The notes under the pieces were generated by a model. That model was not told where the DNA came from. It was given only the letters and a program-made list of their open reading frames with translations, and searched no databases. This document shows, one piece after another, positions 1-64,000 of a DNA stretch of 64,000 bases (within the stretch, counting starts at the first letter, position 1; every line of letters begins with the position of its first letter). This DNA is from an uncultured Leptolyngbyaceae cyanobacterium (GTDB lineage: Bacteria > Cyanobacteriota > Cyanobacteriia > Leptolyngbyales > Leptolyngbyaceae), in assembly GCA_938023035.1 (NCBI GenBank), contig CALIDI010000026.1, positions 62,001 through 126,000 of the forward strand. Direction: 5' to 3'. Made by a program: the position numbers and the translations under genes.

Positions 1-465
1 TGGTGGAGCCATATGGGCTGGATGTTGCGGGATGTACCCGCGGAAAAAGAAGTCGGTAAGTTCACCAAAGACATTGAGAATGACCCGATTTATCAATTCT
101 TTGATAACTATTTCTTATGGCTACAAGTGGGGTTGGCGATCGCGCTCTACTTAATCGGTAGCTGGCCATTCGTGGTATGGGGCATTTTTGTGCGTCTGGT
201 GGCTGTTTATCATTGCACCTGGTTAGTTAACAGTGCCACCCACAAATTTGGTTACCGCACCTATGAATCTAGTGATAAATCAACCAATTGCTGGTGGGTG
301 GCGCTTCTAGCCTACGGTGAAGGCTGGCATAACAACCACCACGCCTTTCAATACTCTGCCCGCCATGGCTTGAAGTGGTGGGAAATTGATATGACCTGGA
401 TGATGATTCGCGTGTTACAGATGTTAGGGTTGGCCACTAAAATCAAGCTTGCAGAAACAAAGTGA
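1..465 (+). CDS. desC: Acyl-lipid delta-9 fatty acid desaturase, C-terminal part (5' end outside window)
   Basis: The reading frame is open from base 1, so the gene is cut by the window edge; about 154 C-terminal residues are present. Visible features are a W-W-S-H-M-G-W-M segment near the start, two hydrophobic stretches around residues 40-70, and the third histidine box EGWHNNHHAF near residue 108, which helps bind the di-iron centre. Membrane desaturases of this family introduce the first double bond into stearoyl chains on membrane glycerolipids, using ferredoxin in cyanobacteria. The first and second His boxes lie outside the window. A bidirectional hairpin terminator follows about 200 bases downstream. 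The family is clear; the delta-9 assignment rests on the C-terminal pattern alone. Confidence 0.88.
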   Translation, partial: WWSHMGWMLRDVPAEKEVGKFTKDIENDPIYQFFDNYFLWLQVGLAIALYLIGSWPFVVWGIFVRLVAVYHCTWLVNSATHKFGYRTYESSDKSTNCWWVALLAYGEGWHNNHHAFQYSARHGLKWWEIDMTWMMIRVLQMLGLATKIKLAETK

Positions 466-671
466 GTCTTAAACGGGGACAAAGTCAGGATGGGTTTAAA
501 CGACATTCGGATACAATCTATCTTGTTAAACCTTGTCTCAGCCTAGGCGAGTCGTTTTGCTGGTGGAGAAATTGAAGATTTTAAGCTGGACTGGGAGTTG
601 ATGCAGAAAACTTGCCCTCATGGCAGCTTAATTCAAGCCATAATCTGCAAGTGAATTGGATCTAAACAACT

Positions 672-705
672 AAAAAGGGCAGGTTACTAAAACCAAGCCC
701 TTTTT
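672..705. terminator. Bidirectional intrinsic terminator between desC and psbK
   Basis: A nine-base perfect stem, AAAAAGGGC (672-680) pairing with GCCCTTTTT (697-705), encloses a 16-base loop. It has A-runs on one side and T-runs on the other, so it can act on both strands. It lies between the convergent desC (plus) and psbK (minus). No gene is seen elsewhere in 466-754. Confidence 0.7.
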
Positions 706-754
706 GTTTGTTTGATTAAAAACCAGATTAATGAAGTAGTGACACGTTTCAAAC

Positions 755-892
755 TTATCTAAAACCAACAGCCGCTTGCCAAACAAACGCTAGCAGCAAG
801 AAAAACACAGGAATAATTGGCAGAACATCCACCAAGGGGTCGAAAATCTGATACGCCTCAGGCAGCTTTGCCAGCAACAGTGCAGCTTGCAT
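755..892 (-). CDS. psbK: Photosystem II reaction centre protein K
   Basis: A 45-codon minus-strand frame encodes the PsbK family pattern. A short N-terminal presequence (MQAALLLA) is followed by [20 protein letters not shown] and one transmembrane helix rich in F, L and A, ending WQAAVGFR. Length and sequence match mature cyanobacterial PsbK plus its cleaved leader. The protein sits at the periphery of the PSII core near CP43 and helps bind plastoquinone, pigments and PsbZ. The ATG at 892 is preceded on the minus strand by an AGAGAGG ribosome site about ten bases away. The tgt gene, often a neighbour of psbK in cyanobacteria, is not seen here. The gene is short enough to be missed by length cut-offs. 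Confidence 0.95.
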
Positions 893-1074
893 GAACCAAC
901 AACCTCTCTAATAAAACATCAGAATTACCGTTTATCCTAACATGAGCAAAACTGCTAAAACTCAATAAAATTAGGCCATTCCTGCAATCTTTCTTAACAA
1001 AACTCGCAACTCTTAGAGCGATCGCCCATGCCCCTAGCGCAACGCTCTGGCATTGCTGATTCTGGTAATTCTAA

Positions 1075-1155
1075 GAGATAAGGATTCTATCATCTGAACC
1101 CTGACTACAGAGCACACAGCGCCAGATTTCTGTGCCTTCCGCCTCTGTTGTAAAG
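1075..1155. repeat. Dispersed intergenic repeat, copy 1 (resembles 47857-47940)
   Basis: Shared words with the distant copy, in the same order, include TTCTATCA, CTGAA, CACAG, GCCAGAT and CTCTGT. The element is GC-poor, non-coding and flanked by short genes. The rest of 893-1355 shows no convincing gene apart from a Cys-rich minus-strand frame discussed in the findings. Confidence 0.5.
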
Positions 1156-1355
1156 CGTTCAGGTTTACATTTCCAAGGGCAACGATTGAAAAATCCCGTT
1201 AATCTTGTCCTTACCACTTCACCGATACCCCCGGTTTAGCAGGATCAGAGATGGCCTGGTAACAAAATGGGCAAACGGGCAAACTGATGGCAAGATAGCT
1301 ACATCCAACACAGAATGGCTGCCTGTAACAACGATGAGGGCAAGGGTTATCAGCA

Positions 1356-1901
1356 ATGGCTAAAAACTGGGTGATTGGAATCGGTATGGTAACGCTGGCG
1401 ATCGCCACTTCGGGTCAGCCGGGAGCAGCGATTCCTGGGCAGACGATTGAAGAAGCGATCGCCTGGATTCAAGCCCATCCCACCCTGAAGCCAGCTCCGG
1501 GAGAGCGCCTACTAGTGCGAAAATTTGATACCCCTGCCAAACGCTTTACCTTTCAAGCCTTGCCCTTACCGGTGGGTCGCCTTGCCCCTGGTGCGAGTAC
1601 GAGAGTGATTCGGAGTGAAGAAATTTTGCTGGTGGATCTAGTCAACGGTGTCAGCCGCGATCGCCTGAGTGAATCGTTGCGCACGATTTATGGTGCCAAC
1701 ATTTATCATGACTACAATCGTGCACCCACGGTTCAAACTTTCCCTAATGGGGAACTGCGGGAAGGAGACTTTTTTGCTTATCAAATTGAGCTGTTTCCCA
1801 GTCGTCCTGACTTTTCAGAAGCGGGCAGAATCATCGTTTTTCTAAGGGCTGATTTAGACAAGCGCCAAACCGAAATCAAAGAACGATTGGAAGGTCTCTG
1901 A
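1356..1901 (+). CDS. Hypothetical exported protein
   Basis: 181 residues. The first 25 or so form a classical signal peptide: lysine near the start, hydrophobic core VIGIGMVTLAIATS, then a small-residue cleavage region around GAAIPG. The mature part is mixed alpha/beta with no membrane segment. It has no cysteine pattern or catalytic motif I recognise, and it contains a proline-rich loop (FQALPLPVGRLAPG). The protein is therefore probably periplasmic or lumenal. The ATG at 1356 is chosen because it gives the complete signal peptide; no strong ribosome site precedes it. It stands alone, followed by two palindromic repeats. Function unknown. Confidence 0.7.
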   Translation: MAKNWVIGIGMVTLAIATSGQPGAAIPGQTIEEAIAWIQAHPTLKPAPGERLLVRKFDTPAKRFTFQALPLPVGRLAPGASTRVIRSEEILLVDLVNGVSRDRLSESLRTIYGANIYHDYNRAPTVQTFPNGELREGDFFAYQIELFPSRPDFSEAGRIIVFLRADLDKRQTEIKERLEGL

Positions 1902-1937
1902 GGATGGCTTCAACCATGACTTCATTAAAACACCGCC

Positions 1938-2047
1938 GATGCGGCAATTCGACTTGATTGCTGCCGGTAGGATTCCCAAATATCTAAGCAGTTCAATTGC
2001 TGAGGTTTGGGGATGCGGCAATTCGACTTGATTGCCGCCAGTAGGAT
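1938..2047. repeat. Pair of 36-bp direct palindromic repeats
   Basis: Copies at 1938-1973 and 2012-2047 differ at two positions and are separated by a 38-base unique spacer. Each contains an inverted repeat; in the second copy GCGGCAAT pairs perfectly with ATTGCCGC around an eight-base loop. They lie between the exported protein and ycf35 and could act as hairpin terminators, or be a two-unit remnant of a dispersed repeat. Confidence 0.7.
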
Positions 2048-2234
2048 AGTCATCTCGCCCATGCACCAGATATTCGCCCTACAGATTTTCACCATTCATG
2101 CAGAATTGCCATAGCCCATTAGAGTGGCAATTAAAGAGTCGCGTAGCCCACGCTTTGACTGGCAAGCCGCAAGAAGCCTCTCTTTAAAGGTGCTAGCCTG
2201 GGAAAATCTGTCTTATCTAAATAGGGCTTCTATC

Positions 2235-2642
2235 ATGTCCCACTTCACGACCATTCGTACCCAGATCCGCGATCGCCATGCTTTAGTAAAAGCCCTCAGT
2301 GATCTGGGTTTTGATCACATCGAAGTCCATGATCAACCCCAACATTTGTACGGCTTTGAAGGAGACCTGCGCCCCCAAGTTGCCGAAGTCGTCATTCGTC
2401 GGCATTACATTGGCGGAGCCAGTAATGATATTGGCTTTCAACGTCAGGATGATGGCCGTTTTGAAGCAATTATTTCCGAATATGATCAGCATCGCTTTAA
2501 TGGGGATTGGCTCAATACCCTGACCCAACGATATGGTTATCATCAACTCTTGCAAACAGCGGCAGAACAAGGCTTTACACTAGAACAGCAGGAAGTTTTA
2601 GCAGATGGTACGATCCGACTCGTAGTGGGTCGCTGGAACTAG
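2235..2642 (+). CDS. ycf35: Ycf35-like DUF1257 protein
   Basis: 135 residues starting MSHFTTIRTQIRD, the characteristic start of the Ycf35/DUF1257 family found in cyanobacteria and red-algal plastids. The frame is open further upstream to 2124, but that extension is unlike the family, so the ATG at 2235 is chosen. Recognisable family segments are the central GFEGDLRPQVAEVVIRR, the GGASNDIGF motif and the C-terminal LADGTIRLVVGRW. The protein is soluble, and its biochemical role is not established. It converges with the ABC ATPase at 2659, with only 16 bases between the stop codons. Confidence 0.9.
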   Translation: MSHFTTIRTQIRDRHALVKALSDLGFDHIEVHDQPQHLYGFEGDLRPQVAEVVIRRHYIGGASNDIGFQRQDDGRFEAIISEYDQHRFNGDWLNTLTQRYGYHQLLQTAAEQGFTLEQQEVLADGTIRLVVGRWN

Positions 2643-2658
2643 TCGGCTGGAAAATGAA

Positions 2659-3768
2659 TCAATCCGTCTCAAGGGGCGGGTAGAGCCGCAGACCGGTAGT
2701 ACCGTCAAAAACAAACAAATCATTGCGATCTAAACTCAGTGCCAGGCGATCTCCGACCGTTATCCGTTGGGCAACGGCAGCTAAAAAGTAAAGGGCGGTA
2801 GATCGTTCTTGACCTAGAAGAACTGCACGAACTAAAGTCTCTCGCCCTAGAGGCTCTACAACTTCGCAGACCACCTGTAAGCAGGCATCTGGTAAGGGCG
2901 GCTCAATGGGTCTCAGATGCAACGCTTCTGGGCGGATTCCCACTTCCACCGCTTGGTCGGCGTGAAGCACCCCCTCAAGAGAAACTGGACAGGGGAGAAC
3001 GTGATCACCAATCATCAGCTTCCCAGCGTGGTAGCGCGCGGCTAGCAGATTCATCGCGGGATTGCCCAGAAAACTAGCAACCATGCGGTTAGCCGGTCGC
3101 TGGTAGATGGCTTGGGGTTCCCCGATTTGCTGAACTTCCCCCTGATGTAATACGACGATCTGGTCGGCCAAGGTCATCGCTTCTGTTTGATCATGGGTGA
3201 CATAAAGGGTTGTAATGCCTACTTGCTGATGCAGTTGTTTTAACTCGGCTCGGGTCTGCTCACGCAATTGAGCATCCAGGTTAGACAGCGGTTCGTCTAA
3301 TAAAAAAGCTTGGGGTTGCCGGGCGATCGCCCGCCCCAAAGCCACTCGTTGCTGCTGCCCACCAGATAACTGGCTAGGTTTGCGATTGAGCAAGTGCTCG
3401 ATGCCAAGCTGTTGGGCAACCGCCGTCACCCTTGCCTGCCGCCTTACCGGATCGACCTGTCGCATTCGCAACCCAAAGGCGAGATTTTCAGCAACAGTCA
3501 TGTGGGGATAAAGGGCATAATTCTGGAACACCATGGCCACATCGCGCTGTCGCGCAGGCACTTGGTTGATCGGGCGATCACCCAGATAAATTTCACCGGA
3601 TGTGACGCTCTCTAAACCAGCAATCATCCGCAAAATCGTCGATTTACCACACCCTGATGGGCCTACCAGCACCCAAAAAGCACCATCAGGCACCATAAAT
3701 GTAATGTCTTTCAAAATAAAAGCGTTATCAATTTTGCGCGCAATTTGAGCGAGACGAATACTTGCCAT
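2659..3768 (-). CDS. ABC transporter ATP-binding protein, MalK/UgpC (carbohydrate) type
   Basis: 369 residues with the full set of ABC ATPase motifs: Walker A GPSGCGKST near residue 38, Q-loop VFQNYALYPHMTV, signature LSGGQQQR near 135, Walker B FLLDEPLSNLD near 155 and the switch histidine in YVTHDQTEA. The roughly 120-residue C-terminal extension has the OB-fold/TOBE regulatory domain typical of MalK and UgpC ATPases that serve sugar or glycerol-3-phosphate importers (GIRPEALHL motif). No permease or binding protein is nearby. This is usual in cyanobacteria, where one such ATPase may serve several remote permeases, as with the ggtA/msmK kind. Substrate cannot be named. Confidence 0.9.
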   Translation of the reverse strand: MASIRLAQIARKIDNAFILKDITFMVPDGAFWVLVGPSGCGKSTILRMIAGLESVTSGEIYLGDRPINQVPARQRDVAMVFQNYALYPHMTVAENLAFGLRMRQVDPVRRQARVTAVAQQLGIEHLLNRKPSQLSGGQQQRVALGRAIARQPQAFLLDEPLSNLDAQLREQTRAELKQLHQQVGITTLYVTHDQTEAMTLADQIVVLHQGEVQQIGEPQAIYQRPANRMVASFLGNPAMNLLAARYHAGKLMIGDHVLPCPVSLEGVLHADQAVEVGIRPEALHLRPIEPPLPDACLQVVCEVVEPLGRETLVRAVLLGQERSTALYFLAAVAQRITVGDRLALSLDRNDLFVFDGTTGLRLYPPLETD

Positions 3769-4123
3769 AATGGTCAGAAAATATACGGTGAGATCTACGA
3801 ATTAGTTTGAAAATTCCGTGATTACTAGGAAATGATTGCATCTAACCTTACTGCGATTTTATAGAGGCTGACAAATAGTTGGTTTTCCATAAATAAACTT
3901 CAAAAAATTTGTCTTTGCGATAGCAGACAGTCATGATAAGAATAAAGGAGGAGATAAGTTAAAAAGGGTTTTTGACGATTAATTTTGTCAGGCAGACTAG
4001 GCTTAAGCAAAAGTTTTTAGTTGGCTCAAGGCTAAGCCTATTAGACGTTGAAAAGCATTCCATTCATTTTTTCAAGGAATGAACTCTTAGACTTACTCCG
4101 TAAGAAAACATGATTGTGACCAG

Positions 4124-4129
4124 TATAAT
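4124..4129 (+). promoter_or_regulatory. Candidate -10 element for the STAS gene
   Basis: TATAAT lies about 73 bases before the ATG at 4202, inside an A/T-rich 430-base gap (3769-4201). No good -35 hexamer stands 17 bases upstream, so the match may be chance. The gap also holds an AAGGAGGAG run near 3945 with no gene behind it and a CATTCC/GGAATG hairpin near 4060-4080. Confidence 0.35.
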
Positions 4130-4201
4130 CAGCACTTTTGCTGAAATCTTTCGGTCATTTCCCGATTTCACGTTCACTGCTCTCTCTGTTTTTTTCATAC
4201 T

Positions 4202-4552
4202 ATGTCCACACCTTCAACAATTAAAGTTCTGCAACCGGTCGGGGTATTAACAGCAGGCGCGATACAAGAGTTTCTAGAAGAATTTAACCAATGTCTGGAA
4301 GAGCGGGTGAAGCATGTCTTAATTGACTTGAGTAAGATTAACTTCATCGACAGTTATGGCTTGGGTTTGCTAGTTTCAATGCACGCTAAGATGCGCCTAG
4401 CAGGTGGTAGTATCCACCTTAGTTCGCCCAATGACCAAGCTCGCTGTTTGCTCGAAATTACCGACATGGAAAAAGTGTTTGAAATTTTTTCAGATCACTT
4501 GGAGTTTTATGCCCGCTACGGCAACAGCAATCTAGCGGTTCTGGTTGAATAG
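4202..4552 (+). CDS. STAS-domain anti-sigma factor antagonist-like protein
   Basis: 116 residues made of a single STAS domain, as in SpoIIAA and RsbV. The key motif is FIDSYGLGLL around residues 48-57, whose serine is the site phosphorylated by a cognate anti-sigma kinase in the family; the flanking strands VLIDLSKINF and GGSIHLSSP fit the fold. In cyanobacteria such single-domain proteins act in partner-switching pathways with PP2C phosphatases and RsbW-like kinases, affecting sigma factors, motility or exopolysaccharide. No kinase or phosphatase is adjacent, so the partner is unknown. A paralogue lies at 50544-50879. The start ATG follows closely after an A/T-rich promoter-like region. Confidence 0.88.
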   Translation: MSTPSTIKVLQPVGVLTAGAIQEFLEEFNQCLEERVKHVLIDLSKINFIDSYGLGLLVSMHAKMRLAGGSIHLSSPNDQARCLLEITDMEKVFEIFSDHLEFYARYGNSNLAVLVE

Positions 4553-4972
4553 TTCAACCTCTTGCTGACTGACAAAACTGTTTGTGCTGGTGGCTCGAAG
4601 CCGCACCTACAGAGGCAAAGCCTGCCTACGCAGGTTTTCGGTAAGGGTGGAGAGCTAGCGCAGGCCGACTGCGTTGATGTCGCAACGGTTTCGACCTCCC
4701 GGTGCCCAGTTTTTGTCATTCAATCAGGTTCAATCTTATCTAAGATTGCTCAATCGACGCTGTTCAAATATGGCGGGTCTTCCGCCCTTTGGGACTTTGA
4801 GCGTCACGCTGCTTTTCGCCCTTAACGTGGGAAATCCCTACAGTTTTTGGGGGACTGGTGGGGAAAGGCGCAGGAGAGGATGAAAGAAAGGCGTCCAAAT
4901 TTTGGCCAGACTACTCGCCCATTTAGGGTAAACTTTTCAAGCAACTCTTTTTGGCGTGTTGAGGCTCTGGCA
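4553..4972. other. Intergenic region with imperfect palindromes, no gene seen
   Basis: The stretch carries small inverted repeats (for example GCCTGCCTACGCAGGT near 4620) and open frames without a plausible start or family match. The frame of the next gene is open back to 4847, but the recognisable protein starts at 4973. I see no RNA gene. Confidence 0.4.
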
Positions 4973-5491
4973 ATGGCAATTCTGGACTCTAAAGGGCGCT
5001 TATTCGGCAAGGTAAATATCCTCGATCTGGGGGCGGCATTGGTGATTTTGGCGGTAATTGTAGGCGTTGTGTTGCCCAGTACTACTGGGGTTGCTCAGCT
5101 AGGCTCTGACGTCAAGCCCGTTGAAATTGATGTCATCGTGCGGAATGTCTCCCTCAGTGGCCCCACTAGTCCGGTGAAGCCGGGCGATCGCACTAGCATT
5201 GTCATTCGTAATCAACCCTTTGGCCAAGTGCAGGTAGTGGCCGTGCAACCAATGCCCCGCAATGTAGTGGTGCCTCAACCCGATGGGAGCGTGAAATCCC
5301 TACCGGATCCGCGCCCAGAAGCTCAATATGGGCAAGATTTTTATGTGACGCTAGCTGGAGATGCCCGCATTACAGAAGATGGCCCCATTCTCGGCAATAA
5401 CAAAATTAAGCAGGGAATGATTATTGAAATAGAGGGCTACAACTACAATTACCCTAGCTTACAGGTACAAAATGTACGCATTAAGGGATAA
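4973..5491 (+). CDS. DUF4330 domain-containing membrane-anchored protein
   Basis: 172 residues beginning MAILDSKGRLFGKVNILDLG, the typical opening of cyanobacterial DUF4330 proteins. A single transmembrane helix follows (residues about 18-37, AALVILAVIVGVVLP). A soluble, beta-rich domain then contains VEIDVIVRNVS and the C-terminal IEIEGYNYNYPSLQVQNVRIKG. The upstream in-frame extension to 4847 is rejected because it is unlike the family. The protein should sit in the plasma or thylakoid membrane with most of its mass outside the cytoplasm. Role unknown. It converges with the AI-2E family gene, with a hairpin and a duplicated 26-base segment between them. Confidence 0.85.
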   Translation: MAILDSKGRLFGKVNILDLGAALVILAVIVGVVLPSTTGVAQLGSDVKPVEIDVIVRNVSLSGPTSPVKPGDRTSIVIRNQPFGQVQVVAVQPMPRNVVVPQPDGSVKSLPDPRPEAQYGQDFYVTLAGDARITEDGPILGNNKIKQGMIIEIEGYNYNYPSLQVQNVRIKG

Positions 5492-5496
5492 GCTCT

Positions 5497-5585
5497 TGTT
5501 GTTTTTGGCTGGCCTCGACAGCTAGAGCAATTGAAACATGTTTTTTAATTGCTCAGGTGTGTTGTTTTTGGCTGGCCTCGACAGC
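5497..5585. repeat. Perfect 26-bp direct repeat flanking a hairpin
   Basis: Identical 26-base segments at 5497-5522 and 5560-5585 share the core TTTTTGGCTGGCCTCGACAG. The right copy encodes the last residues of the minus-strand AI-2E family protein (about VEASQKQ); the left copy lies just past the stop of the plus-strand DUF4330 gene. The duplication therefore copied the 3' tail of one gene beyond its stop. Confidence 0.85.
5525..5554. terminator. Candidate bidirectional hairpin between convergent genes
   Basis: GAGCAATT (5525-5532) pairs with AATTGCTC (5547-5554) around a 14-base loop that contains a T-run. It lies between DUF4330 (plus) and the AI-2E family gene (minus), overlapping the latter's stop codon. 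The loop is large and no T-tract follows the stem, so terminator function is only probable. Confidence 0.5.
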
Positions 5586-6668
5586 ACCAGGCGGAACCAA
5601 GGCACCATTGGCTAATTGGGCTTCGGTCATTACCTTTGGTTTGAGATAAAGGTTCTCCACAATTACGGCAGCCCCTGCCACCCAGGAAGGAAAAATAATC
5701 GCCCCTAGCACCCCCAACAGTTGAGTGCCTGCCAGCACTGCCAGCAGCATGTAGAGGGGGTGCAACTTTACAGAGGAACCCACCACCAGAGGGGTTAGAA
5801 TATTGCCTTCTAGGTTCTGTACAATCACGAATAATAGGAGCACCCAAAGCCAAACTAGCCCGCCTTCGGCCACCGCAACCACCACGGCTGGAATAGCCCC
5901 TAAAATCGGGCCAACAAACGGAATTAGGTTTGTGACACCAGCAATGACGCCCAAAGCCAGGGAAACTTCTGTCATCCCCAGCAAGTTAAGGCCAATGTTG
6001 ATGACAATAGCTAAGATGGCAGAAACCAGAACCCGTCCTTGAATAAACCCCGCCATGCGATCGCCAACGGGCGGCAACTGTTCCTGTAGGCGATGATTCC
6101 ACGGATGGGGGAATAATTGCACAATTCCTGGAAGCAGCGTCTTACTACCGGCCACCATGTAGGCCGACAGCAGCAGCACTAAAACAACGCTCAATGCCCC
6201 CCCTAGTAACCCCCGCGTTAGGCCAACGGAGCGCAGCAGCACCTGCTGACTGGAGCGAATCACCCAATTTGTGATCGCCTGCGGGTTGAAAAACTGGGCA
6301 ATCAGGTCGGGCCGCGCAGCATTGACCCGCGATGCCAAATCCCGTACCCAACGGTAAAGGCTTTCTGAATAAATAGGCACTTGGTTAATCAGACGCTCAG
6401 TCTGTTGTACAACCGATGGGCCAATCAACAACGCAAGGCCTACGAGAACGGTAGTCAAACCCAGGTAAACCGTCAGCACGGATAACCAGCGGGGCAGTCG
6501 TAACCGCTCTAAAACACCGACTGCAGGAGCCAAAGTAACGGCTAAGACAACAGCGGTCATCACCAGGACTAATAAATCCTTCAACTGCCATAACAGCAGC
6601 CCCAAAACAATCAGCAGCAAAATGCTGAACACATTGGGAAGAGCGATCGTAATTCGTTGACTTGACAT
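5553..6668 (-). CDS. AI-2E family transporter (PerM/TqsA-like permease)
   Basis: 371 residues with about seven or eight hydrophobic segments. These are a helical pair near the start (VFSILLLIVLGLLLWQLKDLLVLVM), a second pair around YLGLTTVLVGLALL, and a C-terminal block including GVIAGVTNLIPFVGPILGAIPA, a hallmark of the AI-2E/UPF0118 family. The family includes E. coli TqsA, which exports autoinducer-2, but other members move ions or have unknown substrates, so quorum sensing should not be assumed. The frame is open further upstream, but the ATG at 6668 gives the usual family start just before the first helix. The C-terminus contributes to a 26-base direct repeat. Confidence 0.9.
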   Translation of the reverse strand: MSSQRITIALPNVFSILLLIVLGLLLWQLKDLLVLVMTAVVLAVTLAPAVGVLERLRLPRWLSVLTVYLGLTTVLVGLALLIGPSVVQQTERLINQVPIYSESLYRWVRDLASRVNAARPDLIAQFFNPQAITNWVIRSSQQVLLRSVGLTRGLLGGALSVVLVLLLSAYMVAGSKTLLPGIVQLFPHPWNHRLQEQLPPVGDRMAGFIQGRVLVSAILAIVINIGLNLLGMTEVSLALGVIAGVTNLIPFVGPILGAIPAVVVAVAEGGLVWLWVLLLFVIVQNLEGNILTPLVVGSSVKLHPLYMLLAVLAGTQLLGVLGAIIFPSWVAGAAVIVENLYLKPKVMTEAQLANGALVPPGAVEASQKQHT

Positions 6669-6831
6669 GGATGGATAGAGGGACGGAAGGAATCTAAGAA
6701 TGAAGATTTTGTGACTTGAACGTTTACCGCAGAGATCCAGAAGACCGGGAGAAATAACTTTCAACAGCTGATCCTCTGTCGCACCGTTACCCTTCAAATT
6801 TAATTTGACAAACCGCTAATTTGACAAACCG

Positions 6832-7707
6832 CTAGATGGCTAGATAACGCCGCAAAAAATGCTCCAGGGTTTCAAGCCGAAATTGGTAGATGGCTTCTAC
6901 CCGCTGAATTTCTTCGGGTGTGCAATAAAACTCGTCCGCCAATAAGGTTCGCAGTGTACCTAAACTGGCTTGCAAATGTGGATTCACCAGGCCAAGCACT
7001 GTGCGGAGTCCATCCAGCGCTAAGACAGGTGGGTTAATCAAGAAAGGTTCACGATTAAATAAGTGGCCAAAGATTTTGGGGATATCGCCTCGTTTCAAAA
7101 TTTCAGGCCCACCCACCGGCAGAATCTGATTATGGGCATCTGCTATGGATACGGAGTCAACAGCAATTTTAGCGAGATCATCTGTACTAATGATAGAACT
7201 GCGACTTTCGGGGTCACCAATCAGAAGGTAAATACCCGTGCGTCGAAACTGCTCTGCTATGGGTAGCAGATTTGAGGCAAAGCCAGAGGGCCGCAGGATG
7301 GTGTAAGCTAAACCGGACTGTTGCAGATAGCGCTCCACGGCCCGCTTGGCTTTAAAGGTAGGCGCATCTTCGTAGTGACGCTCTGCTCCCAGTACGGAGA
7401 TAAAGACAAAATGCTGAACATTCGCAGCTTTGGCGCAGTCAATCAGGTCAATATTGGCGCGATAGTCTAGGGCTTCGGCATTGTCACCTGAGCCGTGGGC
7501 GCTAATCACATACTGCACTCCTTGACACGCTTTTCGAATGTCTCGATCGCACTGGAGGTTGCCGATAAAGATTTCAGCTCCCCGATCTTCCAATTCTTGA
7601 TAAGCCGCAGCCAATCGCACAAAAGCCCGCACGGGCGTAGCCTGCTCTCGTAAACGTCGCACAATGCGACGACCTAACCCACCTGTAGCACCGGTAACTA
7701 AAAACAT
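6832..7707 (-). CDS. Atypical SDR / NmrA-type NAD(P)-binding protein (Ycf39-like)
   Basis: 291 residues. The N-terminus carries the nucleotide-binding fingerprint VTGATGGLGRRIV (residues 4-16). The core fold continues through ISAHGSGDN, FVFISVLGAE and YTILRPSGFASN. No canonical Tyr-x-x-x-Lys catalytic pair is visible, which fits the atypical NmrA/Ycf39 group that includes chlorophyll-protein assembly factors and redox sensors. The C-terminal 80 residues are helical. In cyanobacteria several paralogues of this type exist; Ycf39 itself acts with Hlips in PSII assembly, but this copy cannot be matched to it with certainty. Transcribed alone, upstream of the AI-2E family gene, with about 160 bases between them. 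Confidence 0.8.
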   Translation of the reverse strand: MFLVTGATGGLGRRIVRRLREQATPVRAFVRLAAAYQELEDRGAEIFIGNLQCDRDIRKACQGVQYVISAHGSGDNAEALDYRANIDLIDCAKAANVQHFVFISVLGAERHYEDAPTFKAKRAVERYLQQSGLAYTILRPSGFASNLLPIAEQFRRTGIYLLIGDPESRSSIISTDDLAKIAVDSVSIADAHNQILPVGGPEILKRGDIPKIFGHLFNREPFLINPPVLALDGLRTVLGLVNPHLQASLGTLRTLLADEFYCTPEEIQRVEAIYQFRLETLEHFLRRYLAI

Positions 7708-7900
7708 AGGCCGTGATTAAACCTTGTCCAAGTCCAGACTTAAAGCATTGCCTGTAAAGAGCCGACAGGTTTCACGTTGGACTTGGTTTGACAGCAGCAG
7801 TACGAGGGGCCTTCAGCGATAATGATAGCCCTTCTTTGCCCATCCTAGCGCTTGCACCACGGAGACGTGCGTCAATCTCCCAACATTTAGACAAACAAAA

Positions 7901-7927
7901 AGGCGATCGCAGAACGGACGATCGCCT
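7901..7927 (-). terminator. Intrinsic terminator, minus strand
   Basis: A nine-base perfect stem, AGGCGATCG (7901-7909) with CGATCGCCT (7919-7927), is followed on the minus strand by a T-rich tail TTTTTGTTTGT. The stem is built from two HIP1-like cores. It would end transcripts coming from the 8.4-9.2 kb gene or from an RNA within the 470-base gap downstream of it. The remainder of 7708-7900 shows no gene. Confidence 0.65.
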
Positions 7928-8183
7928 CTGTTCTGTTAACGCACTCAATCAAATCTGGCTCAATTCAAACCTTTCCAGGAAAACACTGCTCTTTTGAAGT
8001 TGGCGGTCGTATAGTGCCGCGGCCTTCTATCGACACAACCTGCACTTCCCCCTAGGAGGGTATCAGTTTTACTTTTGTGAGGGTATTTTCAGTCCCATCC
8101 AGCGCGATCGCAGACCCCGTTAACAGGTTTACGCCATGGCACCTATTCTGACTCAATCCGCAGGGGGGGCCGCTGCTTCCGCT

Positions 8184-8379
8184 AGAGGATGAAGTCCCCG
8201 TTCCCCCTTCGCAAAAAAGGTTGCCCGTGGGCTAACGTTGCCACCCTCTAAGCACTTCAGGTTTTGACCTGGCTCACAAGTCAACAATTGACAGACCATC
8301 CGGACAACATCCCATTAGCTTCGGTCAGAAAGCCTGGGACAAAACCAGGTGCTCCCCCGCCAATGCCGGGTAGGCTTTC
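8184..8379 (+). ncRNA. Candidate orphan structured RNA (possibly HEARO/IscB omega-RNA-like)
   Basis: A dense set of nested inverted repeats fills this intergenic stretch: AGAGG (8184-8188) with CCTCT (8245-8249); CAGGT (8258-8262) with ACCTG (8267-8271); GACC (8294-8297) with GGTC (8323-8326); and GAAAGCC (8328-8334) with GGCTTTC (8373-8379), the last enclosing two smaller hairpins. Phrases such as GCTAACGTTGCCAC and GACAACATCCC remind me of the HEARO (IscB-associated) RNA, but this is recalled rather than tested. No iscB or tnpB gene is present, so it would be a stand-alone copy. Strand is uncertain, since most pairs work in either direction. Confidence 0.4.
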
Positions 8380-8399
8380 TAATTAGCCACTCTGCGAGC

Positions 8400-9155
8400 C
8401 TACAGTCTGTCAGCGGTCTGGTGCAACCAAGTTTTAACCTTTTGCTTCACGGTTTGCTCAAACTGGGCCGCACTAGCTCCGACTTCGGCGGCCTTCCCTG
8501 CCCATTCAGCTTGCTTTTGGTCAATGGGATTGGGTTCACCCGCTTCGACCTTGGCTTTGGTTTCTTGATACCAGGTTTTAGCCGTGTCTAACTGGCTTTT
8601 GACTTGCTCATAGCGATCGCCGTAGCGCTCAGAGAGTTTCGTATCAACCTGGGCTAACTGCTGCTTCAATCGCAGATATTGGGCCTGGAGATGGCTGAAT
8701 TGGCGATCGCGCAAAGTGGCAATGGCGGCCTGAATCAGTGACTTCAAGGTGACCGGTGTCGTTGTTTCAACCTCCGCGATCGCCACGAGTGCGCCATTAA
8801 CCTCAGCATCTAGGGCCTGTTCCTGCACCTCAATTTCAGCCTGTAGCATTTCCACTTGCGCTTGTTTTTGGGCCAGTTGCTCTCGGCTCAGCCTGGTGAC
8901 ACCTTCAATCACGCCTTCAATTGAAGCGATGATTTCATCCTTAGCTTCACTGCCTTTCGCTTTCACGACCTCCGTCACCCCTGTAACAGCATCTTTGGCA
9001 ATGTCTCGAATCTCACCTGACCCCGCTTTGAACTCGGCGATCGCCTCAGTCACTGCCGTTTTCACAATCTCACGAATGCGATCAACTCGCAGCTCCCCTT
9101 CTTGCTTGGCTTTTTCTAAGTCATTGGCAAGCCGTTCCTTAAAAGAGTTTGCCAT
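8400..9155 (-). CDS. Hypothetical long helical (apolipoprotein/LEA-like) protein
   Basis: 251 residues, almost entirely predicted amphipathic helix with many A, E, K, Q and almost no aromatic clusters: MANSFKERLANDLEKAKQEG at the start, heptad-rich segments around residues 85-125 (REQLAQKQAQVEMLQAEIE) and 145-190. There is no signal peptide or membrane helix. Composition resembles the apolipoprotein A/LEA or coiled-coil proteins that are frequent in cyanobacteria and often linked to desiccation or membrane association, but I recognise no named family. The ATG at 9155 has GGAGG about seven bases upstream on the minus strand (GAGGAAACC), supporting the start. Its stop codon overlaps the edge of the structured region at 8184-8379. 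Confidence 0.7.
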   Translation of the reverse strand: MANSFKERLANDLEKAKQEGELRVDRIREIVKTAVTEAIAEFKAGSGEIRDIAKDAVTGVTEVVKAKGSEAKDEIIASIEGVIEGVTRLSREQLAQKQAQVEMLQAEIEVQEQALDAEVNGALVAIAEVETTTPVTLKSLIQAAIATLRDRQFSHLQAQYLRLKQQLAQVDTKLSERYGDRYEQVKSQLDTAKTWYQETKAKVEAGEPNPIDQKQAEWAGKAAEVGASAAQFEQTVKQKVKTWLHQTADRL

Positions 9156-9510
9156 GGTTTCCTCCGATGAAAATGAAATATAGTTCGTTCCTGCGAGTGT
9201 TGATCAAACAGAGGCCAGGAGGCCACCAGTCAATCGGTTAAGGAAGCACTCAACTGCGACATTCTTCTTGTTGCTGCTCCAATCCCTTGCGCATCCTGGT
9301 GCTGTGCTACGATCTGCGCGAAACCAGCAGTGTCTCCACGGTCAAAACCTCAGATCTGCTGCATTTCTGGCGAGCAGAAACGCCCATTCTCTAAAAAACC
9401 GAGCCTGCTAGGCTGTTTTGAGAATGAGAAAAGTAAAAAGTCGCTTGCACTCCTTTTCTCACCATGCACATCAGGAGAGCCAAAACTTTAGCGCTGACTC
9501 TAAGCCAGGT
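9156..9510. other. Intergenic region, no gene seen
   Basis: Contains a short hairpin AGCCT-GCT-AGGCT (9402-9414) flanked by A-rich and TTTTG sequence, possibly a weak terminator. Otherwise I see no recognisable feature. Confidence 0.4.
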
Positions 9511-9828
9511 TTAGCTCATCAAAATCGCTTCAACATCGACAACTTTAGACGATTCTTGATTAGCAGTTGCAGCCATTCTTTTAGCTTTCTGATTCTTGAT
9601 TTCTGTTAGCAAGACCTGTGACATTTCAGTCACAAATAGAGTGGCAATCATGCCATCATCAACCCAACCCAAAACCGGTAAAAAATCAGGGGAAAAATCA
9701 GCTGGGCTAAGAATGTAGAGCAAAGTACCAAGAACCACAAACCAGCGATATTTGGGGTGGCGCAAAATGTTGCGATACCACTGATACAAAACAGACATCG
9801 GCAGAAACTTCTTGATGTACTTTTTCAT
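9511..9828 (-). CDS. DUF1232 (YkvA-type) small membrane protein
   Basis: 105 residues. The DUF1232 core is clear: a basic amphipathic N-terminus (MKKYIKKFLP), then YRWFVVLGTLLYILSPADFSPDFLPVLGWVDDGMIA, where the S-P-x-D-x-x-P-D-x-x-P and W-x-D-D signature residues are present. One or two membrane-associated helices are expected. The ribosome site GGAGGG lies eight bases before the ATG at 9828. The family is widespread and of unknown function. The C-terminal 30 residues are variable and polar. No operon partner. Confidence 0.88.
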   Translation of the reverse strand: MKKYIKKFLPMSVLYQWYRNILRHPKYRWFVVLGTLLYILSPADFSPDFLPVLGWVDDGMIATLFVTEMSQVLLTEIKNQKAKRMAATANQESSKVVDVEAILMS

Positions 9829-10321
9829 TTAATGTGCCCTCCAGTTACAAACCTATCATCGCAGTTACAGTTCGGTTTGTCGGGTGTAGAAAACCCCTGC
9901 TTTTTTCGTATCCACCACCCGATAAAACCGTATACGGTTAACCGAAGAATAGCGACTTGCTGAGTGGTTGTAGACAAGGTGGATGCCAAAACCTGATTGA
10001 CTAACAAAATTTGAACGCCCTCTCTCCCACAACGGGCGCGGGGCTTTGCACTCAGCTTCTCGAATTGAAGTCTCTTCTCCGGTAGCAGCAGAGGGGATTT
10101 AGGGATGAGGAAAAAAGAGAGGCTAGCGCCGGTCATCATTTTTATTCATTGATTGGGGATAGAATCTTGCATTTTGCCCTTTTTGCAGTGGCTGGATTTA
10201 TCTTTCAACCCTTCTGCTTGCTTTCTGACCAAAGCTGCACTTCGCGCACAAGATTTCAAGGAACCAAGCGTCAATTGAGATGACTCCGTTACAATAAGTG
10301 AACGTCGTTTTTGAGTTTCCT
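9829..10321. other. Intergenic region with degenerate repeat sequence
   Basis: The part around 10010-10115 (CCTCTCTCCC ... AGGGGATTTAGGGATGAG) resembles the arms of the palindromic elements at 18864-19000 and 45669-45804, so it may be a decayed relative. A TACAAT hexamer at 10290-10295 just before rseP could be its -10 box, though no -35 box stands at proper spacing. Confidence 0.35.
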
Positions 10322-11407
10322 ATGTCTGTTCTGGCTGCGATCGCCGTTCTTGCTATCCTCATTGTTGTCCACGAGCTAGGTCACTTTGCGGCAGCGCGTT
10401 TACAGGGGATTTATGCAAACCGCTTCTCAATTGGGTTTGGCCCGATCCTATGGAAATATCAGGGCCGGGATACAGAATATGCTGTGCGGGCCTTTCCCCT
10501 GGGTGGGTTTGTTGGTTTTCCCGATGACGATCCAGAATCCTATGGAGTGGATCCTCGCGACCCCAACCTGCTGAAAAATCGGCCCGTAATGGATCGGGTG
10601 ATTGTAATTAGTGCTGGAGTGGTGGCCAACTTGATTTTTGCCTACTTGTTACTCGTGACCCAAGTTGGTCTATCAGGGGTACAAGAGTTTCAGCCAGAGC
10701 CGGGGGTTTTGGTACCTGATGTGCGTACCGAGCTAAGCTCGGCAGCTGCAAAAGCAGGCATCCAACCAGGGGATGTAATTTTGGCAGTGAATGGCACAGA
10801 ATTAGGGGCAACTCGCGATGCCATTCAAAAGTTGATGGTAGAAATTCAGGGTAGCCCTAATCAGCCACTACAACTGACGGTGCAACGAGATGGTCAGCGA
10901 CTGGCTCAGCCTTTGACTGTCATTCCTCAGCTATCCGAAGATGGCAAGGGCCGAATTGGGGTGCAATTGTCTCCCAATGGCACGATTGAGCGTCGCCGTT
11001 TGAGCAACCCGTTCGATATTTTGACTACGGCTGCAACAGAGTTTCAGCGGATTGCGGTATTAACGGTGCAAGGGTTTGGGCAACTGCTGACAAATTTTGG
11101 GCAGGTGGCCAACCAAGTAGCAGGCCCTGTCAAGATTGTGGCAGAGGGCGCAAAGCTGGCTAATTCCGATGCCTCGAACCTTTTTACCTTTGGGGCACTG
11201 ATTAGCATTAACTTGGCTATTATTAACATCCTGCCCTTACCCGCTCTGGATGGAGGGCACCTAGCCTTTTTGCTGATTGAGGCTCTGCGGGGCAAGCCCC
11301 TACCCAACCGGGTTCAAGAAGGCGTGATGCAAACAGGACTAATGCTGCTCCTTGGTTTGGGTATTTTCTTAATTATTCGTGATACGGCCAATTTAATTCC
11401 CCAGTGA
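10322..11407 (+). CDS. rseP: RIP metalloprotease, site-2 protease family
   Basis: 361 residues. The zinc-site motif HELGH occurs in the first transmembrane helix ([18 protein letters not shown]). A PDZ domain lies around residues 120-215 ([17 protein letters not shown]). The second conserved membrane motif [11 protein letters not shown] near residue 310 supplies the zinc-binding aspartate. RseP-type proteases cut anti-sigma factors or signal-peptide remnants inside the membrane. The frame is open from a GTG at 10298, but the ATG at 10322 gives the standard start. The stop overlaps the GTG start of nth by four bases, so rseP, nth and rpsN are co-transcribed. Confidence 0.93.
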
Positions 11408-12540
11408 GTACTCCCCGTAAGCGCGCCAGCAAGAAGCAGCGGGCGCTTGAAATTTTGCAACGGCTCCATCAACTGTATCCCGATGCTAAATGTTCGCTGG
11501 ATTATGCAACGCCCCTGCAACTGCTGGTGGCTACCATTCTCTCCGCTCAGTGTACCGATGAACGGGTTAACCTAGTGACACCGGCTCTGTTTGCTCGCTT
11601 TCCCGATGCAGCGGCTTTTGCTAAGGCGGACATTACTGAGATTGAGCAACTGGTGCATTCAACCGGTTTTTATCGTAATAAGGCGAAAAATATCCAGGGG
11701 GCTTGCCGCCAAATTATGGAGCGGCATGGTGGTGAGGTGCCTCAGTTGATGGAGGATTTGCTTGCTTTGCCAGGGGTAGCCCGTAAGACCGCGAATGTGG
11801 TGCTGGCAAATGCCTTTGGAATTAACATGGGTGTAACGGTGGATACCCATGTAAAGCGGCTAAGCTACCGCCTGGGGTTAACGCAACAGACTGACCCGAT
11901 TCGGATTGAGCGGGATTTGATGCCCCTATTGCCCCAGACAGAATGGGAAAATTGGTCCATTCGGCTGATTTACCATGGGCGAGCAGTTTGTATGGCTCGC
12001 AACCCGCAGTGCGATCGCTGCCAATTGGCCGATCTCTGCCCTTCCGCAGGGCAGGTGGCGGCGACTCCGGCTAAAAAGTCAGCAACCAAATCTCAAAAGT
12101 CTGCGGCGATCCCAGCCAAGGCAACCGACCGGTCAGCCCCCCTTGATTTCTCTCAAAGAACTTCCCAAATGGGCGGCCCATTTAGTACAATTAGCAATTA
12201 TGTCTTTAACTTTTACAGGAGAGCAGCGAGATTATTCATGGCAAAGAAGAGCATGGTGGAACGCGATCTTAAGCGCGATAAGCTGATCGAAAAGTACGCT
12301 AAAAAACGGGAAGAGTTGAAAGCGGCCTTTGCGGCGGCGACCAACCAACAGGAAAAACTAGACATCCATCGCAAGTTGCAGCAGTTACCACGTAATAGCA
12401 ATCCGACACGTCATCGCAACCGCTGCTGGGCAACGGGTCGCCCTCGCGGTTACTATCGCGACTTTGGTCTGTGCCGCCATTCTCTACGGGAGATGGCCCA
12501 CCAAGGGTTGTTACCTGGGGTTGTTAAGTCAAGCTGGTAA
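11404..12540 (+). CDS. nth: Endonuclease III, reading frame continuing in frame into ribosomal protein S14
   Basis: The first roughly 215 residues are a complete endonuclease III, a DNA glycosylase/AP lyase of base-excision repair that removes oxidised pyrimidines. The helix-hairpin-helix [12 protein letters not shown] contains the catalytic lysine, VDTHV the catalytic aspartate, and C-x6-C-x2-C-x5-C ([17 protein letters not shown]) binds the 4Fe-4S cluster. The start is GTG, overlapping the rseP stop. Instead of stopping after the cluster, the frame runs through a roughly 60-residue Ala/Lys/Ser-rich segment without a stop codon and straight into rpsN. Either a true fusion or extension, or a lost stop. 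The independent rpsN start makes separate S14 synthesis likely; see the finding. Confidence 0.85.
12238..12540 (+). CDS. rpsN: 30S ribosomal protein S14
   Basis: 100 residues from ATG 12238: [20 protein letters not shown], then the family signature [20 protein letters not shown] and C-terminal [10 protein letters not shown]. It is the long, zinc-free S14 form with RNA-binding basic residues, typical of cyanobacteria and plastids. An AGGAG sequence lies about 15 bases upstream, slightly far but usable, and a TACAAT hexamer (12186-12191) could be a private -10 box. The gene lies entirely within the 3' part of the open frame of nth. It stands outside the main ribosomal protein operons, as is usual in cyanobacteria. 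Confidence 0.93.
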
Positions 12541-12764
12541 TTCAATTTTTTCTGCTCGGATCGAGCGTTTTGGCATAAAGAGACGCCATATGGCTTTCTG
12601 GGCTTGAATCCCTGATGAAAGATGAAAAGCATTGAATCTGACCGTTTTACTGTCAGGCAATAGGGGCTTTAAGCAGACCACTGAAACCCTTGATGATTTA
12701 CCACAGAGACACGAACGGCACTGAGGGAGGGGTTCTTTGTTCTCTGTGCCTTTGTAATTAGGTT

Positions 12765-12798
12765 TTAGGCAATAGAACTATTTAGGTAATAGAACTAT
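12765..12798. repeat. 17-bp tandem duplication
   Basis: TTAGGCAATAGAACTAT (12765-12781) is followed directly by a copy with one change (12782-12798). It lies in a 447-base gap (12541-12987) that also has an imperfect inverted repeat CACAGAGAC ... CTCTGTGCC near 12700-12750, a common dispersed palindrome type. No gene seen in the gap. Confidence 0.7.
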
Positions 12799-12987
12799 TA
12801 TTTCTTAGGGTAGTAGGGTACCCTGAGCTTTGCCTGTGTTCTTGGAGATGTCTTGCGCTTCTGATTATTTATGAAGTAGAGACTGGTGAAGTAAAGACTG
12901 GCCCTCAGTCTGGAAAAGTTGCCTGACTAGTGCCCGCTCCATGCTGCTGACTGTAGGGAGTGTCTTTGAGGGTAGTGGCAGATCCTG

Positions 12988-14208
12988 TTACCTTTCGTTT
13001 AGCAGATCAAGATTTGTTTGTACCTCTTGTTGAATCTGAAGGGTCAGCTGATTGACGGTGGCTGAGCGATCGCGACGATATAGTTCAAACCAGTCCTTCA
13101 GGTTAAGGGGTTCTCCTGCCTTTAATAAAGCTTTGCGAAGGCTTTTGGGAGCGGGTTGATCGATATCAAACACCTCACGCTCTAGCCGTACTAGGGTATC
13201 GAGAAAACGTTCTGAGGTTGGCTTTTCCGCTACATAGCCATCGTAGATGGCTTCAAAATTGAGCAATCGCTTCACCGATTTTTCTAGCAGTTGGTAGTCC
13301 ATTAACCCGGTTGCAGGCAAGGCGTCCTCTGATTCCAGCGCTTCTTGCCGTTGTTTGAGCATATCTTGAATGCGATAGGTGCGTTCGCGCAACGGCTCAT
13401 GGGGGCTGGCTGATAAGCCTAAGGATTGTTCACAACGGCTGAGTACTTTTTCTCTGAGTTGAGCAATTCGTTGATTCCAGGGTTGTTGTTGGACATCTGG
13501 GGTATGCAGATTATAGTCCTGCTCGATTTGGCTCAGTACCCGTTGCGAGATCGTCCGTAGGCGCTGATATTCGTTAGCCATCGGCTTGACTGGTAATTTC
13601 AACCCTTGCTCTAGGCGGGTCAGCGTTCGTCGAATCACGGGCTTCATTTCATTTTGATAGCGATACTTAATCGCAATCGGGACACAGTAGAGATCGGGCA
13701 GGGCCTCTCCCTGTTTCGCAAAGCGATTTAAGACTTGCATCGCCAGTTGCACGGCCCCAGAGCGAAAGGGCATCACTGTATCATTTTGAAAGGAGCAGCC
13801 GCCTTCGGGAAAAATAACCAGGTGGCACCCGGGTTGGGTTAAGAGGTCAATGGTTTGAGCAATGCTGGGGCGATCGGAGAGACCCCGCCGAATTGAATAA
13901 ACACCTAAACCCTGAAAGAAACTCGCCAGGGGGCTTTCAAACAACTCTAGGGCTGAGAGATAGTAATAGGCTTGGCCCATGACCCCAGAAAGTAAAAACG
14001 TGATGACTGGATCCTGAAAGGTCGGGTGGTTGGGCAATATCAGCAAGCGCTGGCCCCGTAGCTCAGTCAACAGCTTTTTAGTTTCAGTATCGACCTCTAG
14101 CCAGATTTGCTGGACTAGAATTGCCCAAACGGGAGCGAGCATTTGTGCCAGCCTAACTAAGGGAAGTTGACGGCGAGGCGGATAAAAATCGCTGGTGAAC
14201 TTGCCCAC
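12988..14208 (-). CDS. PlsC-type 1-acyl-glycerol-3-phosphate acyltransferase domain protein
   Basis: 406 residues. The N-terminal half is an acyltransferase domain with the catalytic NHPTFQDP (H-x4-D motif, near residue 60) and the substrate-binding FPEGGCSF (near 133). The C-terminal 200 residues are helical, charged and without a known domain, making the protein much longer than a minimal PlsC. Such enzymes acylate glycerophosphate or lysophospholipids at the membrane surface; the precise acceptor cannot be inferred. It starts three bases downstream of the hisS stop on the same strand, so the two form an operon with hisS first. Confidence 0.85.
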   Translation of the reverse strand: MGKFTSDFYPPRRQLPLVRLAQMLAPVWAILVQQIWLEVDTETKKLLTELRGQRLLILPNHPTFQDPVITFLLSGVMGQAYYYLSALELFESPLASFFQGLGVYSIRRGLSDRPSIAQTIDLLTQPGCHLVIFPEGGCSFQNDTVMPFRSGAVQLAMQVLNRFAKQGEALPDLYCVPIAIKYRYQNEMKPVIRRTLTRLEQGLKLPVKPMANEYQRLRTISQRVLSQIEQDYNLHTPDVQQQPWNQRIAQLREKVLSRCEQSLGLSASPHEPLRERTYRIQDMLKQRQEALESEDALPATGLMDYQLLEKSVKRLLNFEAIYDGYVAEKPTSERFLDTLVRLEREVFDIDQPAPKSLRKALLKAGEPLNLKDWFELYRRDRSATVNQLTLQIQQEVQTNLDLLNER

Positions 14209-14211
14209 GGG

Positions 14212-15504
14212 TTATCCCTTATCTGCGGTCTGGGTAGCTTTAAGTGCTGGTTGCTGCTGATGCAGGTAGGCTGATAATTCTGATTGGGCGATAGCGGCCT
14301 GTTCTCCTGTTGCCATCCACTTTACCTGAACGGTTCTGGTTTCTGCCTCTGTGTCTCCCAGAATGAGACAGGCAACCGCTCCACTACGATCAGCCCGCTT
14401 AAATTGCTTACCAAACGCCGAACCGCTTACATCCATTTCAACGGTAAACCCCTGCTGTCGTAGCTGTTGGGACAGCAGCATCGCTTGAGCTTCGGCAAAC
14501 TCCCCCCTAGAAACTACATAAAAATCGACGGTAGCGGGTGGTAAAGGTTGGAGTTGCTTGAGTAGCAGAATCAAGCGCTCCAGCCCCATCGCCCAACCAA
14601 TCGCCGGAGTTTCTGGGCCGCCTAGCTCGGCCACTAGGTGGTCGTAGCGACCACCCCCGATCACTGTTGCCTGGGCACCCAAATCAGCAGACTGAATCTC
14701 AAATACAGTGTGGCTGTAGTAGTCTAAGCCTCTCACCAGGAGGGGGTTAATCTGATAAGGAATGGCGAGATCCGTAAGCAAGCTCTGAACTCGCTCAAAG
14801 CGAACTTGAGCTTCTGGATTGAGAAAATCCAGCATACTGGGAGCCCCTTTGAGAATCTCCTGGGTACGTGCGTCTTTGCTATCTAGAATCCGCAGGGGAT
14901 TCCGAGCCAAGCGATCCTGAGAGTCGGGATCCAGTTCTAACCGATAGGGGGTCAAGTAAGCCACTAAGGCTTCGCGGTACTTTTGCCGATCGCCCTTATC
15001 ACCAATCGAGTTCAATTGTAGTGTCAAGTTTTGCAGGCCCAATTGCCGCAGGATATCGGTTGCAACGGCGATCGCCTCTACATCGGCCCGGGCCGCCGCT
15101 GTTCCTAATATCTCCACCCCAAGCTGGTGAAACTGGCGCTGCCGACCGGCCTGGGGGCGCTCGTAGCGAAACATAGGGCCTAGATACCAGAGCCGTTGAA
15201 TACTACCCTGAGCATGTAACCCCTGCTCGATGTAAGCCCTTACGACTCCTGCTGTACCCTCTGGACGAAGGGTCACCGAGCGATCGCCGCGATCCTTAAA
15301 GGTATACATCTCCTTGCCGACAACGTCGGTCGCTTCGCCAATACTGCGTTCAAACAGCCCCGTTTGCTCAAAAATCGGAGTACGAATTTCGGTAAAAGCT
15401 GCCCGTGTTAACACAGCGGCGGCGATCGCTTCTACCCGCTGCCAATAGCGGACTTCATCGGGCAATATATCCCGTGTTCCCCGTAATGCCTCAATTAACC
15501 CCAT
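14212..15504 (-). CDS. hisS: Histidyl-tRNA synthetase
   Basis: 430 residues with class II synthetase motifs: motif 1 region around FTEIRTPIFE; motif 2 LRPEGTAGVVRAYIE and FRYERPQAGRQRQFHQLGVE; histidine-A box LVRGLDYYSHTVFE near residue 260; motif 3 AIGWAMGLERL near 305; and a C-terminal anticodon-binding domain (VDFYVVSRG ... CLILGDTEAETRTVQVKWM). It charges tRNA-His in the cytoplasm. Length and motif order are normal for the bacterial enzyme. The start MGLIEALRGTRDILPDE is the usual one. It is followed by the acyltransferase gene with only three bases between. Confidence 0.97.
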   Translation of the reverse strand: MGLIEALRGTRDILPDEVRYWQRVEAIAAAVLTRAAFTEIRTPIFEQTGLFERSIGEATDVVGKEMYTFKDRGDRSVTLRPEGTAGVVRAYIEQGLHAQGSIQRLWYLGPMFRYERPQAGRQRQFHQLGVEILGTAAARADVEAIAVATDILRQLGLQNLTLQLNSIGDKGDRQKYREALVAYLTPYRLELDPDSQDRLARNPLRILDSKDARTQEILKGAPSMLDFLNPEAQVRFERVQSLLTDLAIPYQINPLLVRGLDYYSHTVFEIQSADLGAQATVIGGGRYDHLVAELGGPETPAIGWAMGLERLILLLKQLQPLPPATVDFYVVSRGEFAEAQAMLLSQQLRQQGFTVEMDVSGSAFGKQFKRADRSGAVACLILGDTEAETRTVQVKWMATGEQAAIAQSELSAYLHQQQPALKATQTADKG

Positions 15505-15549
15505 CGACTCCTAACCCTAAAAACTCACTGGGTGCCACAGACACCGTCG

Positions 15550-15816
15550 TTAATCGACGATTTCCCATGCCCCATAGCGATCGCCATAATACGCCAAAAT
15601 CTTCTGTACCTGCTGTTCCACACCCTCAGAAACAGGGAGGTCATAGTCAACTTCTAGACTATCAATTTGGCTCAGCGAGTAGTCAAACTCCTGCGATCGT
15701 TGAGGATGAAGAACAACCCGCACACCATCCAACAACTGGAGATGGGCGGCCACCTCACGGTAGACAGCCAAGGGCAATTGTTTTAAGCGCACTCTTTGCG
15801 ACAAGATACTCTCCAA
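15550..15816 (-). CDS. Conserved-looking hypothetical small protein
   Basis: 88 residues, acidic, with alternating strand and helix character (RVRLKQLPLAVYREVAAHLQLLDGVRVVLHPQ ... FDYSLSQIDSLEVDYDLP ... ILAYYGDRYGAWEIVD). No signal peptide, membrane helix or metal motif. I believe it belongs to a group of cyanobacterial hypothetical proteins but cannot name the family. The gene lies just upstream of hisS on the same strand (45 bases), so it may share its transcript. No function is assigned. Confidence 0.65.
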   Translation of the reverse strand: MESILSQRVRLKQLPLAVYREVAAHLQLLDGVRVVLHPQRSQEFDYSLSQIDSLEVDYDLPVSEGVEQQVQKILAYYGDRYGAWEIVD

Positions 15817-16064
15817 ACTGGATAATCCGAGTGATTGAACGCTTCAATGACTCACCTAAACGGCTCACCATCAAGGTTGGGTTTTACGGGTAGCTCAGGC
15901 ACCAAAAGCTGGTTAGGACTCAATCTTCAAGGGTCTATGACCTATCCAAAATTTTGGGATGCAAAAAACTTTGGGCTGCATATCAACCGCCTGACTCTCT
16001 GTACCTGAACGGCTGGGGATGTTGATTGAGATTAGCTCAAGAATATCAGCAGGCGGGTTACCCT

Positions 16065-16382
16065 TCAGCTCTCTGTACCAGGCCCATTAAACGTACTCGA
16101 CTGACCGGGTTGAGGAGAAGCCTGACCAGGCTGAGGTAGGGGGCAGCAATTGACATCGTTAATACAAACCTTGCCCCATTGCAGTGCCCACCGCACTAGT
16201 GCTACCCGATTATCCGTCTCCGTTTTGGTGAGGATATTGCTGATATGATTATCCACCGTGCGCTTGCTAATCTCTAGTTGCTTGGCAATTTGCTCATTAG
16301 TCAAACCGGCTGCAACTAGGTCCAGCACCTGAAGCTCACGCTCTGATAAGGTGGCTTGCGTTTGCGATTCGCTCCCGGCCAT
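16065..16382 (-). CDS. pedR: PedR-like LuxR-type small transcription regulator
   Basis: 105 residues consisting of one LuxR-type helix-turn-helix (LSERELQVLDLVAAGLTNEQIAKQLEISKRTVDNHISNIL) and a conserved tail RWALQWGKVCINDVNCC. This matches PedR, the Synechocystis regulator that responds to photosynthetic electron transport and is inactivated through reduction by thioredoxin; the tail cysteines are the feature that connects to redox control. It has no receiver domain. The last 20 residues (PLPQPGQASPQPGQSS) are a variable Pro/Gln tail. The gene is divergent from the next small membrane-protein gene, whose upstream region it shares. The ortholog call is from recognised sequence pattern. Confidence 0.82.
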   Translation of the reverse strand: MAGSESQTQATLSERELQVLDLVAAGLTNEQIAKQLEISKRTVDNHISNILTKTETDNRVALVRWALQWGKVCINDVNCCPLPQPGQASPQPGQSSTFNGPGTES

Positions 16383-16465
16383 GGCTTTACCTGCAGATGT
16401 GTATATCTACTCATTCCCTCTGTCTTCATTTTAGGGGTAACTTGACGAAAAGCTCCATACAATTC

Positions 16466-16720
16466 ATGAGTTCTTCTATGACCGCTGCAAAACCTTCTAG
16501 TATCTGGCAACACAAGCCTTGGTGGTGCCAGCCTTGGTCAATTGTCTTAACTGGGCTAGGCCTGATTGGCGGCAGTTGGTTCGGGTTTCAGCGCCTCTGG
16601 CTGACAATGGTTGTAGCTGTTCCTGTTTTACTGTGGATGAGCTATTTCTTGTTGGTTTACCCTAAACTATTGCTCTCCAGCTCTATTGCAACGGCAACTG
16701 ATGAACCCGATAAGGATTAA
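16466..16720 (+). CDS. Small membrane protein (DUF6737-like)
   Basis: 84 residues from ATG 16466 (an alternative ATG at 16478 is equally possible). After a polar head comes KPWWCQPWSIVLTGLGLIGGSWFGFQ, then a second hydrophobic segment LTMVVAVPVLLWMSYFLLVYP, so two transmembrane helices are expected. The WW-x-QPWSI-x-x-TG pattern resembles a small cyanobacterial family that I recall as DUF6737; function unknown. The stop at 16720 is five bases before the ATG of the phosphodiesterase gene, so the two are co-transcribed. It is divergent from pedR. Confidence 0.65.
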   Translation: MSSSMTAAKPSSIWQHKPWWCQPWSIVLTGLGLIGGSWFGFQRLWLTMVVAVPVLLWMSYFLLVYPKLLLSSSIATATDEPDKD

Positions 16721-16725
16721 AAACC

Positions 16726-17640
16726 ATGGCGAACCCCTTTGATGTGCAGGGGCACCGGGGTGCCCGGGGGTTGTTTCCAGAGAATACTCTGGTGGGTTTT
16801 GAGGCCGCGATCGCCCTAGGAGCTACCACCTTGGAACTAGATGTTGGCCTCTCTGCCGACGGGGTGCTGATGGTGTGCCACGACACCTACCTCGACCCAG
16901 AATTGTGGTTTGACGCCAAGGGTCAACCACTTCCAGATATTCCGCGCCTGTGGCTCAAGGATCTGACTCAAGCAGAGCTACAAAGCTTTCGCTGTGGTCT
17001 GCGCAACCCTGATCCCCAGCGCTTTCCAGCACAGCAGTGCGTGCCCAGCATCATGCCGACCCTGGAGCAGGTGTTTGCTCTTGCCGAGGCAATGAATCCA
17101 AGTATTTGTTACAACATTGAACCGAAGGTCAGCCCACTTTACCCCCACCAAACGGTCAGTCCAGCACGCTTTGCAGAGGCATTGGTCACTTGTCTAGAGC
17201 GGCATCAACTCCTAGTGCGATCGCGGATTCAGTCCTTTGATTGGCGGGTGCTCCGATTCGTGCGCGAGCTGTGCCCCCTGATTCAAACAGGGGCATTAGT
17301 GCTCCACTCACCTGTCGCCAGCACTCTTTGCCATGAACAGGCTCCTTCACCATTTCTCGCAGGCTGGGATTGGCGCGAATTTGCCGGAAATCTTGCTGCT
17401 TTGCTTCAGGCGACCGGATTTGTAGACATTTATTCGCCCAACTTTGAAGCGCTCTTACCAGAGTCGGAAGCATTTTTGCAGCCCTGCTGGATTTTTCAGG
17501 AGATGGGGTTTCAGGTGATTCCCTGGACGGTGAACGAGGTGGCCGATATGGAACGACTCATCCGCCTAGGAGTGAATGGCCTGATCACAGATTTTCCTGA
17601 TCGCCTAGTTTCCTTGCTTCAGCAGCAAGAAAAGATTTAA
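16726..17640 (+). CDS. Glycerophosphodiester phosphodiesterase
   Basis: 304 residues of the GDPD TIM-barrel family. The catalytic HRGARG (residues 8-13) with PENT at 18, the metal ligands LELDV near 38 and the second histidine VCHD near 52 are all present. A second acidic region YNIEPKVS and the C-terminal PWTVNEVADMERLIRLGVNGLITDFPD complete the family pattern. The enzyme hydrolyses deacylated phospholipids to glycerol-3-phosphate and an alcohol. No signal peptide is visible, so it is likely cytoplasmic. The start ATG lies five bases after the small membrane-protein gene. It converges with the methyltransferase gene. Confidence 0.93.
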   Translation: MANPFDVQGHRGARGLFPENTLVGFEAAIALGATTLELDVGLSADGVLMVCHDTYLDPELWFDAKGQPLPDIPRLWLKDLTQAELQSFRCGLRNPDPQRFPAQQCVPSIMPTLEQVFALAEAMNPSICYNIEPKVSPLYPHQTVSPARFAEALVTCLERHQLLVRSRIQSFDWRVLRFVRELCPLIQTGALVLHSPVASTLCHEQAPSPFLAGWDWREFAGNLAALLQATGFVDIYSPNFEALLPESEAFLQPCWIFQEMGFQVIPWTVNEVADMERLIRLGVNGLITDFPDRLVSLLQQQEKI

Positions 17641-17670
17641 GCAACAGGGAACATTGCTCTAACCTGGCTG

Positions 17671-18639
17671 TTACCGGGCCTTTGCCAAAATCGTCCGATG
17701 ACGGGGGCTATTACAGGTGATCGTGGGAGCCTCAAACCCGGCTTCCCGAATTGCGCCCTCAATATCTAGCGTAAAATATTGGTCTAGATAGGGTTCTGTA
17801 CTCTTGAGCAAGGTCAAAATATAGGGGGGCATTTGGGCATAGACGGGCGAGCGCGGATTCATTTCCATAATGGCCAGGTAACCCCCATACCGCAGCAAGC
17901 GCCGGGCCTCTTGCAAAATCGCGATCGCAGCAGTTTGGGGGAGTTCATGAAATATCAAGAAAGCAGAAACCAAATCAAACGATTCCGCAGGTAATCCCGT
18001 TGCTTCAGCGGGGGCATGCACCCACGTTGGTGGAGACAACTCAACCTCACCAGGCAGAAACCGCGCCTGGACTCCATAGTCTCTGCCTTGTTGTCGTTTG
18101 TGGGTACGATAATGGGCGACGGCCAGAAAGTAGGGGGAAAGATCCAAACCGGTCACTTGGGCGGTGGGGAAAGTGGTTTGCAAGGCAAAGGTACTCATGC
18201 CAACGCTACAGCCAATATCCAGAATATCTGCCGGGGTGGGAATGGTCGCTTTGAGAATATCATGATAACTCTGGCGCAAACGGGCATCACCATCGGCGGT
18301 TCCGGCTGGCCAGACCCGAGCATGTACCGCATGGGCCGCAACTTCCACCTCTAGGGCTGGCTCCCAACCTAGATTGCCTTCACTGTAGGCATGAAAAGAG
18401 GTGACATAGTAGTCAGGATAGGCGATCGCTGGATTTTGAACAGCGGCCAGATCCCCTGCCCAATCGCGAGTTTTGAGCTGGGCAACTTCCTCCATCCAAT
18501 CTACCCCGATTGAATTGGCCCGCTTAATCATCATGTCGCGCGCTTGCCGTTTGGCCAAACGATAGACCGGTGGAATCGAAAGAATACCGTTGACTAGGCG
18601 AGCCGCCACATTAGGAAAAGTTTCAGTTGCAACAGTCAT
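17671..18639 (-). CDS. Class I SAM-dependent methyltransferase
   Basis: 322 residues. An N-terminal region of about 130 residues (helical, with a YVTSFHAYSEGNLGWEPALE segment) precedes a Rossmann methyltransferase. Motif I is DILDIGCSVGMSTFAL near residue 142, an acidic motif II lies at TGLDLSPYFLAVA, and motif IV-V is FDLVSAFLIFHELPQTA followed by LLRYGGYLAIMEMNP. The substrate is unknown; the fold is that of UbiE/small-molecule methyltransferases. The start ATG at 18639 is preferred over an upstream in-frame ATG at 18684, as the extension lacks family resemblance. Convergent with the phosphodiesterase. Confidence 0.85.
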   Translation of the reverse strand: MTVATETFPNVAARLVNGILSIPPVYRLAKRQARDMMIKRANSIGVDWMEEVAQLKTRDWAGDLAAVQNPAIAYPDYYVTSFHAYSEGNLGWEPALEVEVAAHAVHARVWPAGTADGDARLRQSYHDILKATIPTPADILDIGCSVGMSTFALQTTFPTAQVTGLDLSPYFLAVAHYRTHKRQQGRDYGVQARFLPGEVELSPPTWVHAPAEATGLPAESFDLVSAFLIFHELPQTAAIAILQEARRLLRYGGYLAIMEMNPRSPVYAQMPPYILTLLKSTEPYLDQYFTLDIEGAIREAGFEAPTITCNSPRHRTILAKAR

Positions 18640-18863
18640 GAAAAGCTCGTGAGCGCATTGTATTGTAAAGTAGCCACCTTTCAATTATTACAGCTTTTGG
18701 TTAGGCAGCAAGCCGGACGATGCGGTTAGAAATCGTTCTTGTGACTGTCGCGATCGCCAGATTACCGAGTCCATTCAGGGTTAAGAGGGGCGTTGCCTGT
18801 AGATAAGGGTTCCTGTCCTCAATCCGATGGCGATGGCTATATGGATTGCAGTCAGTCTTACTG

Positions 18864-19000
18864 GGTGCATGTCCTTTTACCCTCATCCTGAATCTCTCTC
18901 CTAAATTGGGAGAGGGCCTTTGAGATGGCTCGGCGCTCCTTCGCCCAAGTTAGGAAGCAGGGGCTAAGGGGATGAGCGCCTGCAAAGGTAACAGGCTCTC
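18864..19000. mobile_element. MITE-like palindromic element, copy A
   Basis: The 137-base non-coding element has inverted ends related to GCATGTCACCTTTG, internal palindromes (CTCTCTCC ... GGGAGAGGG) and an exact 9-base flanking duplication GTCTTACTG (18855-18863 and 19001-19009). A clearly related copy lies at 45669-45804. The right duplication contains the stop codon of the histidine kinase gene at 19004. No transposase is inside, so movement would need one in trans. Confidence 0.7.
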
Positions 19001-19003
19001 GTC

Positions 19004-20368
19004 TTACTGAGACGTGGCAACAGCCGCTCGTGGTTCACGCAGGGACACCTTCTGATTAACCGGCAGTCGGATGATAAATTCGGTGCCTCTACCCGTCTGT
19101 GAGCGGCAATCAATGAATCCGCCATGCTTTTCGGCAATAATTTGACGGCTAATCGACAGGCCCAGACCTGTGCCCTGCCCCATCGGCTTGGTTGTAAAGA
19201 AGGGATCAAAAACCTTCGGTAATAGCTGAGGCGGGATGCCAACCCCATTGTCGCTAATGTGGATAGTCACCCAGTCGGGTTCCGGCGATCGCGTCTGAAT
19301 CCGAATAGTAGGCGACGCTTTCACCCGATTGAAAGCCCCCGGAGTTTCTGCGGTTCTGGTCATGCCATCTTCCAGAGCATCAATCGCATTGGTCAGCAGA
19401 TTCATAAACACCTGATTGACTTGGCTAGCATAGCATTCCACAACCGGTAGAGAGCCGTAGTCTTTAATCACCTGGATTTCGGAGAAACCGGGTTCGTGGC
19501 GTTTGAGCCGATGCTGCAAAATCAGCAGTGTGCTATCCAATCCTTCATGTAAATCAACCGCTTTCACCTCGGCCTCATCCAACCGGGAGAAATTGCGTAG
19601 CGACAGCACAATCTGACGAATGCGCTCGGCCCCTATTTTCATAGAGCGTAGGAGTTGTGGCATGTCTTGCTGGAGAAATTCCAGATCGATGGCTTCGATT
19701 AACTCCCGCACAGCTTGGGGCGTTTCTGGAACGTGTGTTTGGTAGCACTGAACGAGCTTGAGTAAATCTCGGGCATAGGCCTCTGCTGGCCCCAAGTTGC
19801 CATAGATAAAATTAACAGGATTGTTAATTTCGTGGGCAACGCCTGCGACCAGTTGGCCCAGAGATGACATCTTTTCGTTCTGCACTAGGCTCAGTTGCGC
19901 TTGCTGCAAGCTTTGCAGAGCCTTAGTTAGTTCGGCAGTGCGTTCAGCGACTTTGGCTTCCAAAGTTTGGTGGAGATAACGGAGTTGCAAATGCACATTA
20001 ATCCGTGCTAGTACCTCTTCGTGCTGAATCGGTTTGGTAATGTAATCGACTGCACCCAGCCTTAACCCTTTGACTTTATCTACCGTGTCCGATAATGCCG
20101 TCATAAAAATGATGGGAATATCGCGGGTCTGTTCGCTGGCTTTCATCCGGCGACAGGTTTCAAACCCATCAATCCCTGGCATCATGACATCCAATAAGAT
20201 CAGGTCAGGTCGATGATTTTCCAGGCGACTCAGGGCGCTCTCGCCACTTTTAGCGATCGCCACACGATAGCCTGAAGCATTCAGTACATCAAATAGTACT
20301 TGTATATTCGTTGGTGTATCATCTACAACCAAAATTGTTTGTTGAGGAGTCGTCACTTCACTCTGCAT
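19004..20368 (-). CDS. Response regulator-histidine kinase hybrid (REC-HisKA-HATPase)
   Basis: 454 residues. The order is receiver domain first (about 10-125, ILVVDDTPTNIQVL, phospho-acceptor in LILLDVMMPGIDG and the conserved KP in DYITKPIQ), then a coiled coil (RYLHQTLEAKVAERTAELTK), HisKA with VAGVAHEINNPVNF near residue 178, and a HATPase with VFMNLLTNAIDA, DNGVGIPP, FFTTK and GTGLGLS. There is no membrane helix, so it is cytoplasmic and probably driven by an upstream kinase. That fits its position 20 bases after the large membrane kinase gene. The 3' end abuts a MITE-like element whose flanking duplication includes the stop codon. Confidence 0.93.
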   Translation of the reverse strand: MQSEVTTPQQTILVVDDTPTNIQVLFDVLNASGYRVAIAKSGESALSRLENHRPDLILLDVMMPGIDGFETCRRMKASEQTRDIPIIFMTALSDTVDKVKGLRLGAVDYITKPIQHEEVLARINVHLQLRYLHQTLEAKVAERTAELTKALQSLQQAQLSLVQNEKMSSLGQLVAGVAHEINNPVNFIYGNLGPAEAYARDLLKLVQCYQTHVPETPQAVRELIEAIDLEFLQQDMPQLLRSMKIGAERIRQIVLSLRNFSRLDEAEVKAVDLHEGLDSTLLILQHRLKRHEPGFSEIQVIKDYGSLPVVECYASQVNQVFMNLLTNAIDALEDGMTRTAETPGAFNRVKASPTIRIQTRSPEPDWVTIHISDNGVGIPPQLLPKVFDPFFTTKPMGQGTGLGLSISRQIIAEKHGGFIDCRSQTGRGTEFIIRLPVNQKVSLREPRAAVATSQ

Positions 20369-20388
20369 GACATGATTCCAAACTTTAT

Positions 20389-23067
20389 TTATTCCAAGCC
20401 TGAGATAGATTGCTCAACGAGTCGAAGAATTGCTTCATCATCGAAATTTTGGGCCAGATCCAGCAACTGATTGGCAAACTCCTGATAAGCAGGATCAAGG
20501 TCACGAAGACGCCGGGCTTCTTGCTGCACATCTTGGATAAATCCCCCCGCTGCTGCTCGATGCAGGGCCACTAGTTCGCTAGCGGGCGGTATTATCCAGC
20601 CATTGGATAGCATTGTTGTGTTTAGCGTTGTTGTGTTACAAGCCACAGCACCAGAATTAGATTGGAAGCTAGCTTTGGTTTCATAGACCCACTCTAAATC
20701 TAGGAACTTTTTTAGCTCAATCAACAACGCATCCAACTGAATCGGTTTAGGAAAAAAACTGTTGCAGCCTGCGGCAAAGCTTTCATGCTGCTCAACCTGA
20801 GACAAACTAGCTGGCGATACAATAATCGGCACATCGGTAAACTCTGGGTGAAGCCGCAGCTTTTGGGTCATTTCTAACCCGTTTAGCTCTGGCATGATGA
20901 CATCTGTCACAATCAAATCAGGACGGATTTGAAGCGCTTTTTCGTAGCCAACTTTGCCATTATTGGCTGCCTCCACGCGGAAGCCAAGTGGCTCCAGCAT
21001 ATTTACCAGAACTAGACGATTTTCGGGATGGTCGTCGACGACCAGAATGGTGTAGGGTACCCCTCGATAACCCACAATGACGGGGGGACGATCGCCCTCG
21101 CTGCTGTTTTGCCAATTTTGGGCCAAGGGCAGGTCTAGCTCAAACCAAAAGGTGCTGCCCTGCCCCACCGTGCTGTTGAGCTGAATATCGCTTCCCATCA
21201 TCTGAGTAATCTGGCGACTAATCGCTAGACCCAGGCCGGTTCCTTCAGCGCTGCGATCGCGGCCACCTACCTGCTCAAAGGCACTAAACACAGCCTCCTG
21301 CTTTTCAACAGGGATGCCAATCCCCGTATCTTGCACCGTGAAACGGATGCGTTGCCCCAGAGCAGGAGTGCCAGTGTCGGTAGGTGAATGAATCGGGAAA
21401 GGATCGCCTAACACCTCGACTCGAAATGTGACTTGCCCACAATCAGTAAATTTGATGGCATTACTCAGCAGGTTGAGGAGCACCTGCCGGAGTCGCTTAT
21501 CATCGGCATAAACCGCCGTAGGCAAATTACCCACCGCAACATAGTCAAACTGAATCCCCTTCTGGTGTGCTCGAATGGCACAGATTTCAGAAGTCTCCAG
21601 CAAAAAGTTAGGGAAATGAAACTCTTGAGGATAGAGTTCCATCCGACGGGCTTCAATTTTTGCCAGGTCTAAAATGTCATTAATCAGTGTCAACAGGTGA
21701 GAGCCGCATTGGTGGATAATCCGAACACCCTGTTGCTGTTTCTTGCTAAGGGTCGTGTCGCGAATCAAAATTTGAGCGTACCCTAAAATTCCATTCAGCG
21801 GTGTCCGCAATTCATGGTTCATATTCGCCAGAAACTCACTTTTGGCCCGATTAGCCATGTCGGCGGCTTCTTTCGCAGTTTGCAGTTCTGCTGTACGCTG
21901 GCGAACTCGTTTTTCTAGTTCTTCGTTGGCATTTTCCAGGGTAAGAACGGAGGCCTCGACCTGCTCAGCCATGTGGTTAAAGGTTTGGGCCAGCAGGCCG
22001 AGTTCATTTTGGGCGGCAATCTGCACCCGCGTCTTTAAATTGCCCTGGCTCAACTGCACGGCTGCTGCGGTTAATTGCTGCAACGGGTGAGCTAACTGTC
22101 GGGAAAGGAGCCAACCTGCGGCGATCGCCAGCGCTAGCAGACTCATGGTCACTCCACCCATGATCATCACCATCCGGTAGAAAGGGGCATAGGCTTCCTG
22201 CGTCGGCAGCTCAACCACCACCTTCCAATTGACACTCCGAACGGGTGCAACGGCTCCCAACACTGGCATGTCTTCTAAGCCAGGATATTGAGCCATGGTT
22301 TGCTGCTCGGCTTGGGTCAAAAACTGCAACAATAAAGGACGATCATTGAGGTTTTCTTGCGTAAAAATTTCCGCAGCCCCACGAGAATGGGCAATCAAAT
22401 GATTACGCTCATCCAACACATAGACATAACCAGTTGCCCCCACCTGGGTTTGAGAGACCACGTACCAGAGAAAGGAGAGATTAACGCATGCCAGTAACAC
22501 ACCATCTACTTGATCTAGGTTGTTGCGAATGGGAACGGCCAGCGTTACGTTGAGGACACGATTTTGCACATCCATCGAAACATTGCCGACAAACTCTTCT
22601 TGTTGGCCATAGGCCCGTTGAAACAGGGGAGAATCTGTAAAATGCTCTAAGGGCTTATCTCCATAGGGAGAGACCGCACTGACCACCCGACCCCGGCGAT
22701 CGAGGATTGCTACCATCTCATAGGCATCATTATGACGAGCCAGCGCCTCTAAAAAATTGTGCTGGGTTGCGGGAGAAAGCTGGCTTAACCCCCGGGTTCT
22801 TGCCAGATAACTGAGTTTGCGCTGCAAATCATCCAGGTAATTTGTAATTTGACTGGCAACAACACGACTGTGTTCTTCTTGCAAACGCACGGTTTGTTGC
22901 GAGTGTTGACGAGCACTCCAATAAATCAGAGCCGTGCCCAGAGGTAATACACTCAACAAAACCATAGTTAGCAACCCCAAGCGCACTTGGTTGGCCAGAG
23001 AAGCTAGGCGTTTCCATGGGGTCTGCCCAGGGCGATTGGGTGTTTTAGCGACAACGGGTAATTGCAT
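20389..23067 (-). CDS. Membrane hybrid histidine kinase (sensor-HAMP-HisKA-HATPase-REC)
   Basis: 892 residues. The layout is: first membrane helix near 30-52; an extracytoplasmic dCache-like sensor of about 250 residues (including [20 protein letters not shown]); a second helix near 305-325; a HAMP linker; a coiled coil; HisKA with [18 protein letters not shown]; HATPase with [19 protein letters not shown] and GTGLGLAIS; then a receiver domain with [15 protein letters not shown], phospho-site in [12 protein letters not shown] and the KP pair. The last 80 residues are helical without a clear HPt histidine. The sensor type binds small molecules in known members. It lies between a BMP-type binding protein gene and a second kinase on the same strand, suggesting one signalling unit. 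Confidence 0.92.
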
Positions 23068-23239
23068 AATCGTTTGGAATGGCCTGGGGCAGCGTCATCA
23101 ACAGGAATCAAAGCTGATCTAGCGACAAACCGTTATAGCGGGGTACAAGTTAGATGAAATGAGGGATTACTTGGCAGGGGTTCGTTTTGTTCGGTGTCAG
23201 GACTTGCCTCAATTTAATCATCCCGAGTTTGACTTTACC

Positions 23240-24253
23240 CTAGTTTTTCAGAGGCATAGAAATATCAATTTCGCCCGTCATTACTTTGTTCTTAATTTGC
23301 CTAAACTGTTTTTCTTCTGAGGCGCTGAGAGACCCACGAAACGAGGCAAAGCTGTAAATACCTTCTTTCAGCCCAAACTTATAGAGTTTGCCTTCCCAGC
23401 GCCCTTGCTGCATTAAGTCTGCGGCATTGAGCACCAATTTAGGAATATCCTGCAAGACGCTGGTAATCACGTGATCGGGGGCCAGTTTATGCTGATCTGT
23501 GATCCAGCCGACAACTTTTACCCCCTCCCGTTGCGTCACAGCTTTCAGGGCGCCAATACCAGCTTCATCCGCATTAATGGCAAAAAAGTCATAGCCTTTG
23601 TCTGCCAATGCTAGAGCAACGGTCTTACCTTTCTCGGCATCTGTCCAGGTTTTCAAAAACTCTGTTGCTACCTCAATGCCAGGCTTTGTGGCTTCCGCCC
23701 CCTTGCGAAAAAGTGCCGCCTCTTCTTTATAAACCGGATAGTCGTCACCCACGATATAGGCAACTTTGTTGGTCTTGGTTTTCATGGCAGCCAACACCCC
23801 TGTGAGATAGCCGACTTCTCCTGATCGAAAGGCAACGGCACCCAGATTACGATTATTGCCAGGGTAGGTTGTGACTAGCGCAAACTTAGTGCGCGGAAAG
23901 TCGTTCGCGACTTTTTCGGCAGACTCAACGTAGCCGCCGCTATGGCCAATAATCAGGTCATAGCCAGCTTCGGCGTATTGGCGCAGGGGAGCTTCGCCAT
24001 CTTTGTCAGCAACACGCCCTTTAAAGTCGATTTGGGCGTTGTAGGTTTTCTCAATCAGCTTGAGTCCTTCATAGCCTGCCTGACTCCAACTACCATCCTC
24101 CTGATGCCCGGTACTAATCATGGCAACTTTTAGTGCTTTGGTTGGGGGGGCTGTAGCATGGGGCGAATGGGAGGGCATAGGAGTACAGCTAACGGCGATC
24201 GCCAGGGTGGCGATCGCTAACACACAGGTGAAAATTCGTGATTTTAAGCGCAT
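23240..24253 (-). CDS. BMP-family (PnrA-like) substrate-binding lipoprotein
   Basis: 337 residues. A lipoprotein signal peptide ends in a lipobox around IAVSC (Cys near residue 23), followed by a Pro/His/Ser-rich linker. The mature part is the BMP periplasmic-binding fold: VAMISTGHQEDGSWSQAGYEGL, YDLIIGHSGGYVESAEKVANDFP, GEVGYLTGVLAAM and GIYSFASFRGSL. Known family members bind purine nucleosides, or in some cases act as sensors of autoinducer-like ligands. No ABC permease or ATPase is adjacent. Instead, two histidine kinases follow on the same strand 172 bases downstream, which suggests that the protein may present a ligand to the membrane kinase rather than feed a transporter. Confidence 0.88.
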   Translation of the reverse strand: MRLKSRIFTCVLAIATLAIAVSCTPMPSHSPHATAPPTKALKVAMISTGHQEDGSWSQAGYEGLKLIEKTYNAQIDFKGRVADKDGEAPLRQYAEAGYDLIIGHSGGYVESAEKVANDFPRTKFALVTTYPGNNRNLGAVAFRSGEVGYLTGVLAAMKTKTNKVAYIVGDDYPVYKEEAALFRKGAEATKPGIEVATEFLKTWTDAEKGKTVALALADKGYDFFAINADEAGIGALKAVTQREGVKVVGWITDQHKLAPDHVITSVLQDIPKLVLNAADLMQQGRWEGKLYKFGLKEGIYSFASFRGSLSASEEKQFRQIKNKVMTGEIDISMPLKN

Positions 24254-24765
24254 AGGAACGTTGCTAGCTAAAAAGTGGTTGAATGCAGTTGGTCAACTTG
24301 AGCACAACGCTGCCCTTAACCCCTTGGGCCGTTAGTGTTATCCGCTGATAACTATTTCCTAAATGAGCCGTGGCAACAGCTCTTTTCGGGGAATTGGGTC
24401 AACTGTCGGGCGATCGCTAGATGCCAATCACTGGATGCAAACCAGAACAGCGGCAGTCACAATTAGTAAGACAGGAAAGGTTGGCGCAAAAAATCAGGCA
24501 ACTTTGTGAACCAGATCACTTACACATGCAGAATACCCAGGGAGAAGCCGTGGCTACCACCCAGTTTTTGTCAGTTCCACTGTTTGCCGATAGAAACAGG
24601 GCGAAGGCAACGACAGTTTCTTGAGAAAAGTAAATCGATTTGCCATAGTTTTGCCATAGTAGAGAGAAGGTTGTGCGGGTCTTTGAAACGTGGTTTCTTT
24701 ATTATCAAAATGCTCAAGCCTCAAAACCTTTGGAATTGTCCACCTGTTTTGTACCGTTCGAGTAT

Positions 24766-26808
24766 ATGCCTGTTTTAATTGATCAAGCCCTCCCAGCCGC
24801 CGTTGCGCGACTGGATGCCAACGATGCCAGACGAGTCTGGCAGTTTCTAGATAAGTTTCTTGCCAATCCAGCTCACGCCAGCCTCAGCCTGGAGCGAGTG
24901 ACCCGGACAAACAACGAGAATCTTTGGTCTGCTCGGATCACTCAGGGGTTGCGAGCGATTCTTCATAAAGATGGCGATGTTTGGACAGTCCTCTACGCGG
25001 GTCAGCATGATGCGGCTTATCACTGGGCTGAACGGCGGCAAATTGCCCGACATCCGAGAACGGGTGCCCTTCAGGTGGTAGAGTCTCCAGAGGTGATGGA
25101 GTCTTCAGGGCTGCCGCACGTTGCCCCTGACAAGCCTCGGCTTTTCGACCGTCACGAAGATGACTATTTAGAGAGTCTGGGGGTTCCCCATAACTGGCTG
25201 CCGACCCTGCGACGGGTTCAAAGTTCAGATGACCTCTGGCAACTTGTTGACAAGCTCCCGGAGGAGGTCGTTGATCGCCTGTTACAGTTGGCAGAGGGTA
25301 AATTGGTAACTCCGCCTGTGGCGATCGCCCCTGACCAACCGGTTACAGCCAGCCAGGATACTCGGCGTCGGTTCTTTATTCTGGAAAATAACAACGATTT
25401 GCTGCAAATGCTAGAGGCCCCTCTGGCGACTTGGCTTGCCTTTTTACATCCTTCCCAGCAAAAGTTGGCAACCGGCAACTTTAATGGCCCAGTTAAGATC
25501 TCCGGCTCGGCAGGAACGGGCAAAACCGTGGTGGCAATGCATCGTGCCCGACACCTGGCACGCCAAGGGAAGCGCGTTCTTTTGACCAGTTATGTCTCAA
25601 CCCTCTGCAAAAACATTGAGCAGAATCTGGCACTTTTATGCTCCTCCGAGGAGCGATCGCGCATCACGGTGGCAACACTTCACAGCCAGGCACTGGCAAT
25701 CGCCAAACAAGCCAACCCAAATCTTTACCCAGTGACCGGTGATGAGATTGGAAAGCTGATTGAACAGTTCTACCACCCTGAGGTCTGCCCACTGGCACCG
25801 GATTTACTCAAAAGCGAGTGGGATCAGGTCATTCAAGATCAGGGCATCACCTGTTGGGATGACTACCGCCAAGCGAATCGAGCCGGACGGGGATTTGCAC
25901 TGACAATGGAGGGCCGTCGTCAGGTTTGGCAGGTATTTGAGCAAATTCTAGCAACCCTAGATGAAAAGGGGGGCATGGATTGGCCCTCGATTTGCCGTCA
26001 GGCCAGAGTATTAGTGACCTCTGGAGAAGTGATTAGCCCCTTTGATGCCGTAATTGTAGATGAGCTACAAGACCTGCGTCCCCAAGAAATTCGGCTACTT
26101 GCCGCCTTAGCAGGAGATGGAGACAATGCTCTTACTTTATTGGGGGATGGCGGCCAACGAATCTATAACACACCCTTTAGCCTAAGAAGTTTGGGAATCG
26201 ATGTGCGAGGGCGTTCCCATGTTCTGCGGATTAACTACCGCACAACCGAGCAGATTCGCCAGTTTGCAGATGCCATGCTAGATCACCGCAGTGATGATAT
26301 GGATGGCGGGCAGGAAAATCGCAAGGGAACCGTTAGCCTGCTCCATGGCCCAGAGCCAGTGATGCAGGGCTTTGCTACCCAAAAAGAACAGCAAGCTTTT
26401 TTGGTGCAACAGATTCAAACAATGATTGGCGAAGGGCTAACTCCAGAGGATATTGCAATCTTTGCCCGCACGAACCAGGCGATTACAGAGCTAGAGGAAG
26501 CTCTAAACCAGGCCGGTTTGAAGTGTCACAATCTCAAGCAAACAAAACGGACAAACGGAATCAATCTGGGAACGATGCACCGAGCAAAGGGGCTAGAGTT
26601 TAAGGCTGTATTTGTGATCAATGTATCGGATGACCAAATTCCGCCCTCTGAGCTTGTGACACATACCGATGATGCTCAATTCTTGCAAGATACGCTGCTG
26701 AGAGAGAAGCAACTGCTTTATGTCAGCCTGACGCGTGCCAGGGATGAACTATTCATTACTTGGGTTGGAGAGAGAAGCCGCTTCTTAGCTGAGTGTATCC
26801 ACAACTGA
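24766..26808 (+). CDS. UvrD/Rep-type superfamily I helicase with RelE/ParE-like N-terminal domain
   Basis: 680 residues from ATG 24766; the frame is open to 24673 but the extension looks non-coding. Residues about 5-100 read like a RelE/ParE toxin fold (helical ALPAAVARLDANDARRVWQFLDKF, then LWSARITQGLRAILHKDGDVWTVLYAGQHDAAYHWAERR). The helicase follows: Walker A ISGSAGTGKTVVAMH near 245, motif II VIVDELQDLRP near 430, motif III LLGDGGQRIY, motif IV-V VLRINYRTTEQ and GTMHRAKGLEFKAVFV, and motif VI YVSLTRARDELFITW. Such toxin-like plus helicase fusions occur in bacteria, but their role is not established; RNA or DNA-intermediate processing and phage defence are possibilities. It is divergent from the BMP gene, with no antitoxin gene recognised next to it. 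Confidence 0.85.
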   Translation: MPVLIDQALPAAVARLDANDARRVWQFLDKFLANPAHASLSLERVTRTNNENLWSARITQGLRAILHKDGDVWTVLYAGQHDAAYHWAERRQIARHPRTGALQVVESPEVMESSGLPHVAPDKPRLFDRHEDDYLESLGVPHNWLPTLRRVQSSDDLWQLVDKLPEEVVDRLLQLAEGKLVTPPVAIAPDQPVTASQDTRRRFFILENNNDLLQMLEAPLATWLAFLHPSQQKLATGNFNGPVKISGSAGTGKTVVAMHRARHLARQGKRVLLTSYVSTLCKNIEQNLALLCSSEERSRITVATLHSQALAIAKQANPNLYPVTGDEIGKLIEQFYHPEVCPLAPDLLKSEWDQVIQDQGITCWDDYRQANRAGRGFALTMEGRRQVWQVFEQILATLDEKGGMDWPSICRQARVLVTSGEVISPFDAVIVDELQDLRPQEIRLLAALAGDGDNALTLLGDGGQRIYNTPFSLRSLGIDVRGRSHVLRINYRTTEQIRQFADAMLDHRSDDMDGGQENRKGTVSLLHGPEPVMQGFATQKEQQAFLVQQIQTMIGEGLTPEDIAIFARTNQAITELEEALNQAGLKCHNLKQTKRTNGINLGTMHRAKGLEFKAVFVINVSDDQIPPSELVTHTDDAQFLQDTLLREKQLLYVSLTRARDELFITWVGERSRFLAECIHN

Positions 26809-28141
26809 GTGAATCTTTAGCCGTTGCTATGAGAAACAGGGTGACAGCAAGGCAAACAGTCTACTCAGCATTGGCCTAAGCACTGGGGTTTGGCCTAAGC
26901 TGTCTGACCAAAGCATCGCCACAGCTACTTGATGGAGGATAGGGTGCCAGGGTGAAACTCCTAGCTCTGAGGAAAGATAAGACAGCGTTTGTCGCCAATA
27001 TCAAACCATCGATAAGACCACTAGGAGAACTGGCCCTCTGGCTATCGACAAAGTAAAAAACATCTGCATTTACAAAATTTTTAGGAAATAGGATGGAATA
27101 CTTCGATTAAAAAAATCGGATTAGATGCCTGTTGGGCGATCGCGCAAAAGACAGATAAATAAACGATAAAGATTGGTTGAAGCTGGTTTGAGGCCTGTCG
27201 CCCAAACAGCGAAAAACGCCTTGCCATCAGGAGGCATTCACATACCGTTGAGTCTTTGCAGCCGACTCCGTGTAAACCCGCAAATCACTTTTGAGGACTA
27301 TGAAAAGCCAGTAGACACCCAATAAAGTGGCAACCGCTCTGCCAGAATAAAAATAGCGAGTTCTAAGCTACTCCCAGAGCAAAGATCAAGGCCTGTCTGC
27401 TCACTAGTCAACTCATTCAGGACTTCTACCCAATCTGTATGTTATATCTCGGAGGAGTCAGCAAATGAATCATCTTGCTATATGGTTTCTTATATTGGCC
27501 TGAGATTGACCATCGTAATGAAATCAATCATGACTTTAGGTTTCAGCATCAATAGGCGAACTGATTGCAACTCTGAGTTGATTGTTCCCAGAGGAATGTA
27601 TGCCTCTGTCGTGATTCAGAGTGATTCGCAAAGTTCGCAATCTCAACAACTTTCATACTCTTAGCCTTTTAAGAGGTCTTTTCAAGAGTTACTCAACCAA
27701 GCAAGTAGATGGCGTCAAGCTCCGCTTTAAGTCATGGTTTTGCCTAATTTTTAGGCTGATTTTAGCTTGAGTCAGCAAAATTTCCTTTCTGACAGCAAGT
27801 TGCCTTCAGATCACGACGGCCATAGCCACTTGATTGGGGACGGCGTTCAGGGGCAAAACTCTTGGCTGAGGGCCGCGCCCCCACCTCCTCAACGTTTGGG
27901 TCTCTAACTGGAAGCCCTTCTCCATCGGCTGCCACCCATATCAAGGTCGCTTTTTGTTCCAGGAAGGTTGTGCAAGCATGACACCCATCATTCACCTGTG
28001 GGGCCAAAGTGTCTGAGGCCAAGATTGGCCTGCCTCGCCAGATCAAACTCCTACAGATTTCCCCACACAGAATTTCGGCTTTTGTGCACTGGCGATCGCG
28101 ATCGCTCGATTGCACTTCTGACAACTTCGGAGAATTCGCAA
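26809..28141. other. Long intergenic region with repeat relics
   Basis: No complete gene is recognised in 1.3 kb. Two segments, about 26905-27000 and 27776-27880, resemble each other (CAGCTACTTGATGG and TAGCCACTTGATTGG, then CTCCTAGCTCTGAGG and CTCTTGGCTGAGG). They read like decayed copies of a coding element on the minus strand. A well-formed GGAGGAG site at 27451-27457 precedes a 12-codon frame at 27465 and an overlapping 60-codon frame (27482-27664) without known homology. Confidence 0.4.
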
Positions 28142-31100
28142 ATGATCACCACTACTAACCCACTTAACAATGCAACACCACTCTCAACCACCCTTCCAAA
28201 CCCCTCCCAAGGCGCTGCCAATCGCTTGAGTACCGACCTCACCGCCAGCGTCTTCAATCGCAGCAGTTCAACCCCAATCAACGGGTTAAAAGGTGAATAT
28301 TTTCAAGGCAAGAATTTTGACCAGTTAAAACTAACGCGGGTGGATCAAGCCGTTGATTTTCGTTGGGGCACCGGCGCACCTGCCGCAAATCTTGGTAAGG
28401 ACTTCTTCTCAGCTAGATGGACGGGGTTTGTCGTCCCCAAATACTCGGAAACCTACACCTTCCATACCAACTCTGACGATGGAGTAAGACTGTGGGTCAA
28501 CGGGCAAAAACTAGTTGACCAGTGGAATCTGCAAGCGGAAACCGAGAAAAGTGGTCGCATCCGGCTAGAAGCCGGTAAAGCCTACGCCATCAAAATGGAA
28601 TATTTTGAGGACACCGGTAAAGCCACCTCTCAGTTACTCTGGTCAAGCCAATCCCAGAATAAGGAAATTGTGCCCCGAAGTCAGCTTCTCTCTGGCACAA
28701 CCATCGCTCCCACTCAACCGCCACCCCCCCCGCCAGCGCCCGCCCCAACGCCAACACCAGCACCAGTTATCAGCAATGGCAATGGTCTCAAGGCCGAGTA
28801 CTTTGGCGATAAGGAGCTAAAAAACCTGAAGCTCACTCGTACCGATGCCACCATCAACTTCAACTGGCAAAATGGGGCACCCGCTCCAACCCTTAGCTCC
28901 GATGCCTTCTCGGTGCGCTGGAGCGGCCAGATTGTACCAAAGTATTCAGAAACCTACACCTTCTACACCAACTCTGATGATGGGGTACGACTGTGGGTGA
29001 ATGGCCAAAAGCTGATTGACCAGTGGAACCTACAAACAGCAAAAGAACATCGTGGCACCATCACCCTAGAAGCCGGCAAAAAATACGACATTCGGTTGGA
29101 ATATTTTGAGAACACGGGCACAGCCTCCGCCCAACTCTCCTGGTCAAGCCAATCCCAAAGTAAAGAAATTGTGCCCCGAAGCCAGCTTTTCTCTGGCACA
29201 ACCATCGCTCCCACTCAACCACCCCCACCCCCGCCAGCGCCCGCTCCCGCCCCTACTCCCGACCCGGCTCCGGGCACTGGGGGGAATAATGGCAGCGGTG
29301 GCATCATTGCCCCTCCTGAACCAGTTAAATACAATGAAAAGCCGAGTGTATCGGTACCAGCATCGAAAACCACAATCTCCAATACTCAGCTTCCCTTGGT
29401 CGGAATTCAAGTGAGTGACCCCGATGCCGGAAACAGTAATGTTACGGTGACGCTTAAAGCCGCAAATGGTAGGCTCGATCTAGCGGGCAGAATTAACGGA
29501 GGCGTTCCCTTGACGAGCATATTCAACAATGGAACTGGCACGGTTGTGCTGATTGGTACCCTGCTACAGATTAATACCACCCTGGCCAATGCGGCTGGTT
29601 TGGTCTATCAGCCGAACCAGGGGTTTGTTGGTAGAGATGAAATTACGGTTAGCGTGAATGACAATGGCAATTCTGGGATAGGCGGTGCCCTCACCGATAC
29701 GCAAACGTTTTCAGTGATGGTGGGCGCAGCGGGAACAAGCTATCCCAATGCAAATTCGCCCTTGGGCACCAATCTATCGGGGATTGTGTACTACTCACGG
29801 GAGTTGCCCTTTGTTGATGTTTTTAAGATGAGTGATGGCTTTAAGGCTGTTAACTCGAATGGCAGTGCTTGGAATGGAAGTAACTTGCGACTGCGAGCAG
29901 ACGGCTATCCGGCGGCACTAGAGGCTGGCCAGGTGGCTCAAACCATTGTGGTTTCTAATGGCGGCAAGGTGCCAACGGGTAAATACACCGTTTTCTATGA
30001 GGGGGAAGGAGAAATTCGCCTGTCGGGAGGCCGCGGAGCCACGTTTAGCAAAAACTTTCCGCCTGGGCGGATGGAGTTTGAGAATACCGGGCATGGCATG
30101 ATTCTGCAAATCACGAGTACGAATCCAAACAACCCGATTCGGAATATTCGGGTGATTATGCCGGGATTTGAGAATACCTATCAGCAAGAACCGTTTAACC
30201 CGACGTTTATAGAGCGGTTGGAGAAGTTTAAGGTACTCCGCTTTATGGATTGGGAGCAGGCCAATAATTCAAACGTGAAGGAGTGGAGCGATCGCACCAC
30301 CCTCAACTCCCTTACCCAGGCAAGCAGACAGGGCGTCGCGTTGGAATACATGGTTGATTTGGCCAATAAACTCCATGCCGATGCTTGGTTTACGATTCCC
30401 CATCAGGCTAGCGATAACTATATCCGCCAATATGCCACCCTGATTCGCGATCGCCTGGATCCAAACCTGAAGGTTTATGTGGAATACTCCAATGAGGTAT
30501 GGAACGCAGCCTTTCAGCAGTATCACTACGCCAAACAAAAAGGGCTGGAATTGGGCCTAAGCACTAACGAATTTCAAGCAGCGATGCGCTATTACTCCCA
30601 GAGATCGGTGCAGGTGTTCAAAATCTTTGAAGAAGTGTTTGGGGGAACAGGTCGATTAGAGCGGGTATTGGCATCGCAGGCAGCCAATACCTGGCCCCAA
30701 GAACAGGTGCTTTCCTGGAAAGATGCCTACAAGTCTGCTGATAAGTTGGCGATCGCCCCCTACTTTGAAGGAGATTTAAATGATCGCAATAAAATTGACC
30801 GCACCCTCAGCCTCACGGTTGATCAAGCACTGGATATTTTGCGGGAGTCTATTCGCACCAAGCAGTCGAAGTGGATCGCTGACTCTTCTGCGCTTTCAAA
30901 GCAATATGGTTTAGACCTGATTGCCTACGAGGGCGGCCAACACCTGGTCAGCTACCAATTTGACGCCGCCAAGCAGGATGCTGCAACCGACTTTTTCACC
31001 CGGGTGAATCGTAGCCCTGGGATGAAGGATGTTTACACCGAATATCTCAATACCTGGAAAAATAATGGTGGTGGCTTGTTTGTCAACTTCTCTAGTGTTG

Positions 31101-31216
31101 GCCCACCGAGCAAATGGGGTTGGTGGGGTGCGTTGGAATATCAAGATCAACCCATCAGCGAAGCTCCTAAGTATCAGGCTTTGATGGAGTTTATTCGTAA
31201 CAACCCAGTTCCCTAA
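28142..31216 (+). CDS. Large protein with two PA14 domains, a cadherin-like repeat domain and a glycosidase-like C-terminal domain
   Basis: 1024 residues from ATG 28142 (GGAG about 12 bases upstream); an upstream open extension is rejected. Two PA14 domains (about 45-175 and 215-335) share SETYTFxTNSDDGVRLWVNGQKL and are followed by near-identical Pro-rich linkers (PTQPPPPPPAPAP). A bacterial Ig/cadherin-like domain spans about 395-535. The last 480 residues resemble the cyanobacterial cellulose-binding or glycosidase-like family, with VLRFMDWEQANNS, EYMVDLANKLHADAWF and VYVEYSNEVWN, whose Glu could be catalytic. PA14 domains bind carbohydrates. No signal peptide is visible, though surface location is likely, perhaps via a non-classical route. 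The matching DNA of the two PA14 units shows internal duplication. Confidence 0.85.
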   Translation: MITTTNPLNNATPLSTTLPNPSQGAANRLSTDLTASVFNRSSSTPINGLKGEYFQGKNFDQLKLTRVDQAVDFRWGTGAPAANLGKDFFSARWTGFVVPKYSETYTFHTNSDDGVRLWVNGQKLVDQWNLQAETEKSGRIRLEAGKAYAIKMEYFEDTGKATSQLLWSSQSQNKEIVPRSQLLSGTTIAPTQPPPPPPAPAPTPTPAPVISNGNGLKAEYFGDKELKNLKLTRTDATINFNWQNGAPAPTLSSDAFSVRWSGQIVPKYSETYTFYTNSDDGVRLWVNGQKLIDQWNLQTAKEHRGTITLEAGKKYDIRLEYFENTGTASAQLSWSSQSQSKEIVPRSQLFSGTTIAPTQPPPPPPAPAPAPTPDPAPGTGGNNGSGGIIAPPEPVKYNEKPSVSVPASKTTISNTQLPLVGIQVSDPDAGNSNVTVTLKAANGRLDLAGRINGGVPLTSIFNNGTGTVVLIGTLLQINTTLANAAGLVYQPNQGFVGRDEITVSVNDNGNSGIGGALTDTQTFSVMVGAAGTSYPNANSPLGTNLSGIVYYSRELPFVDVFKMSDGFKAVNSNGSAWNGSNLRLRADGYPAALEAGQVAQTIVVSNGGKVPTGKYTVFYEGEGEIRLSGGRGATFSKNFPPGRMEFENTGHGMILQITSTNPNNPIRNIRVIMPGFENTYQQEPFNPTFIERLEKFKVLRFMDWEQANNSNVKEWSDRTTLNSLTQASRQGVALEYMVDLANKLHADAWFTIPHQASDNYIRQYATLIRDRLDPNLKVYVEYSNEVWNAAFQQYHYAKQKGLELGLSTNEFQAAMRYYSQRSVQVFKIFEEVFGGTGRLERVLASQAANTWPQEQVLSWKDAYKSADKLAIAPYFEGDLNDRNKIDRTLSLTVDQALDILRESIRTKQSKWIADSSALSKQYGLDLIAYEGGQHLVSYQFDAAKQDAATDFFTRVNRSPGMKDVYTEYLNTWKNNGGGLFVNFSSVGPPSKWGWWGALEYQDQPISEAPKYQALMEFIRNNPVP

Positions 31217-31318
31217 AGAGGTTTCGAGCGCACAGGCGACTGGTTGGCTTCCTCCCAGGAGCCTGTGCATCAGCAACAACGGCGCTGAGGGCACCGTAAC
31301 TCCGCAAGTGTGTTAGGG

Positions 31319-31428
31319 CCTTTAAGCAAGGCGGGGATGGAAGCACAGCGCATCCCAAATCGCTAGACCCTGCAGGAATTGTCGTATACTCCTTTAAGCA
31401 AGGCGGGGATGGAAGCACAGCACATCCC
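31319..31428. repeat. Two 38-bp palindromic direct repeats with a 34-bp spacer
   Basis: Copies at 31319-31356 and 31391-31428 differ at one base. Each contains GGGATG ... CATCCC able to form a hairpin (11-base loop). The period of 72 bases looks CRISPR-like, but there are only two units and no cas genes within the window. They follow the PA14 protein's stop by about 100 bases, so terminator function is possible. The rest of 31217-31647 has no gene. Confidence 0.6.
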
Positions 31429-31647
31429 CCGGTTCTCTCTCTGCCCCCGCTCTATCTTTTGTTTGCAGTGTAGTATCTTGTCAAAAAAGTTCAACCCAAA
31501 AAACTTTCGCTTAAGAAATTCTGGTTTCCTCAAATATGGGTTGTCATGAGCTTGTCATAAGCTGTTGCCCTAGAGTAGAGCACTTTTGCAATGAGTAAAG
31601 CACTTTTGCAGCCCATTCTCCGTTTCTGGTTCAGGTTTCTTGCGAGA

Positions 31648-32577
31648 TTACGACTTTGCCTGGTGTAACTCGGCCTGAGCCGCGTAAACGCCCTGCACGT
31701 TGTACCAGTTCAAGAAAATGCGGGCAATCTCCAGCGCTAGTTGAGGTTTACCCTGATCAATCAGCCATTGCAGCAGAGGAGCCATGGTTCGTTCATTCAG
31801 TCGTCCTCCCAGGGATAGAGTTCCCCAGAGCAGCCGATGCAGCCAGGTCATCTGGATCATTAAGCGTACATCCCAGGTGGGGTGCTTTTTGTAAAATAGG
31901 ACGCCCATGCGGCCCCGCTCGATTTCTTTATTAATGAGATTGGGAATTTGGTCGAGCGCAAAGGGGGGATGCCAATGATAGCCTACTGCCTCTGGACACT
32001 TGATTAGCTTTAGCCCCAGTTGTTTCAACCGCACACCGAGTTCCAAATCTTCCCAGCCGTAGAGCTGAAACTGGGTATCAAACAATCCAGCCTGCTCTAA
32101 CCAGTGGCGGGCGATCGCCACATTGCCTGTGGCAAAGTAAGCGGCTGAAAAATCCGTGACTTTAAAGGGTTCTGTAGTGGGGTGATCAAAGTTGCAGGTA
32201 TTGATCACCCGCCCATAGGTAAAGAGTTGATCATGCCCCAGGGCTTGCTGGCCCGCCTTCAGCGCTGTGACATGGGCGTGTAAAAAGACTTCGGTGACGA
32301 CTAGATCACTATCAATAAAAATAATCGTGTCTCCCCTGGCCTGCTCGACTCCAAAATTGCGGGCAACGGCGGGGCCTTGGTGCTGCTGGAGAAATAACCG
32401 CACATGGGGAAACTCGGTAGATTGCTGCAACCACTCAACGGTACCATCAGTGGAGCCGTCATCAACCACCACGACTTCATAGCCATCGCTGGCATAGGTT
32501 TGCTGTTCGAGCGATCGCAGGCATTTTTCTAAAATGGGCCGCCGATTATAGGTCGGAATCACCACACTGAGAAACAT
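31648..32577 (-). CDS. Family 2 glycosyltransferase
   Basis: 309 residues starting MFLSVVIPTYNRRPILEKCL, the standard GT-A opening. The nucleotide-sugar site is in VVVVDDGSTDGTVEWL, the DxD-like metal motif in IIFIDSDLVV near residue 100, and the acceptor region in WEDLELGVRLKQLG near 185 (the ED pair supplies the catalytic base in the family). There is no membrane helix, so it acts in the cytoplasm or at the membrane surface, adding sugar to a glycan or lipid carrier. An in-frame upstream ATG (32628) is rejected. It stands alone, convergent with the PA14 protein gene, so polysaccharide function is only a suggestion. Confidence 0.9.
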   Translation of the reverse strand: MFLSVVIPTYNRRPILEKCLRSLEQQTYASDGYEVVVVDDGSTDGTVEWLQQSTEFPHVRLFLQQHQGPAVARNFGVEQARGDTIIFIDSDLVVTEVFLHAHVTALKAGQQALGHDQLFTYGRVINTCNFDHPTTEPFKVTDFSAAYFATGNVAIARHWLEQAGLFDTQFQLYGWEDLELGVRLKQLGLKLIKCPEAVGYHWHPPFALDQIPNLINKEIERGRMGVLFYKKHPTWDVRLMIQMTWLHRLLWGTLSLGGRLNERTMAPLLQWLIDQGKPQLALEIARIFLNWYNVQGVYAAQAELHQAKS

Positions 32578-32986
32578 AGGAAATCCGGGAAAGGGTCGCG
32601 ACTTGATTTTAGCGAAGCCAGCCACCAAAAAGCAGGTTTACTGAGCGGCAGGATGTTTTTGGGCGTTGCTGAACGACGGGATGCCTTGCCCTCATCCCTT
32701 TGCTTGAATGCCTGTTAGGGCTATAGCCTTCTCCCAGCGAGAGCAGGGAGCGCGAGATTCGGTTTCTGCTCCCTTTGAGAGAGAGTCAGAGTGAGAGCGC
32801 ATTGGGTAATCCAGCTTCAGCAAGGTCGTTTTCTGTCGAGGCCTTATTTTTTTTAGAAAGGTGATGCCAACGAGAAAAACCAGGGCAGTCAGTTTGAGGT
32901 TCGTGCCTCTTCTCTCAATGCAGTCATACCCCAACCGTCTCCTGCTAGACAGACAGTGGGCCAAACCTAACTTCCTAAACAGCCCG
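32578..32986. other. Intergenic region, no gene supported
   Basis: Contains degenerate repeat-like sequence (CCCTCATCCCTTTG, CTTCTCCCAGCGAGAGCAGGG, GAGAGAGAG) similar in flavour to the palindromic elements elsewhere, plus an eight-T run near 32848. No coding frame with a plausible family match. Confidence 0.35.
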
Positions 32987-33517
32987 CTATTCGCAATTTA
33001 AGGTTTCACGGGTATAACGCCCAGTTTGTGGATTGGTACCCGCCGCGATCGCGCATAGTTCATCCTGCACATCCTGACGCATTTCCACATCAGTGAAGTC
33101 AGCCCCTTCGATGATCGCCCCGTCAAACTTGGCATTAAAGGCAAACGCCCCTTCTAAAACCGCATCTTTGAGGTTTGCCCGACTCAGGCGAGCAGTATCT
33201 AGAGTCGCATTTCGCAGATTGGCCCCTTGCAGGTCGGCACCCTCCAGATTAGCCCCAAAAAAACTCACCCCAGCTAAGTTAGCCTGCCGTAGGTTGATCT
33301 CTCGCAGATTCGCCTTGGTAAAGCTCGAGTCAGTCAGATCGCGTCCGGCAAAGTCAGCCCCTACCAAAAATGCTTTATTGTAATCTTCCGCCAAGGCAAG
33401 GGCAGGTAAGGCCAGCCAGACACTAAAGCTGATGACCAACCCCACCAGCCCCAGGCCACACCATGCAGCCAATAACCGAACTCGTTTAAAGTGATAGCTA
33501 CCCAGGGAAATACCCAT
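32987..33517 (-). CDS. Exported pentapeptide-repeat protein (thylakoid-lumen type)
   Basis: 176 residues from ATG 33517. An N-terminal signal sequence (basic start, hydrophobic LVGLVISFSVWLALPALALA, Ala-x-Ala cleavage region) precedes about 15 pentapeptide repeats of the A(D/N)LxX form, for example FFGANLEGADLQGANLRNATL. These build a right-handed quadrilateral beta-helix. The tail has two cysteines (ELCAIAAGTN ... ETLNCE) that could form a disulfide, as in plant and cyanobacterial lumenal pentapeptide proteins such as TL15/TL17. Function is not known. It is divergent from the DUF202 gene (260 bases apart). Confidence 0.88.
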   Translation of the reverse strand: MGISLGSYHFKRVRLLAAWCGLGLVGLVISFSVWLALPALALAEDYNKAFLVGADFAGRDLTDSSFTKANLREINLRQANLAGVSFFGANLEGADLQGANLRNATLDTARLSRANLKDAVLEGAFAFNAKFDGAIIEGADFTDVEMRQDVQDELCAIAAGTNPQTGRYTRETLNCE

Positions 33518-33776
33518 GCAATTGCGTCCCTTTTCCTTATAAACGGCAATAACGAAGTCCACAGGCTAATCGTGATTGGCAACCAGCAGAATGAGCAGAC
33601 AGGGTAGATGATGCCCCCATTGGCGGTACGCTAGTAAAGTCTGCTTCAGGATGAGGGGGGCACTGCTATCAAGCCCTAGGAACTTCCCGTTTTCGATACT
33701 ACCTGAATCTAGTTATTCTCTGCGCAGTAAAAATATTCCGCAATCCTTTCTGGCAAGTGTTCTACTGGTTTGTCTC

Positions 33777-34175
33777 ATGTCTCGACTCCCTAAGAATTTA
33801 GCCAACGAACTAGCAAAAGAACGGAATCGAGAGGCGGCTGAGCGTACTCTGCTTGCATGGATTCGGACTTGTTTAACCCTGATCAGCTTTGGGTTTGGTA
33901 TTGACCGGATTGTTGAAGCTCTGCGCGATCGCCAACCCGGTCAAGCGATCGATTCGCTGCACCTCTCGCGCACCATTGGGCTGGCTTTTATTGCCGTTGG
34001 CACGTTTGCAATGCTAGCTGCTATGCAAGAGCATCGCCAGATTCTGCAACGGATTCGCCAGGATGATTATACCTATGCCCCAGGACGCTCCCTTGGTTTG
34101 CTGGTGGCGATCGCTCTCGTTGTGATTGGTGGAGTTGCCTTTGTCGGCATTATTGTGAAGGCCGTTTCTCCCTAA
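33777..34175 (+). CDS. DUF202 (YidH-type) membrane protein
   Basis: 132 residues from ATG 33777; the family signature ELAKERNREAAERTLLAWIRTCLTLISFGFGIDRI covers the first half. Three transmembrane helices are visible: LTLISFGFGIDRIV, TIGLAFIAVGTFAMLAAM, and SLGLLVAIALVVIGGVAFVGIIV. The frame extends upstream to 33651 but that part is unlike the family. Function of DUF202 proteins is unknown. The gene ends six bases before the saccharopine-dehydrogenase-like gene, so they form an operon. Confidence 0.87.
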   Translation: MSRLPKNLANELAKERNREAAERTLLAWIRTCLTLISFGFGIDRIVEALRDRQPGQAIDSLHLSRTIGLAFIAVGTFAMLAAMQEHRQILQRIRQDDYTYAPGRSLGLLVAIALVVIGGVAFVGIIVKAVSP

Positions 34176-34181
34176 AGGGTT

Positions 34182-35309
34182 ATGTCAAGTCACGTCTTAA
34201 TTATTGGAGGTAGAGGTCGCATTGGCCGCCAAGTGGCGGCTGATATTCTGCGCCATACGACGGCCCAGGTCACTGTCACAGGGCGCAGCCCAGAACCAGG
34301 GCCAATCGCCCTTGGCGATCGCGAGCGTTATTTACCCCTAGAACTCGCGGAACGGTCAGCGGTGGAGCAGGCAATCCGGGCACTGGCTACTGATCGAGAA
34401 CCGAAAAACATTGTCGTGCACTGTGCTGGGCCCTTTCTCCAACGGGATGCCCACGTATTGCAAGCCTGTATTGAGGCCGGGGTAAACTATGTGGATGTCA
34501 GTGATCATCCCAGTTTTACCCGCCAAGCCCAGGCCCATCGCGGGGCTGCGACCCAGGCAGGTGTGACGGCTCTCATTAATACGGGGGTATTTCCGGGGAT
34601 CTCTAACAGCATGGCACGAGCGGCGGTGGAGCAGCTTGATCGGGCAGAGGCGATCCATCTCAGTTATGCGGTGGCGGGTTCTGGTGGCGCTGGGGTGACA
34701 GTTCTGCGCACTACCTTTTTGAGTTTGCAGCAGCCCTTCTCTGCCTGGGTTGGGGGGCAATGGCAAACCATCAAGCCCTACCGCAATCGGCAGGTGGTTG
34801 AGTTTCCACCGCCCTATGGTCGGCTGGGGGTCTATTGGTTTGAAGTGGCCGAAACCCTGACCCTGGCAGAATCCTTTCCGGTACAAACGGTGACGACTCG
34901 ATTTGGTTCGGCCCCTGATTTTTACAATTACCTGACTGCAGCGATCGCCCGCCTGCCCCAACAGGTCTTGCAGTCACCCTGGGTGGTTGAAAGTTTGGCC
35001 CAGGTCAGCTATGCCATGACTCAAATCACAGACCGCTGGAGTGGGATCGGTATTGCCATTCGTGTTGATGTGACTGGGCAACTTGATCGCATGCCGACAA
35101 CCATTACCTCAACTTTGGTCCACCCCAATACCGCGATCGCGGTTGGGAGTAGCACCGGTAGCCTGGTGCAGTATCTCCTCACAGGGCAACTGCGACAACC
35201 AGGGGTGTGGCCCGTTGAGCAAGCTATTTCGACCCCCCTCTTTGAGCAAACCTTGCAAAGCCGTGGAATACAACTTCAGCAACAGATTCGACCAGCGGTC
35301 AACCATTGA
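34182..35309 (+). CDS. Saccharopine dehydrogenase-like NAD(P)-binding protein
   Basis: 375 residues. The N-terminus is a Rossmann nucleotide site (MSSHVLIIGGRGRIGRQVAADI) with a downstream arginine in TVTGRSPEPG that suggests NADP preference. VVHCAGPFLQRDAHVLQACIEAGVNYVDVSDHPSF is characteristic of the saccharopine dehydrogenase/trans-acting enoyl reductase superfamily, and a Gly-rich segment (AVAGSGGAGVTVLRTTFLSL) follows. Cyanobacterial members are soluble oxidoreductases of unknown substrate. Six bases separate it from the DUF202 gene upstream. Its 3' end converges with a small minus-strand frame. Confidence 0.85.
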   Translation: MSSHVLIIGGRGRIGRQVAADILRHTTAQVTVTGRSPEPGPIALGDRERYLPLELAERSAVEQAIRALATDREPKNIVVHCAGPFLQRDAHVLQACIEAGVNYVDVSDHPSFTRQAQAHRGAATQAGVTALINTGVFPGISNSMARAAVEQLDRAEAIHLSYAVAGSGGAGVTVLRTTFLSLQQPFSAWVGGQWQTIKPYRNRQVVEFPPPYGRLGVYWFEVAETLTLAESFPVQTVTTRFGSAPDFYNYLTAAIARLPQQVLQSPWVVESLAQVSYAMTQITDRWSGIGIAIRVDVTGQLDRMPTTITSTLVHPNTAIAVGSSTGSLVQYLLTGQLRQPGVWPVEQAISTPLFEQTLQSRGIQLQQQIRPAVNH

Positions 35310-35329
35310 CAAAATCGACAAACCCACCG

Positions 35330-35491
35330 TTATCCCGCTTCTGTCGCTTCTATAGCAGAAGAAATATAAGCAGGGGTGGAGTTAGATGCAACAGCCGGAG
35401 GCACGGTGTCGATTCTTTTTGCCCACCGGCGATTTGTGCCGCCTTGATAAATTTTGCCTTGGTCATCGGCAATTTCAATAAGGCGATTCAT
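35330..35491 (-). CDS. Possible small hypothetical protein, 53 residues
   Basis: A minus-strand frame from ATG 35491 to TAA 35330 reads MNRLIEIADDQGKIYQGGTN followed by a basic RRWAKRID, then a Pro/Ala/Ser-rich tail. Composition is protein-like, the first 20 residues look like two beta strands, and the position fits a gene at the 3' end of the ABC ATPase transcript (78 bases). Against it: no clear ribosome site and no recognised homologue. It would be too short for most gene-length cut-offs. Confidence 0.4.
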   Translation of the reverse strand: MNRLIEIADDQGKIYQGGTNRRWAKRIDTVPPAVASNSTPAYISSAIEATEAG

Positions 35492-35568
35492 TGGTAATTG
35501 CTAGAGATTGCGCCATAATGCCGTTTTTTACTATGCTTTTGGTTTTGTCAGCGACAACAGTAACGCTA

Positions 35569-36939
35569 TCAACCAGTAGGTGTGCTGGAAGATATCGAAC
35601 TTTCTAAATCGCGATTAGGCTCTGGTAAATAAAGACGTTCTTCCCCTGCATCATACTCAAACAGTTCAGCATAACGCCCCCAGTCTACCGCTGTTGCAAA
35701 CTGACGCTCAGCTTCTTCGTGGGGAAAATGGTCATCCCATAGATCTAAAAAGAACTCTGCCCGCATGGAACTGCCGCTCTTTTCTCGCAGGGTTTGAACA
35801 ATGCTGTTTAGAACTGGAACGTGAGTCAGCACTTGTTGCCGGAAGAGATCTTTACTCCGCAAAATGGTGGTTGTCGCGAAGTCTTGCCCAATTTCAGTTA
35901 GTCGCACATCACCTTGAGAGACTTCAGCAAATCCTAGCAAAACGGCAGCATCTAAGATGGGTAGTAGATCATCAACGGCAAGCTGAAGCCGCTCAGCAAG
36001 GCGCGGAATATCATCAGTTCCTTGCGGTTGATCGACAATCAGTTCTAGCAAACCGCTAATACCGCCAACTCGTACATGGGGTAACGCCTTGGCATAGGGA
36101 GATACAGTGGCTAATGTTGGTGTCGTTTTAGCCACAATTTCTCCGGTGACTTCAATCTCAGGGTTAGTCATCACCGTGTAGATGTAATCGACGAGCGAAG
36201 CAAAGCGAGGAGAAGCACGATCGTGGGGACGGGGCAGATCAACCACAACCTCTCCCCGGATGCGACCAGGGTTGGAGCCTAAGATCACGACGCGATCGGC
36301 TAAAAATACCGCTTCCTCGATATTGTGGGTGACAATCAAAATACTTTTAGAGGGAAAGGTTTTGGCATTCCAGAGGTCATCGATTTCACCCCGCAGGTTT
36401 TCAGAGGTAAGTACGTCAAGGGCGCTGAAAGGTTCGTCCATAAATAAGACCTGTGGCTCTAACACAAACGCCCGCGCAAAACCAACTCGCTGTTTCATTC
36501 CACCTGAAAGCTCTTTGGGATAGGCGCTTTCAAAGCCGTCTAACCCTACGATATCAATTGCTTTCAGGGCACGCTGTCGGCGTTCATCTCGCTTGACTCC
36601 CTGGGCTTCTAACCCTAGTTCTACATTTTCCTGAACTGTTAGCCAGGGCAATAGGGCAAAGCTCTGAAAGACCATTGCCACGTCGTTATTGGCCCCGCGT
36701 AGGGGCTTCCCATTGCTAAAAACCTGCCCTTGGCTGGGCGGAATCAACCCCGCCATAATGCGAAGTAGGGTACTTTTACCGCTACCGCTGCGTCCGAGTA
36801 GGGCGACGACCTCGCCAGATTTCACCGTTAAACTGACGCCACTGAGAACGGTAAATTCGCCTTTTCCGTCGGGTAAAGGAAATCGTTTGTGAACATTTTC
36901 AACCGCAATTAGAACATCTTGAGCGACTGTCGCTGTCAT
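35569..36939 (-). CDS. ABC transporter ATP-binding protein with AAA-associated C-terminal domain (NitT/TauT-like)
   Basis: 456 residues, far longer than a bare ATPase. The first 270 form an ABC domain: Walker A LLGRSGSGKSTLL, Q-loop VFQSFALLPWLTV, signature LSGGMKQRVGFARA, Walker B LFMDEPFSALD and H-loop VTHNIEEAV, most like nitrate/sulfonate ATPases (NrtD, SsuB, TauB). The remaining 170 residues correspond to the AAA-associated C-terminal domain of such ATPases (LLELIVDQPQGTDDIPRLAERL ... DLLPILDAAVLLGFAEVSQGDVRLTEIGQDFA). That part looks like a winged-helix-type regulatory module. It pairs with the fused double permease at 37774-39501 on the same strand, although two plus-strand genes lie between them. 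The substrate is unknown. Confidence 0.9.
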   Translation of the reverse strand: MTATVAQDVLIAVENVHKRFPLPDGKGEFTVLSGVSLTVKSGEVVALLGRSGSGKSTLLRIMAGLIPPSQGQVFSNGKPLRGANNDVAMVFQSFALLPWLTVQENVELGLEAQGVKRDERRQRALKAIDIVGLDGFESAYPKELSGGMKQRVGFARAFVLEPQVLFMDEPFSALDVLTSENLRGEIDDLWNAKTFPSKSILIVTHNIEEAVFLADRVVILGSNPGRIRGEVVVDLPRPHDRASPRFASLVDYIYTVMTNPEIEVTGEIVAKTTPTLATVSPYAKALPHVRVGGISGLLELIVDQPQGTDDIPRLAERLQLAVDDLLPILDAAVLLGFAEVSQGDVRLTEIGQDFATTTILRSKDLFRQQVLTHVPVLNSIVQTLREKSGSSMRAEFFLDLWDDHFPHEEAERQFATAVDWGRYAELFEYDAGEERLYLPEPNRDLESSISSSTPTG

Positions 36940-37126
36940 AGCAGTCTATCCTCTTGCTAGGTACACTTACCAGATCTGCGGCTCATGAGTGCAGCCAGAT
37001 GTCTAAATTCGGGGCATTAAGCTGCACTTATAAAAGATAAACAAAGTTTATATAAAACCTGTTTCTGCATTTTTTAAATTTATCTGTAGACTGGAGATAG
37101 GCCACAGAGAAGGATACAACGTTTCT

Positions 37127-37483
37127 ATGACTTTTATAAACCATTTGAGTCACGATTTGCACACTCAATCAGTCAACCAGCGTCGTTGGTTGTGCGTCGA
37201 TGTATTATCCCCAATCCGCCGCTGGCTCAATCAGCTTGAGGTCTCTAATGCTGCGATCGCCCACGCCATTTGTCGCTGGATTCCAGCCCAATGTCCCTTT
37301 GCGCGAACAATTTACTGGCAGGGGCGCACAGTGCTTGTGATTCCTCCTTTGTGCAAGCTTAACCCACTCTATGAAGAACTGATAGAATTGCGGTTTCGAG
37401 CGCTTTCTTACCTGGCTCACCAACCCCATTCAGACATTTTCATTGGGAGGACGGTCAATGCAGAGACTGAAAAATCCTGTTAG
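37127..37483 (+). CDS. Mo-dependent nitrogenase C-terminal domain-like protein
   Basis: 118 residues carrying the short family typified by PIRRWLNQLEVSNAAIAHAICRWIPAQCPFARTI and IPPLCKLNPLYEELIELRFRALSYLA. Databases name it after a fragment annotated in nitrogenase loci, but it is common in non-diazotrophic cyanobacteria and there is no nif gene in this window, so a role in nitrogen fixation should not be inferred. Two cysteines are conserved-looking. The stop overlaps the start region of the next small gene by 26 bases, indicating coupled expression. It is divergent from the ABC ATPase. Confidence 0.85.
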   Translation: MTFINHLSHDLHTQSVNQRRWLCVDVLSPIRRWLNQLEVSNAAIAHAICRWIPAQCPFARTIYWQGRTVLVIPPLCKLNPLYEELIELRFRALSYLAHQPHSDIFIGRTVNAETEKSC

Positions 37484-37682
37484 CAGTGAAGGGTGGTCTA
37501 TTCAGGTTTATGGGGGCGATCGCAGGCTGCTCTTTTCGCTTGATGCTTCTCATGCCTGGCTGTTGGGTGTCGGTATCGGGGTTGGCTTTGCGATCGCACT
37601 TGTCAGTTTAAGTCATCATCGTTCGACATCTGTCCCTACTGTTCAGCCCGTGCCGCAAGCGGCTCCTCTGCAACTGGATTAA
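37458..37682 (+). CDS. Small single-pass membrane protein, hypothetical
   Basis: 74 residues from ATG 37458, with GGGAGG eight bases upstream inside the preceding gene. A soluble head (MQRLKNPVSSEGWSIQVYGGDRRLLFSLD) precedes one transmembrane helix (AWLLGVGIGVGFAIALVSL) and a short Pro-rich tail (TVQPVPQAAPLQLD). I do not recognise the family. Overlap with the Mo-nitrogenase-like gene implies translation coupling, and both sit inside the split ABC locus, so a link to it is possible but unproven. Confidence 0.7.
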   Translation: MQRLKNPVSSEGWSIQVYGGDRRLLFSLDASHAWLLGVGIGVGFAIALVSLSHHRSTSVPTVQPVPQAAPLQLD

Positions 37683-37773
37683 GCGAATCATGAGTCAATA
37701 TCGAGCTTGTGCTTTTAACAGTCGCACAACTTAAACTTTTAGCTTTTCATCTCATGTCTAACGATGACCAACG

Positions 37774-39501
37774 CTAGAGATGGTACTTTGTTTCTGCCAA
37801 TCGATAGAGCCGGCGCCATAGTATACGGTTTAGCCCCACGACAAATAGGCTCATCATGCTGATGCCAAGGGTAATGCGGGGCCAGTCACCAATGGTTGTG
37901 GCTTCGGCAATGTAAGTTCCCAATCCGGTTGCTGTCAGCGTCGTCGCACCCCAAGCGACAATCTCCGAGACAATACTGGCGTTCCAGGCTCCACCACTGG
38001 CAGTCACCCCTCCAGTGACCCATGCGGAAAAAATGCCCGGAATAATCAGTCTTCTCCAGCGCTGCCACCCCTTTAAGCCAATGTCGTCGGCCATTTCGCG
38101 CAGATCCGTGGGAATGCTCTGAGCACCTGCGATCGAGTTAAACAAAATGTACCACTGGGCACCCAGCGCCATTAGCAGGATGCTGCCCCATTCGATACTA
38201 ATGTTTGTGCGAATGAAAAACAGGGTGGCAAACGGAAAAATGAAGTTTGCCGGAAACGAAGCGAAGAACTGGACGACCGGTTGGAGGATACGTGCCAGCT
38301 TGGGGTTAAACCCAATGGCTACCCCAACGGGTGTCCAAATCGCTGTGGCCAACAGCAGCAGTATTGTCACTCGCAGCAGAGTGACAATGCCGAGCCAAAA
38401 GGTTTTGAGTACTTCACCCAAACCTACAGTCGTCAAGATGAAGTGGAACACCCAAGCGATGAGGATGCCGATAATGACGAGCAAGAGAGCATCGTAAAGG
38501 CGATCGCCCCGTTGTTCTTGGTTGCTCCTATCCTTAAAAGTAGAGACGGGAGGTGTAAGTTGCGACAATAACCGGTCAACCGCTTCTCTGGTCGGCGCGA
38601 GTGCCTTACTCAGCATTCGTGGGATGCGGGCCGTTTGCAACAGGTCATATACCCAGGATTCTGGTACTTCCACCGAAGCACTTTGCTCCATGCGAAATTT
38701 ATCAGACCAGGCGATCAACGGTCGCCAAAAAAGTTGATCCACCAACACAATCACGATCGCAATGGTGAGCAGTGCCCAGCCCAGGGCGATTAGGTTTTCA
38801 TCAGCGATCGCGGCGGCTACATAAGAGCCAATCCCCGGCAACGTGTATTCCTGATTAAGGACACTGATGGCCTCACTGGCTGCGACAAAAAACCAACCCC
38901 CACCAAAACTCATCATGGCATTCCACAGCAAGCCGATTGTGGCAGAGGGCACCTCCAGCTTTGTAAACCGCTGCCAGCGCGACAGTTGGTAGAGAGTTGC
39001 AGCCTCATTGAGTTCCTTCGGAACCGTTCGTAAGGACTGGTAGAACGAAAAGGTCATATTCCAGACTTGGCTAGTGAAGATGGCAAAAACTGACGCCGCT
39101 TCTAGCCCCAGCAAGCTCCCTGGAAACAGGGCAATGAAGCCGGTAACAGTAACTGAGAGAAATCCCAGCACTGGCACCGATTGTAAAATATCTAACAACG
39201 GAATCATGACCCGTTCAGCGCGCCGACTGTTGGCAGCCACATACCCATAGCCCAACGTAAACACCGTCGAAAAAAACAGGGCGATAAACATGCGCAGGGT
39301 TGATCGCCCCGCATAGTACGGTAAATTTCGCGGATCGAGATCAATGGCAGGCATCACATCGGGCGGTTCAAAGCTGACCAGCGCCCCAGCCCCAATCCGA
39401 GCGATGAATGCTAGCAAAACCAATGTCCCCAGGATGACGGCAATGTCTGCTAATCCAAAGGGAAAGCGTCGTAGTGCTTCGGGAGAGGGGAAGGTTTTCA
39501 T
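37774..39501 (-). CDS. ABC transporter permease, two BPD modules fused
   Basis: 575 residues with about twelve hydrophobic segments in two halves. Each half holds a binding-protein-dependent permease module with an EAA-type loop: KELNEAATLYQLSRWQRFTKLEVP in the first, PTDLREMADDIGLKGWQRWRRLIIPG in the second. NitT/TauT permeases normally have one module and dimerise; here the dimer is encoded as one chain, with a linker of about 60 polar residues between. The ATPase with the AAA-associated domain on the same strand is its likely partner. No solute-binding protein gene is present in the window. The start ATG at 39501 precedes LADIAVILGTLVLLAFIARIG. Confidence 0.9.
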   Translation of the reverse strand: MKTFPSPEALRRFPFGLADIAVILGTLVLLAFIARIGAGALVSFEPPDVMPAIDLDPRNLPYYAGRSTLRMFIALFFSTVFTLGYGYVAANSRRAERVMIPLLDILQSVPVLGFLSVTVTGFIALFPGSLLGLEAASVFAIFTSQVWNMTFSFYQSLRTVPKELNEAATLYQLSRWQRFTKLEVPSATIGLLWNAMMSFGGGWFFVAASEAISVLNQEYTLPGIGSYVAAAIADENLIALGWALLTIAIVIVLVDQLFWRPLIAWSDKFRMEQSASVEVPESWVYDLLQTARIPRMLSKALAPTREAVDRLLSQLTPPVSTFKDRSNQEQRGDRLYDALLLVIIGILIAWVFHFILTTVGLGEVLKTFWLGIVTLLRVTILLLLATAIWTPVGVAIGFNPKLARILQPVVQFFASFPANFIFPFATLFFIRTNISIEWGSILLMALGAQWYILFNSIAGAQSIPTDLREMADDIGLKGWQRWRRLIIPGIFSAWVTGGVTASGGAWNASIVSEIVAWGATTLTATGLGTYIAEATTIGDWPRITLGISMMSLFVVGLNRILWRRLYRLAETKYHL

Positions 39502-39688
39502 AGAAGATAGTCAATCACAACCCAATTAGAGAACCTTCTCGAGTATCTCACCGATTTACTGCATCAGGCGAAGCGATCGCGCTCAATCGAGGGATTGGAT
39601 TCTGCATCCAGTTGAACCTACTTATCCAACGTCAAGGTTGTGTGGAAGTTCTGAATAACTTGGGCTCTACGGCTAACGATTCCTAAAC

Positions 39689-40450
39689 TTAAGATGAATG
39701 GGTAAATTGCTTCCAGGCTGTATCGATCGCCTGTTTCATCCGTGTTCCAGTGCGACTGAGGCGATGCTGGAATTCTTCCCACTTATCTTGCAAAAATTCA
39801 CTGGCTTCTTCCAAGGCATTTTTGTCATGGTGCCCCGACTGCGCCAGTTCATTCCGAATTTCTTTGATTTTGACGCGGACAACTTCGGGGTGATCTTGAG
39901 GAGAAACGAGCTTTGCCAAGCGATCGCCCATGCGTTTGACCAAAGCCTTAACCTGCTGCGACTTTTCGCTCAAAAAACCCTTTAATCCTTCCGCTTCACT
40001 TTTCAACCGATTTGGGGCTTCTTCCTTGATGGTAATTCCTTCGACATCGATCGCTTCCACATCCTCAGGAAAGAGCACCGCCCGTCCACCAAAGGGTGCG
40101 GCAATCTCACCCGCTAAGATATAGGCAGCCAGATCGCCCGTTTCCCAATCAAACAGAAAATCTTCAACCCAACCCAAAGGGGTACTCACAGACGGTGTGC
40201 GAATCGCCATCTGATGGAGACGGCGCAGGGAGGGCGGTGGCGTCAGGGCTAATTCTGAATAGGTCAGCAAAGCATCAGGCCCAATCGTGGCGATTTGCTC
40301 AAAGGGCGTATAGCCGGCATCACTAGCAAAGTACACGACTCGACCGTTATCATCGACCCACACTTCTTCCACACTGCCATAGCGGGTGGCCGTGCTAGTA
40401 TCCATGGCCGTTAAACCAATGATTTGACTGCGACGAATGACGTTAAACAT
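39689..40450 (-). CDS. PRC-barrel domain protein
   Basis: 253 residues. Two PRC-barrel-like units occupy residues about 1-75 (NVIRRSQIIGLTAMDTSTATRYGSVEEVWVDDNGRVVYF) and 78-150 (TPLGWVEDFLFDWETGDLAAYILAG). The C-terminal 100 residues are a charged helix/coiled coil (LKSEAEGLKGFLSEKSQQVKALVKRM). PRC barrels bind metabolites, photosynthetic reaction centres or RNA-processing partners. The start ATG follows an AGGAGG site. It is the last gene of the nine-gene stress-type run, 25 bases after DUF1614. Confidence 0.88.
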   Translation of the reverse strand: MFNVIRRSQIIGLTAMDTSTATRYGSVEEVWVDDNGRVVYFASDAGYTPFEQIATIGPDALLTYSELALTPPPSLRRLHQMAIRTPSVSTPLGWVEDFLFDWETGDLAAYILAGEIAAPFGGRAVLFPEDVEAIDVEGITIKEEAPNRLKSEAEGLKGFLSEKSQQVKALVKRMGDRLAKLVSPQDHPEVVRVKIKEIRNELAQSGHHDKNALEEASEFLQDKWEEFQHRLSRTGTRMKQAIDTAWKQFTHSS

Positions 40451-40475
40451 ATTCCAGTCCTCCTAAAGCCGACAA

Positions 40476-41147
40476 TTAAGTTAATAACAGGGCAAATAAT
40501 CCACAGAGAGCAATGCCATCAAACACTCCAGCACCGCCAATACTCAGCACACCAGGAGTCATCCGTTCGATCTCTGGCAAATGCAGAATATCGGCCCCAA
40601 CTAAAGTGCCTAAGACACCGCCAGCAAATGCAATTGGGGCTGCGCCACTACCATTCGTCAATAGAAGCGACATCATGGCAGCAGTCAGAGGAGCGACAAG
40701 GGCATTCATTTGAATCCCAATCCCAGGAACGATCTGGGCTGAGTAATAGCTGACTAAAGTAACAACTGTGGTGACTGCCAGAATCATTAAGGGATCGGAA
40801 CGGCTAAATTCGTAGATCGCCAGCAAAGTCGGAATCAGCCCGCCACCGACGTTTAAAGCAACAATAGTTTTTTGTTCGATTTTTTGCAGGGGGATGCCCC
40901 AAAATCGAGCCATCCAAAGATCTGTAAAGTCTGGCACCATAGCAATGCGAGAGACTCGCTCATAAAGGGGAATGTTGATGGTACTGCCGAAAATAACGGC
41001 AGCAAATAAGAGCAGGGCGAAGCTAGGAGAAAAACCCAGTTTGGCAACAGCAACTTCGACGATATCCAGGGCGATCGCCAACCAAATAAAGGGAAAAACA
41101 AGCAGGAAAAGTAAAAAGAGTAGCAGAGTAACAGGAAGATAAATCAT
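40476..41147 (-). CDS. DUF1614 integral membrane protein
   Basis: 223 residues with about seven hydrophobic segments, starting MIYLPVTLLLFLLFLLVFPFIWLAI. Family-like motifs are FGSTINIPLY near residue 55, LNVGGGLIPTLLAIY near 100, NALVAPLTAAMMSLLL near 150 and IGGAGVFDGIALCGLFA near the end, where the aspartate, histidine and glycine residues cluster. DUF1614 proteins are uncharacterised; the fold looks transporter-like. It is co-directional with PsiE (14 bases upstream) and the PRC-barrel gene downstream. Confidence 0.85.
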   Translation of the reverse strand: MIYLPVTLLLFLLFLLVFPFIWLAIALDIVEVAVAKLGFSPSFALLLFAAVIFGSTINIPLYERVSRIAMVPDFTDLWMARFWGIPLQKIEQKTIVALNVGGGLIPTLLAIYEFSRSDPLMILAVTTVVTLVSYYSAQIVPGIGIQMNALVAPLTAAMMSLLLTNGSGAAPIAFAGGVLGTLVGADILHLPEIERMTPGVLSIGGAGVFDGIALCGLFALLLT

Positions 41148-41161
41148 TGTGGTTGGGTGAA

Positions 41162-41719
41162 TTAAAAGGGATATTGCTTAATCGATGACGAGCGCCGATC
41201 CAACCGAGAATGTCGATTGCCCGATCGCGCTTGAGTATTTGGCAGCGTGAGCAATTCGTTCCCGCTCGTCTCAATCGCATCAAACCGTTGAAACATCCAG
41301 ACGCGCAAATACAATAGTCCACCCAAAACGACTAGAAAAGTACAGACTCCAAATAGGCGATCAAGGGGAATATCCACGACTCCTTGTAATATTACTTCCC
41401 GTAATGCGGAAACTAAAGAAACTTCAACAGCCGCCCCGATGGAAATCCGCTGTTCTTGGAGATAAATCATTAACAGGCGAAAGATCTCTACCAAGATTAG
41501 AACAAACAAGATATCCGAAGTGATGGCTTGAAAATTAATTGGCTGCAACAGAGAAAGAAACATTTCGCCCAGGCGAATCAGCATGACGCAAAATAAGCCG
41601 ATACATAGAAACACGACAATAAAGTTCTGGAAAAACTCTAAATTGCGCACGATCGTGTCTCTTTGAAACCAGAATTTCCAGTTTTGGTTCAGTGAAGATG
41701 GCTCTTTCATCGGCAACAT
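41162..41719 (-). CDS. psiE: PsiE-family membrane protein
   Basis: 185 residues. After a 35-residue soluble head, four transmembrane helices include FIVVFLCIGLFCVMLIRLGEMFL, SDILFVLILVEIFRLLMIYL and LFGVCTFLVVLGGLLYLRV, with the family segment EQRISIGAAVEVSLVSALREVI between helices two and three. Named after E. coli PsiE (phosphate-starvation-inducible), this family also appears in stress-tolerance loci together with small heat-shock proteins. Function unknown. The gene overlaps no neighbour but is eight bases from DUF2905 and 14 bases from DUF1614, within the stress run. Confidence 0.87.
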   Translation of the reverse strand: MLPMKEPSSLNQNWKFWFQRDTIVRNLEFFQNFIVVFLCIGLFCVMLIRLGEMFLSLLQPINFQAITSDILFVLILVEIFRLLMIYLQEQRISIGAAVEVSLVSALREVILQGVVDIPLDRLFGVCTFLVVLGGLLYLRVWMFQRFDAIETSGNELLTLPNTQARSGNRHSRLDRRSSSIKQYPF

Positions 41720-41727
41720 TCAGGCAA

Positions 41728-41964
41728 TTAACGACTGCTGATCAGTTTTCCTAACCAGAGTAAAGCACTCAGGCTCAGGCTCAAGAGAATGCCCGTGGTC
41801 AAGGGAAAGTAGAAGGTAAAATGCTCGTTTTGCACCAAAATATCCCCTGGTAAACGACCGATGGGAAAGTGTTTCAGCGTTCTGCCACCGAGCCAGAGCA
41901 AGCCTCCTAGCAACAGGATGCCGGCACCAAGGACGATTAATGTTTTCCCAATTTCTGCAATCAT
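41728..41964 (-). CDS. DUF2905 small membrane protein
   Basis: 78 residues with two transmembrane helices: IGKTLIVLGAGILLLGGLLWLG near the start and TTGILLSLSLSALLWLGKL at the end. Between them is the family loop HFPIGRLPGDILVQNEHFTFYFP (the G-R-L-P-G-D core is diagnostic of DUF2905). Such proteins are found beside stress or DNA-repair genes in many bacteria; their role is unknown. Tightly packed between the helical hypothetical gene and PsiE. Confidence 0.88.
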   Translation of the reverse strand: MIAEIGKTLIVLGAGILLLGGLLWLGGRTLKHFPIGRLPGDILVQNEHFTFYFPLTTGILLSLSLSALLWLGKLISSR

Positions 41965-41972
41965 CGTTGTGT

Positions 41973-42374
41973 CTAGGAATCAGAAGATTTGGGTTGAGTG
42001 AGAGCATCCCAAGCCGCTTTGGCAGCTCCCGACAGGCGATCGCCAAGATTATGAATTTCATCCATAATCGACTGCCAGTTTTTTTGGGCCTCTTGCTGAA
42101 TCAGTTGCACCGACTGTTCGATACGATCGGGATCAATCAATTGCGTTTGTTCGATCGCTTCTCTCGCTTTACGAACTGCGTTTAAATAGCCTTCACGAGT
42201 CAGCTCTTGAGCCGTCTGAATTTCAGACTGAGCACGTTTTTTAATCGCTTCAATCAAGGCTTTAGTTTCTTGTTTTAAGTCAGCATTTTGGTCTGCCATT
42301 TCTTTTTCGACGAGGGCATCAGTTTCGGGACTGATGATGATTTCAGAAGAAGAATTTTGATTGGCTTCGTTCAT
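41973..42374 (-). CDS. Small helical hypothetical protein in stress operon
   Basis: 133 residues, acidic, soluble and mainly amphipathic helix: a disordered head (MNEANQNSSSEIIISPETDALVEKEMADQ), then LKQETKALIEAIKKRAQSEIQTAQEL and a C-terminal QKNWQSIMDEIHNLGDRLSGAAKAAWDALTQ. No family name recognised. It is eight bases upstream of DUF2905 and 59 bases after the CbpM-like gene, within one transcription unit. Its composition resembles helical stress proteins such as LEA-like factors, but this is only an impression. Confidence 0.65.
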   Translation of the reverse strand: MNEANQNSSSEIIISPETDALVEKEMADQNADLKQETKALIEAIKKRAQSEIQTAQELTREGYLNAVRKAREAIEQTQLIDPDRIEQSVQLIQQEAQKNWQSIMDEIHNLGDRLSGAAKAAWDALTQPKSSDS

Positions 42375-42433
42375 GATTTAATTTTCCTTAAATTAAATTG
42401 AGGAAGTTTAGTTGTGAGAGCTAGAATCAATCG

Positions 42434-42751
42434 TTAACGATCGATTTTGGATGCCATCTGATAGGCGCGTAATTGGGCTTTAAGTTGGGCAATTTCCTCT
42501 GCCAGATCTAACACGATTGCTGCACCCACTAAATTTAAGCCTAAATCGCGACGCAATCGTTGCACCTTGACCACTCGGATTAAATCTTGACGATGCAGCA
42601 TCGAGCCAACGGGTTCGATTAATCCCAGGCTAGCGAATCTTTCTAGTAAAGAAACAGAAGTTTGGGTAAAATAAGCGGCTTGCTCAAAACTATAAAGGCA
42701 ATCGCCTTCTGGAGACCAGACAATCCGAGACAGACTAAAATTGGCACTCAT
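42434..42751 (-). CDS. cbpM: CbpM-like chaperone modulator (MerR-type fold)
   Basis: 105 residues: [31 protein letters not shown] and the following [43 protein letters not shown] form the helix-turn-helix plus helical tail of CbpM/MerR relatives. In E. coli, CbpM binds the J domain of CbpA and inhibits it. Here the ATG overlaps the stop of the adjacent J-domain gene by four bases, the same arrangement as cbpA-cbpM, which supports the call strongly. The DNA-binding ability of such proteins is uncertain. Confidence 0.82.
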
Positions 42752-43749
42752 AGGCGCACCTCCGCTAAGGCTTGACGGGGACTAAACCGACTGGCTGCCC
42801 GCAATTTTTCATAGCATTCTCTTTCCCCAGGGGTTAACTCTTTCGGGGTGACAATTTTGAGCTGCACGATCAGATCGGTGCGATCGCCTTTGGGATTGCG
42901 CCAACCTTTGCCACGCAACCGCAGCGCCTGACCAGAGTCTACCCCGGGGGGAACAGTCAGCTTCACCTTGCCATCGGGAGTTGGCACATCGACCGACGCT
43001 CCCAGTACAGCCTCTTCTGGACTAATGGCAATCTCACAGGTCAGATTCTCCCCGGCAAATCTAAAGAAATGATGGGGTAAGAGTTCGATGGTTAAGTAAA
43101 GATCGCCCCGCTGTTGACTAAAAGGACTAATTTGTCCCTTACCCTTTAAGCGCAGACGACTGCCCGATTTAGCTCCGGGGGGAATGCGAACGGTCACTGT
43201 TTCTTGCCCAATTTGTAAGCGTTTTTGAGTGCCGTGAAAAGCTTCCGCAAAGGTGAGCGCGATCGCAGCTTCGGTATCTTGGGCAGGAATATCAGTCAAC
43301 CGACCGAAGGGATCTTCGCCGCCAAACTCAACATATTCCCGCACCGCTTGGGGGCCTGTAGTCGTGCGGTAAGTATAAACTCGTCGTCCAGAACCTGCGC
43401 CCCCTCGACCGAAGCGCCCCAGCAGTTCGTCAATGAAGTCATCAAAACTACCATACTGACCAAAATCTATGCCTTCAAAACCAACGCCACCCGTCGGCGA
43501 AGTCGCACCCACCACCTGCTGCCAATACTGACCAAATTGGTCATATTTTTGACGTTTTTCAGGATCGGAGAGAATTTCGTGGGCTTCATTAACCTCCTTA
43601 AAGCGTGCCTCAGCTTCCTGGTCACCAGGATTGAGATCAGGGTGATATTTGCGCGCCAACTTGCGGTAAGCTCTTTTAATTTCCTCGACGGTGGCGGTTT
43701 TACTCACTCCTAAAACTTGGTAATAGTCCTTAAATTCGCTTCCAGCCAT
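42748..43749 (-). CDS. DnaJ/CbpA-type J-domain co-chaperone
   Basis: 333 residues from ATG 43749, chosen for its AGGAGG site five bases upstream. The J domain (residues 5-75) includes [35 protein letters not shown], with the HPD tripeptide that activates DnaK ATPase. A G/F-rich linker ([32 protein letters not shown]) follows and then the two C-terminal substrate domains; there is no zinc-finger CxxCxGxG repeat, so this is the class B/CbpA type. The adjacent overlapping cbpM-like gene would modulate it. Part of the stress run with Hsp20. Confidence 0.93.
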
Positions 43750-43800
43750 CGGCACCTCCTATCGCAAAAAACTCATGGATCTCTGAGGAGGTTTCCCGTC

Positions 43801-44571
43801 TTAGTTGCCTTTACGGTTGGAATAGGTGCCTGTCTCATCGCGATCAAACAAATGTTTAATTCTTTCCCAAGCTTTGATGAGGGCATTGGTTTTATCCTGG
43901 GACTCGCTCAGAGTTTGGTTATAGGTTTCCACAAAGGTCAATTGTGCTTCATCAGAAAGATTTGCTCGCATCTCTGGAGAAATCTGCTCCTTACTACTCA
44001 ACTCTCCCTCCGGTTGACGAGGAATTTGCATATCAGTAATGGCGACTTCTTCCCCGCCCGCTGCTTGCAACAACAAAAAGATCTCGCCCGATCTATCGGC
44101 TGGAACTTCTACTACCAGCAAAAACTCGCCCGCTTGCAGGCGCGTTTGATAAATCGCGGCTTTATCTTGGGGCATGCCCAGAGACATCAGTACAGAACCC
44201 AATCCTGCTCCCAAAGCACCATACAGAGCGCCGCTGGTTGCTCCCAATAAAGCAGCTCCTAAGGGGCCTGCGGCAACGACAGCCCCCAGGAAGGGAACAA
44301 ATAGAATACCCACTCCTGTTACGAGGCTGAGTAAAGAACCAAAGAGCGAACCATAAAGTGCACCAGTTGTCAGGCCATCTAAAATGACATCTTTTTTGGT
44401 GAGAAAACCAGTAATCCGGGCTTCCGATTGAAAGTTGCGACCGACAATCGAAATATTGTCTTTAGGAACGCCACGGTCAAGCAGGCGTTTAATGGCGTCT
44501 TCTAGTTTTTTCTCTTCTTTGAAGGCAGCGGAAACGCATTTCTCTGGAGGTTTTTCAAAAGCTAAACTCAT
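43801..44571 (-). CDS. General-stress-protein 17M-like membrane protein with ChaB-like tail
   Basis: 256 residues from ATG 44571, preceded by GGGAGAA. The N-terminus ([36 protein letters not shown]) resembles the GSP17M/YflT fold. A Gly/Ala-rich hydrophobic centre of three or four segments follows ([18 protein letters not shown] ... [22 protein letters not shown]), with a second alpha/beta piece ([20 protein letters not shown]). The tail [22 protein letters not shown] resembles the ChaB domain. It is the second gene of the stress run, between hspA and dnaJ. Family members respond to stress, but no biochemical activity is known. Confidence 0.78.
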
Positions 44572-44789
44572 GAGCATTTCTCCCATTTGCTGATTGTTCA
44601 ACTAACTGTTGTTCCGCTATTTCCCGTTCGGCTATTTCTTGTTCAGCGATTCCTTGTTGTTGAAAGAAGGGCAATTGGCAACGCTATTGCATTAAATCAG
44701 CTTTATTTTGCCAAAGTTGCCCTTCTACATCTGTTAACGACTACAACTCAACTTTTTGAGTCGAGATCGTTTCCTCGGTTCAATCAACA

Positions 44790-45230
44790 TCAACCTAAGT
44801 TGACTTTGACAACTTTGCTTTTTTCTTCTTCCGCCTTTGGCAAGGTTAGCTTGAGAATACCGTCTTTGTATTCAGCCTCTACCTTGTCATTTTGGATGCG
44901 AACAGAGAGCGGAATCACCCGTTCAAACTTGCCATAGCGGAATTCGGTGCGGGTTACTCCTTGTTCTTGAGTTTTGGTTTCTGACTTGCGTTCTCCACTG
45001 ATACTAACGGCCTCAGCGGAAACTTCAACATTCAAGTCCTTGGCATCCATACCCGGGATTTCCAGTTTCAGGTGAATCGCATCACCGGTTTCTTCCATTT
45101 CTGCTGGTGGAATCAAGGTAATGCTATTCCTGCTTTCTCTGGTAACAGGTAAAACTTCGTCAAACAGGCGGTTCATTTGCTGTTGTAACATGTCAATTTC
45201 TCGGAAGGGTTCCCAACGAACAAGTGCCAT
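44790..45230 (-). CDS. hspA: Small heat-shock protein Hsp20/HspA
   Basis: 146 residues: MALVRWEPFREIDMLQQQMNRLFDEVLP at the start, an alpha-crystallin domain (PPAEMEETGDAIHLKLEIPGMDAKDLNVEVSAEAVSISGER), the consensus FERVIPLSVRIQNDKVEAEYKDGILKLTLPK and a lysine-rich end with a hydrophobic VVKVNLG tail. It binds unfolding proteins and, in cyanobacteria, thylakoid membranes during heat and oxidative stress. A strong AGGAGG site is eight bases upstream. No CIRCE element (TTAGCACTC ... GAGTGCTAA) is visible; an imperfect inverted repeat at 45319-45338 is the only candidate operator. First gene of the stress run. Confidence 0.96.
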   Translation of the reverse strand: MALVRWEPFREIDMLQQQMNRLFDEVLPVTRESRNSITLIPPAEMEETGDAIHLKLEIPGMDAKDLNVEVSAEAVSISGERKSETKTQEQGVTRTEFRYGKFERVIPLSVRIQNDKVEAEYKDGILKLTLPKAEEEKSKVVKVNLG

Positions 45231-45318
45231 AGTTTTAACCTCCTAAATTTGAACTGCTTTGACGTTGAAGCCGCAACTAGTAAGCTCAGATCCCGTTCCT
45301 ACATCTGTGAAAAGGGAT

Positions 45319-45338
45319 ACTTCGTGATTCACGGAAGT
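45319..45338. promoter_or_regulatory. Imperfect inverted repeat upstream of hspA
   Basis: ACTTCGTGA and TCACGGAAGT face each other across one base, with one extra base in the right arm. It stands 89-108 bases before the hspA start. It could be an operator or an RNA hairpin in the leader; neither is established. Confidence 0.3.
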
Positions 45339-45668
45339 ACTGTAACCACTAGGTTTAGACGGGCTACCACTTCCACAATCACATTACCATTCTCACCTGC
45401 GTTTAGCTGATTCAGATAACCGAGTAATCGCTGGGGGGAAAGCCGCATTCACCATACTTCTCTGTCTCGAAATAACCATTCCCATACTGTGAGATGTATC
45501 GGCCTTAAATGGGTTGGGTGAGGAATTGACCCGCCAGGAATTAAGGTTTGCCAAAATGCCCCGTTCCTGAATGATCCGTTCTGAAAGAGACCTTCCTAGC
45601 TGTTTAGCTAGCTCTTGCCACTGACTTGCTGAAGCTGGTTCGACATTCTCAACGCTATGTTGAGACGG

Positions 45669-45804
45669 GGTGCATGTCACTTTTGCCCTCACCCTAAATC
45701 TCTCTCCAAAATTGGGAGAGGGACTTTGAGATGGCTCAGTCCCCCTTCTCCTAGGTTGGGAGAAGGGGCTGGGGGATGAGGGCCTACAAAGGTGACATGC
45801 TCTC
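45669..45804. mobile_element. MITE-like palindromic element, copy B
   Basis: The element has inverted ends GCATGTCAC(T/C)TTTG and an internal palindrome (CTCTCTCC ... GGGAGAGGGACTTTGAG, CCCTTCTCC ... GGAGAAGGGG). It closely resembles copy A at 18864-19000 along its full length. Flanks show only an approximate duplication (TGAGACG and TGAGGCG). Short coding-like minus-strand segments on both sides (about 45393-45660 and 45830-45952) do not resolve into a known gene. Confidence 0.65.
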
Positions 45805-46246
45805 GGTGAGGCGTGACTATTCCTGTGATTTCCAGAAATTGGGAAAGCTGTTGGAGTTCCAGCAGGGAGTCATCGACCACAGTCTGCAGCCTGAGTTTAC
45901 CAAGCCTGTCTTCTGGTAAGAAAGTGATAAGGAGATGGATTGCAAAGGGCAAATCATGCCATTTTCGCGAATGGCTGGCATTTGGGGAGCTATTGCAGAA
46001 GCAAAAATGTCTGGATTACGCCATACATACGCACTGCTGGAGAAAAGCTTGCGAGCCTGAGGGGAGCCACCGCCAAGCTTACAGTGGATGAGGGCAAACT
46101 ACTGAACCCTCGTGATCCAGCAAGCCGGCAGGGGTTGAGCTGGGGGCGTTGGGGTAAGGAGTAGGATGAATCCGGGCTTAAGCCGCAGATGCTTCGTTGC
46201 CATACATTAGGTCACTTCCCAACGCCCGGAAGGTGAGATCGCGCCC

Positions 46247-47389
46247 TTAGCCAGGGATGCGGCAGCGAGGGTCGCGCAGGCTGGCTTTTTCTGGCTCGCG
46301 GGGAAACCAGAAGGCGGTGCGTTTACAAATTTCCACCAGCATCAACATTACCGGAACTTCGATCAACACCCCGACTACGGTTGCTAACGCCGCACCAGAA
46401 TTGAGCCCGAATAGGGTGACAGCGGTGGCGATCGCTACTTCAAAGTGGTTACTGGCCCCAATCATCGCCGCTGGAGCTGCATCTTCATAGGAGAGCTTGA
46501 GCTTTTGGGCCGCCACGTAGCCAACTAAGAAAATGAAGTTGGTTTGGATAAACAAAGGCACTGCAATTAGAACAATGTGCAGTGGATTGTTGACAATCAA
46601 CTCTCCCTTAAAGGCAAACAGCAAGATTAGCGTAATCAACAATGCTGTAATTGCTACCGGATCAAGGTACTTCAAAAACCGGGTTTCAAACCACTCCAGC
46701 CCCTTGTGCTTCAAAATCCAATGGCGACTGTAAACCCCGCACAACAGCGGCAACCCCACATAGATCAGCACCGACAGCACGATGGTAGCCCAGGGCACTG
46801 ATAGGTCGCTGGCTGAAAGCAACCAACGACCCAGGGGTGCGTAAATAAACAGCATCGTCAACGAATTCACCGCCACCATCACCAGCGTCAACCCCTGATT
46901 ACCAAAGGAGAGATAACCCCACATCAACACCATCGCCGTGCAGGGGGCAATGCCCAGCAGAATCGCTCCAGCAATGTAGGAGTCTGCGATCGCAATCTCC
47001 TGCCCGCGAATCAGCTCAGTGCCCGTGATCAACGGTCGAAATAACTGGCCCAGAAAAAATTGGGCAAACAACAACATGGTGAAGGGCTTAATCAACCAGT
47101 TGACCACCAGCGTCAGGGCTACAGGCTTGGGGGCGCGAAAGGCCCGGTCAATCTGGGTGAAATCGATCTTGACCATGATTGGATACATCATGAAAAACAG
47201 GCAAATGGCGATGGGAATCGATACCTGGTAAACGCTCATAGCATCTAGCGTCACAGCTAAACCCGGAAACAGCCGCCCTAGGGCAATGCCTGCCAGAATA
47301 CAAAGAAATACCCACAGGGTAAGATAGCGCTGAAAAAAACTTAGCTTCTCTGTTGGCTGGTCTACGGTTTGAGAATCTGGAACACTCAT
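46247..47389 (-). CDS. acr3: Arsenite efflux transporter, ACR3 family
   Basis: 380 residues with ten hydrophobic segments. The family hallmark is [20 protein letters not shown] near residue 155, with the cysteine required for arsenite in known members, together with [14 protein letters not shown] near 90, and [22 protein letters not shown] and [14 protein letters not shown] near 330. It exports arsenite using the proton or membrane potential. No arsR, arsC or arsH is in the window. The region upstream holds the decayed remnant of another metal-transporter gene. The C-terminus ([14 protein letters not shown]) is hydrophilic. Confidence 0.95.
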
Positions 47390-47454
47390 GAATGGTAACT
47401 CTCCTTCTTTTCAAACTGGCGATCGTGCAATCGTCGTTTACACTCTATCTGGCT

Positions 47455-47800
47455 CTAGCTGACAAGGATAAGTACCATTATTAATTTCAATTGGGTATTA
47501 ATTTCAATTGGGAGGGTGGCATGGACAATGCCAAGTTGATGATGCGGTTCATCAGAGACCGGATAAAGAAAGTCGTCGCCGGGGTGGCCATCGGGCATGA
47601 CTCTGACTCAATGATCAATAAAACAAATGGCAGGATAGAACCAAAACCACCTGCTGACCAGAATAGCTACTCTTGCCAGCACTACCCCCAACAATACCAG
47701 CGCATGGGCAAAAAGCTCCCTGGATGTCAAGGTCACTTTCTCCCCCGAAACAAACAAAAGTGTCGTCAGCGTAAATTCCAACCCATGACGATGCGATCGC
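47455..47800 (-). pseudogene. Probable remnant of a cation diffusion facilitator (CDF) transporter
   Basis: On the minus strand one frame reads FTLTTLLFVSGEKVTLTSRE, then LFAHALVLLGVVLARVAILVS and WFWFYPAICFID, followed by a stop codon. The same frame continues with HHQLGIVHATLPIEI. The first part resembles a CDF helix IV-VI region (R-x-x-F-x-H-x-L ... G-x-W-x-D-P), the last the C-terminal FGI-x-H-x-T-x-Q-x-E end. The metal-binding aspartates are lost, the cytoplasmic domain is deleted and a stop interrupts it. A 17-base tandem duplication (47479-47512) lies at its 3' end. Confidence 0.45.
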
Positions 47801-47856
47801 TGTCTTAGTCTTTATATTGGCCCAATATCGCTCTCATTCTATCAGTTAGGGCACCT

Positions 47857-47940
47857 TAGAAATAAGGGTTCTATCACCTGAAACCCGACCACAGGGAACA
47901 CAGTGCCAGATCTCAGTGCGCTTCATGTCTCTGTAGTTAA
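47857..47940. repeat. Dispersed intergenic repeat, copy 2
   Basis: Matches the order and wording of 1075-1155 (GGTTCTATCACCTGAAACCC, CACAG ... CACAGTGCCAGATC, then CTCTGTAG). Non-coding. The following stretch to 48197 has no recognised gene. Confidence 0.5.
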
Positions 47941-48197
47941 GCTCTGGTAGGGCTTCATGCTAAGCATGCTTGCATCAGTCTTACAGCTGGGTTAACCGGT
48001 ATTCCCTAGTGTTCACGAACCCGGTTAGCCGGTCTTTCTGCCTCTATTTTCTATCCCTGATTCACCGCCGTCACAGCTCAATACACACCTCCATCGGCCT
48101 GGTGATTCAACCCGTGAGCCTAAGCAAATTCATCCACAGCAAATTTGCCGCTCGATTCTACGGGCCTTGCTCAAAGGAACCGAGGCTGACTCATCGA

Positions 48198-48239
48198 TCC
48201 GAAAACAGCGACCTAGACTCCGAAAACAGCGACCTAGAC
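48198..48239. repeat. Perfect 21-bp tandem duplication
   Basis: Two identical 21-base units (48198-48218 and 48219-48239; core CCGAAAACAGCGACCTAGAC) lie head to tail. The second overlaps the stop codon of the GNAT gene at 48234. Confidence 0.9.
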
Positions 48240-48839
48240 TAATACCAGAGGCACGATACCGGGTCGAGTCGGCAAACCCAAATCATATTGCAGCAGCAGG
48301 GGGAGATAGTTGGGGGGCACAGGGGCAAAACCCAGACGCTTGTAAAATGGAATTCGCCCGGGAAGTGCGGCTAAATAAAGGGGTCTTGTTGCCGTCTGGG
48401 CCAAATGATTGACCAGGTAGGAGCCAACCCCCTGGCCCCGCCATTCTGGAAAGACGTAGAGGTCGTAGAGCACTGAATAGTCCGTTTGCTGATTGAGCTT
48501 GGCACAGGCAATCAAAGAATGGTCATACTCAATCACCCAGTAACGCTTCCAGTCGTTTTGTGTGGTGTAATACACCACAGCAGCAATACCAGCTCCTGCG
48601 GCCACCATCGGAGCAGCCAGCAGCCGTAAAGCTGACTGCACACCCGGAACTGCGGCTCCATAACCACCGACTAAAGTTACAACTCCCAGAGTAATCGCCC
48701 AACCGACCCAATCTGATCCGCCCATCATTGGAGAAAGTTCTCGTTCAAGATTCCGTAACATATGGTGAATCATCAGTCGGTCATAGGGTTGTGCTGCTCG
48801 CACAAAACAACCAAGGGGAAGAGAGGGCAATTCAAACAT
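48234..48839 (-). CDS. GNAT family acetyltransferase with membrane segments
   Basis: 201 residues from ATG 48839. The acetyltransferase fold is split: an N-terminal part (CFVRAAQPYDRLMIHHMLRNLERE), then two hydrophobic helices (DWVGWAITLGVVTLVGGYGAAV and LAAPMVAAGAGIAAVVYY, residues about 45-100). The core follows, with the acetyl-CoA motif DLYVFPEWRGQGVGSYLVNHL near 140 (R/Q-x-x-G-x-G/A loop) and GRIPFYKRLGFAPVP. The membrane hairpin inside a GNAT is uncommon and would place the enzyme at the membrane. Substrate unknown. The gene is divergent from the M20 peptidase. Confidence 0.82.
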   Translation of the reverse strand: MFELPSLPLGCFVRAAQPYDRLMIHHMLRNLERELSPMMGGSDWVGWAITLGVVTLVGGYGAAVPGVQSALRLLAAPMVAAGAGIAAVVYYTTQNDWKRYWVIEYDHSLIACAKLNQQTDYSVLYDLYVFPEWRGQGVGSYLVNHLAQTATRPLYLAALPGRIPFYKRLGFAPVPPNYLPLLLQYDLGLPTRPGIVPLVLV

Positions 48840-48933
48840 GGAAAGTCTAGGCAGTAAGTGGCACAATCAAAAAAGGGTAATTCTAGTGAATTTTTAGTAT
48901 TCCCTGCTTCAGTCTAAATCCAATAAAAAATTC

Positions 48934-50145
48934 ATGGTTTCTACCCTTCTGACTCCTCATGTTGTCAATCTCGACCGAGTTCGTCCAGCGATTCGCGCCC
49001 TTCAACCTGACCTCGTTTCCTGGCGACGGCAAATTCACCAACACCCTGAGTTGGGGTTTCAAGAGGTGTTAACGGCAGAGTTGATTCACCAGAAACTATC
49101 GGAGTGGGGCATCGCCCACCAAATGGGTGTTGCTAAGACGGGTGTTGTTGCTGTGATTGAGGGGCGCCGTTCTGGCAAAACTCTGGCGGTTCGGGCCGAT
49201 ATGGATGCCCTCCCCATTCAGGAAGAAAATGAGGTGTCTTACAAATCCCAACGGGATGGCTCGATGCATGCCTGTGGGCATGATGGGCATACAGCGATCG
49301 CCCTCGGCTTTGCCTCCTATCTGGCAAGGCATCGCGATTTCGCGGGCACTGTCAAAATCATTTTTCAACCCGCTGAAGAGGGGCCAGGGGGAGCGCAGCC
49401 CATGATTGAGGCAGGGGTTTTGCAAAACCCAGATGTAGATGCCATTATCGGCCTGCATCTGTGGAATTACTTGCCCATGGGTACCGTTGGCGTGCGGGCG
49501 GGTGCGCTGATGGCGGCAGTTGAATGTTTTCGCTGCACCATCTTAGGCAAAGGGGGCCATGGGGCGATTCCCCAAACTACGATTGACTCTGTGCTAGTTA
49601 GCGCACAGATTGTGACGTTGCTACAAAGCATTGTGGCGCGGAATGTTGATCCGCTGGCCTCGGCTGTGGTCACTGTCGGTGAGCTGCACGCAGGCACTGC
49701 CGAAAATGTGATTGCTGATACGGCCCAGATGCGGGGAACCGTTCGTTACTTTGATCCTAAGTATCAGGGCTTTTTTCAGCAGCGGTTAGAAGCTATGATC
49801 CGGGGAGTCTGTGATAGCCATGGGGCAAAGTACAACCTAGATTATTGGCAACTTTATCCACCCGTGGTGAATGATGCCGCGATCGCTGATCTAGTCCGAT
49901 CAGTCGCGGAAGCCGTTGTGGAGACTCCTGCCGGGGTTGTGCCCCAATGTCAGACGATGGGTGGCGAGGATATGTCCTTCTTTTTGCAGTCGGTTCCTGG
50001 TTGCTATTTCTTTTTAGGATCGGCAAATGCAACCCGTAATTTCACTTACCCCCATCACCATCCCCGCTTTGACTTTGACGAAACGGTTTTGCAGGTTGGT
50101 GTAGAAATGTTTGCCCGCTGCGCTGAGCGGTTTCTAGCCGATTAA
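48934..50145 (+). CDS. M20 family amidohydrolase (N-acyl-amino-acid hydrolase type)
   Basis: 403 residues. Metal and active-site residues of the M20D/hippurate hydrolase group are visible: RADMDALPIQEENEV and HACGHDGHTAIALG (metal ligands near residue 100), FQPAEEGPGGAQPMIEAG (catalytic Glu), LHLWNYLPMGTVGVRAG, and the dimerisation domain beginning at FRCTILGKGGHGAIPQ, plus MGGEDMSFF and the final HHPRFDFDE. Enzymes of this kind remove acyl groups from amino acids, or auxin-amino acid conjugates in plants. No signal peptide, so cytoplasmic. A GTG-free start, ATG 48934, follows an A/T-rich region shared with the divergent GNAT. Confidence 0.93.
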   Translation: MVSTLLTPHVVNLDRVRPAIRALQPDLVSWRRQIHQHPELGFQEVLTAELIHQKLSEWGIAHQMGVAKTGVVAVIEGRRSGKTLAVRADMDALPIQEENEVSYKSQRDGSMHACGHDGHTAIALGFASYLARHRDFAGTVKIIFQPAEEGPGGAQPMIEAGVLQNPDVDAIIGLHLWNYLPMGTVGVRAGALMAAVECFRCTILGKGGHGAIPQTTIDSVLVSAQIVTLLQSIVARNVDPLASAVVTVGELHAGTAENVIADTAQMRGTVRYFDPKYQGFFQQRLEAMIRGVCDSHGAKYNLDYWQLYPPVVNDAAIADLVRSVAEAVVETPAGVVPQCQTMGGEDMSFFLQSVPGCYFFLGSANATRNFTYPHHHPRFDFDETVLQVGVEMFARCAERFLAD

Positions 50146-50543
50146 GTCTGACCCTTAACCCCCGCCCCTTAGTTTAGATATTGTGCCGCTGGCACAATCA
50201 TAGAGGCGAGGCTTCTGGCTGCCCGGAATCAGCGTTGTGGTATTTGATGCAAATACCCGAAGCGATTGTTGCGATCGCACGCCATTGCGATTTTCCCAGA
50301 ACTCCTCATTCGCAAACAGTGCTTAGGAATCAATCTGGGTCTTTGCCGCGAAACTTCCTGGCTTTGCGTATTCTGGGATACGGTTCAGCATTTCTACTTA
50401 CTGAAAACTTCATATAGGTTTGCACACTCGATAAAGATTCCACGAACGTCTTCCTTCCCATAGAGGCGATCTCGGGTTTCGCCGGTTAACGTGTTCATAT
50501 TCCACTGAATGCTTTAGATCAATATCCGTTTGGGGCTTTTGTT
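50146..50543. other. Intergenic region, no gene seen
   Basis: About 400 bases between the peptidase and the STAS gene. It contains HIP1 sites but no recognised RNA, promoter or frame that I can support. Confidence 0.3.
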
Positions 50544-50879
50544 ATGCAGAATCTACTTGTTCGCTCAAAGTCTGCGATTATTCAACCCTCTGGCGCTCTC
50601 TGTGCTGCTAACAGTGAAAAATTTCAAGATCAAATCAACACCGCTGTACTATCTGAGGAAAATGACAGCTTGCTCGTTGACCTGGGAATGGTTGATTTTA
50701 TTGACAGCAAAGGTCTGATGGTGTTGCTTTCCGCCCATAAGGAAGCCGTTAAACTGGGCAAGCGCTTTAGCCTTTTCGGAGTTTCTAAGCCTGCCCGTAT
50801 GGTGTTAGAGCTAACCCAACTAGATCAGGTGTTTGAAATTTTGGATGCGGCAGTTTACCCTGAGCTGATGGCGGCCTAG
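50544..50879 (+). CDS. STAS-domain anti-sigma factor antagonist-like protein (second copy)
   Basis: 111 residues, one STAS domain: strand LLVDLGMVDFIDSKGLMVLLSAHKEAV with the phosphorylatable serine in FIDSKGL near residue 54, then KRFSLFGVSKPARMVLELTQLDQVFEIL. It is more distant from the 4202-4552 copy than a duplicate would be, so the two probably serve different partner-switching systems. No kinase/phosphatase genes are next to it. It sits upstream of the radical SAM gene but is separated from it by about 145 bases with a candidate -10 element (TATACT at 51012-51017), suggesting separate transcription. Confidence 0.87.
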   Translation: MQNLLVRSKSAIIQPSGALCAANSEKFQDQINTAVLSEENDSLLVDLGMVDFIDSKGLMVLLSAHKEAVKLGKRFSLFGVSKPARMVLELTQLDQVFEILDAAVYPELMAA

Positions 50880-51024
50880 TCATGGCGGCCTACTTGTTGT
50901 CGCTGAATTAGCGTCTCGACTCTAGGGCGAGCGCGCCTTGCATAGGCCAAAGGCTAGCCCGCTGCTCTACACAGCAGTGTATCTAAAGCAGCCATCTGCG
51001 TAAGCAATTCAGTATACTGGCATA

Positions 51025-53724
51025 GTGCTAGATCCCTATCGAATTGCGCAGAGGAGACCTTTGACCTTGACCACAACGGTTAGAGAATTGCTAGATTCTG
51101 ACATATTGCGCCCAGCCCGTTATCTGGGGAATGAATTGGGAGCAATCCGTAAAGACTGGAATCAAGCGGCCATCCGGTGGGTTCTGACTTATCCGGAAGT
51201 GTATGAGGTTGGTTTCTCTAACCTAGGGCATGTCATTCTTTACAATATCTTGAATGCTCAACCGCGACAGTTGTGCGATCGGGCCTACCTGCCAGCCCCA
51301 GATTTGGCAAGCAAGTTAAGAGCGCATGGGGTGCCGCTGTTTGCGGTTGAGTCTCAACGTTCCCTCACAGATTTCGATATTCTTGGCTTTAGCTTGAGTT
51401 ATGAACTGGGTGCAACCAACATTTTAGAAATGTTGGATTTGGCAGGCATCCCCTTAACTTGGCAGGAGCGCTTGCAGGTAGAGTGCTGGGGAAATGACGA
51501 TAACTCCTACCCACTCATTTTTGCAGGCGGACAAACGGCAACCTCCAATCCTGAACCCTACGCTGACTTTTTTGACTTTATCGCGTTGGGAGATGGGGAA
51601 GAGCTTCTCCCTGAAATTGGTCTGATATTGGAAGAGGCCAAAGCTGCGAGGTTGACGCGCCAGCAGGTTTTGCTGGATTTAGCCCAAGTACCAGGGGTTT
51701 ATGTTCCTCAATTCTATGAGATGCGACCGGATGGCTCGGTGCACCCTATCCGCTCAGATGTGCCAGAGCGGGTGCTGCGTCGAGTCGCTACACCAATACC
51801 CGCCTATTCCATTGGGCCAGTGCCTTATGTGGAGACCGTTCACGATCGCCTGACCGTCGAAATTCGGCGGGGCTGTACCCGGGGTTGCCGTTTTTGTCAG
51901 CCCGGCATGCTGACCCGCCCAGCGCGGGATGTGGAACCTAGCGCTGTGATTGAGGTGATTGAGCAGGGAATGCGGGCGACTGGGTTTAATGAGTTTTCCC
52001 TGTTATCCCTGAGTTGCTCTGATTATTTAGCCTTGCCCGCTGTCGGCATGGAAATTAAAAATCGGTTAAAAGATGAGAATATTTCCCTCTCCCTACCGAG
52101 CCAACGGGTAGATCGCTTTGATGAGTCGATCGCCCATATTCTAGGCGGCACACGCCAGCCGGGGCTAACCTTTGCTCCAGAGGCTGGCACCCAGCGACTG
52201 CGTGACATTATCAATAAGGGCTTGACCAATGAAGAACTGCTTCGGGGGATTAAAACCGCCTTTGAGCAGGGTTGGGATAAAGTCAAGCTCTACTTTATGA
52301 TCGGTCTCCCTGGCGAAACGGATCAAGATGTCTTAGGAATCGCCGAGACCGTTCGCTGGCTCCAACGGGAGTGTCATGCCCAGGGAAGGAAACGCCTCGG
52401 CTTTCATCTGACGATTTCAAACTTTACACCCAAACCCCATACACCGTTTCAGTGGCATACTGTCTCCACCAGTGAGTTTGAGCGAAAACAGCAACTTCTG
52501 AAGGAAGCCTTTCGCTCGATTCGAGGGCTGAAGGCTAATTTCACCGATGTTCGTATTTCAGCCATGGAAGATTTTGTTGGGCGCGGCGATCGCCGGTTGG
52601 CTCCTGTGATTCGGCGCGCCTGGGAACTGGGAGCTGGCATGGATGCCTGGTGGGAAAGCCTGGATCGCGCCTACAGCGCCTGGACTCAGGCCATCAGCGA
52701 AGCCGGGTTAACCTGGAAGTATCGCCGGGTTGAAGCAGGTGAGTGGAACGTATTCGATGCTTACCCTGATCACCCCCGTCAGCAAGAGCGCCTAGACCCT
52801 CTGGATGCCCCCCTTCCCTGGGATCATATCGATACAGGTATCAGTAAGGCATGGCTTAAAGACGACCTCAAGCGGGCCTTAGCGGCAGCGGTTGTTCCCG
52901 ACTGTTCCTTTGATGGTTGCTCCCACTGCGGCGTGTGCGGGGTTGATTTTGGTCATAACGTCGTGGTGCCCCCCTTACCCATTCCCCCCTTTGCAGGACA
53001 GTTTGTGCCCAACCAGACCCGCGCACAACGCCTACGGGTGTGGTTGGGAAAACAGGGGGCAATGGCCCTGATCAGCCATTTAGACTGGATGCGCCTGCTG
53101 GATCGGGCCGCGCGCCGGGCTGCTCTGCCGCTGGCCTTCACGGGCGGCTATCATCCTGGGCCTCGCATTAGCCCTGCCAACGCCCTGCCTTTAGGGGTAA
53201 CCAGTTCCGGGGAAATTGTTGACTTTGAATTCACAGAACGACTGGATATTGGAACATTCCAGCAGCAATTAGCGGCCCAGCTACCGGCTGAAATGCCCAT
53301 TTACCAGGTTATGGAAGTCGAAGTGACGGCCCCCTCTGCCACTCAACTAGTGGAGCAAGCCGAATACTGGCTGACACTGCAATCAGAAGCAGGCCCCCAC
53401 TCGGAGGCACAATGGCAAAGTTGGCTTGAGCAGATATGGGCAAGGGAGGCGCTGTGGGTAGAGCACCAAACCAAGTCTGGAAAATTACAACAAGTTAACC
53501 TCCGCGATCGCCTATTTGGCTTAACCCTGAGATCGGTCAACCCCTCTAAACACATGGCCCAAATTGCCTACATCGGCAGTTGTCGGAATGACGGTACCCT
53601 ACTGCGACCTGAACAAGTGCTCTCCATGCTGTGTCAGGTGAGCAACGAGTCCTTTCATCTTCGGCAAATCCATCGTCAACGGCTGATTTTAGCGGATAGG
53701 CCGCAAACCATTAGCCAGGCGTAG
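51025..53724 (+). CDS. B12-binding-domain/radical SAM protein fused to a DUF2344 domain (TIGR03960 type)
   Basis: Up to 899 residues. The N-terminal B12-binding-like region is followed by the radical SAM core with CTRGCRFC (C-x3-C-x2-C, near residue 290) that holds a 4Fe-4S cluster and SAM. TFAPEAGTQRLRDIINKG and VKLYFMIGLPGETDQDV complete that domain. A Cys cluster CSHCGVCGV lies near residue 637, and the C-terminal 240 residues are the DUF2344 domain (RLRVWLGKQGAMALISHLD ... HPGPRISPANALPLG). The start is uncertain: GTG at 51025 opens the frame, but GAGGAGA (51051-51057) better serves TTG at 51061 or 51067. The gene precedes rne, a conserved pairing in many bacteria; the modified substrate is not known. 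Confidence 0.88.
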   Translation: MLDPYRIAQRRPLTLTTTVRELLDSDILRPARYLGNELGAIRKDWNQAAIRWVLTYPEVYEVGFSNLGHVILYNILNAQPRQLCDRAYLPAPDLASKLRAHGVPLFAVESQRSLTDFDILGFSLSYELGATNILEMLDLAGIPLTWQERLQVECWGNDDNSYPLIFAGGQTATSNPEPYADFFDFIALGDGEELLPEIGLILEEAKAARLTRQQVLLDLAQVPGVYVPQFYEMRPDGSVHPIRSDVPERVLRRVATPIPAYSIGPVPYVETVHDRLTVEIRRGCTRGCRFCQPGMLTRPARDVEPSAVIEVIEQGMRATGFNEFSLLSLSCSDYLALPAVGMEIKNRLKDENISLSLPSQRVDRFDESIAHILGGTRQPGLTFAPEAGTQRLRDIINKGLTNEELLRGIKTAFEQGWDKVKLYFMIGLPGETDQDVLGIAETVRWLQRECHAQGRKRLGFHLTISNFTPKPHTPFQWHTVSTSEFERKQQLLKEAFRSIRGLKANFTDVRISAMEDFVGRGDRRLAPVIRRAWELGAGMDAWWESLDRAYSAWTQAISEAGLTWKYRRVEAGEWNVFDAYPDHPRQQERLDPLDAPLPWDHIDTGISKAWLKDDLKRALAAAVVPDCSFDGCSHCGVCGVDFGHNVVVPPLPIPPFAGQFVPNQTRAQRLRVWLGKQGAMALISHLDWMRLLDRAARRAALPLAFTGGYHPGPRISPANALPLGVTSSGEIVDFEFTERLDIGTFQQQLAAQLPAEMPIYQVMEVEVTAPSATQLVEQAEYWLTLQSEAGPHSEAQWQSWLEQIWAREALWVEHQTKSGKLQQVNLRDRLFGLTLRSVNPSKHMAQIAYIGSCRNDGTLLRPEQVLSMLCQVSNESFHLRQIHRQRLILADRPQTISQA

Positions 53725-53886
53725 CCAGCGGGAGGGTGTAGAAAGAAAGGACAGCTCTCGGTTAGCTGGGAGGACTATCAGGAAAAACTGATAACGTTAT
53801 ATCGAGAGTCTTGCTGAGGGCGGTGAGCACTGATTCTACCCCACTATTTTTTGGCGTTAAACCGTAGCAAATGATTGCGCTCACGC

Positions 53887-53892
53887 TATAAT
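53887..53892 (+). promoter_or_regulatory. Candidate -10 box for rne
   Basis: TATAAT stands 343 bases before the rne ATG. If used, it gives a long 5' leader, as known for rne in other cyanobacteria. The -35 region is not consensus. A minus-strand frame across this stretch (53762-54016) lacks a known family and is not annotated. Confidence 0.4.
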
Positions 53893-54123
53893 GCGACACA
53901 ATAGATGCTGCTGCGGTACAAGGATCTTTCAGAATAGCTTTACAGGCTGCTGTCAGAATTCGTCTCAGCTTACTTGACCAGATTTTTCTGAAGAGCACAT
54001 CTGAGAGTTTCTCCATTCGGGTTAAAGCTGTTGGAAGGCTTAAGGTGCGTCACTCCTCGATCGCCTAACTAAAGATTGGTTGAATGGCGATCGCCGCAGC
54101 CCAACTATTCAGTAATCGAACCA

Positions 54124-54165
54124 GCTTTGTTTGTTCTATCGTTTTTTCGTAAATTTTTGTCATGC
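54124..54165 (+). promoter_or_regulatory. U-rich leader segment upstream of rne
   Basis: The leader RNA here reads with several U-runs (TTTGTTTG, CGTTTTTTCG, AATTTTTGTC). RNase E cuts single-stranded A/U-rich RNA, and rne leaders in E. coli and cyanobacteria are autoregulated by such cuts, so this is a plausible self-cleavage site. Not demonstrated here. Confidence 0.35.
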
Positions 54166-54234
54166 CCGCATGCCTATCTTTGCGAGTGCTTTCCCTAAAT
54201 GCCCCTGCGGCTTGAGAATATTTGAGGAAATTGA

Positions 54235-56307
54235 ATGTCGAAGCAGATTGTAATTGCAGAGCAGCATCGGATTGCTGCCGTTTTTTCAGAAGAGCAAATT
54301 CAAGAGCTGATTGTAGCTCAAGGGACTCATCAGGTCAGCGATATTTATCTCGGCATTGTTGAAAATGTATTGCCCGGTATTGATGCGGCTTTTGTCAATA
54401 TTGGCGACAGCGAACGCAATGGTTTTATCCATGTTTCTGATTTAGGCCCTCTCAAGTTACGTCGAACCTCTGGCTCCATCACTGAGCTGCTATTGCCCCA
54501 GCAAAAGGTGTTAGTGCAAGTGATGAAAGAACCAACGGGAAACAAAGGGCCACGGCTGACCGGCAACATCACTTTACCAGGTCGCTACCTAGTCATGATG
54601 CCCTTTGGAAAGGGGGTCAACCTCTCGCGTCGAATCTACAACGAAAATGAACGCAATCGATTACGTGCCCTCGCCATTCTGATTAAACCTGCGGGAATGG
54701 GTCTATTGGTTCGCACCGAAGCCGAGGACATGCCCGAAGAAGCCATCATTGAAGACTTAGAAATGTTGCAACGGCAATGGGAGGAAGTTCTCGAAGAGGC
54801 AAAGACCACCCGTGCACCCGCGCTGCTCAATCGCGATGAAGACTTTGTTATGCGGGTCTTGCGTGACGTTTATAGCGGTGATGTCAATCGCATTGTTGTG
54901 GATTCTCCCACAGGGCTAAAGCGGGTGAAACAGCATCTGCTCAACTGGAATGGGGGCAAGCTGCCCCTTGGCGTTTTAGTTGATCAGCATCGTGAACGGA
55001 TTCCTCTCTTAGAGTATTTTCGCGTCAATGCGGCGATTAAAGAAGCCCTGAATCCCAGGGTGGATTTACCTTCTGGTGGGTACATCATCATTGAGCGTAC
55101 TGAAGCCTTAACGGTAATTGATGTCAACTCTGGCTCCTTCACAAAATCAGCCACTGCTCGCGAAACTGTTTTGTGGACCAATTGCGAAGCGGCAACTGAG
55201 ATTGCTCGACAGTTGCGGTTGAGAAATATCGCTGGGGTGATCATTGTTGACTTTATTGATATGGATCTGCGCCGCGACCAGCTCCAGGTGTTAGAGCACT
55301 TTAATAAGGCGCTGCGCACTGATAAGGCGCGCCCCCAAATTGCTCAATTAACCGAGCTAGGGCTGGTGGAGTTAACCCGTAAACGCCAGGGAAAAAATAT
55401 CTACGAGTTGTTTGGGCGCGCTTGCCCGCATTGCGGGGGGCTGGGGCAATTGGTGCACCTGCCGGATCAACCCGCCGATGCCGAGGGTGAACTGATTGAT
55501 CGGGTTGCTTCCATAGGGTTGCGAGAGTCCCGCAGTCTTTGGGAAGACCGGAGTGAAGGCCGAGAGGAAGGCCTTGATGAGGTGATGCTGCCCCATCCCA
55601 ATTATCAGGAAGTGGGGAGTAATCGTCGTCGCCGTCGGCGCGAGGATGGTAGAGATAGTGGGCGTGATAGTAGAAGTAATGGGTATACAGCCCCGATGAC
55701 TCGCCGTGAGGTTAGTAACGATCCTGAGGGTTATGCGGTGCCAGAAGAAAGTGTGGCTCCCAGTCGGGTTGGGCGCGATCGCGGACGCCGGGGTCGGCGA
55801 GGCCGGGAGTTGCCAGAAATTGCAATGGCTCCTGAAATCGAGCTGAATGGCGAAAGCATAGTTCCAGAGGTGGAAGAGCGACGCGGGCGCTCCCGTCGGG
55901 AAAAGGCTCCTGTGGAGCCAGCAGAGGTGATCACTGTCGAGATGACAGAGGATGAGCAAGACGTGTATGCCTGGATGGGCATTTCACCCCTAGTGTTAAC
56001 AACGACTGAGGTGAAAAACCCACGCTCAGCCGTGATCTCGGTTGTATTACCGGGATCTGTTCCGACGGCGACAACTGAACGCGCTGATTTAAGTGAGCCA
56101 GCTTCTGATGATTTACCAGAGGATTCGGACTTGCCCGTAGCGACGGCAGCGCCAGCAAAGGCGATGGCATTGAGTTCTGACTTAGCTGACAATCAGAGGT
56201 TAGAATTACCCACAGTGAGTAATGTTGAGTCAGACGTTGAGCCGGAAGACCCTGCTCCAGTCAATCGGCGGCGGCGGCGGCGATCGTCAGCAACCGAGGC
56301 GGGTTAG
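54235..56307 (+). CDS. rne: Ribonuclease E/G
   Basis: 690 residues. The S1 RNA-binding domain lies around 35-120 (GVDAAF-like GIDAAFVNIGDSERNGFIHVSDLG). The RNase H-like and DNase I-like catalytic regions follow, with metal-binding aspartates in ALTVIDVNSGSF and GVIIVDFIDMD, and the Zn-link CPHCGG near residue 400. After residue 415 the C-terminus is variable, Arg- and Glu-rich, and ends NRRRRRRSSATEAG; such arginine runs bind polynucleotide phosphorylase in cyanobacteria. The enzyme starts mRNA decay and processes rRNA and tRNA. Start ATG 54235. rnhB follows directly. Confidence 0.96.
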   Translation: MSKQIVIAEQHRIAAVFSEEQIQELIVAQGTHQVSDIYLGIVENVLPGIDAAFVNIGDSERNGFIHVSDLGPLKLRRTSGSITELLLPQQKVLVQVMKEPTGNKGPRLTGNITLPGRYLVMMPFGKGVNLSRRIYNENERNRLRALAILIKPAGMGLLVRTEAEDMPEEAIIEDLEMLQRQWEEVLEEAKTTRAPALLNRDEDFVMRVLRDVYSGDVNRIVVDSPTGLKRVKQHLLNWNGGKLPLGVLVDQHRERIPLLEYFRVNAAIKEALNPRVDLPSGGYIIIERTEALTVIDVNSGSFTKSATARETVLWTNCEAATEIARQLRLRNIAGVIIVDFIDMDLRRDQLQVLEHFNKALRTDKARPQIAQLTELGLVELTRKRQGKNIYELFGRACPHCGGLGQLVHLPDQPADAEGELIDRVASIGLRESRSLWEDRSEGREEGLDEVMLPHPNYQEVGSNRRRRRREDGRDSGRDSRSNGYTAPMTRREVSNDPEGYAVPEESVAPSRVGRDRGRRGRRGRELPEIAMAPEIELNGESIVPEVEERRGRSRREKAPVEPAEVITVEMTEDEQDVYAWMGISPLVLTTTEVKNPRSAVISVVLPGSVPTATTERADLSEPASDDLPEDSDLPVATAAPAKAMALSSDLADNQRLELPTVSNVESDVEPEDPAPVNRRRRRRSSATEAG

Positions 56308-57009
56308 GTGGTTAGTCACATGGGGCAGTCAAACCTTCTGAAGACACCGCATCCACAAACTTTCATCTCTCTGGAAATGCCAAACTCTCCTATCTACTCT
56401 GGCTCTGCCGAGCACATTGCAGGGGTGGATGAAGTCGGGCGAGGGGCAATCTTTGGGCCGGTGGTTGCTGCGGCTGTCATTTTGCCAGAGTCGTGTCTGG
56501 CCGAGCTGAGTGCAGCGGGCGTGACGGATAGTAAGTTACTCAGCGCTCGCAAACGGCAAAACTTGGCCCATCACATTCAACGTGTGGCGATCGCGCACCA
56601 AATCGCTCTGGCTTCCGTGAAAGAAATTGACCGTCTCAATATCCTGCAGGCATCGCTTCTAGCAATGCGGCGGGCTGTGATGGGGTTAAAGCCCCTGCCT
56701 CAACTGTGTCTTGTCGATGGAAATCAACCCATTCCTGGCCTGGAGATTGAGCAATATCCGATCATTCAGGGTGATCGCCGTTTCCTCGCGATCGCAGCAG
56801 CCAGCATTTTGGCTAAGGTCTGGCGCGATCAATTCATCACCCGTTTAGCGGCTCGTTATCCCCACTATGACCTCGCCAATAATAAGGGCTACGGCACTGC
56901 GACGCATCGACTGGCCCTGCAAAACTACGGAGCATCGCGGCACCATCGCGGTTCCTTTCGTCCCTGTCGCCCTCAGTCATGCGAATTGACTCAGACCGCT
57001 GACTCTTGA
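56308..57009 (+). CDS. rnhB: Ribonuclease HII
   Basis: 233 residues if the GTG directly after the rne stop is used; ATG 56320 or ATG 56377 (MPNSPIYSG) are also possible and give a more usual length. The catalytic acid residues appear in AGVDEVGRGAIFGPVVAAAVIL (D-E pair), VTDSKLLSARKR and LCLVDGNQPI, and ASILAKVWRDQF carries the family signature. It removes RNA from RNA-DNA hybrids, including single ribonucleotides misplaced in DNA. Adjacent to rne without a gap, so the two are co-transcribed. Confidence 0.95.
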   Translation: MVSHMGQSNLLKTPHPQTFISLEMPNSPIYSGSAEHIAGVDEVGRGAIFGPVVAAAVILPESCLAELSAAGVTDSKLLSARKRQNLAHHIQRVAIAHQIALASVKEIDRLNILQASLLAMRRAVMGLKPLPQLCLVDGNQPIPGLEIEQYPIIQGDRRFLAIAAASILAKVWRDQFITRLAARYPHYDLANNKGYGTATHRLALQNYGASRHHRGSFRPCRPQSCELTQTADS

Positions 57010-57423
57010 CAGGCTCTATCCATCGCTATCGCTATCGTTTTCATGGCAACGGCGGGTCAAAAAGTCTAACCAGCGCTGATGGCTGCCCACGGGTTTTATC
57101 CTCAGGCATGGGAACGCGTTAAGAATTCGTCCTGAAACAGCGCCACAAGACCCTAAGAGAACCAAGAGCTGGCTTCGTGTTCTTTGTGTTTTTGTCGTAA
57201 GTTTCACCGGGTGCTAAGTCGGCAGTCCTAATGAGCTATCATCGGGGAAGCATGGGGATGGCACCCCCTGCGTGGGGGTTACATCCCCCTCTACCTTTGA
57301 AATCAGCTTCAACTGAATTATGCCCAGCGACTTACACAGGTGTCCAAAAGCCAGAATGGGAGGATATGAGAGCATGGAGACCATTCTCAAGCAAGCTCAG
57401 TCCTAACGTTTAGAGCGATCGCT
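57010..57423. other. Intergenic region with a degenerate palindrome
   Basis: Sequence near 57130-57210 (CCTAAGAGAACCAAGAG ... CGTGTTCTTTGTGTTTTTG) looks like a decayed member of the CACAGAG/CTCTGTG palindrome family seen near 12700. No gene is supported. Confidence 0.35.
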
Positions 57424-58731
57424 CTAGCTTGACTCGGCTGGGTTTGAGTCAGGTAAGATAAATCGCCGATAGTGCGGCTGATTGCTAGGTTGCTCTAACC
57501 GTCCTAAAATCACCGCGCTTACTGTTGTTCCCATGATGTTTACTACACTCTTGAAGCCATCCGTAAAACGGTCAATCCCTGCCACAATGGCGATACCTTC
57601 CAACGGTAACCCGACTGTCCCGAATACAGTTGTCATTGAAATCAGACCTGAGCCAGGAATGCCAGGGGTACTGTAGGAGATCAGGAACGTGCAAAGGGCA
57701 ACTGTCCAGATGAATGATGCCGTCAAAGGCACATGGTAGACTTGAGCAATAAACAAGGCATTGAAACTTTGGAAAATTGCGGAACCATCCCGCTTGAGTG
57801 CAGTTCCTAAAGGAATCGCAAAGCTAGAAATATCCTCCAGCAGACCGTAATTTTCATGGGCATTTTGAATTGCTACTGGTAGTGTGGCGCTAGAGCTAGC
57901 GGTACCAAAAGCGAGGGAAAAGGTGGCAAAGAAGCTGCGGAAATAAAAGGCAGGCGAGATCTGAAAGATGAGTAAAATCAGCGCGTAGCAGACAATCATT
58001 AAGCCAAAAGCCAAAATCAAGCCCAAGATATAACTGAGCAGACGGGAAAGCACTCCTACCCCCTGAGTTGCAATCACCGATGCCACCAGGGCAAACACCC
58101 CAATCGGTGCCAACAGCAAAACCTGGGAAAGGATCCGTTCACTCACCAGAAAAACACTTTCCAGGACTTCCACGAGGCTTTTGGCTCGATCGCCAACGGA
58201 GCGAATTCCCAAACTAATCAACACAGCGGCCACAATCGTTTGCAGCAAATTGCCGGTACTCAGGGTTTCAAACGGGTTAGCTGGGATGATGCTGATTAAC
58301 CAGTCCATCACAGGTGGTTGACTCGATTCAGTATGAGTCACTGGAATGAGCAAACCCTCAATCTCCCCTCCCGGATGAAGGACCAGCGCCGTTGTCACCC
58401 CAACACCAACGGCGAGCGCAGTAGTGAGGAAATAGCATAACCCTAAGCGAGTGGCGTAGCGCCCGATTTTGCCCGTATCGCGGGTACGGGTCAAACTCAA
58501 AATGAGGGAAGAAAAAACCAGGGGCACGATCACAAACCGAATCAACCGCAAAAACCCCTTTCCCAAGGGAGACAGAAGGTATTGATCCACTATTCCTGCC
58601 TGCTCTGGCATAAAGCCGTGTAAAGCAGCCCCAAAAATAATTCCAAGCCCTAACGAGAGAAAAATAAAGGTCGAAAATCCAGTCGGTTGTTTTTGAACGG
58701 TGCTATCCATGACTCTAACTGCGTGACTCAA
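57424..58731 (-). CDS. Dicarboxylate/amino acid:cation symporter (DAACS, GltP/GltT type)
   Basis: 435 residues with eight hydrophobic helices and two re-entrant loops. The serine-rich loop FGTASSSATLPVAIQ near residue 270 is the family signature (S-S-S-x-T), and GTALKRDGSAIFQSFNALFIAQVY and GIPGSGLISMTTVFGTVGLPLEGIAIVAGIDRFTDGFKSVVNIMG supply the NMDGT-like and substrate-binding segments (RDGSA in place of NMDGT). It imports glutamate, aspartate or C4-dicarboxylates using sodium or protons. Altered motif residues mean the exact substrate is unclear. ATG 58731 is the start; transcription is away from the protease gene. Confidence 0.92.
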   Translation of the reverse strand: MSHAVRVMDSTVQKQPTGFSTFIFLSLGLGIIFGAALHGFMPEQAGIVDQYLLSPLGKGFLRLIRFVIVPLVFSSLILSLTRTRDTGKIGRYATRLGLCYFLTTALAVGVGVTTALVLHPGGEIEGLLIPVTHTESSQPPVMDWLISIIPANPFETLSTGNLLQTIVAAVLISLGIRSVGDRAKSLVEVLESVFLVSERILSQVLLLAPIGVFALVASVIATQGVGVLSRLLSYILGLILAFGLMIVCYALILLIFQISPAFYFRSFFATFSLAFGTASSSATLPVAIQNAHENYGLLEDISSFAIPLGTALKRDGSAIFQSFNALFIAQVYHVPLTASFIWTVALCTFLISYSTPGIPGSGLISMTTVFGTVGLPLEGIAIVAGIDRFTDGFKSVVNIMGTTVSAVILGRLEQPSNQPHYRRFILPDSNPAESS

Positions 58732-59402
58732 GCATTAATAAACGACGGGGGTCTCTAGCACTTTCTTTAGAGAGTAGAGAAAGATTGAATCGAGGGCGAG
58801 CCGTCAACTCAAAGACGATAGATTGACCGGATGCCCGAACGGTGGCCAGCAAAAACTGGAAGCCGCCAGGGGTGCAGACGCGCCTGAGTCCTAAGAAACC
58901 TTACGAGGTCCGTTGACGCGATCGCTGAAACGTGAAAAAGTGATAGGCACGACAAATTGAAGCTAGGCTGATAGCCTAGGCCCCTTGAGTCTGATCCATG
59001 ACAGTGAAGAATCCTCACTAGGAGGATACGCCTCCATCGACAAGAGCCGTGATTGCTTGGGGGAGAACTCGGCTTGAGGAGATTTCTAAGCAGAAGTTTC
59101 CCTAGCATTGGGTCAGTTCAGTTGGGTTTCAACGAGCCATTCACCCGTGAAAGCTAAACCTGACCCCTGCGGGTGTCTACTTTGGTAGAAATCGCCAAGC
59201 GTATTTGCAGGCCGTTCAGGGAAGCCCTGTCTGAGTCCTGCAACAGTAGGTTCTTAGAGCCTGGGTTACTTCACCCAAAATTGCCACCCGAAGATGGTTC
59301 CCGGTGTCAACCCAAGGCACTCTGGCGTTTCTAGTCACTGCGAAGAAGAGGTCACTCAATGCCTGAACATCGCTCACCCCCCGCTCGCAGCGCAATCAGA
59401 CC
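58732..59402. other. Intergenic region with hairpins, no gene supported
   Basis: Two compact hairpins are visible: CTAGGC-TGATA-GCCTAG (58963-58979) and ATCCTC-ACTAG-GAGGAT (59011-59027). They could be part of a leader for the symporter gene on the minus strand or of a small RNA. No riboswitch consensus that I know fits. Confidence 0.35.
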
Positions 59403-60638
59403 CTAGAACTGCCCAATTGAACCCGCTTCACACTTTTGTAAGCGATGTAGCAACGCCATTTGGTCAGGATTGTTGGAAGCTCGCAGAATTCGCTCAGCGC
59501 CAATTGTCACGATTTCTCGCGCTAGACGCTGGTACAGTGCCGCCAATTCTTCTGAGTCAAAGGTAAGACGATTTTGCTGCCTATTACTATTAAACGACTT
59601 TCTAAGGTCAATGTGGAACTGTTTTGCCAAAGTTTTTACAACCTGCGATCGCTCAGGGCGGGCCTGGCGCAACAAGCTATCTAGGGGCTGGCTGAGAATA
59701 TGCTGACGTTGCTGGGCCGAGAGCTGCCGTTCTAGCCAAATCTCTGAAGTGGAAACGGGAATATCGATCGTTTTGCTATCGATTTTGGCAAAAGCATGGG
59801 CCTCGGCATAGCTGACCCGGCCATCGCTGTTGTAATCGGGCTTGGTGATGGCTTCGCCGCTACGTCTGCGCCCGGTTAGACCCGAAAAGAAACTAGAGCT
59901 GTAGTCAATATAGTCCGCTTCGTTGACTTCAGGAGTACACCCCACTGAAGGACGGGTTTTAACTGTAGCAAAAAAGCCACAGCGGTTATGGGGCGCGATC
60001 GCATTTTTGGGATTGCCCCCCACATAAATCAGGTTGGCAAAGCCACCTGAATAGCACTGGGGCATCATGGTGACAACGGGGGCCTGGGTCGGAAACTGAT
60101 CTAAAAGGCCAGCATAGCGCTGGACGGTCAGGATTTCGTCATCCCAGAGGATAAAAAAATTGTTCTCGTAGTGGTTCGGATAGTGGTACCCGTGCCCCGT
60201 AAAGTAAAAGAAACTCGGCTGGCCTGAGTTGGCCTTTGCCCATTTTTGCAGAGTTGTCTGCACATTATCCAAGGTGGCCGCCCCATGCAAATGGGGAATT
60301 TGTGGTACCTTATAGCGTTCCTGACCGCGACTATCGAGATAACGAACGGTGGCTTTGCCATCGTTGCCATTGGCAAAGAAAAAGCGGGCGATCGCTGGGT
60401 CAAACCCCAGCACCTTCAAGGTGCGCTGGAAAAATAGCACATTCTTTTCCAGGGAGATTTCATTACTCTCAGGCCTACCGCCCCCGGCCACGACCAGCAG
60501 GTTAGGCTGACGAGCCTGCTGACATTTTGTAGGCGCTAGCGACATCACAGCTTGACTGAAAAGGGGTTGCGCTAATGGTTGGAGCCACTGCCCTATGACC
60601 GTAAGCAGCACGATCATAAACCAAGACTGTGACTGCAT
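59403..60638 (-). CDS. Caspase-like (clan CD) cysteine protease with an EF-hand, exported
   Basis: 411 residues. The N-terminal hydrophobic segment (SWFMIVLLTVIGQWLQPLA) acts as a signal peptide or anchor. The clan CD catalytic pair is visible: His149 in FFYFTGHGYH after a hydrophobic strand, and Cys195 in VVTMMPQCYSGGF. A canonical EF-hand loop follows, D268-x-N-x-D-G-x-V-S-x-x-E279 (DYNSDGRVSYAE), so calcium control is likely. It resembles orthocaspases/legumain-like C13-C14 peptidases rather than an annotated family I can name. The last 130 residues are helical. The gene lies 38 bases from an M28 peptidase on the same strand; that peptidase is downstream in the window but upstream in transcription. 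Confidence 0.8.
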   Translation of the reverse strand: MQSQSWFMIVLLTVIGQWLQPLAQPLFSQAVMSLAPTKCQQARQPNLLVVAGGGRPESNEISLEKNVLFFQRTLKVLGFDPAIARFFFANGNDGKATVRYLDSRGQERYKVPQIPHLHGAATLDNVQTTLQKWAKANSGQPSFFYFTGHGYHYPNHYENNFFILWDDEILTVQRYAGLLDQFPTQAPVVTMMPQCYSGGFANLIYVGGNPKNAIAPHNRCGFFATVKTRPSVGCTPEVNEADYIDYSSSFFSGLTGRRRSGEAITKPDYNSDGRVSYAEAHAFAKIDSKTIDIPVSTSEIWLERQLSAQQRQHILSQPLDSLLRQARPERSQVVKTLAKQFHIDLRKSFNSNRQQNRLTFDSEELAALYQRLAREIVTIGAERILRASNNPDQMALLHRLQKCEAGSIGQF

Positions 60639-60676
60639 TTTTCCTCTCCCCAGGTAGCTGGAATATTTTCCTTATC

Positions 60677-61534
60677 CTACAAACATCGTAGGCCTGTTGC
60701 CAAACCCAAACAAACCTGGGTCATCCGTTCAAAGTTCAGTGTCTCTGGGCGATCGCTGGGTTGATGGTAATGGGGATTGCGCAAATAGGCTGTATCGGTC
60801 ACCATTATGGCCCGATAGCCTAAATCCCAAAAGGCCGCATGGTCGCTCAGGCGCGTTTCTGGCAGCGCCAACCCGCGATGAGGCACTGGCAGCCACCATC
60901 CAGGGATCCCAGCCGTCCTCAGATGGCGAGCCAGATGAACCAGCTCAACCAGGGTAGAGGGGGTGCCAACCAAGGCAATAAAATCGCCAGCCTGGGGATA
61001 AATAGCCTCCATGGCAGCCAGGGGATAGCATTGCGAACCGGGCGTTGGGTCATAATAGCCCAACATTTCTAGAGACAACATTAAGCGCAGGGGTTCTCCC
61101 TGAAGCTGTTGAGCATAGAAGTAGCTGCCGGCCTGTTGGGTTTGGGTCTCCTCAAAATCAAAGGCAACCAATCGCAGGGGATGGTTTGCAGGTTGCGCTG
61201 CGAAGAGGCGGGCGAGTTCCAGCAGCACCGCGACCCCAGAGGCATTGTCGTCTGCACCAGGGGTATTGAGCGCAGCATCGTAGTGGGCACCGACCAAAAT
61301 GGCAGGGCGCTGGCCTTGGTTTCCGGGTAAGTCCACAATCAAGTTTTGGTGAATTTGGCCCAAACTCACAAATTCATGGGTTTGCACGCGGCCCCATTGC
61401 CCTAATTGTTGGCGAAGATATTGCCGCACGTAAAAGCGACCCTCTGTCGCAAAGTAGGGGTCGCGATCGCGGGCGATTTCGCCAACATGGGTTTTGAGTC
61501 GGGTCGTTAGCTCAGACTCCACATGCTCTCCCAA
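60677..61534 (-). CDS. M28 family zinc peptidase (aminopeptidase-like)
   Basis: 285 residues. All five zinc-site positions are readable: VGAHYDAAL (His, Asp), GADDNASGVAVLLE (bridging Asp), FDFEETQ (catalytic Glu and metal Glu), LSLEMLGYYD (Asp) and NPHYHQPSD near the end (His). No signal peptide is evident, although M28 enzymes are often exported. It probably removes N-terminal residues from peptides or acts as glutaminyl cyclase-like enzyme. The start ATG 61534 precedes the caspase-like protease gene in the same operon direction (38 bases). Confidence 0.9.
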   Translation of the reverse strand: MGEHVESELTTRLKTHVGEIARDRDPYFATEGRFYVRQYLRQQLGQWGRVQTHEFVSLGQIHQNLIVDLPGNQGQRPAILVGAHYDAALNTPGADDNASGVAVLLELARLFAAQPANHPLRLVAFDFEETQTQQAGSYFYAQQLQGEPLRLMLSLEMLGYYDPTPGSQCYPLAAMEAIYPQAGDFIALVGTPSTLVELVHLARHLRTAGIPGWWLPVPHRGLALPETRLSDHAAFWDLGYRAIMVTDTAYLRNPHYHQPSDRPETLNFERMTQVCLGLATGLRCL

Positions 61535-61564
61535 CAGGGGAACCCGTTAATACTGCCACAGGGT

Positions 61565-62095
61565 TTACGATTGGGCAACGGCCATCTCCTGCTGCGGGCT
61601 GTCAACTTCTGCCGGCACTCTTCCTTGAATGGTAAGAACCGAGCAGGGCGCGTGGTGCAACACATAGTTGCTGACACTGCCAAGGAACAGTTCACTCAAA
61701 CCTGTGCGGCCTCGTCTTCCCACCACCACCAGATCAGCGGCCCAGGTTTCAGCTAAGCGGCAAGTGACTTCGCCGGGGTCACCCACATTTTGAGTGAATT
61801 CGGTTTCTACCCCAGCGGCGATCGCCTGATTCGCCAGGGATTGCAGCAGGGCCGCTCCCTCCCGTTCAAAGATTTCCCATTGACGGGCGTAGGCTTTGAC
61901 CGCTTCCGCATGGAGCGAGGTATAGAGGCTATCCGTTCCTGGATAGACCGGGGTTGGGTAACTGTCATCCATCGGTGAGAGCACATGAAGTAACATCAAG
62001 CGGGCACCACTGGCTTTGGCCAGAGACACAGCTTCAGCAAAAACATGCTTGCTCATGCTGGTGTTATCAAGGGCAACCAGAATTTTAGTAAACAT
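61565..62095 (-). CDS. Universal stress protein, UspA family
   Basis: 176 residues from ATG 62095, with a very good AGGAGG site seven bases upstream; longer in-frame extension is rejected. The Usp fold is clear: MFTKILVALDNTSMSKHVFAEAV at the start, RLMLLHVLSP, and the ATP-binding tail ADLVVVGRRGRTGLSELFLGSVSNYVLHHAPCSVLTI (G-x2-G-x9-G-S/T). It is a single-domain protein that binds ATP and helps during energy or oxidative stress. The last 20 residues form an unusual acidic tail (EVDSPQQEMAVAQS). It is 30 bases upstream of the M28 gene. Confidence 0.93.
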   Translation of the reverse strand: MFTKILVALDNTSMSKHVFAEAVSLAKASGARLMLLHVLSPMDDSYPTPVYPGTDSLYTSLHAEAVKAYARQWEIFEREGAALLQSLANQAIAAGVETEFTQNVGDPGEVTCRLAETWAADLVVVGRRGRTGLSELFLGSVSNYVLHHAPCSVLTIQGRVPAEVDSPQQEMAVAQS

Positions 62096-62201
62096 AAAAA
62101 CCTCCTTTGAAAAAGTCAGTTCGTTTAAACCCCCCACGGGGCCTTGGCTAGTAAAGGAACGGACGGGTTTAATTTGGGTTGAGTTTGCGCTTGGGGCAAG
62201 T

Positions 62202-64000
62202 CTAAGCAGGTGGGTTCGGGCGATCGGTGTGGCGGGCAACTTCCGCCTCTGTGGCAGCGATTTCTAACAAGGTTTTGAGTACTGAGTCGGGGTTTAGGCT
62301 GATGCTATCAATGCCTTGCTCCACCAGAAAGCGGGCAAATTCGGGGTAGTCGCTGGGAGCCTGGCCACAGATACCGATTTTGCGTCCGTGGGCTTTGGCT
62401 GTGGCGATCGCATGGCGGATCAGGCGTTTTACCGCTGGGTTGCGCTCGTCAAACAAATGAGCGATCTGGGCCGAGTCTCGATCTAATCCCAACGTTAGTT
62501 GAGTCAGGTCGTTAGAGCCGATAGAAAAACCATCGAAGACCTGGCTAAATTCATCGGCTAGCATCACATTGCTAGGTAATTCGCACATAACGTAAACCTG
62601 TAGACCATTCTCCCCCTGCACCAAGCCATGCTCGGCCATAACGGCCAATACTTGGCGGCCCTCGTCGGGGGTGCGGCAGAAGGGAATCATTAGAACCACA
62701 TTCGTTAACCCCATTTCATCCCGCACTTTTTTCATGGCCTTGCACTCTAGGGCAAAGCCTTCGGCATAGCGGGGGTCATAGTAGCGCGAAGCCCCACGCC
62801 AGCCAATCATGGGGTTTTCTTCCTGGGGTTCAAAAAACTGGCCCCCCAAAAGATTGGCGTATTCGTTGCTCTTAAAATCTGACATTCGCACAATCACGGG
62901 TTTGGGATAAAAGGCGGCAGCGATCGCCCCGGCTCCTTGCGCGAGCTGATCCACAAAATAATCGGGCTTGTGGGTGTAAAGGTGCGTCAAATCTTCAATT
63001 TTTTGCTGGGCGATCGCGTCCTTGACCTGGTCAAAATGCAACAGTGCCAGGGGGTGCACCTGAATCTGGTTGGCAATAATGAATTCCAGCCGGGCTAAAC
63101 CCACCCCATCATTAGGAATTGCCGCCAAGCGAAAAGCCTCTTCCGGGTTGCCCACATTCATCAACACCTGGGTTTGAGGTCGCGGCAAATGATCTAAAGG
63201 AATCTCCGTCAGTTTGAAGGGCAACAGTCCAGCGTAGATGCGACCTTCCTCTCCTTCACAACAGGAAACCGTAATTTCCTGGCCAGTCTCCAGGACACTG
63301 GTGGCATCATTGCATCCCACAATAGCTGGAATCCCCAACTCTCGGGCAATAATTGCGGCATGACAGGTACGACCTCCTTGATTCGTGACAATGGCACTCG
63401 CCTTTTTCATAATTGGCTCCCAGTCAGGGTCAGTGCGCACCGTCACCAGCACCTCTCCAGGCCGAAATAGCTCAATTTGACGCGCATCCAAAATCACTCT
63501 CGCTTTGCCTTGCCCCACGCCTTGCCCTACACTCCGCCCTGTCGTGAGGATTTCTCCCGTGGTCTCAAGGGTATAGCTGCGCAACAGGTTCATTTCTTTT
63601 TGGGAATGCACCGTTTCAGGACGAGCCTGCACGATAAACAGTTGCCCTGTCACGCCATCCTTGGCCCACTCAATATCCATCGGGGTATACTGCCCCCGCC
63701 GCTGACTGTAATGCTCCTCAATTAAACAGGCCCAGCGCGCCAACTGCAACACTTCGGCATCGCTAATGGCAAAGCGTTGCCTGAGGCGGGGTTGCACCGA
63801 GACATTTTTCGTCAACTTAGTCCCCCCTACGTCATAGACCATTTTGATTTCTTTACTCCCCAGGCGCTTTTTCACCAAAGGTCGAAACCCCTGCTTCAGG
63901 GTTGGCTTAAACACTAAAAACTCATCAGGGTTGACGGCACCTTGCACAACGTTTTCACCTAGACCGTAGGCCGCCGTGACCAAGGCCACATCCTTAAAGC
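62202..64000 (-). CDS. ppsA: Phosphoenolpyruvate synthase, N-terminal part outside window
   Basis: About 599 C-terminal residues are present; the frame runs off the window edge (the first visible residues are FKDVALVTAAYGLGENVVQG). It contains the end of the ATP-grasp domain (YTPMDIEWAKDGVTGQLFIVQARPETV), the swivelling phospho-histidine domain with TNQGGRTCHAAIIARELGIPAIVG, and the PEP/pyruvate TIM barrel with IGWRGASRYY, MCELPSNVMLADEF, GSNDLTQLTLGLDRDS and the catalytic Cys in GICGQAPSDYP. It converts pyruvate, ATP and water to phosphoenolpyruvate, AMP and phosphate in gluconeogenesis. The Usp gene lies 106 bases downstream in transcription. Confidence 0.95.
   Translation of the reverse strand, partial: FKDVALVTAAYGLGENVVQGAVNPDEFLVFKPTLKQGFRPLVKKRLGSKEIKMVYDVGGTKLTKNVSVQPRLRQRFAISDAEVLQLARWACLIEEHYSQRRGQYTPMDIEWAKDGVTGQLFIVQARPETVHSQKEMNLLRSYTLETTGEILTTGRSVGQGVGQGKARVILDARQIELFRPGEVLVTVRTDPDWEPIMKKASAIVTNQGGRTCHAAIIARELGIPAIVGCNDATSVLETGQEITVSCCEGEEGRIYAGLLPFKLTEIPLDHLPRPQTQVLMNVGNPEEAFRLAAIPNDGVGLARLEFIIANQIQVHPLALLHFDQVKDAIAQQKIEDLTHLYTHKPDYFVDQLAQGAGAIAAAFYPKPVIVRMSDFKSNEYANLLGGQFFEPQEENPMIGWRGASRYYDPRYAEGFALECKAMKKVRDEMGLTNVVLMIPFCRTPDEGRQVLAVMAEHGLVQGENGLQVYVMCELPSNVMLADEFSQVFDGFSIGSNDLTQLTLGLDRDSAQIAHLFDERNPAVKRLIRHAIATAKAHGRKIGICGQAPSDYPEFARFLVEQGIDSISLNPDSVLKTLLEIAATEAEVARHTDRPNPPA

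Follow-up and report, generated by a model that had tools for sequence, protein, structure and literature searches.

Does the open frame that leads from nth, the gene for endonuclease III, into rpsN, the gene for ribosomal protein S14, encode a fused protein in this cyanobacterium, or have two ordinary neighbours been joined by accident? In the window, by which we mean the whole 64,000-nucleotide stretch of DNA that was analysed, the open reading frame (ORF) list and translation gave one open frame of 378 codons on the + strand, running from GTG 11404 to TAA 12538, with the S14 ATG at 12238 in phase with the nth GTG. An earlier note had described a shared frame without a stop between nth and the S14 ATG, across a joint of roughly 60 residues. 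Frame 0 is indeed open to its first stop at 12538, and the joint measures 66 residues from the end of the PF10576 match (residue 212) to the S14 methionine. Because the nth frame contains no stop, translational read-through is not needed to explain a joined product. Stops within the joint occur in frame +2, at 12072, 12144, 12183, 12192 and 12207. Frame +1 is likewise open across the joint (11975-12286, + strand, 103 codons, stop at 12284), showing how few stops this stretch carries by chance.

Both parts of the frame matched their families over the full profile. Residues 11-203 of Nth matched TIGR01083 with 264.2 bits against a curated cut-off of 211.7 (profile positions 1-192 of 192), and the iron-sulfur loop was complete with its four cysteines (PF10576, residues 196-212, 17/17 positions); residues 279-378 matched the S14 family NF006477 with 139.1 bits against a cut-off of 77 (profile positions 1-101 of 101). 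Elsewhere in the same genome a second match to the Nth part was 31% identical. A PF00253 search of this genome found one S14 copy above cut-off; the genome is 95.89% complete, so a further S14 copy could lie on missing sequence. The search also returned a second match, which is not S14: it scores under the cut-off, is interrupted by a stop and sits within an RNase E/G-like ORF, on the minus strand. As no other S14 scored above cut-off, free S14 presumably comes from ATG 12238. The gene upstream of nth encodes what we take, from an HExxH motif (HELGH), to be a site-2-protease/RseP-like protein, and an ORF of a congener is 85% identical to it. Its TGA (11405-11407) overlaps the GTG start of nth in the four bases GTGA at 11404-11407, an arrangement that suggests translational coupling of nth with the upstream gene. 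The features of the locus are collected in Table 1.

Table 1. Features of the nth-rpsN locus, in window positions
Feature	Position	Strand	Basis
Upstream gene, site-2-protease/RseP-like	10298..11407	+	ORF list; HExxH motif (HELGH)
nth core, endonuclease III, with C-x6-C-x2-C-x5-C cluster at its end	11404..12051	+	TIGR01083; PF00730, PF00633, PF10576
nth C-terminal tail, Ala/Lys/Ser/Pro-rich, 92 nt up to displaced stop	12052..12143	+	
C6 run just 5' of displaced stop, candidate site of a 1-nt length change	12137..12142	+	
TGA aligned with the congener nth stop, one base off the nth frame	12144..12146	+	8/8 scoring schemes, one congener
Probable one-time intergenic stretch with rpsN leader, currently without a stop in the nth frame	12147..12237	+	
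TACAAT, -10-like element of rpsN, position common to relatives	12186..12191	+	
TGTCTTT box near expected 5' end of rpsN leader	12201..12207	+	
AGGAG, Shine-Dalgarno-like, 16 nt before the S14 ATG (long spacing)	12217..12221	+	sequence
rpsN, ribosomal protein S14, 100 aa	12238..12540	+	NF006477, PF00253

Many cyanobacteria carry nth and rpsN side by side on one strand, and the earlier note had proposed comparing their spacing and frame among relatives. We compared 151 loci from relatives and the window's own genome, of which 94 were non-redundant with nth followed by S14, and 92 of these had the two genes within 1 kb, the other two having gaps over 1 kb. Left out were 7 of the 151 loci as exact duplicates (near-duplicates were kept) and 50 of the 151 that had no S14 in the stretch examined, some of these stretches being short enough that the genes may still adjoin there. 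Same-family relatives (G002-G005, G014, G032) were assigned by exact locus identity to Leptolyngbya, Myxacorys, Lyngbya, Phormidesmis, Leptolyngbyaceae and Tildeniella contigs. A stop between nth and rpsN was absent in 1 of the 92 adjacent pairs, that of the window itself, which resembles the ordinary cyanobacterial pair in order, strand and kind of rpsN leader but differs from it in that the other 91 all keep the nth stop before S14. A class-wide search of 388 genomes found matches with E of 1e-80 or below in 311; among the matches listed, 18 cover Nth and S14 in a single frame, 17 of them interrupted by 1 to 7 stops and the window's own by none, a figure that serves as a supporting count only, with some in-frame pairs (e.g. 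L019) appearing as two matches. Long open frames of 445 aa (G033), 431 aa (G003) and 353 aa (G048) had hinted at recurrent fusion, and we rejected this: L031, L019, L051, L039 and L055 have separate nth and S14 frames. The joint fell into the three frames in 48, 26 and 20 of the 94 loci, where the excess of frame 0 is uninformative because loci were recruited with a fused query. As none of the other 91 adjacent pairs is fused and the linker bears no coding signature, this is, as judged from the sequences compared, not a conserved multidomain fusion protein. In those other pairs the nth tail continues for 0 to 50 codons after residue 216 and the nearest nth stop lies 8 nt before the S14 ATG; 4 of the 91 are one substitution or one indel short of an open joint, so a single chance event suffices for one case in 92. 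Among titles and abstract openings, drawn largely from outside subscription papers, we found none naming an Nth-S14 fusion.

The fate of the nth stop was examined against the sole congener among the matches listed (G001, locus L011), whose nth is 84% identical and ends in TAA, 31 codons beyond the equivalent of residue 216 in the window. In pairwise alignments of tails plus leaders with this one congener, that TAA aligned to the TGA at 12144-12146 under all eight of the scoring schemes used. From codon 216 to the stop the tail measures 92 nt in the window against 93 nt (31 codons) in the congener; being one base short, it leaves TGA 12144 outside the nth frame. The stop was thus probably displaced rather than mutated, and on this alignment the locus belongs with stop displacements by indel: the apparent homologous stop is present, off frame by one base. 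The earlier note's proposal that the nth stop was lost therefore holds with a correction, as the TGA that aligns with the congener's stop persists one base off frame. Seven more distant relatives gave no convincing alignment of the nth tail. Past the stop, gaps between window and congener were not multiples of three in the printed alignment from one scheme. We observed a second instance of a drifting nth end in L008 (G027), whose nth tail reaches into the -10-like region of rpsN and ends 36 nt short of the S14 ATG, and L035 (G018) of the same genus, where an earlier stop shortens nth by 21 codons.

The strongest competitor to displacement by indel supposes that the stop went by substitution, or that this nth simply has a long tail, the fusion again being incidental. 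The variable length of nth tails, some of which reach the rpsN promoter region as in L008, fits such an origin, as does the finding that, of the four relatives a single step short of an open joint, three would reach it by a substitution. Set against these is the congener stop, which under every scheme aligned with an intact TGA lying off frame, and we judge the absence of an indel unlikely.

Codon usage was consistent with a frame that has run out of its gene. Per codon, the Nth core scored +0.143 and S14 +0.08 against -0.147 for 12145-12237, which scores as non-coding. The nth tail before the TGA scored approximately zero (-0.24 in all over 12052-12141), so that the two sides of the TGA differ only modestly in coding signal. 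The scores weakly prefer a late frame change, at 12129-12143, by about 1.6 log units.

The S14 part of the frame has retained what look like its own expression signals. In most relatives a -10-like TANNNT followed by a TGTCTTT-like box lies before rpsN, usually 23 to 44 nt from the S14 ATG. This arrangement was present at 78 of the 92 adjacent rpsN genes, the window's own included, compared with 17.05 in shuffles, and at 14 of the 22 rpsN genes without a close nth, compared with 3.78, both counts coming from a post hoc pattern that was loosened after a stricter version missed the window's site. The stricter version (C or T before TGT) matched 50 of the 92 adjacent genes and 10 of the 22 lacking a close nth, against 2.55 and 0.62 in shuffles, but not our own. 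Since the arrangement also occurs where nth is not close, it belongs with rpsN and not with nth. A consensus promoter scan of the window's own region gave one site, TACAAT, against 0.5 in shuffles, which taken alone is no better than chance; the weight of this putative site comes from its conservation among relatives. A genome-wide scan for the leader-box pattern, which is unable to match the window's own rpsN site, showed no signal (2 matches on the forward strand and 0 on the reverse, where the control gave 2 and 3), Rfam had no match over 11300-12700 up to E 1, and the leader at 12200-12260 gave no stable fold (z 1.29). The TGTCTTT-like box, a few bases past the -10-like site, recurs at rpsN of many cyanobacteria, also where nth lies elsewhere, and it may serve as a promoter start region or in control of S14 through the leader. 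On these signals translation of S14 most likely begins at its own ATG, 12238.

Taken together, we consider it highly probable that a one-nucleotide change, whether a mutation or a missed base, displaced the nth stop, that the joint is incidental, and that S14 is expressed from its own signals. Under this explanation nth and rpsN would be two ordinary neighbours that became joined in frame in this genome. We infer a net contraction of one nucleotide within 12075-12143, perhaps in the C6 run, that would have shifted the TGA off frame; the nth frame would then by chance be open through 31 codons of former intergenic DNA and enter rpsN in phase, and S14 would still be expressed through the promoter-like site, leader and ATG of rpsN. 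Should the change be a true mutation, every ribosome starting at GTG 11404 would yield Nth, an incidental linker and an S14 domain, with the fused product at the level of nth expression, which we infer to be low. Should sequencing instead have skipped a base, the cell would make normal separate proteins and nothing unusual would have occurred.

Between mutation and sequencing error we find about equal support. The earlier note had named a sequencing error in the joint (12060-12237), restoring a stop, as what would speak against its reading; the evidence appears to point to an indel in just that interval, which would fit a mutation and an error alike. Five ORF pairs elsewhere in the window that were suspected to be broken genes proved to be separate proteins, the congener's neighbouring genes aligned to the window in one frame each, and 25 runs of at least six G or C, the C6 run included, lie within ORFs that stay open. 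The window thus shows no general frameshift problem and a generally error-ridden assembly is not favoured, a weak argument as regards the open ORFs because ORFs are chosen for openness.

Were the printed sequence right, endonuclease III in this lineage might exist only as an Nth-S14 chimera beside free S14 from the internal start, with the glycosylase built into, or poisoning, 30S subunits; this we hold to be quite improbable. Slippage on the C6 run, programmed or sloppy, in which a -1 slip after the CCC at 12139-12141 would free an Nth of normal length and give two forms of the enzyme, appears more doubtful still: the arithmetic fits, with frame-0 codons GCC CCC CTT becoming CCT TGA (12144) in the -1 frame, but a canonical X XXY YYZ heptamer was not found by eye, the fold of 12130-12200 is unremarkable (z -0.42), and the congener does not share the run. 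A functional fusion kept by selection, such as a ribosome-tethered repair enzyme or a coupling of the S14 pool to repair, has two complete domains in an open frame to recommend it and is no less remote, being absent from every other adjacent pair, congener included, with a linker past the displaced stop that scores non-coding and overlaps the rpsN promoter-like region.

Stop-codon shift with C-terminal extension was reportedly treated by Vakhrusheva et al. in 2011. Two further reports, PMC4494051 (yeast and fly) and PMC4161906, describe stop-codon shift, or C-terminal extension, by stop loss or frameshift, and in the former the one putative gene fusion turned out to be replicated assembly errors. 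The nth-rpsN locus is like these cases in that a gene end moves downstream into formerly non-coding DNA, and differs in that the extended nth frame enters the next gene in phase and ends at its stop. PMC3711429 ascribes singleton reading-frame transitions in prokaryotic genomes to sequencing errors or recent indels (or to false positives or orphan recoding); where such a transition lies close to the 3' end, indels are preferred over errors. Our case shares with those singletons a frame change in one genome, whereas theirs lie inside one predicted gene and ours joins two.

The open frame is thus a correct and rare observation whose most likely reading is an ordinary one: in a single genome the nth stop has been displaced, and S14 is expressed independently. 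Of the two readings that the earlier note had offered, a lost stop with S14 made from its own start is supported, with the correction given above; the other, a repair enzyme made with an S14 tail, would follow from the printed bases, but its absence from the other 91 pairs and the non-coding score of the post-stop joint speak against selection or function. As a caution, one base in the variable tail of a gene can open a frame across two genes. If the printed sequence is right, translation of nth would inevitably produce the Nth-S14 chimera as a side product, one that shows no sign of being selected for, and the locus would be a natural test of how far a cell tolerates a large N-terminal extension on some of its S14.
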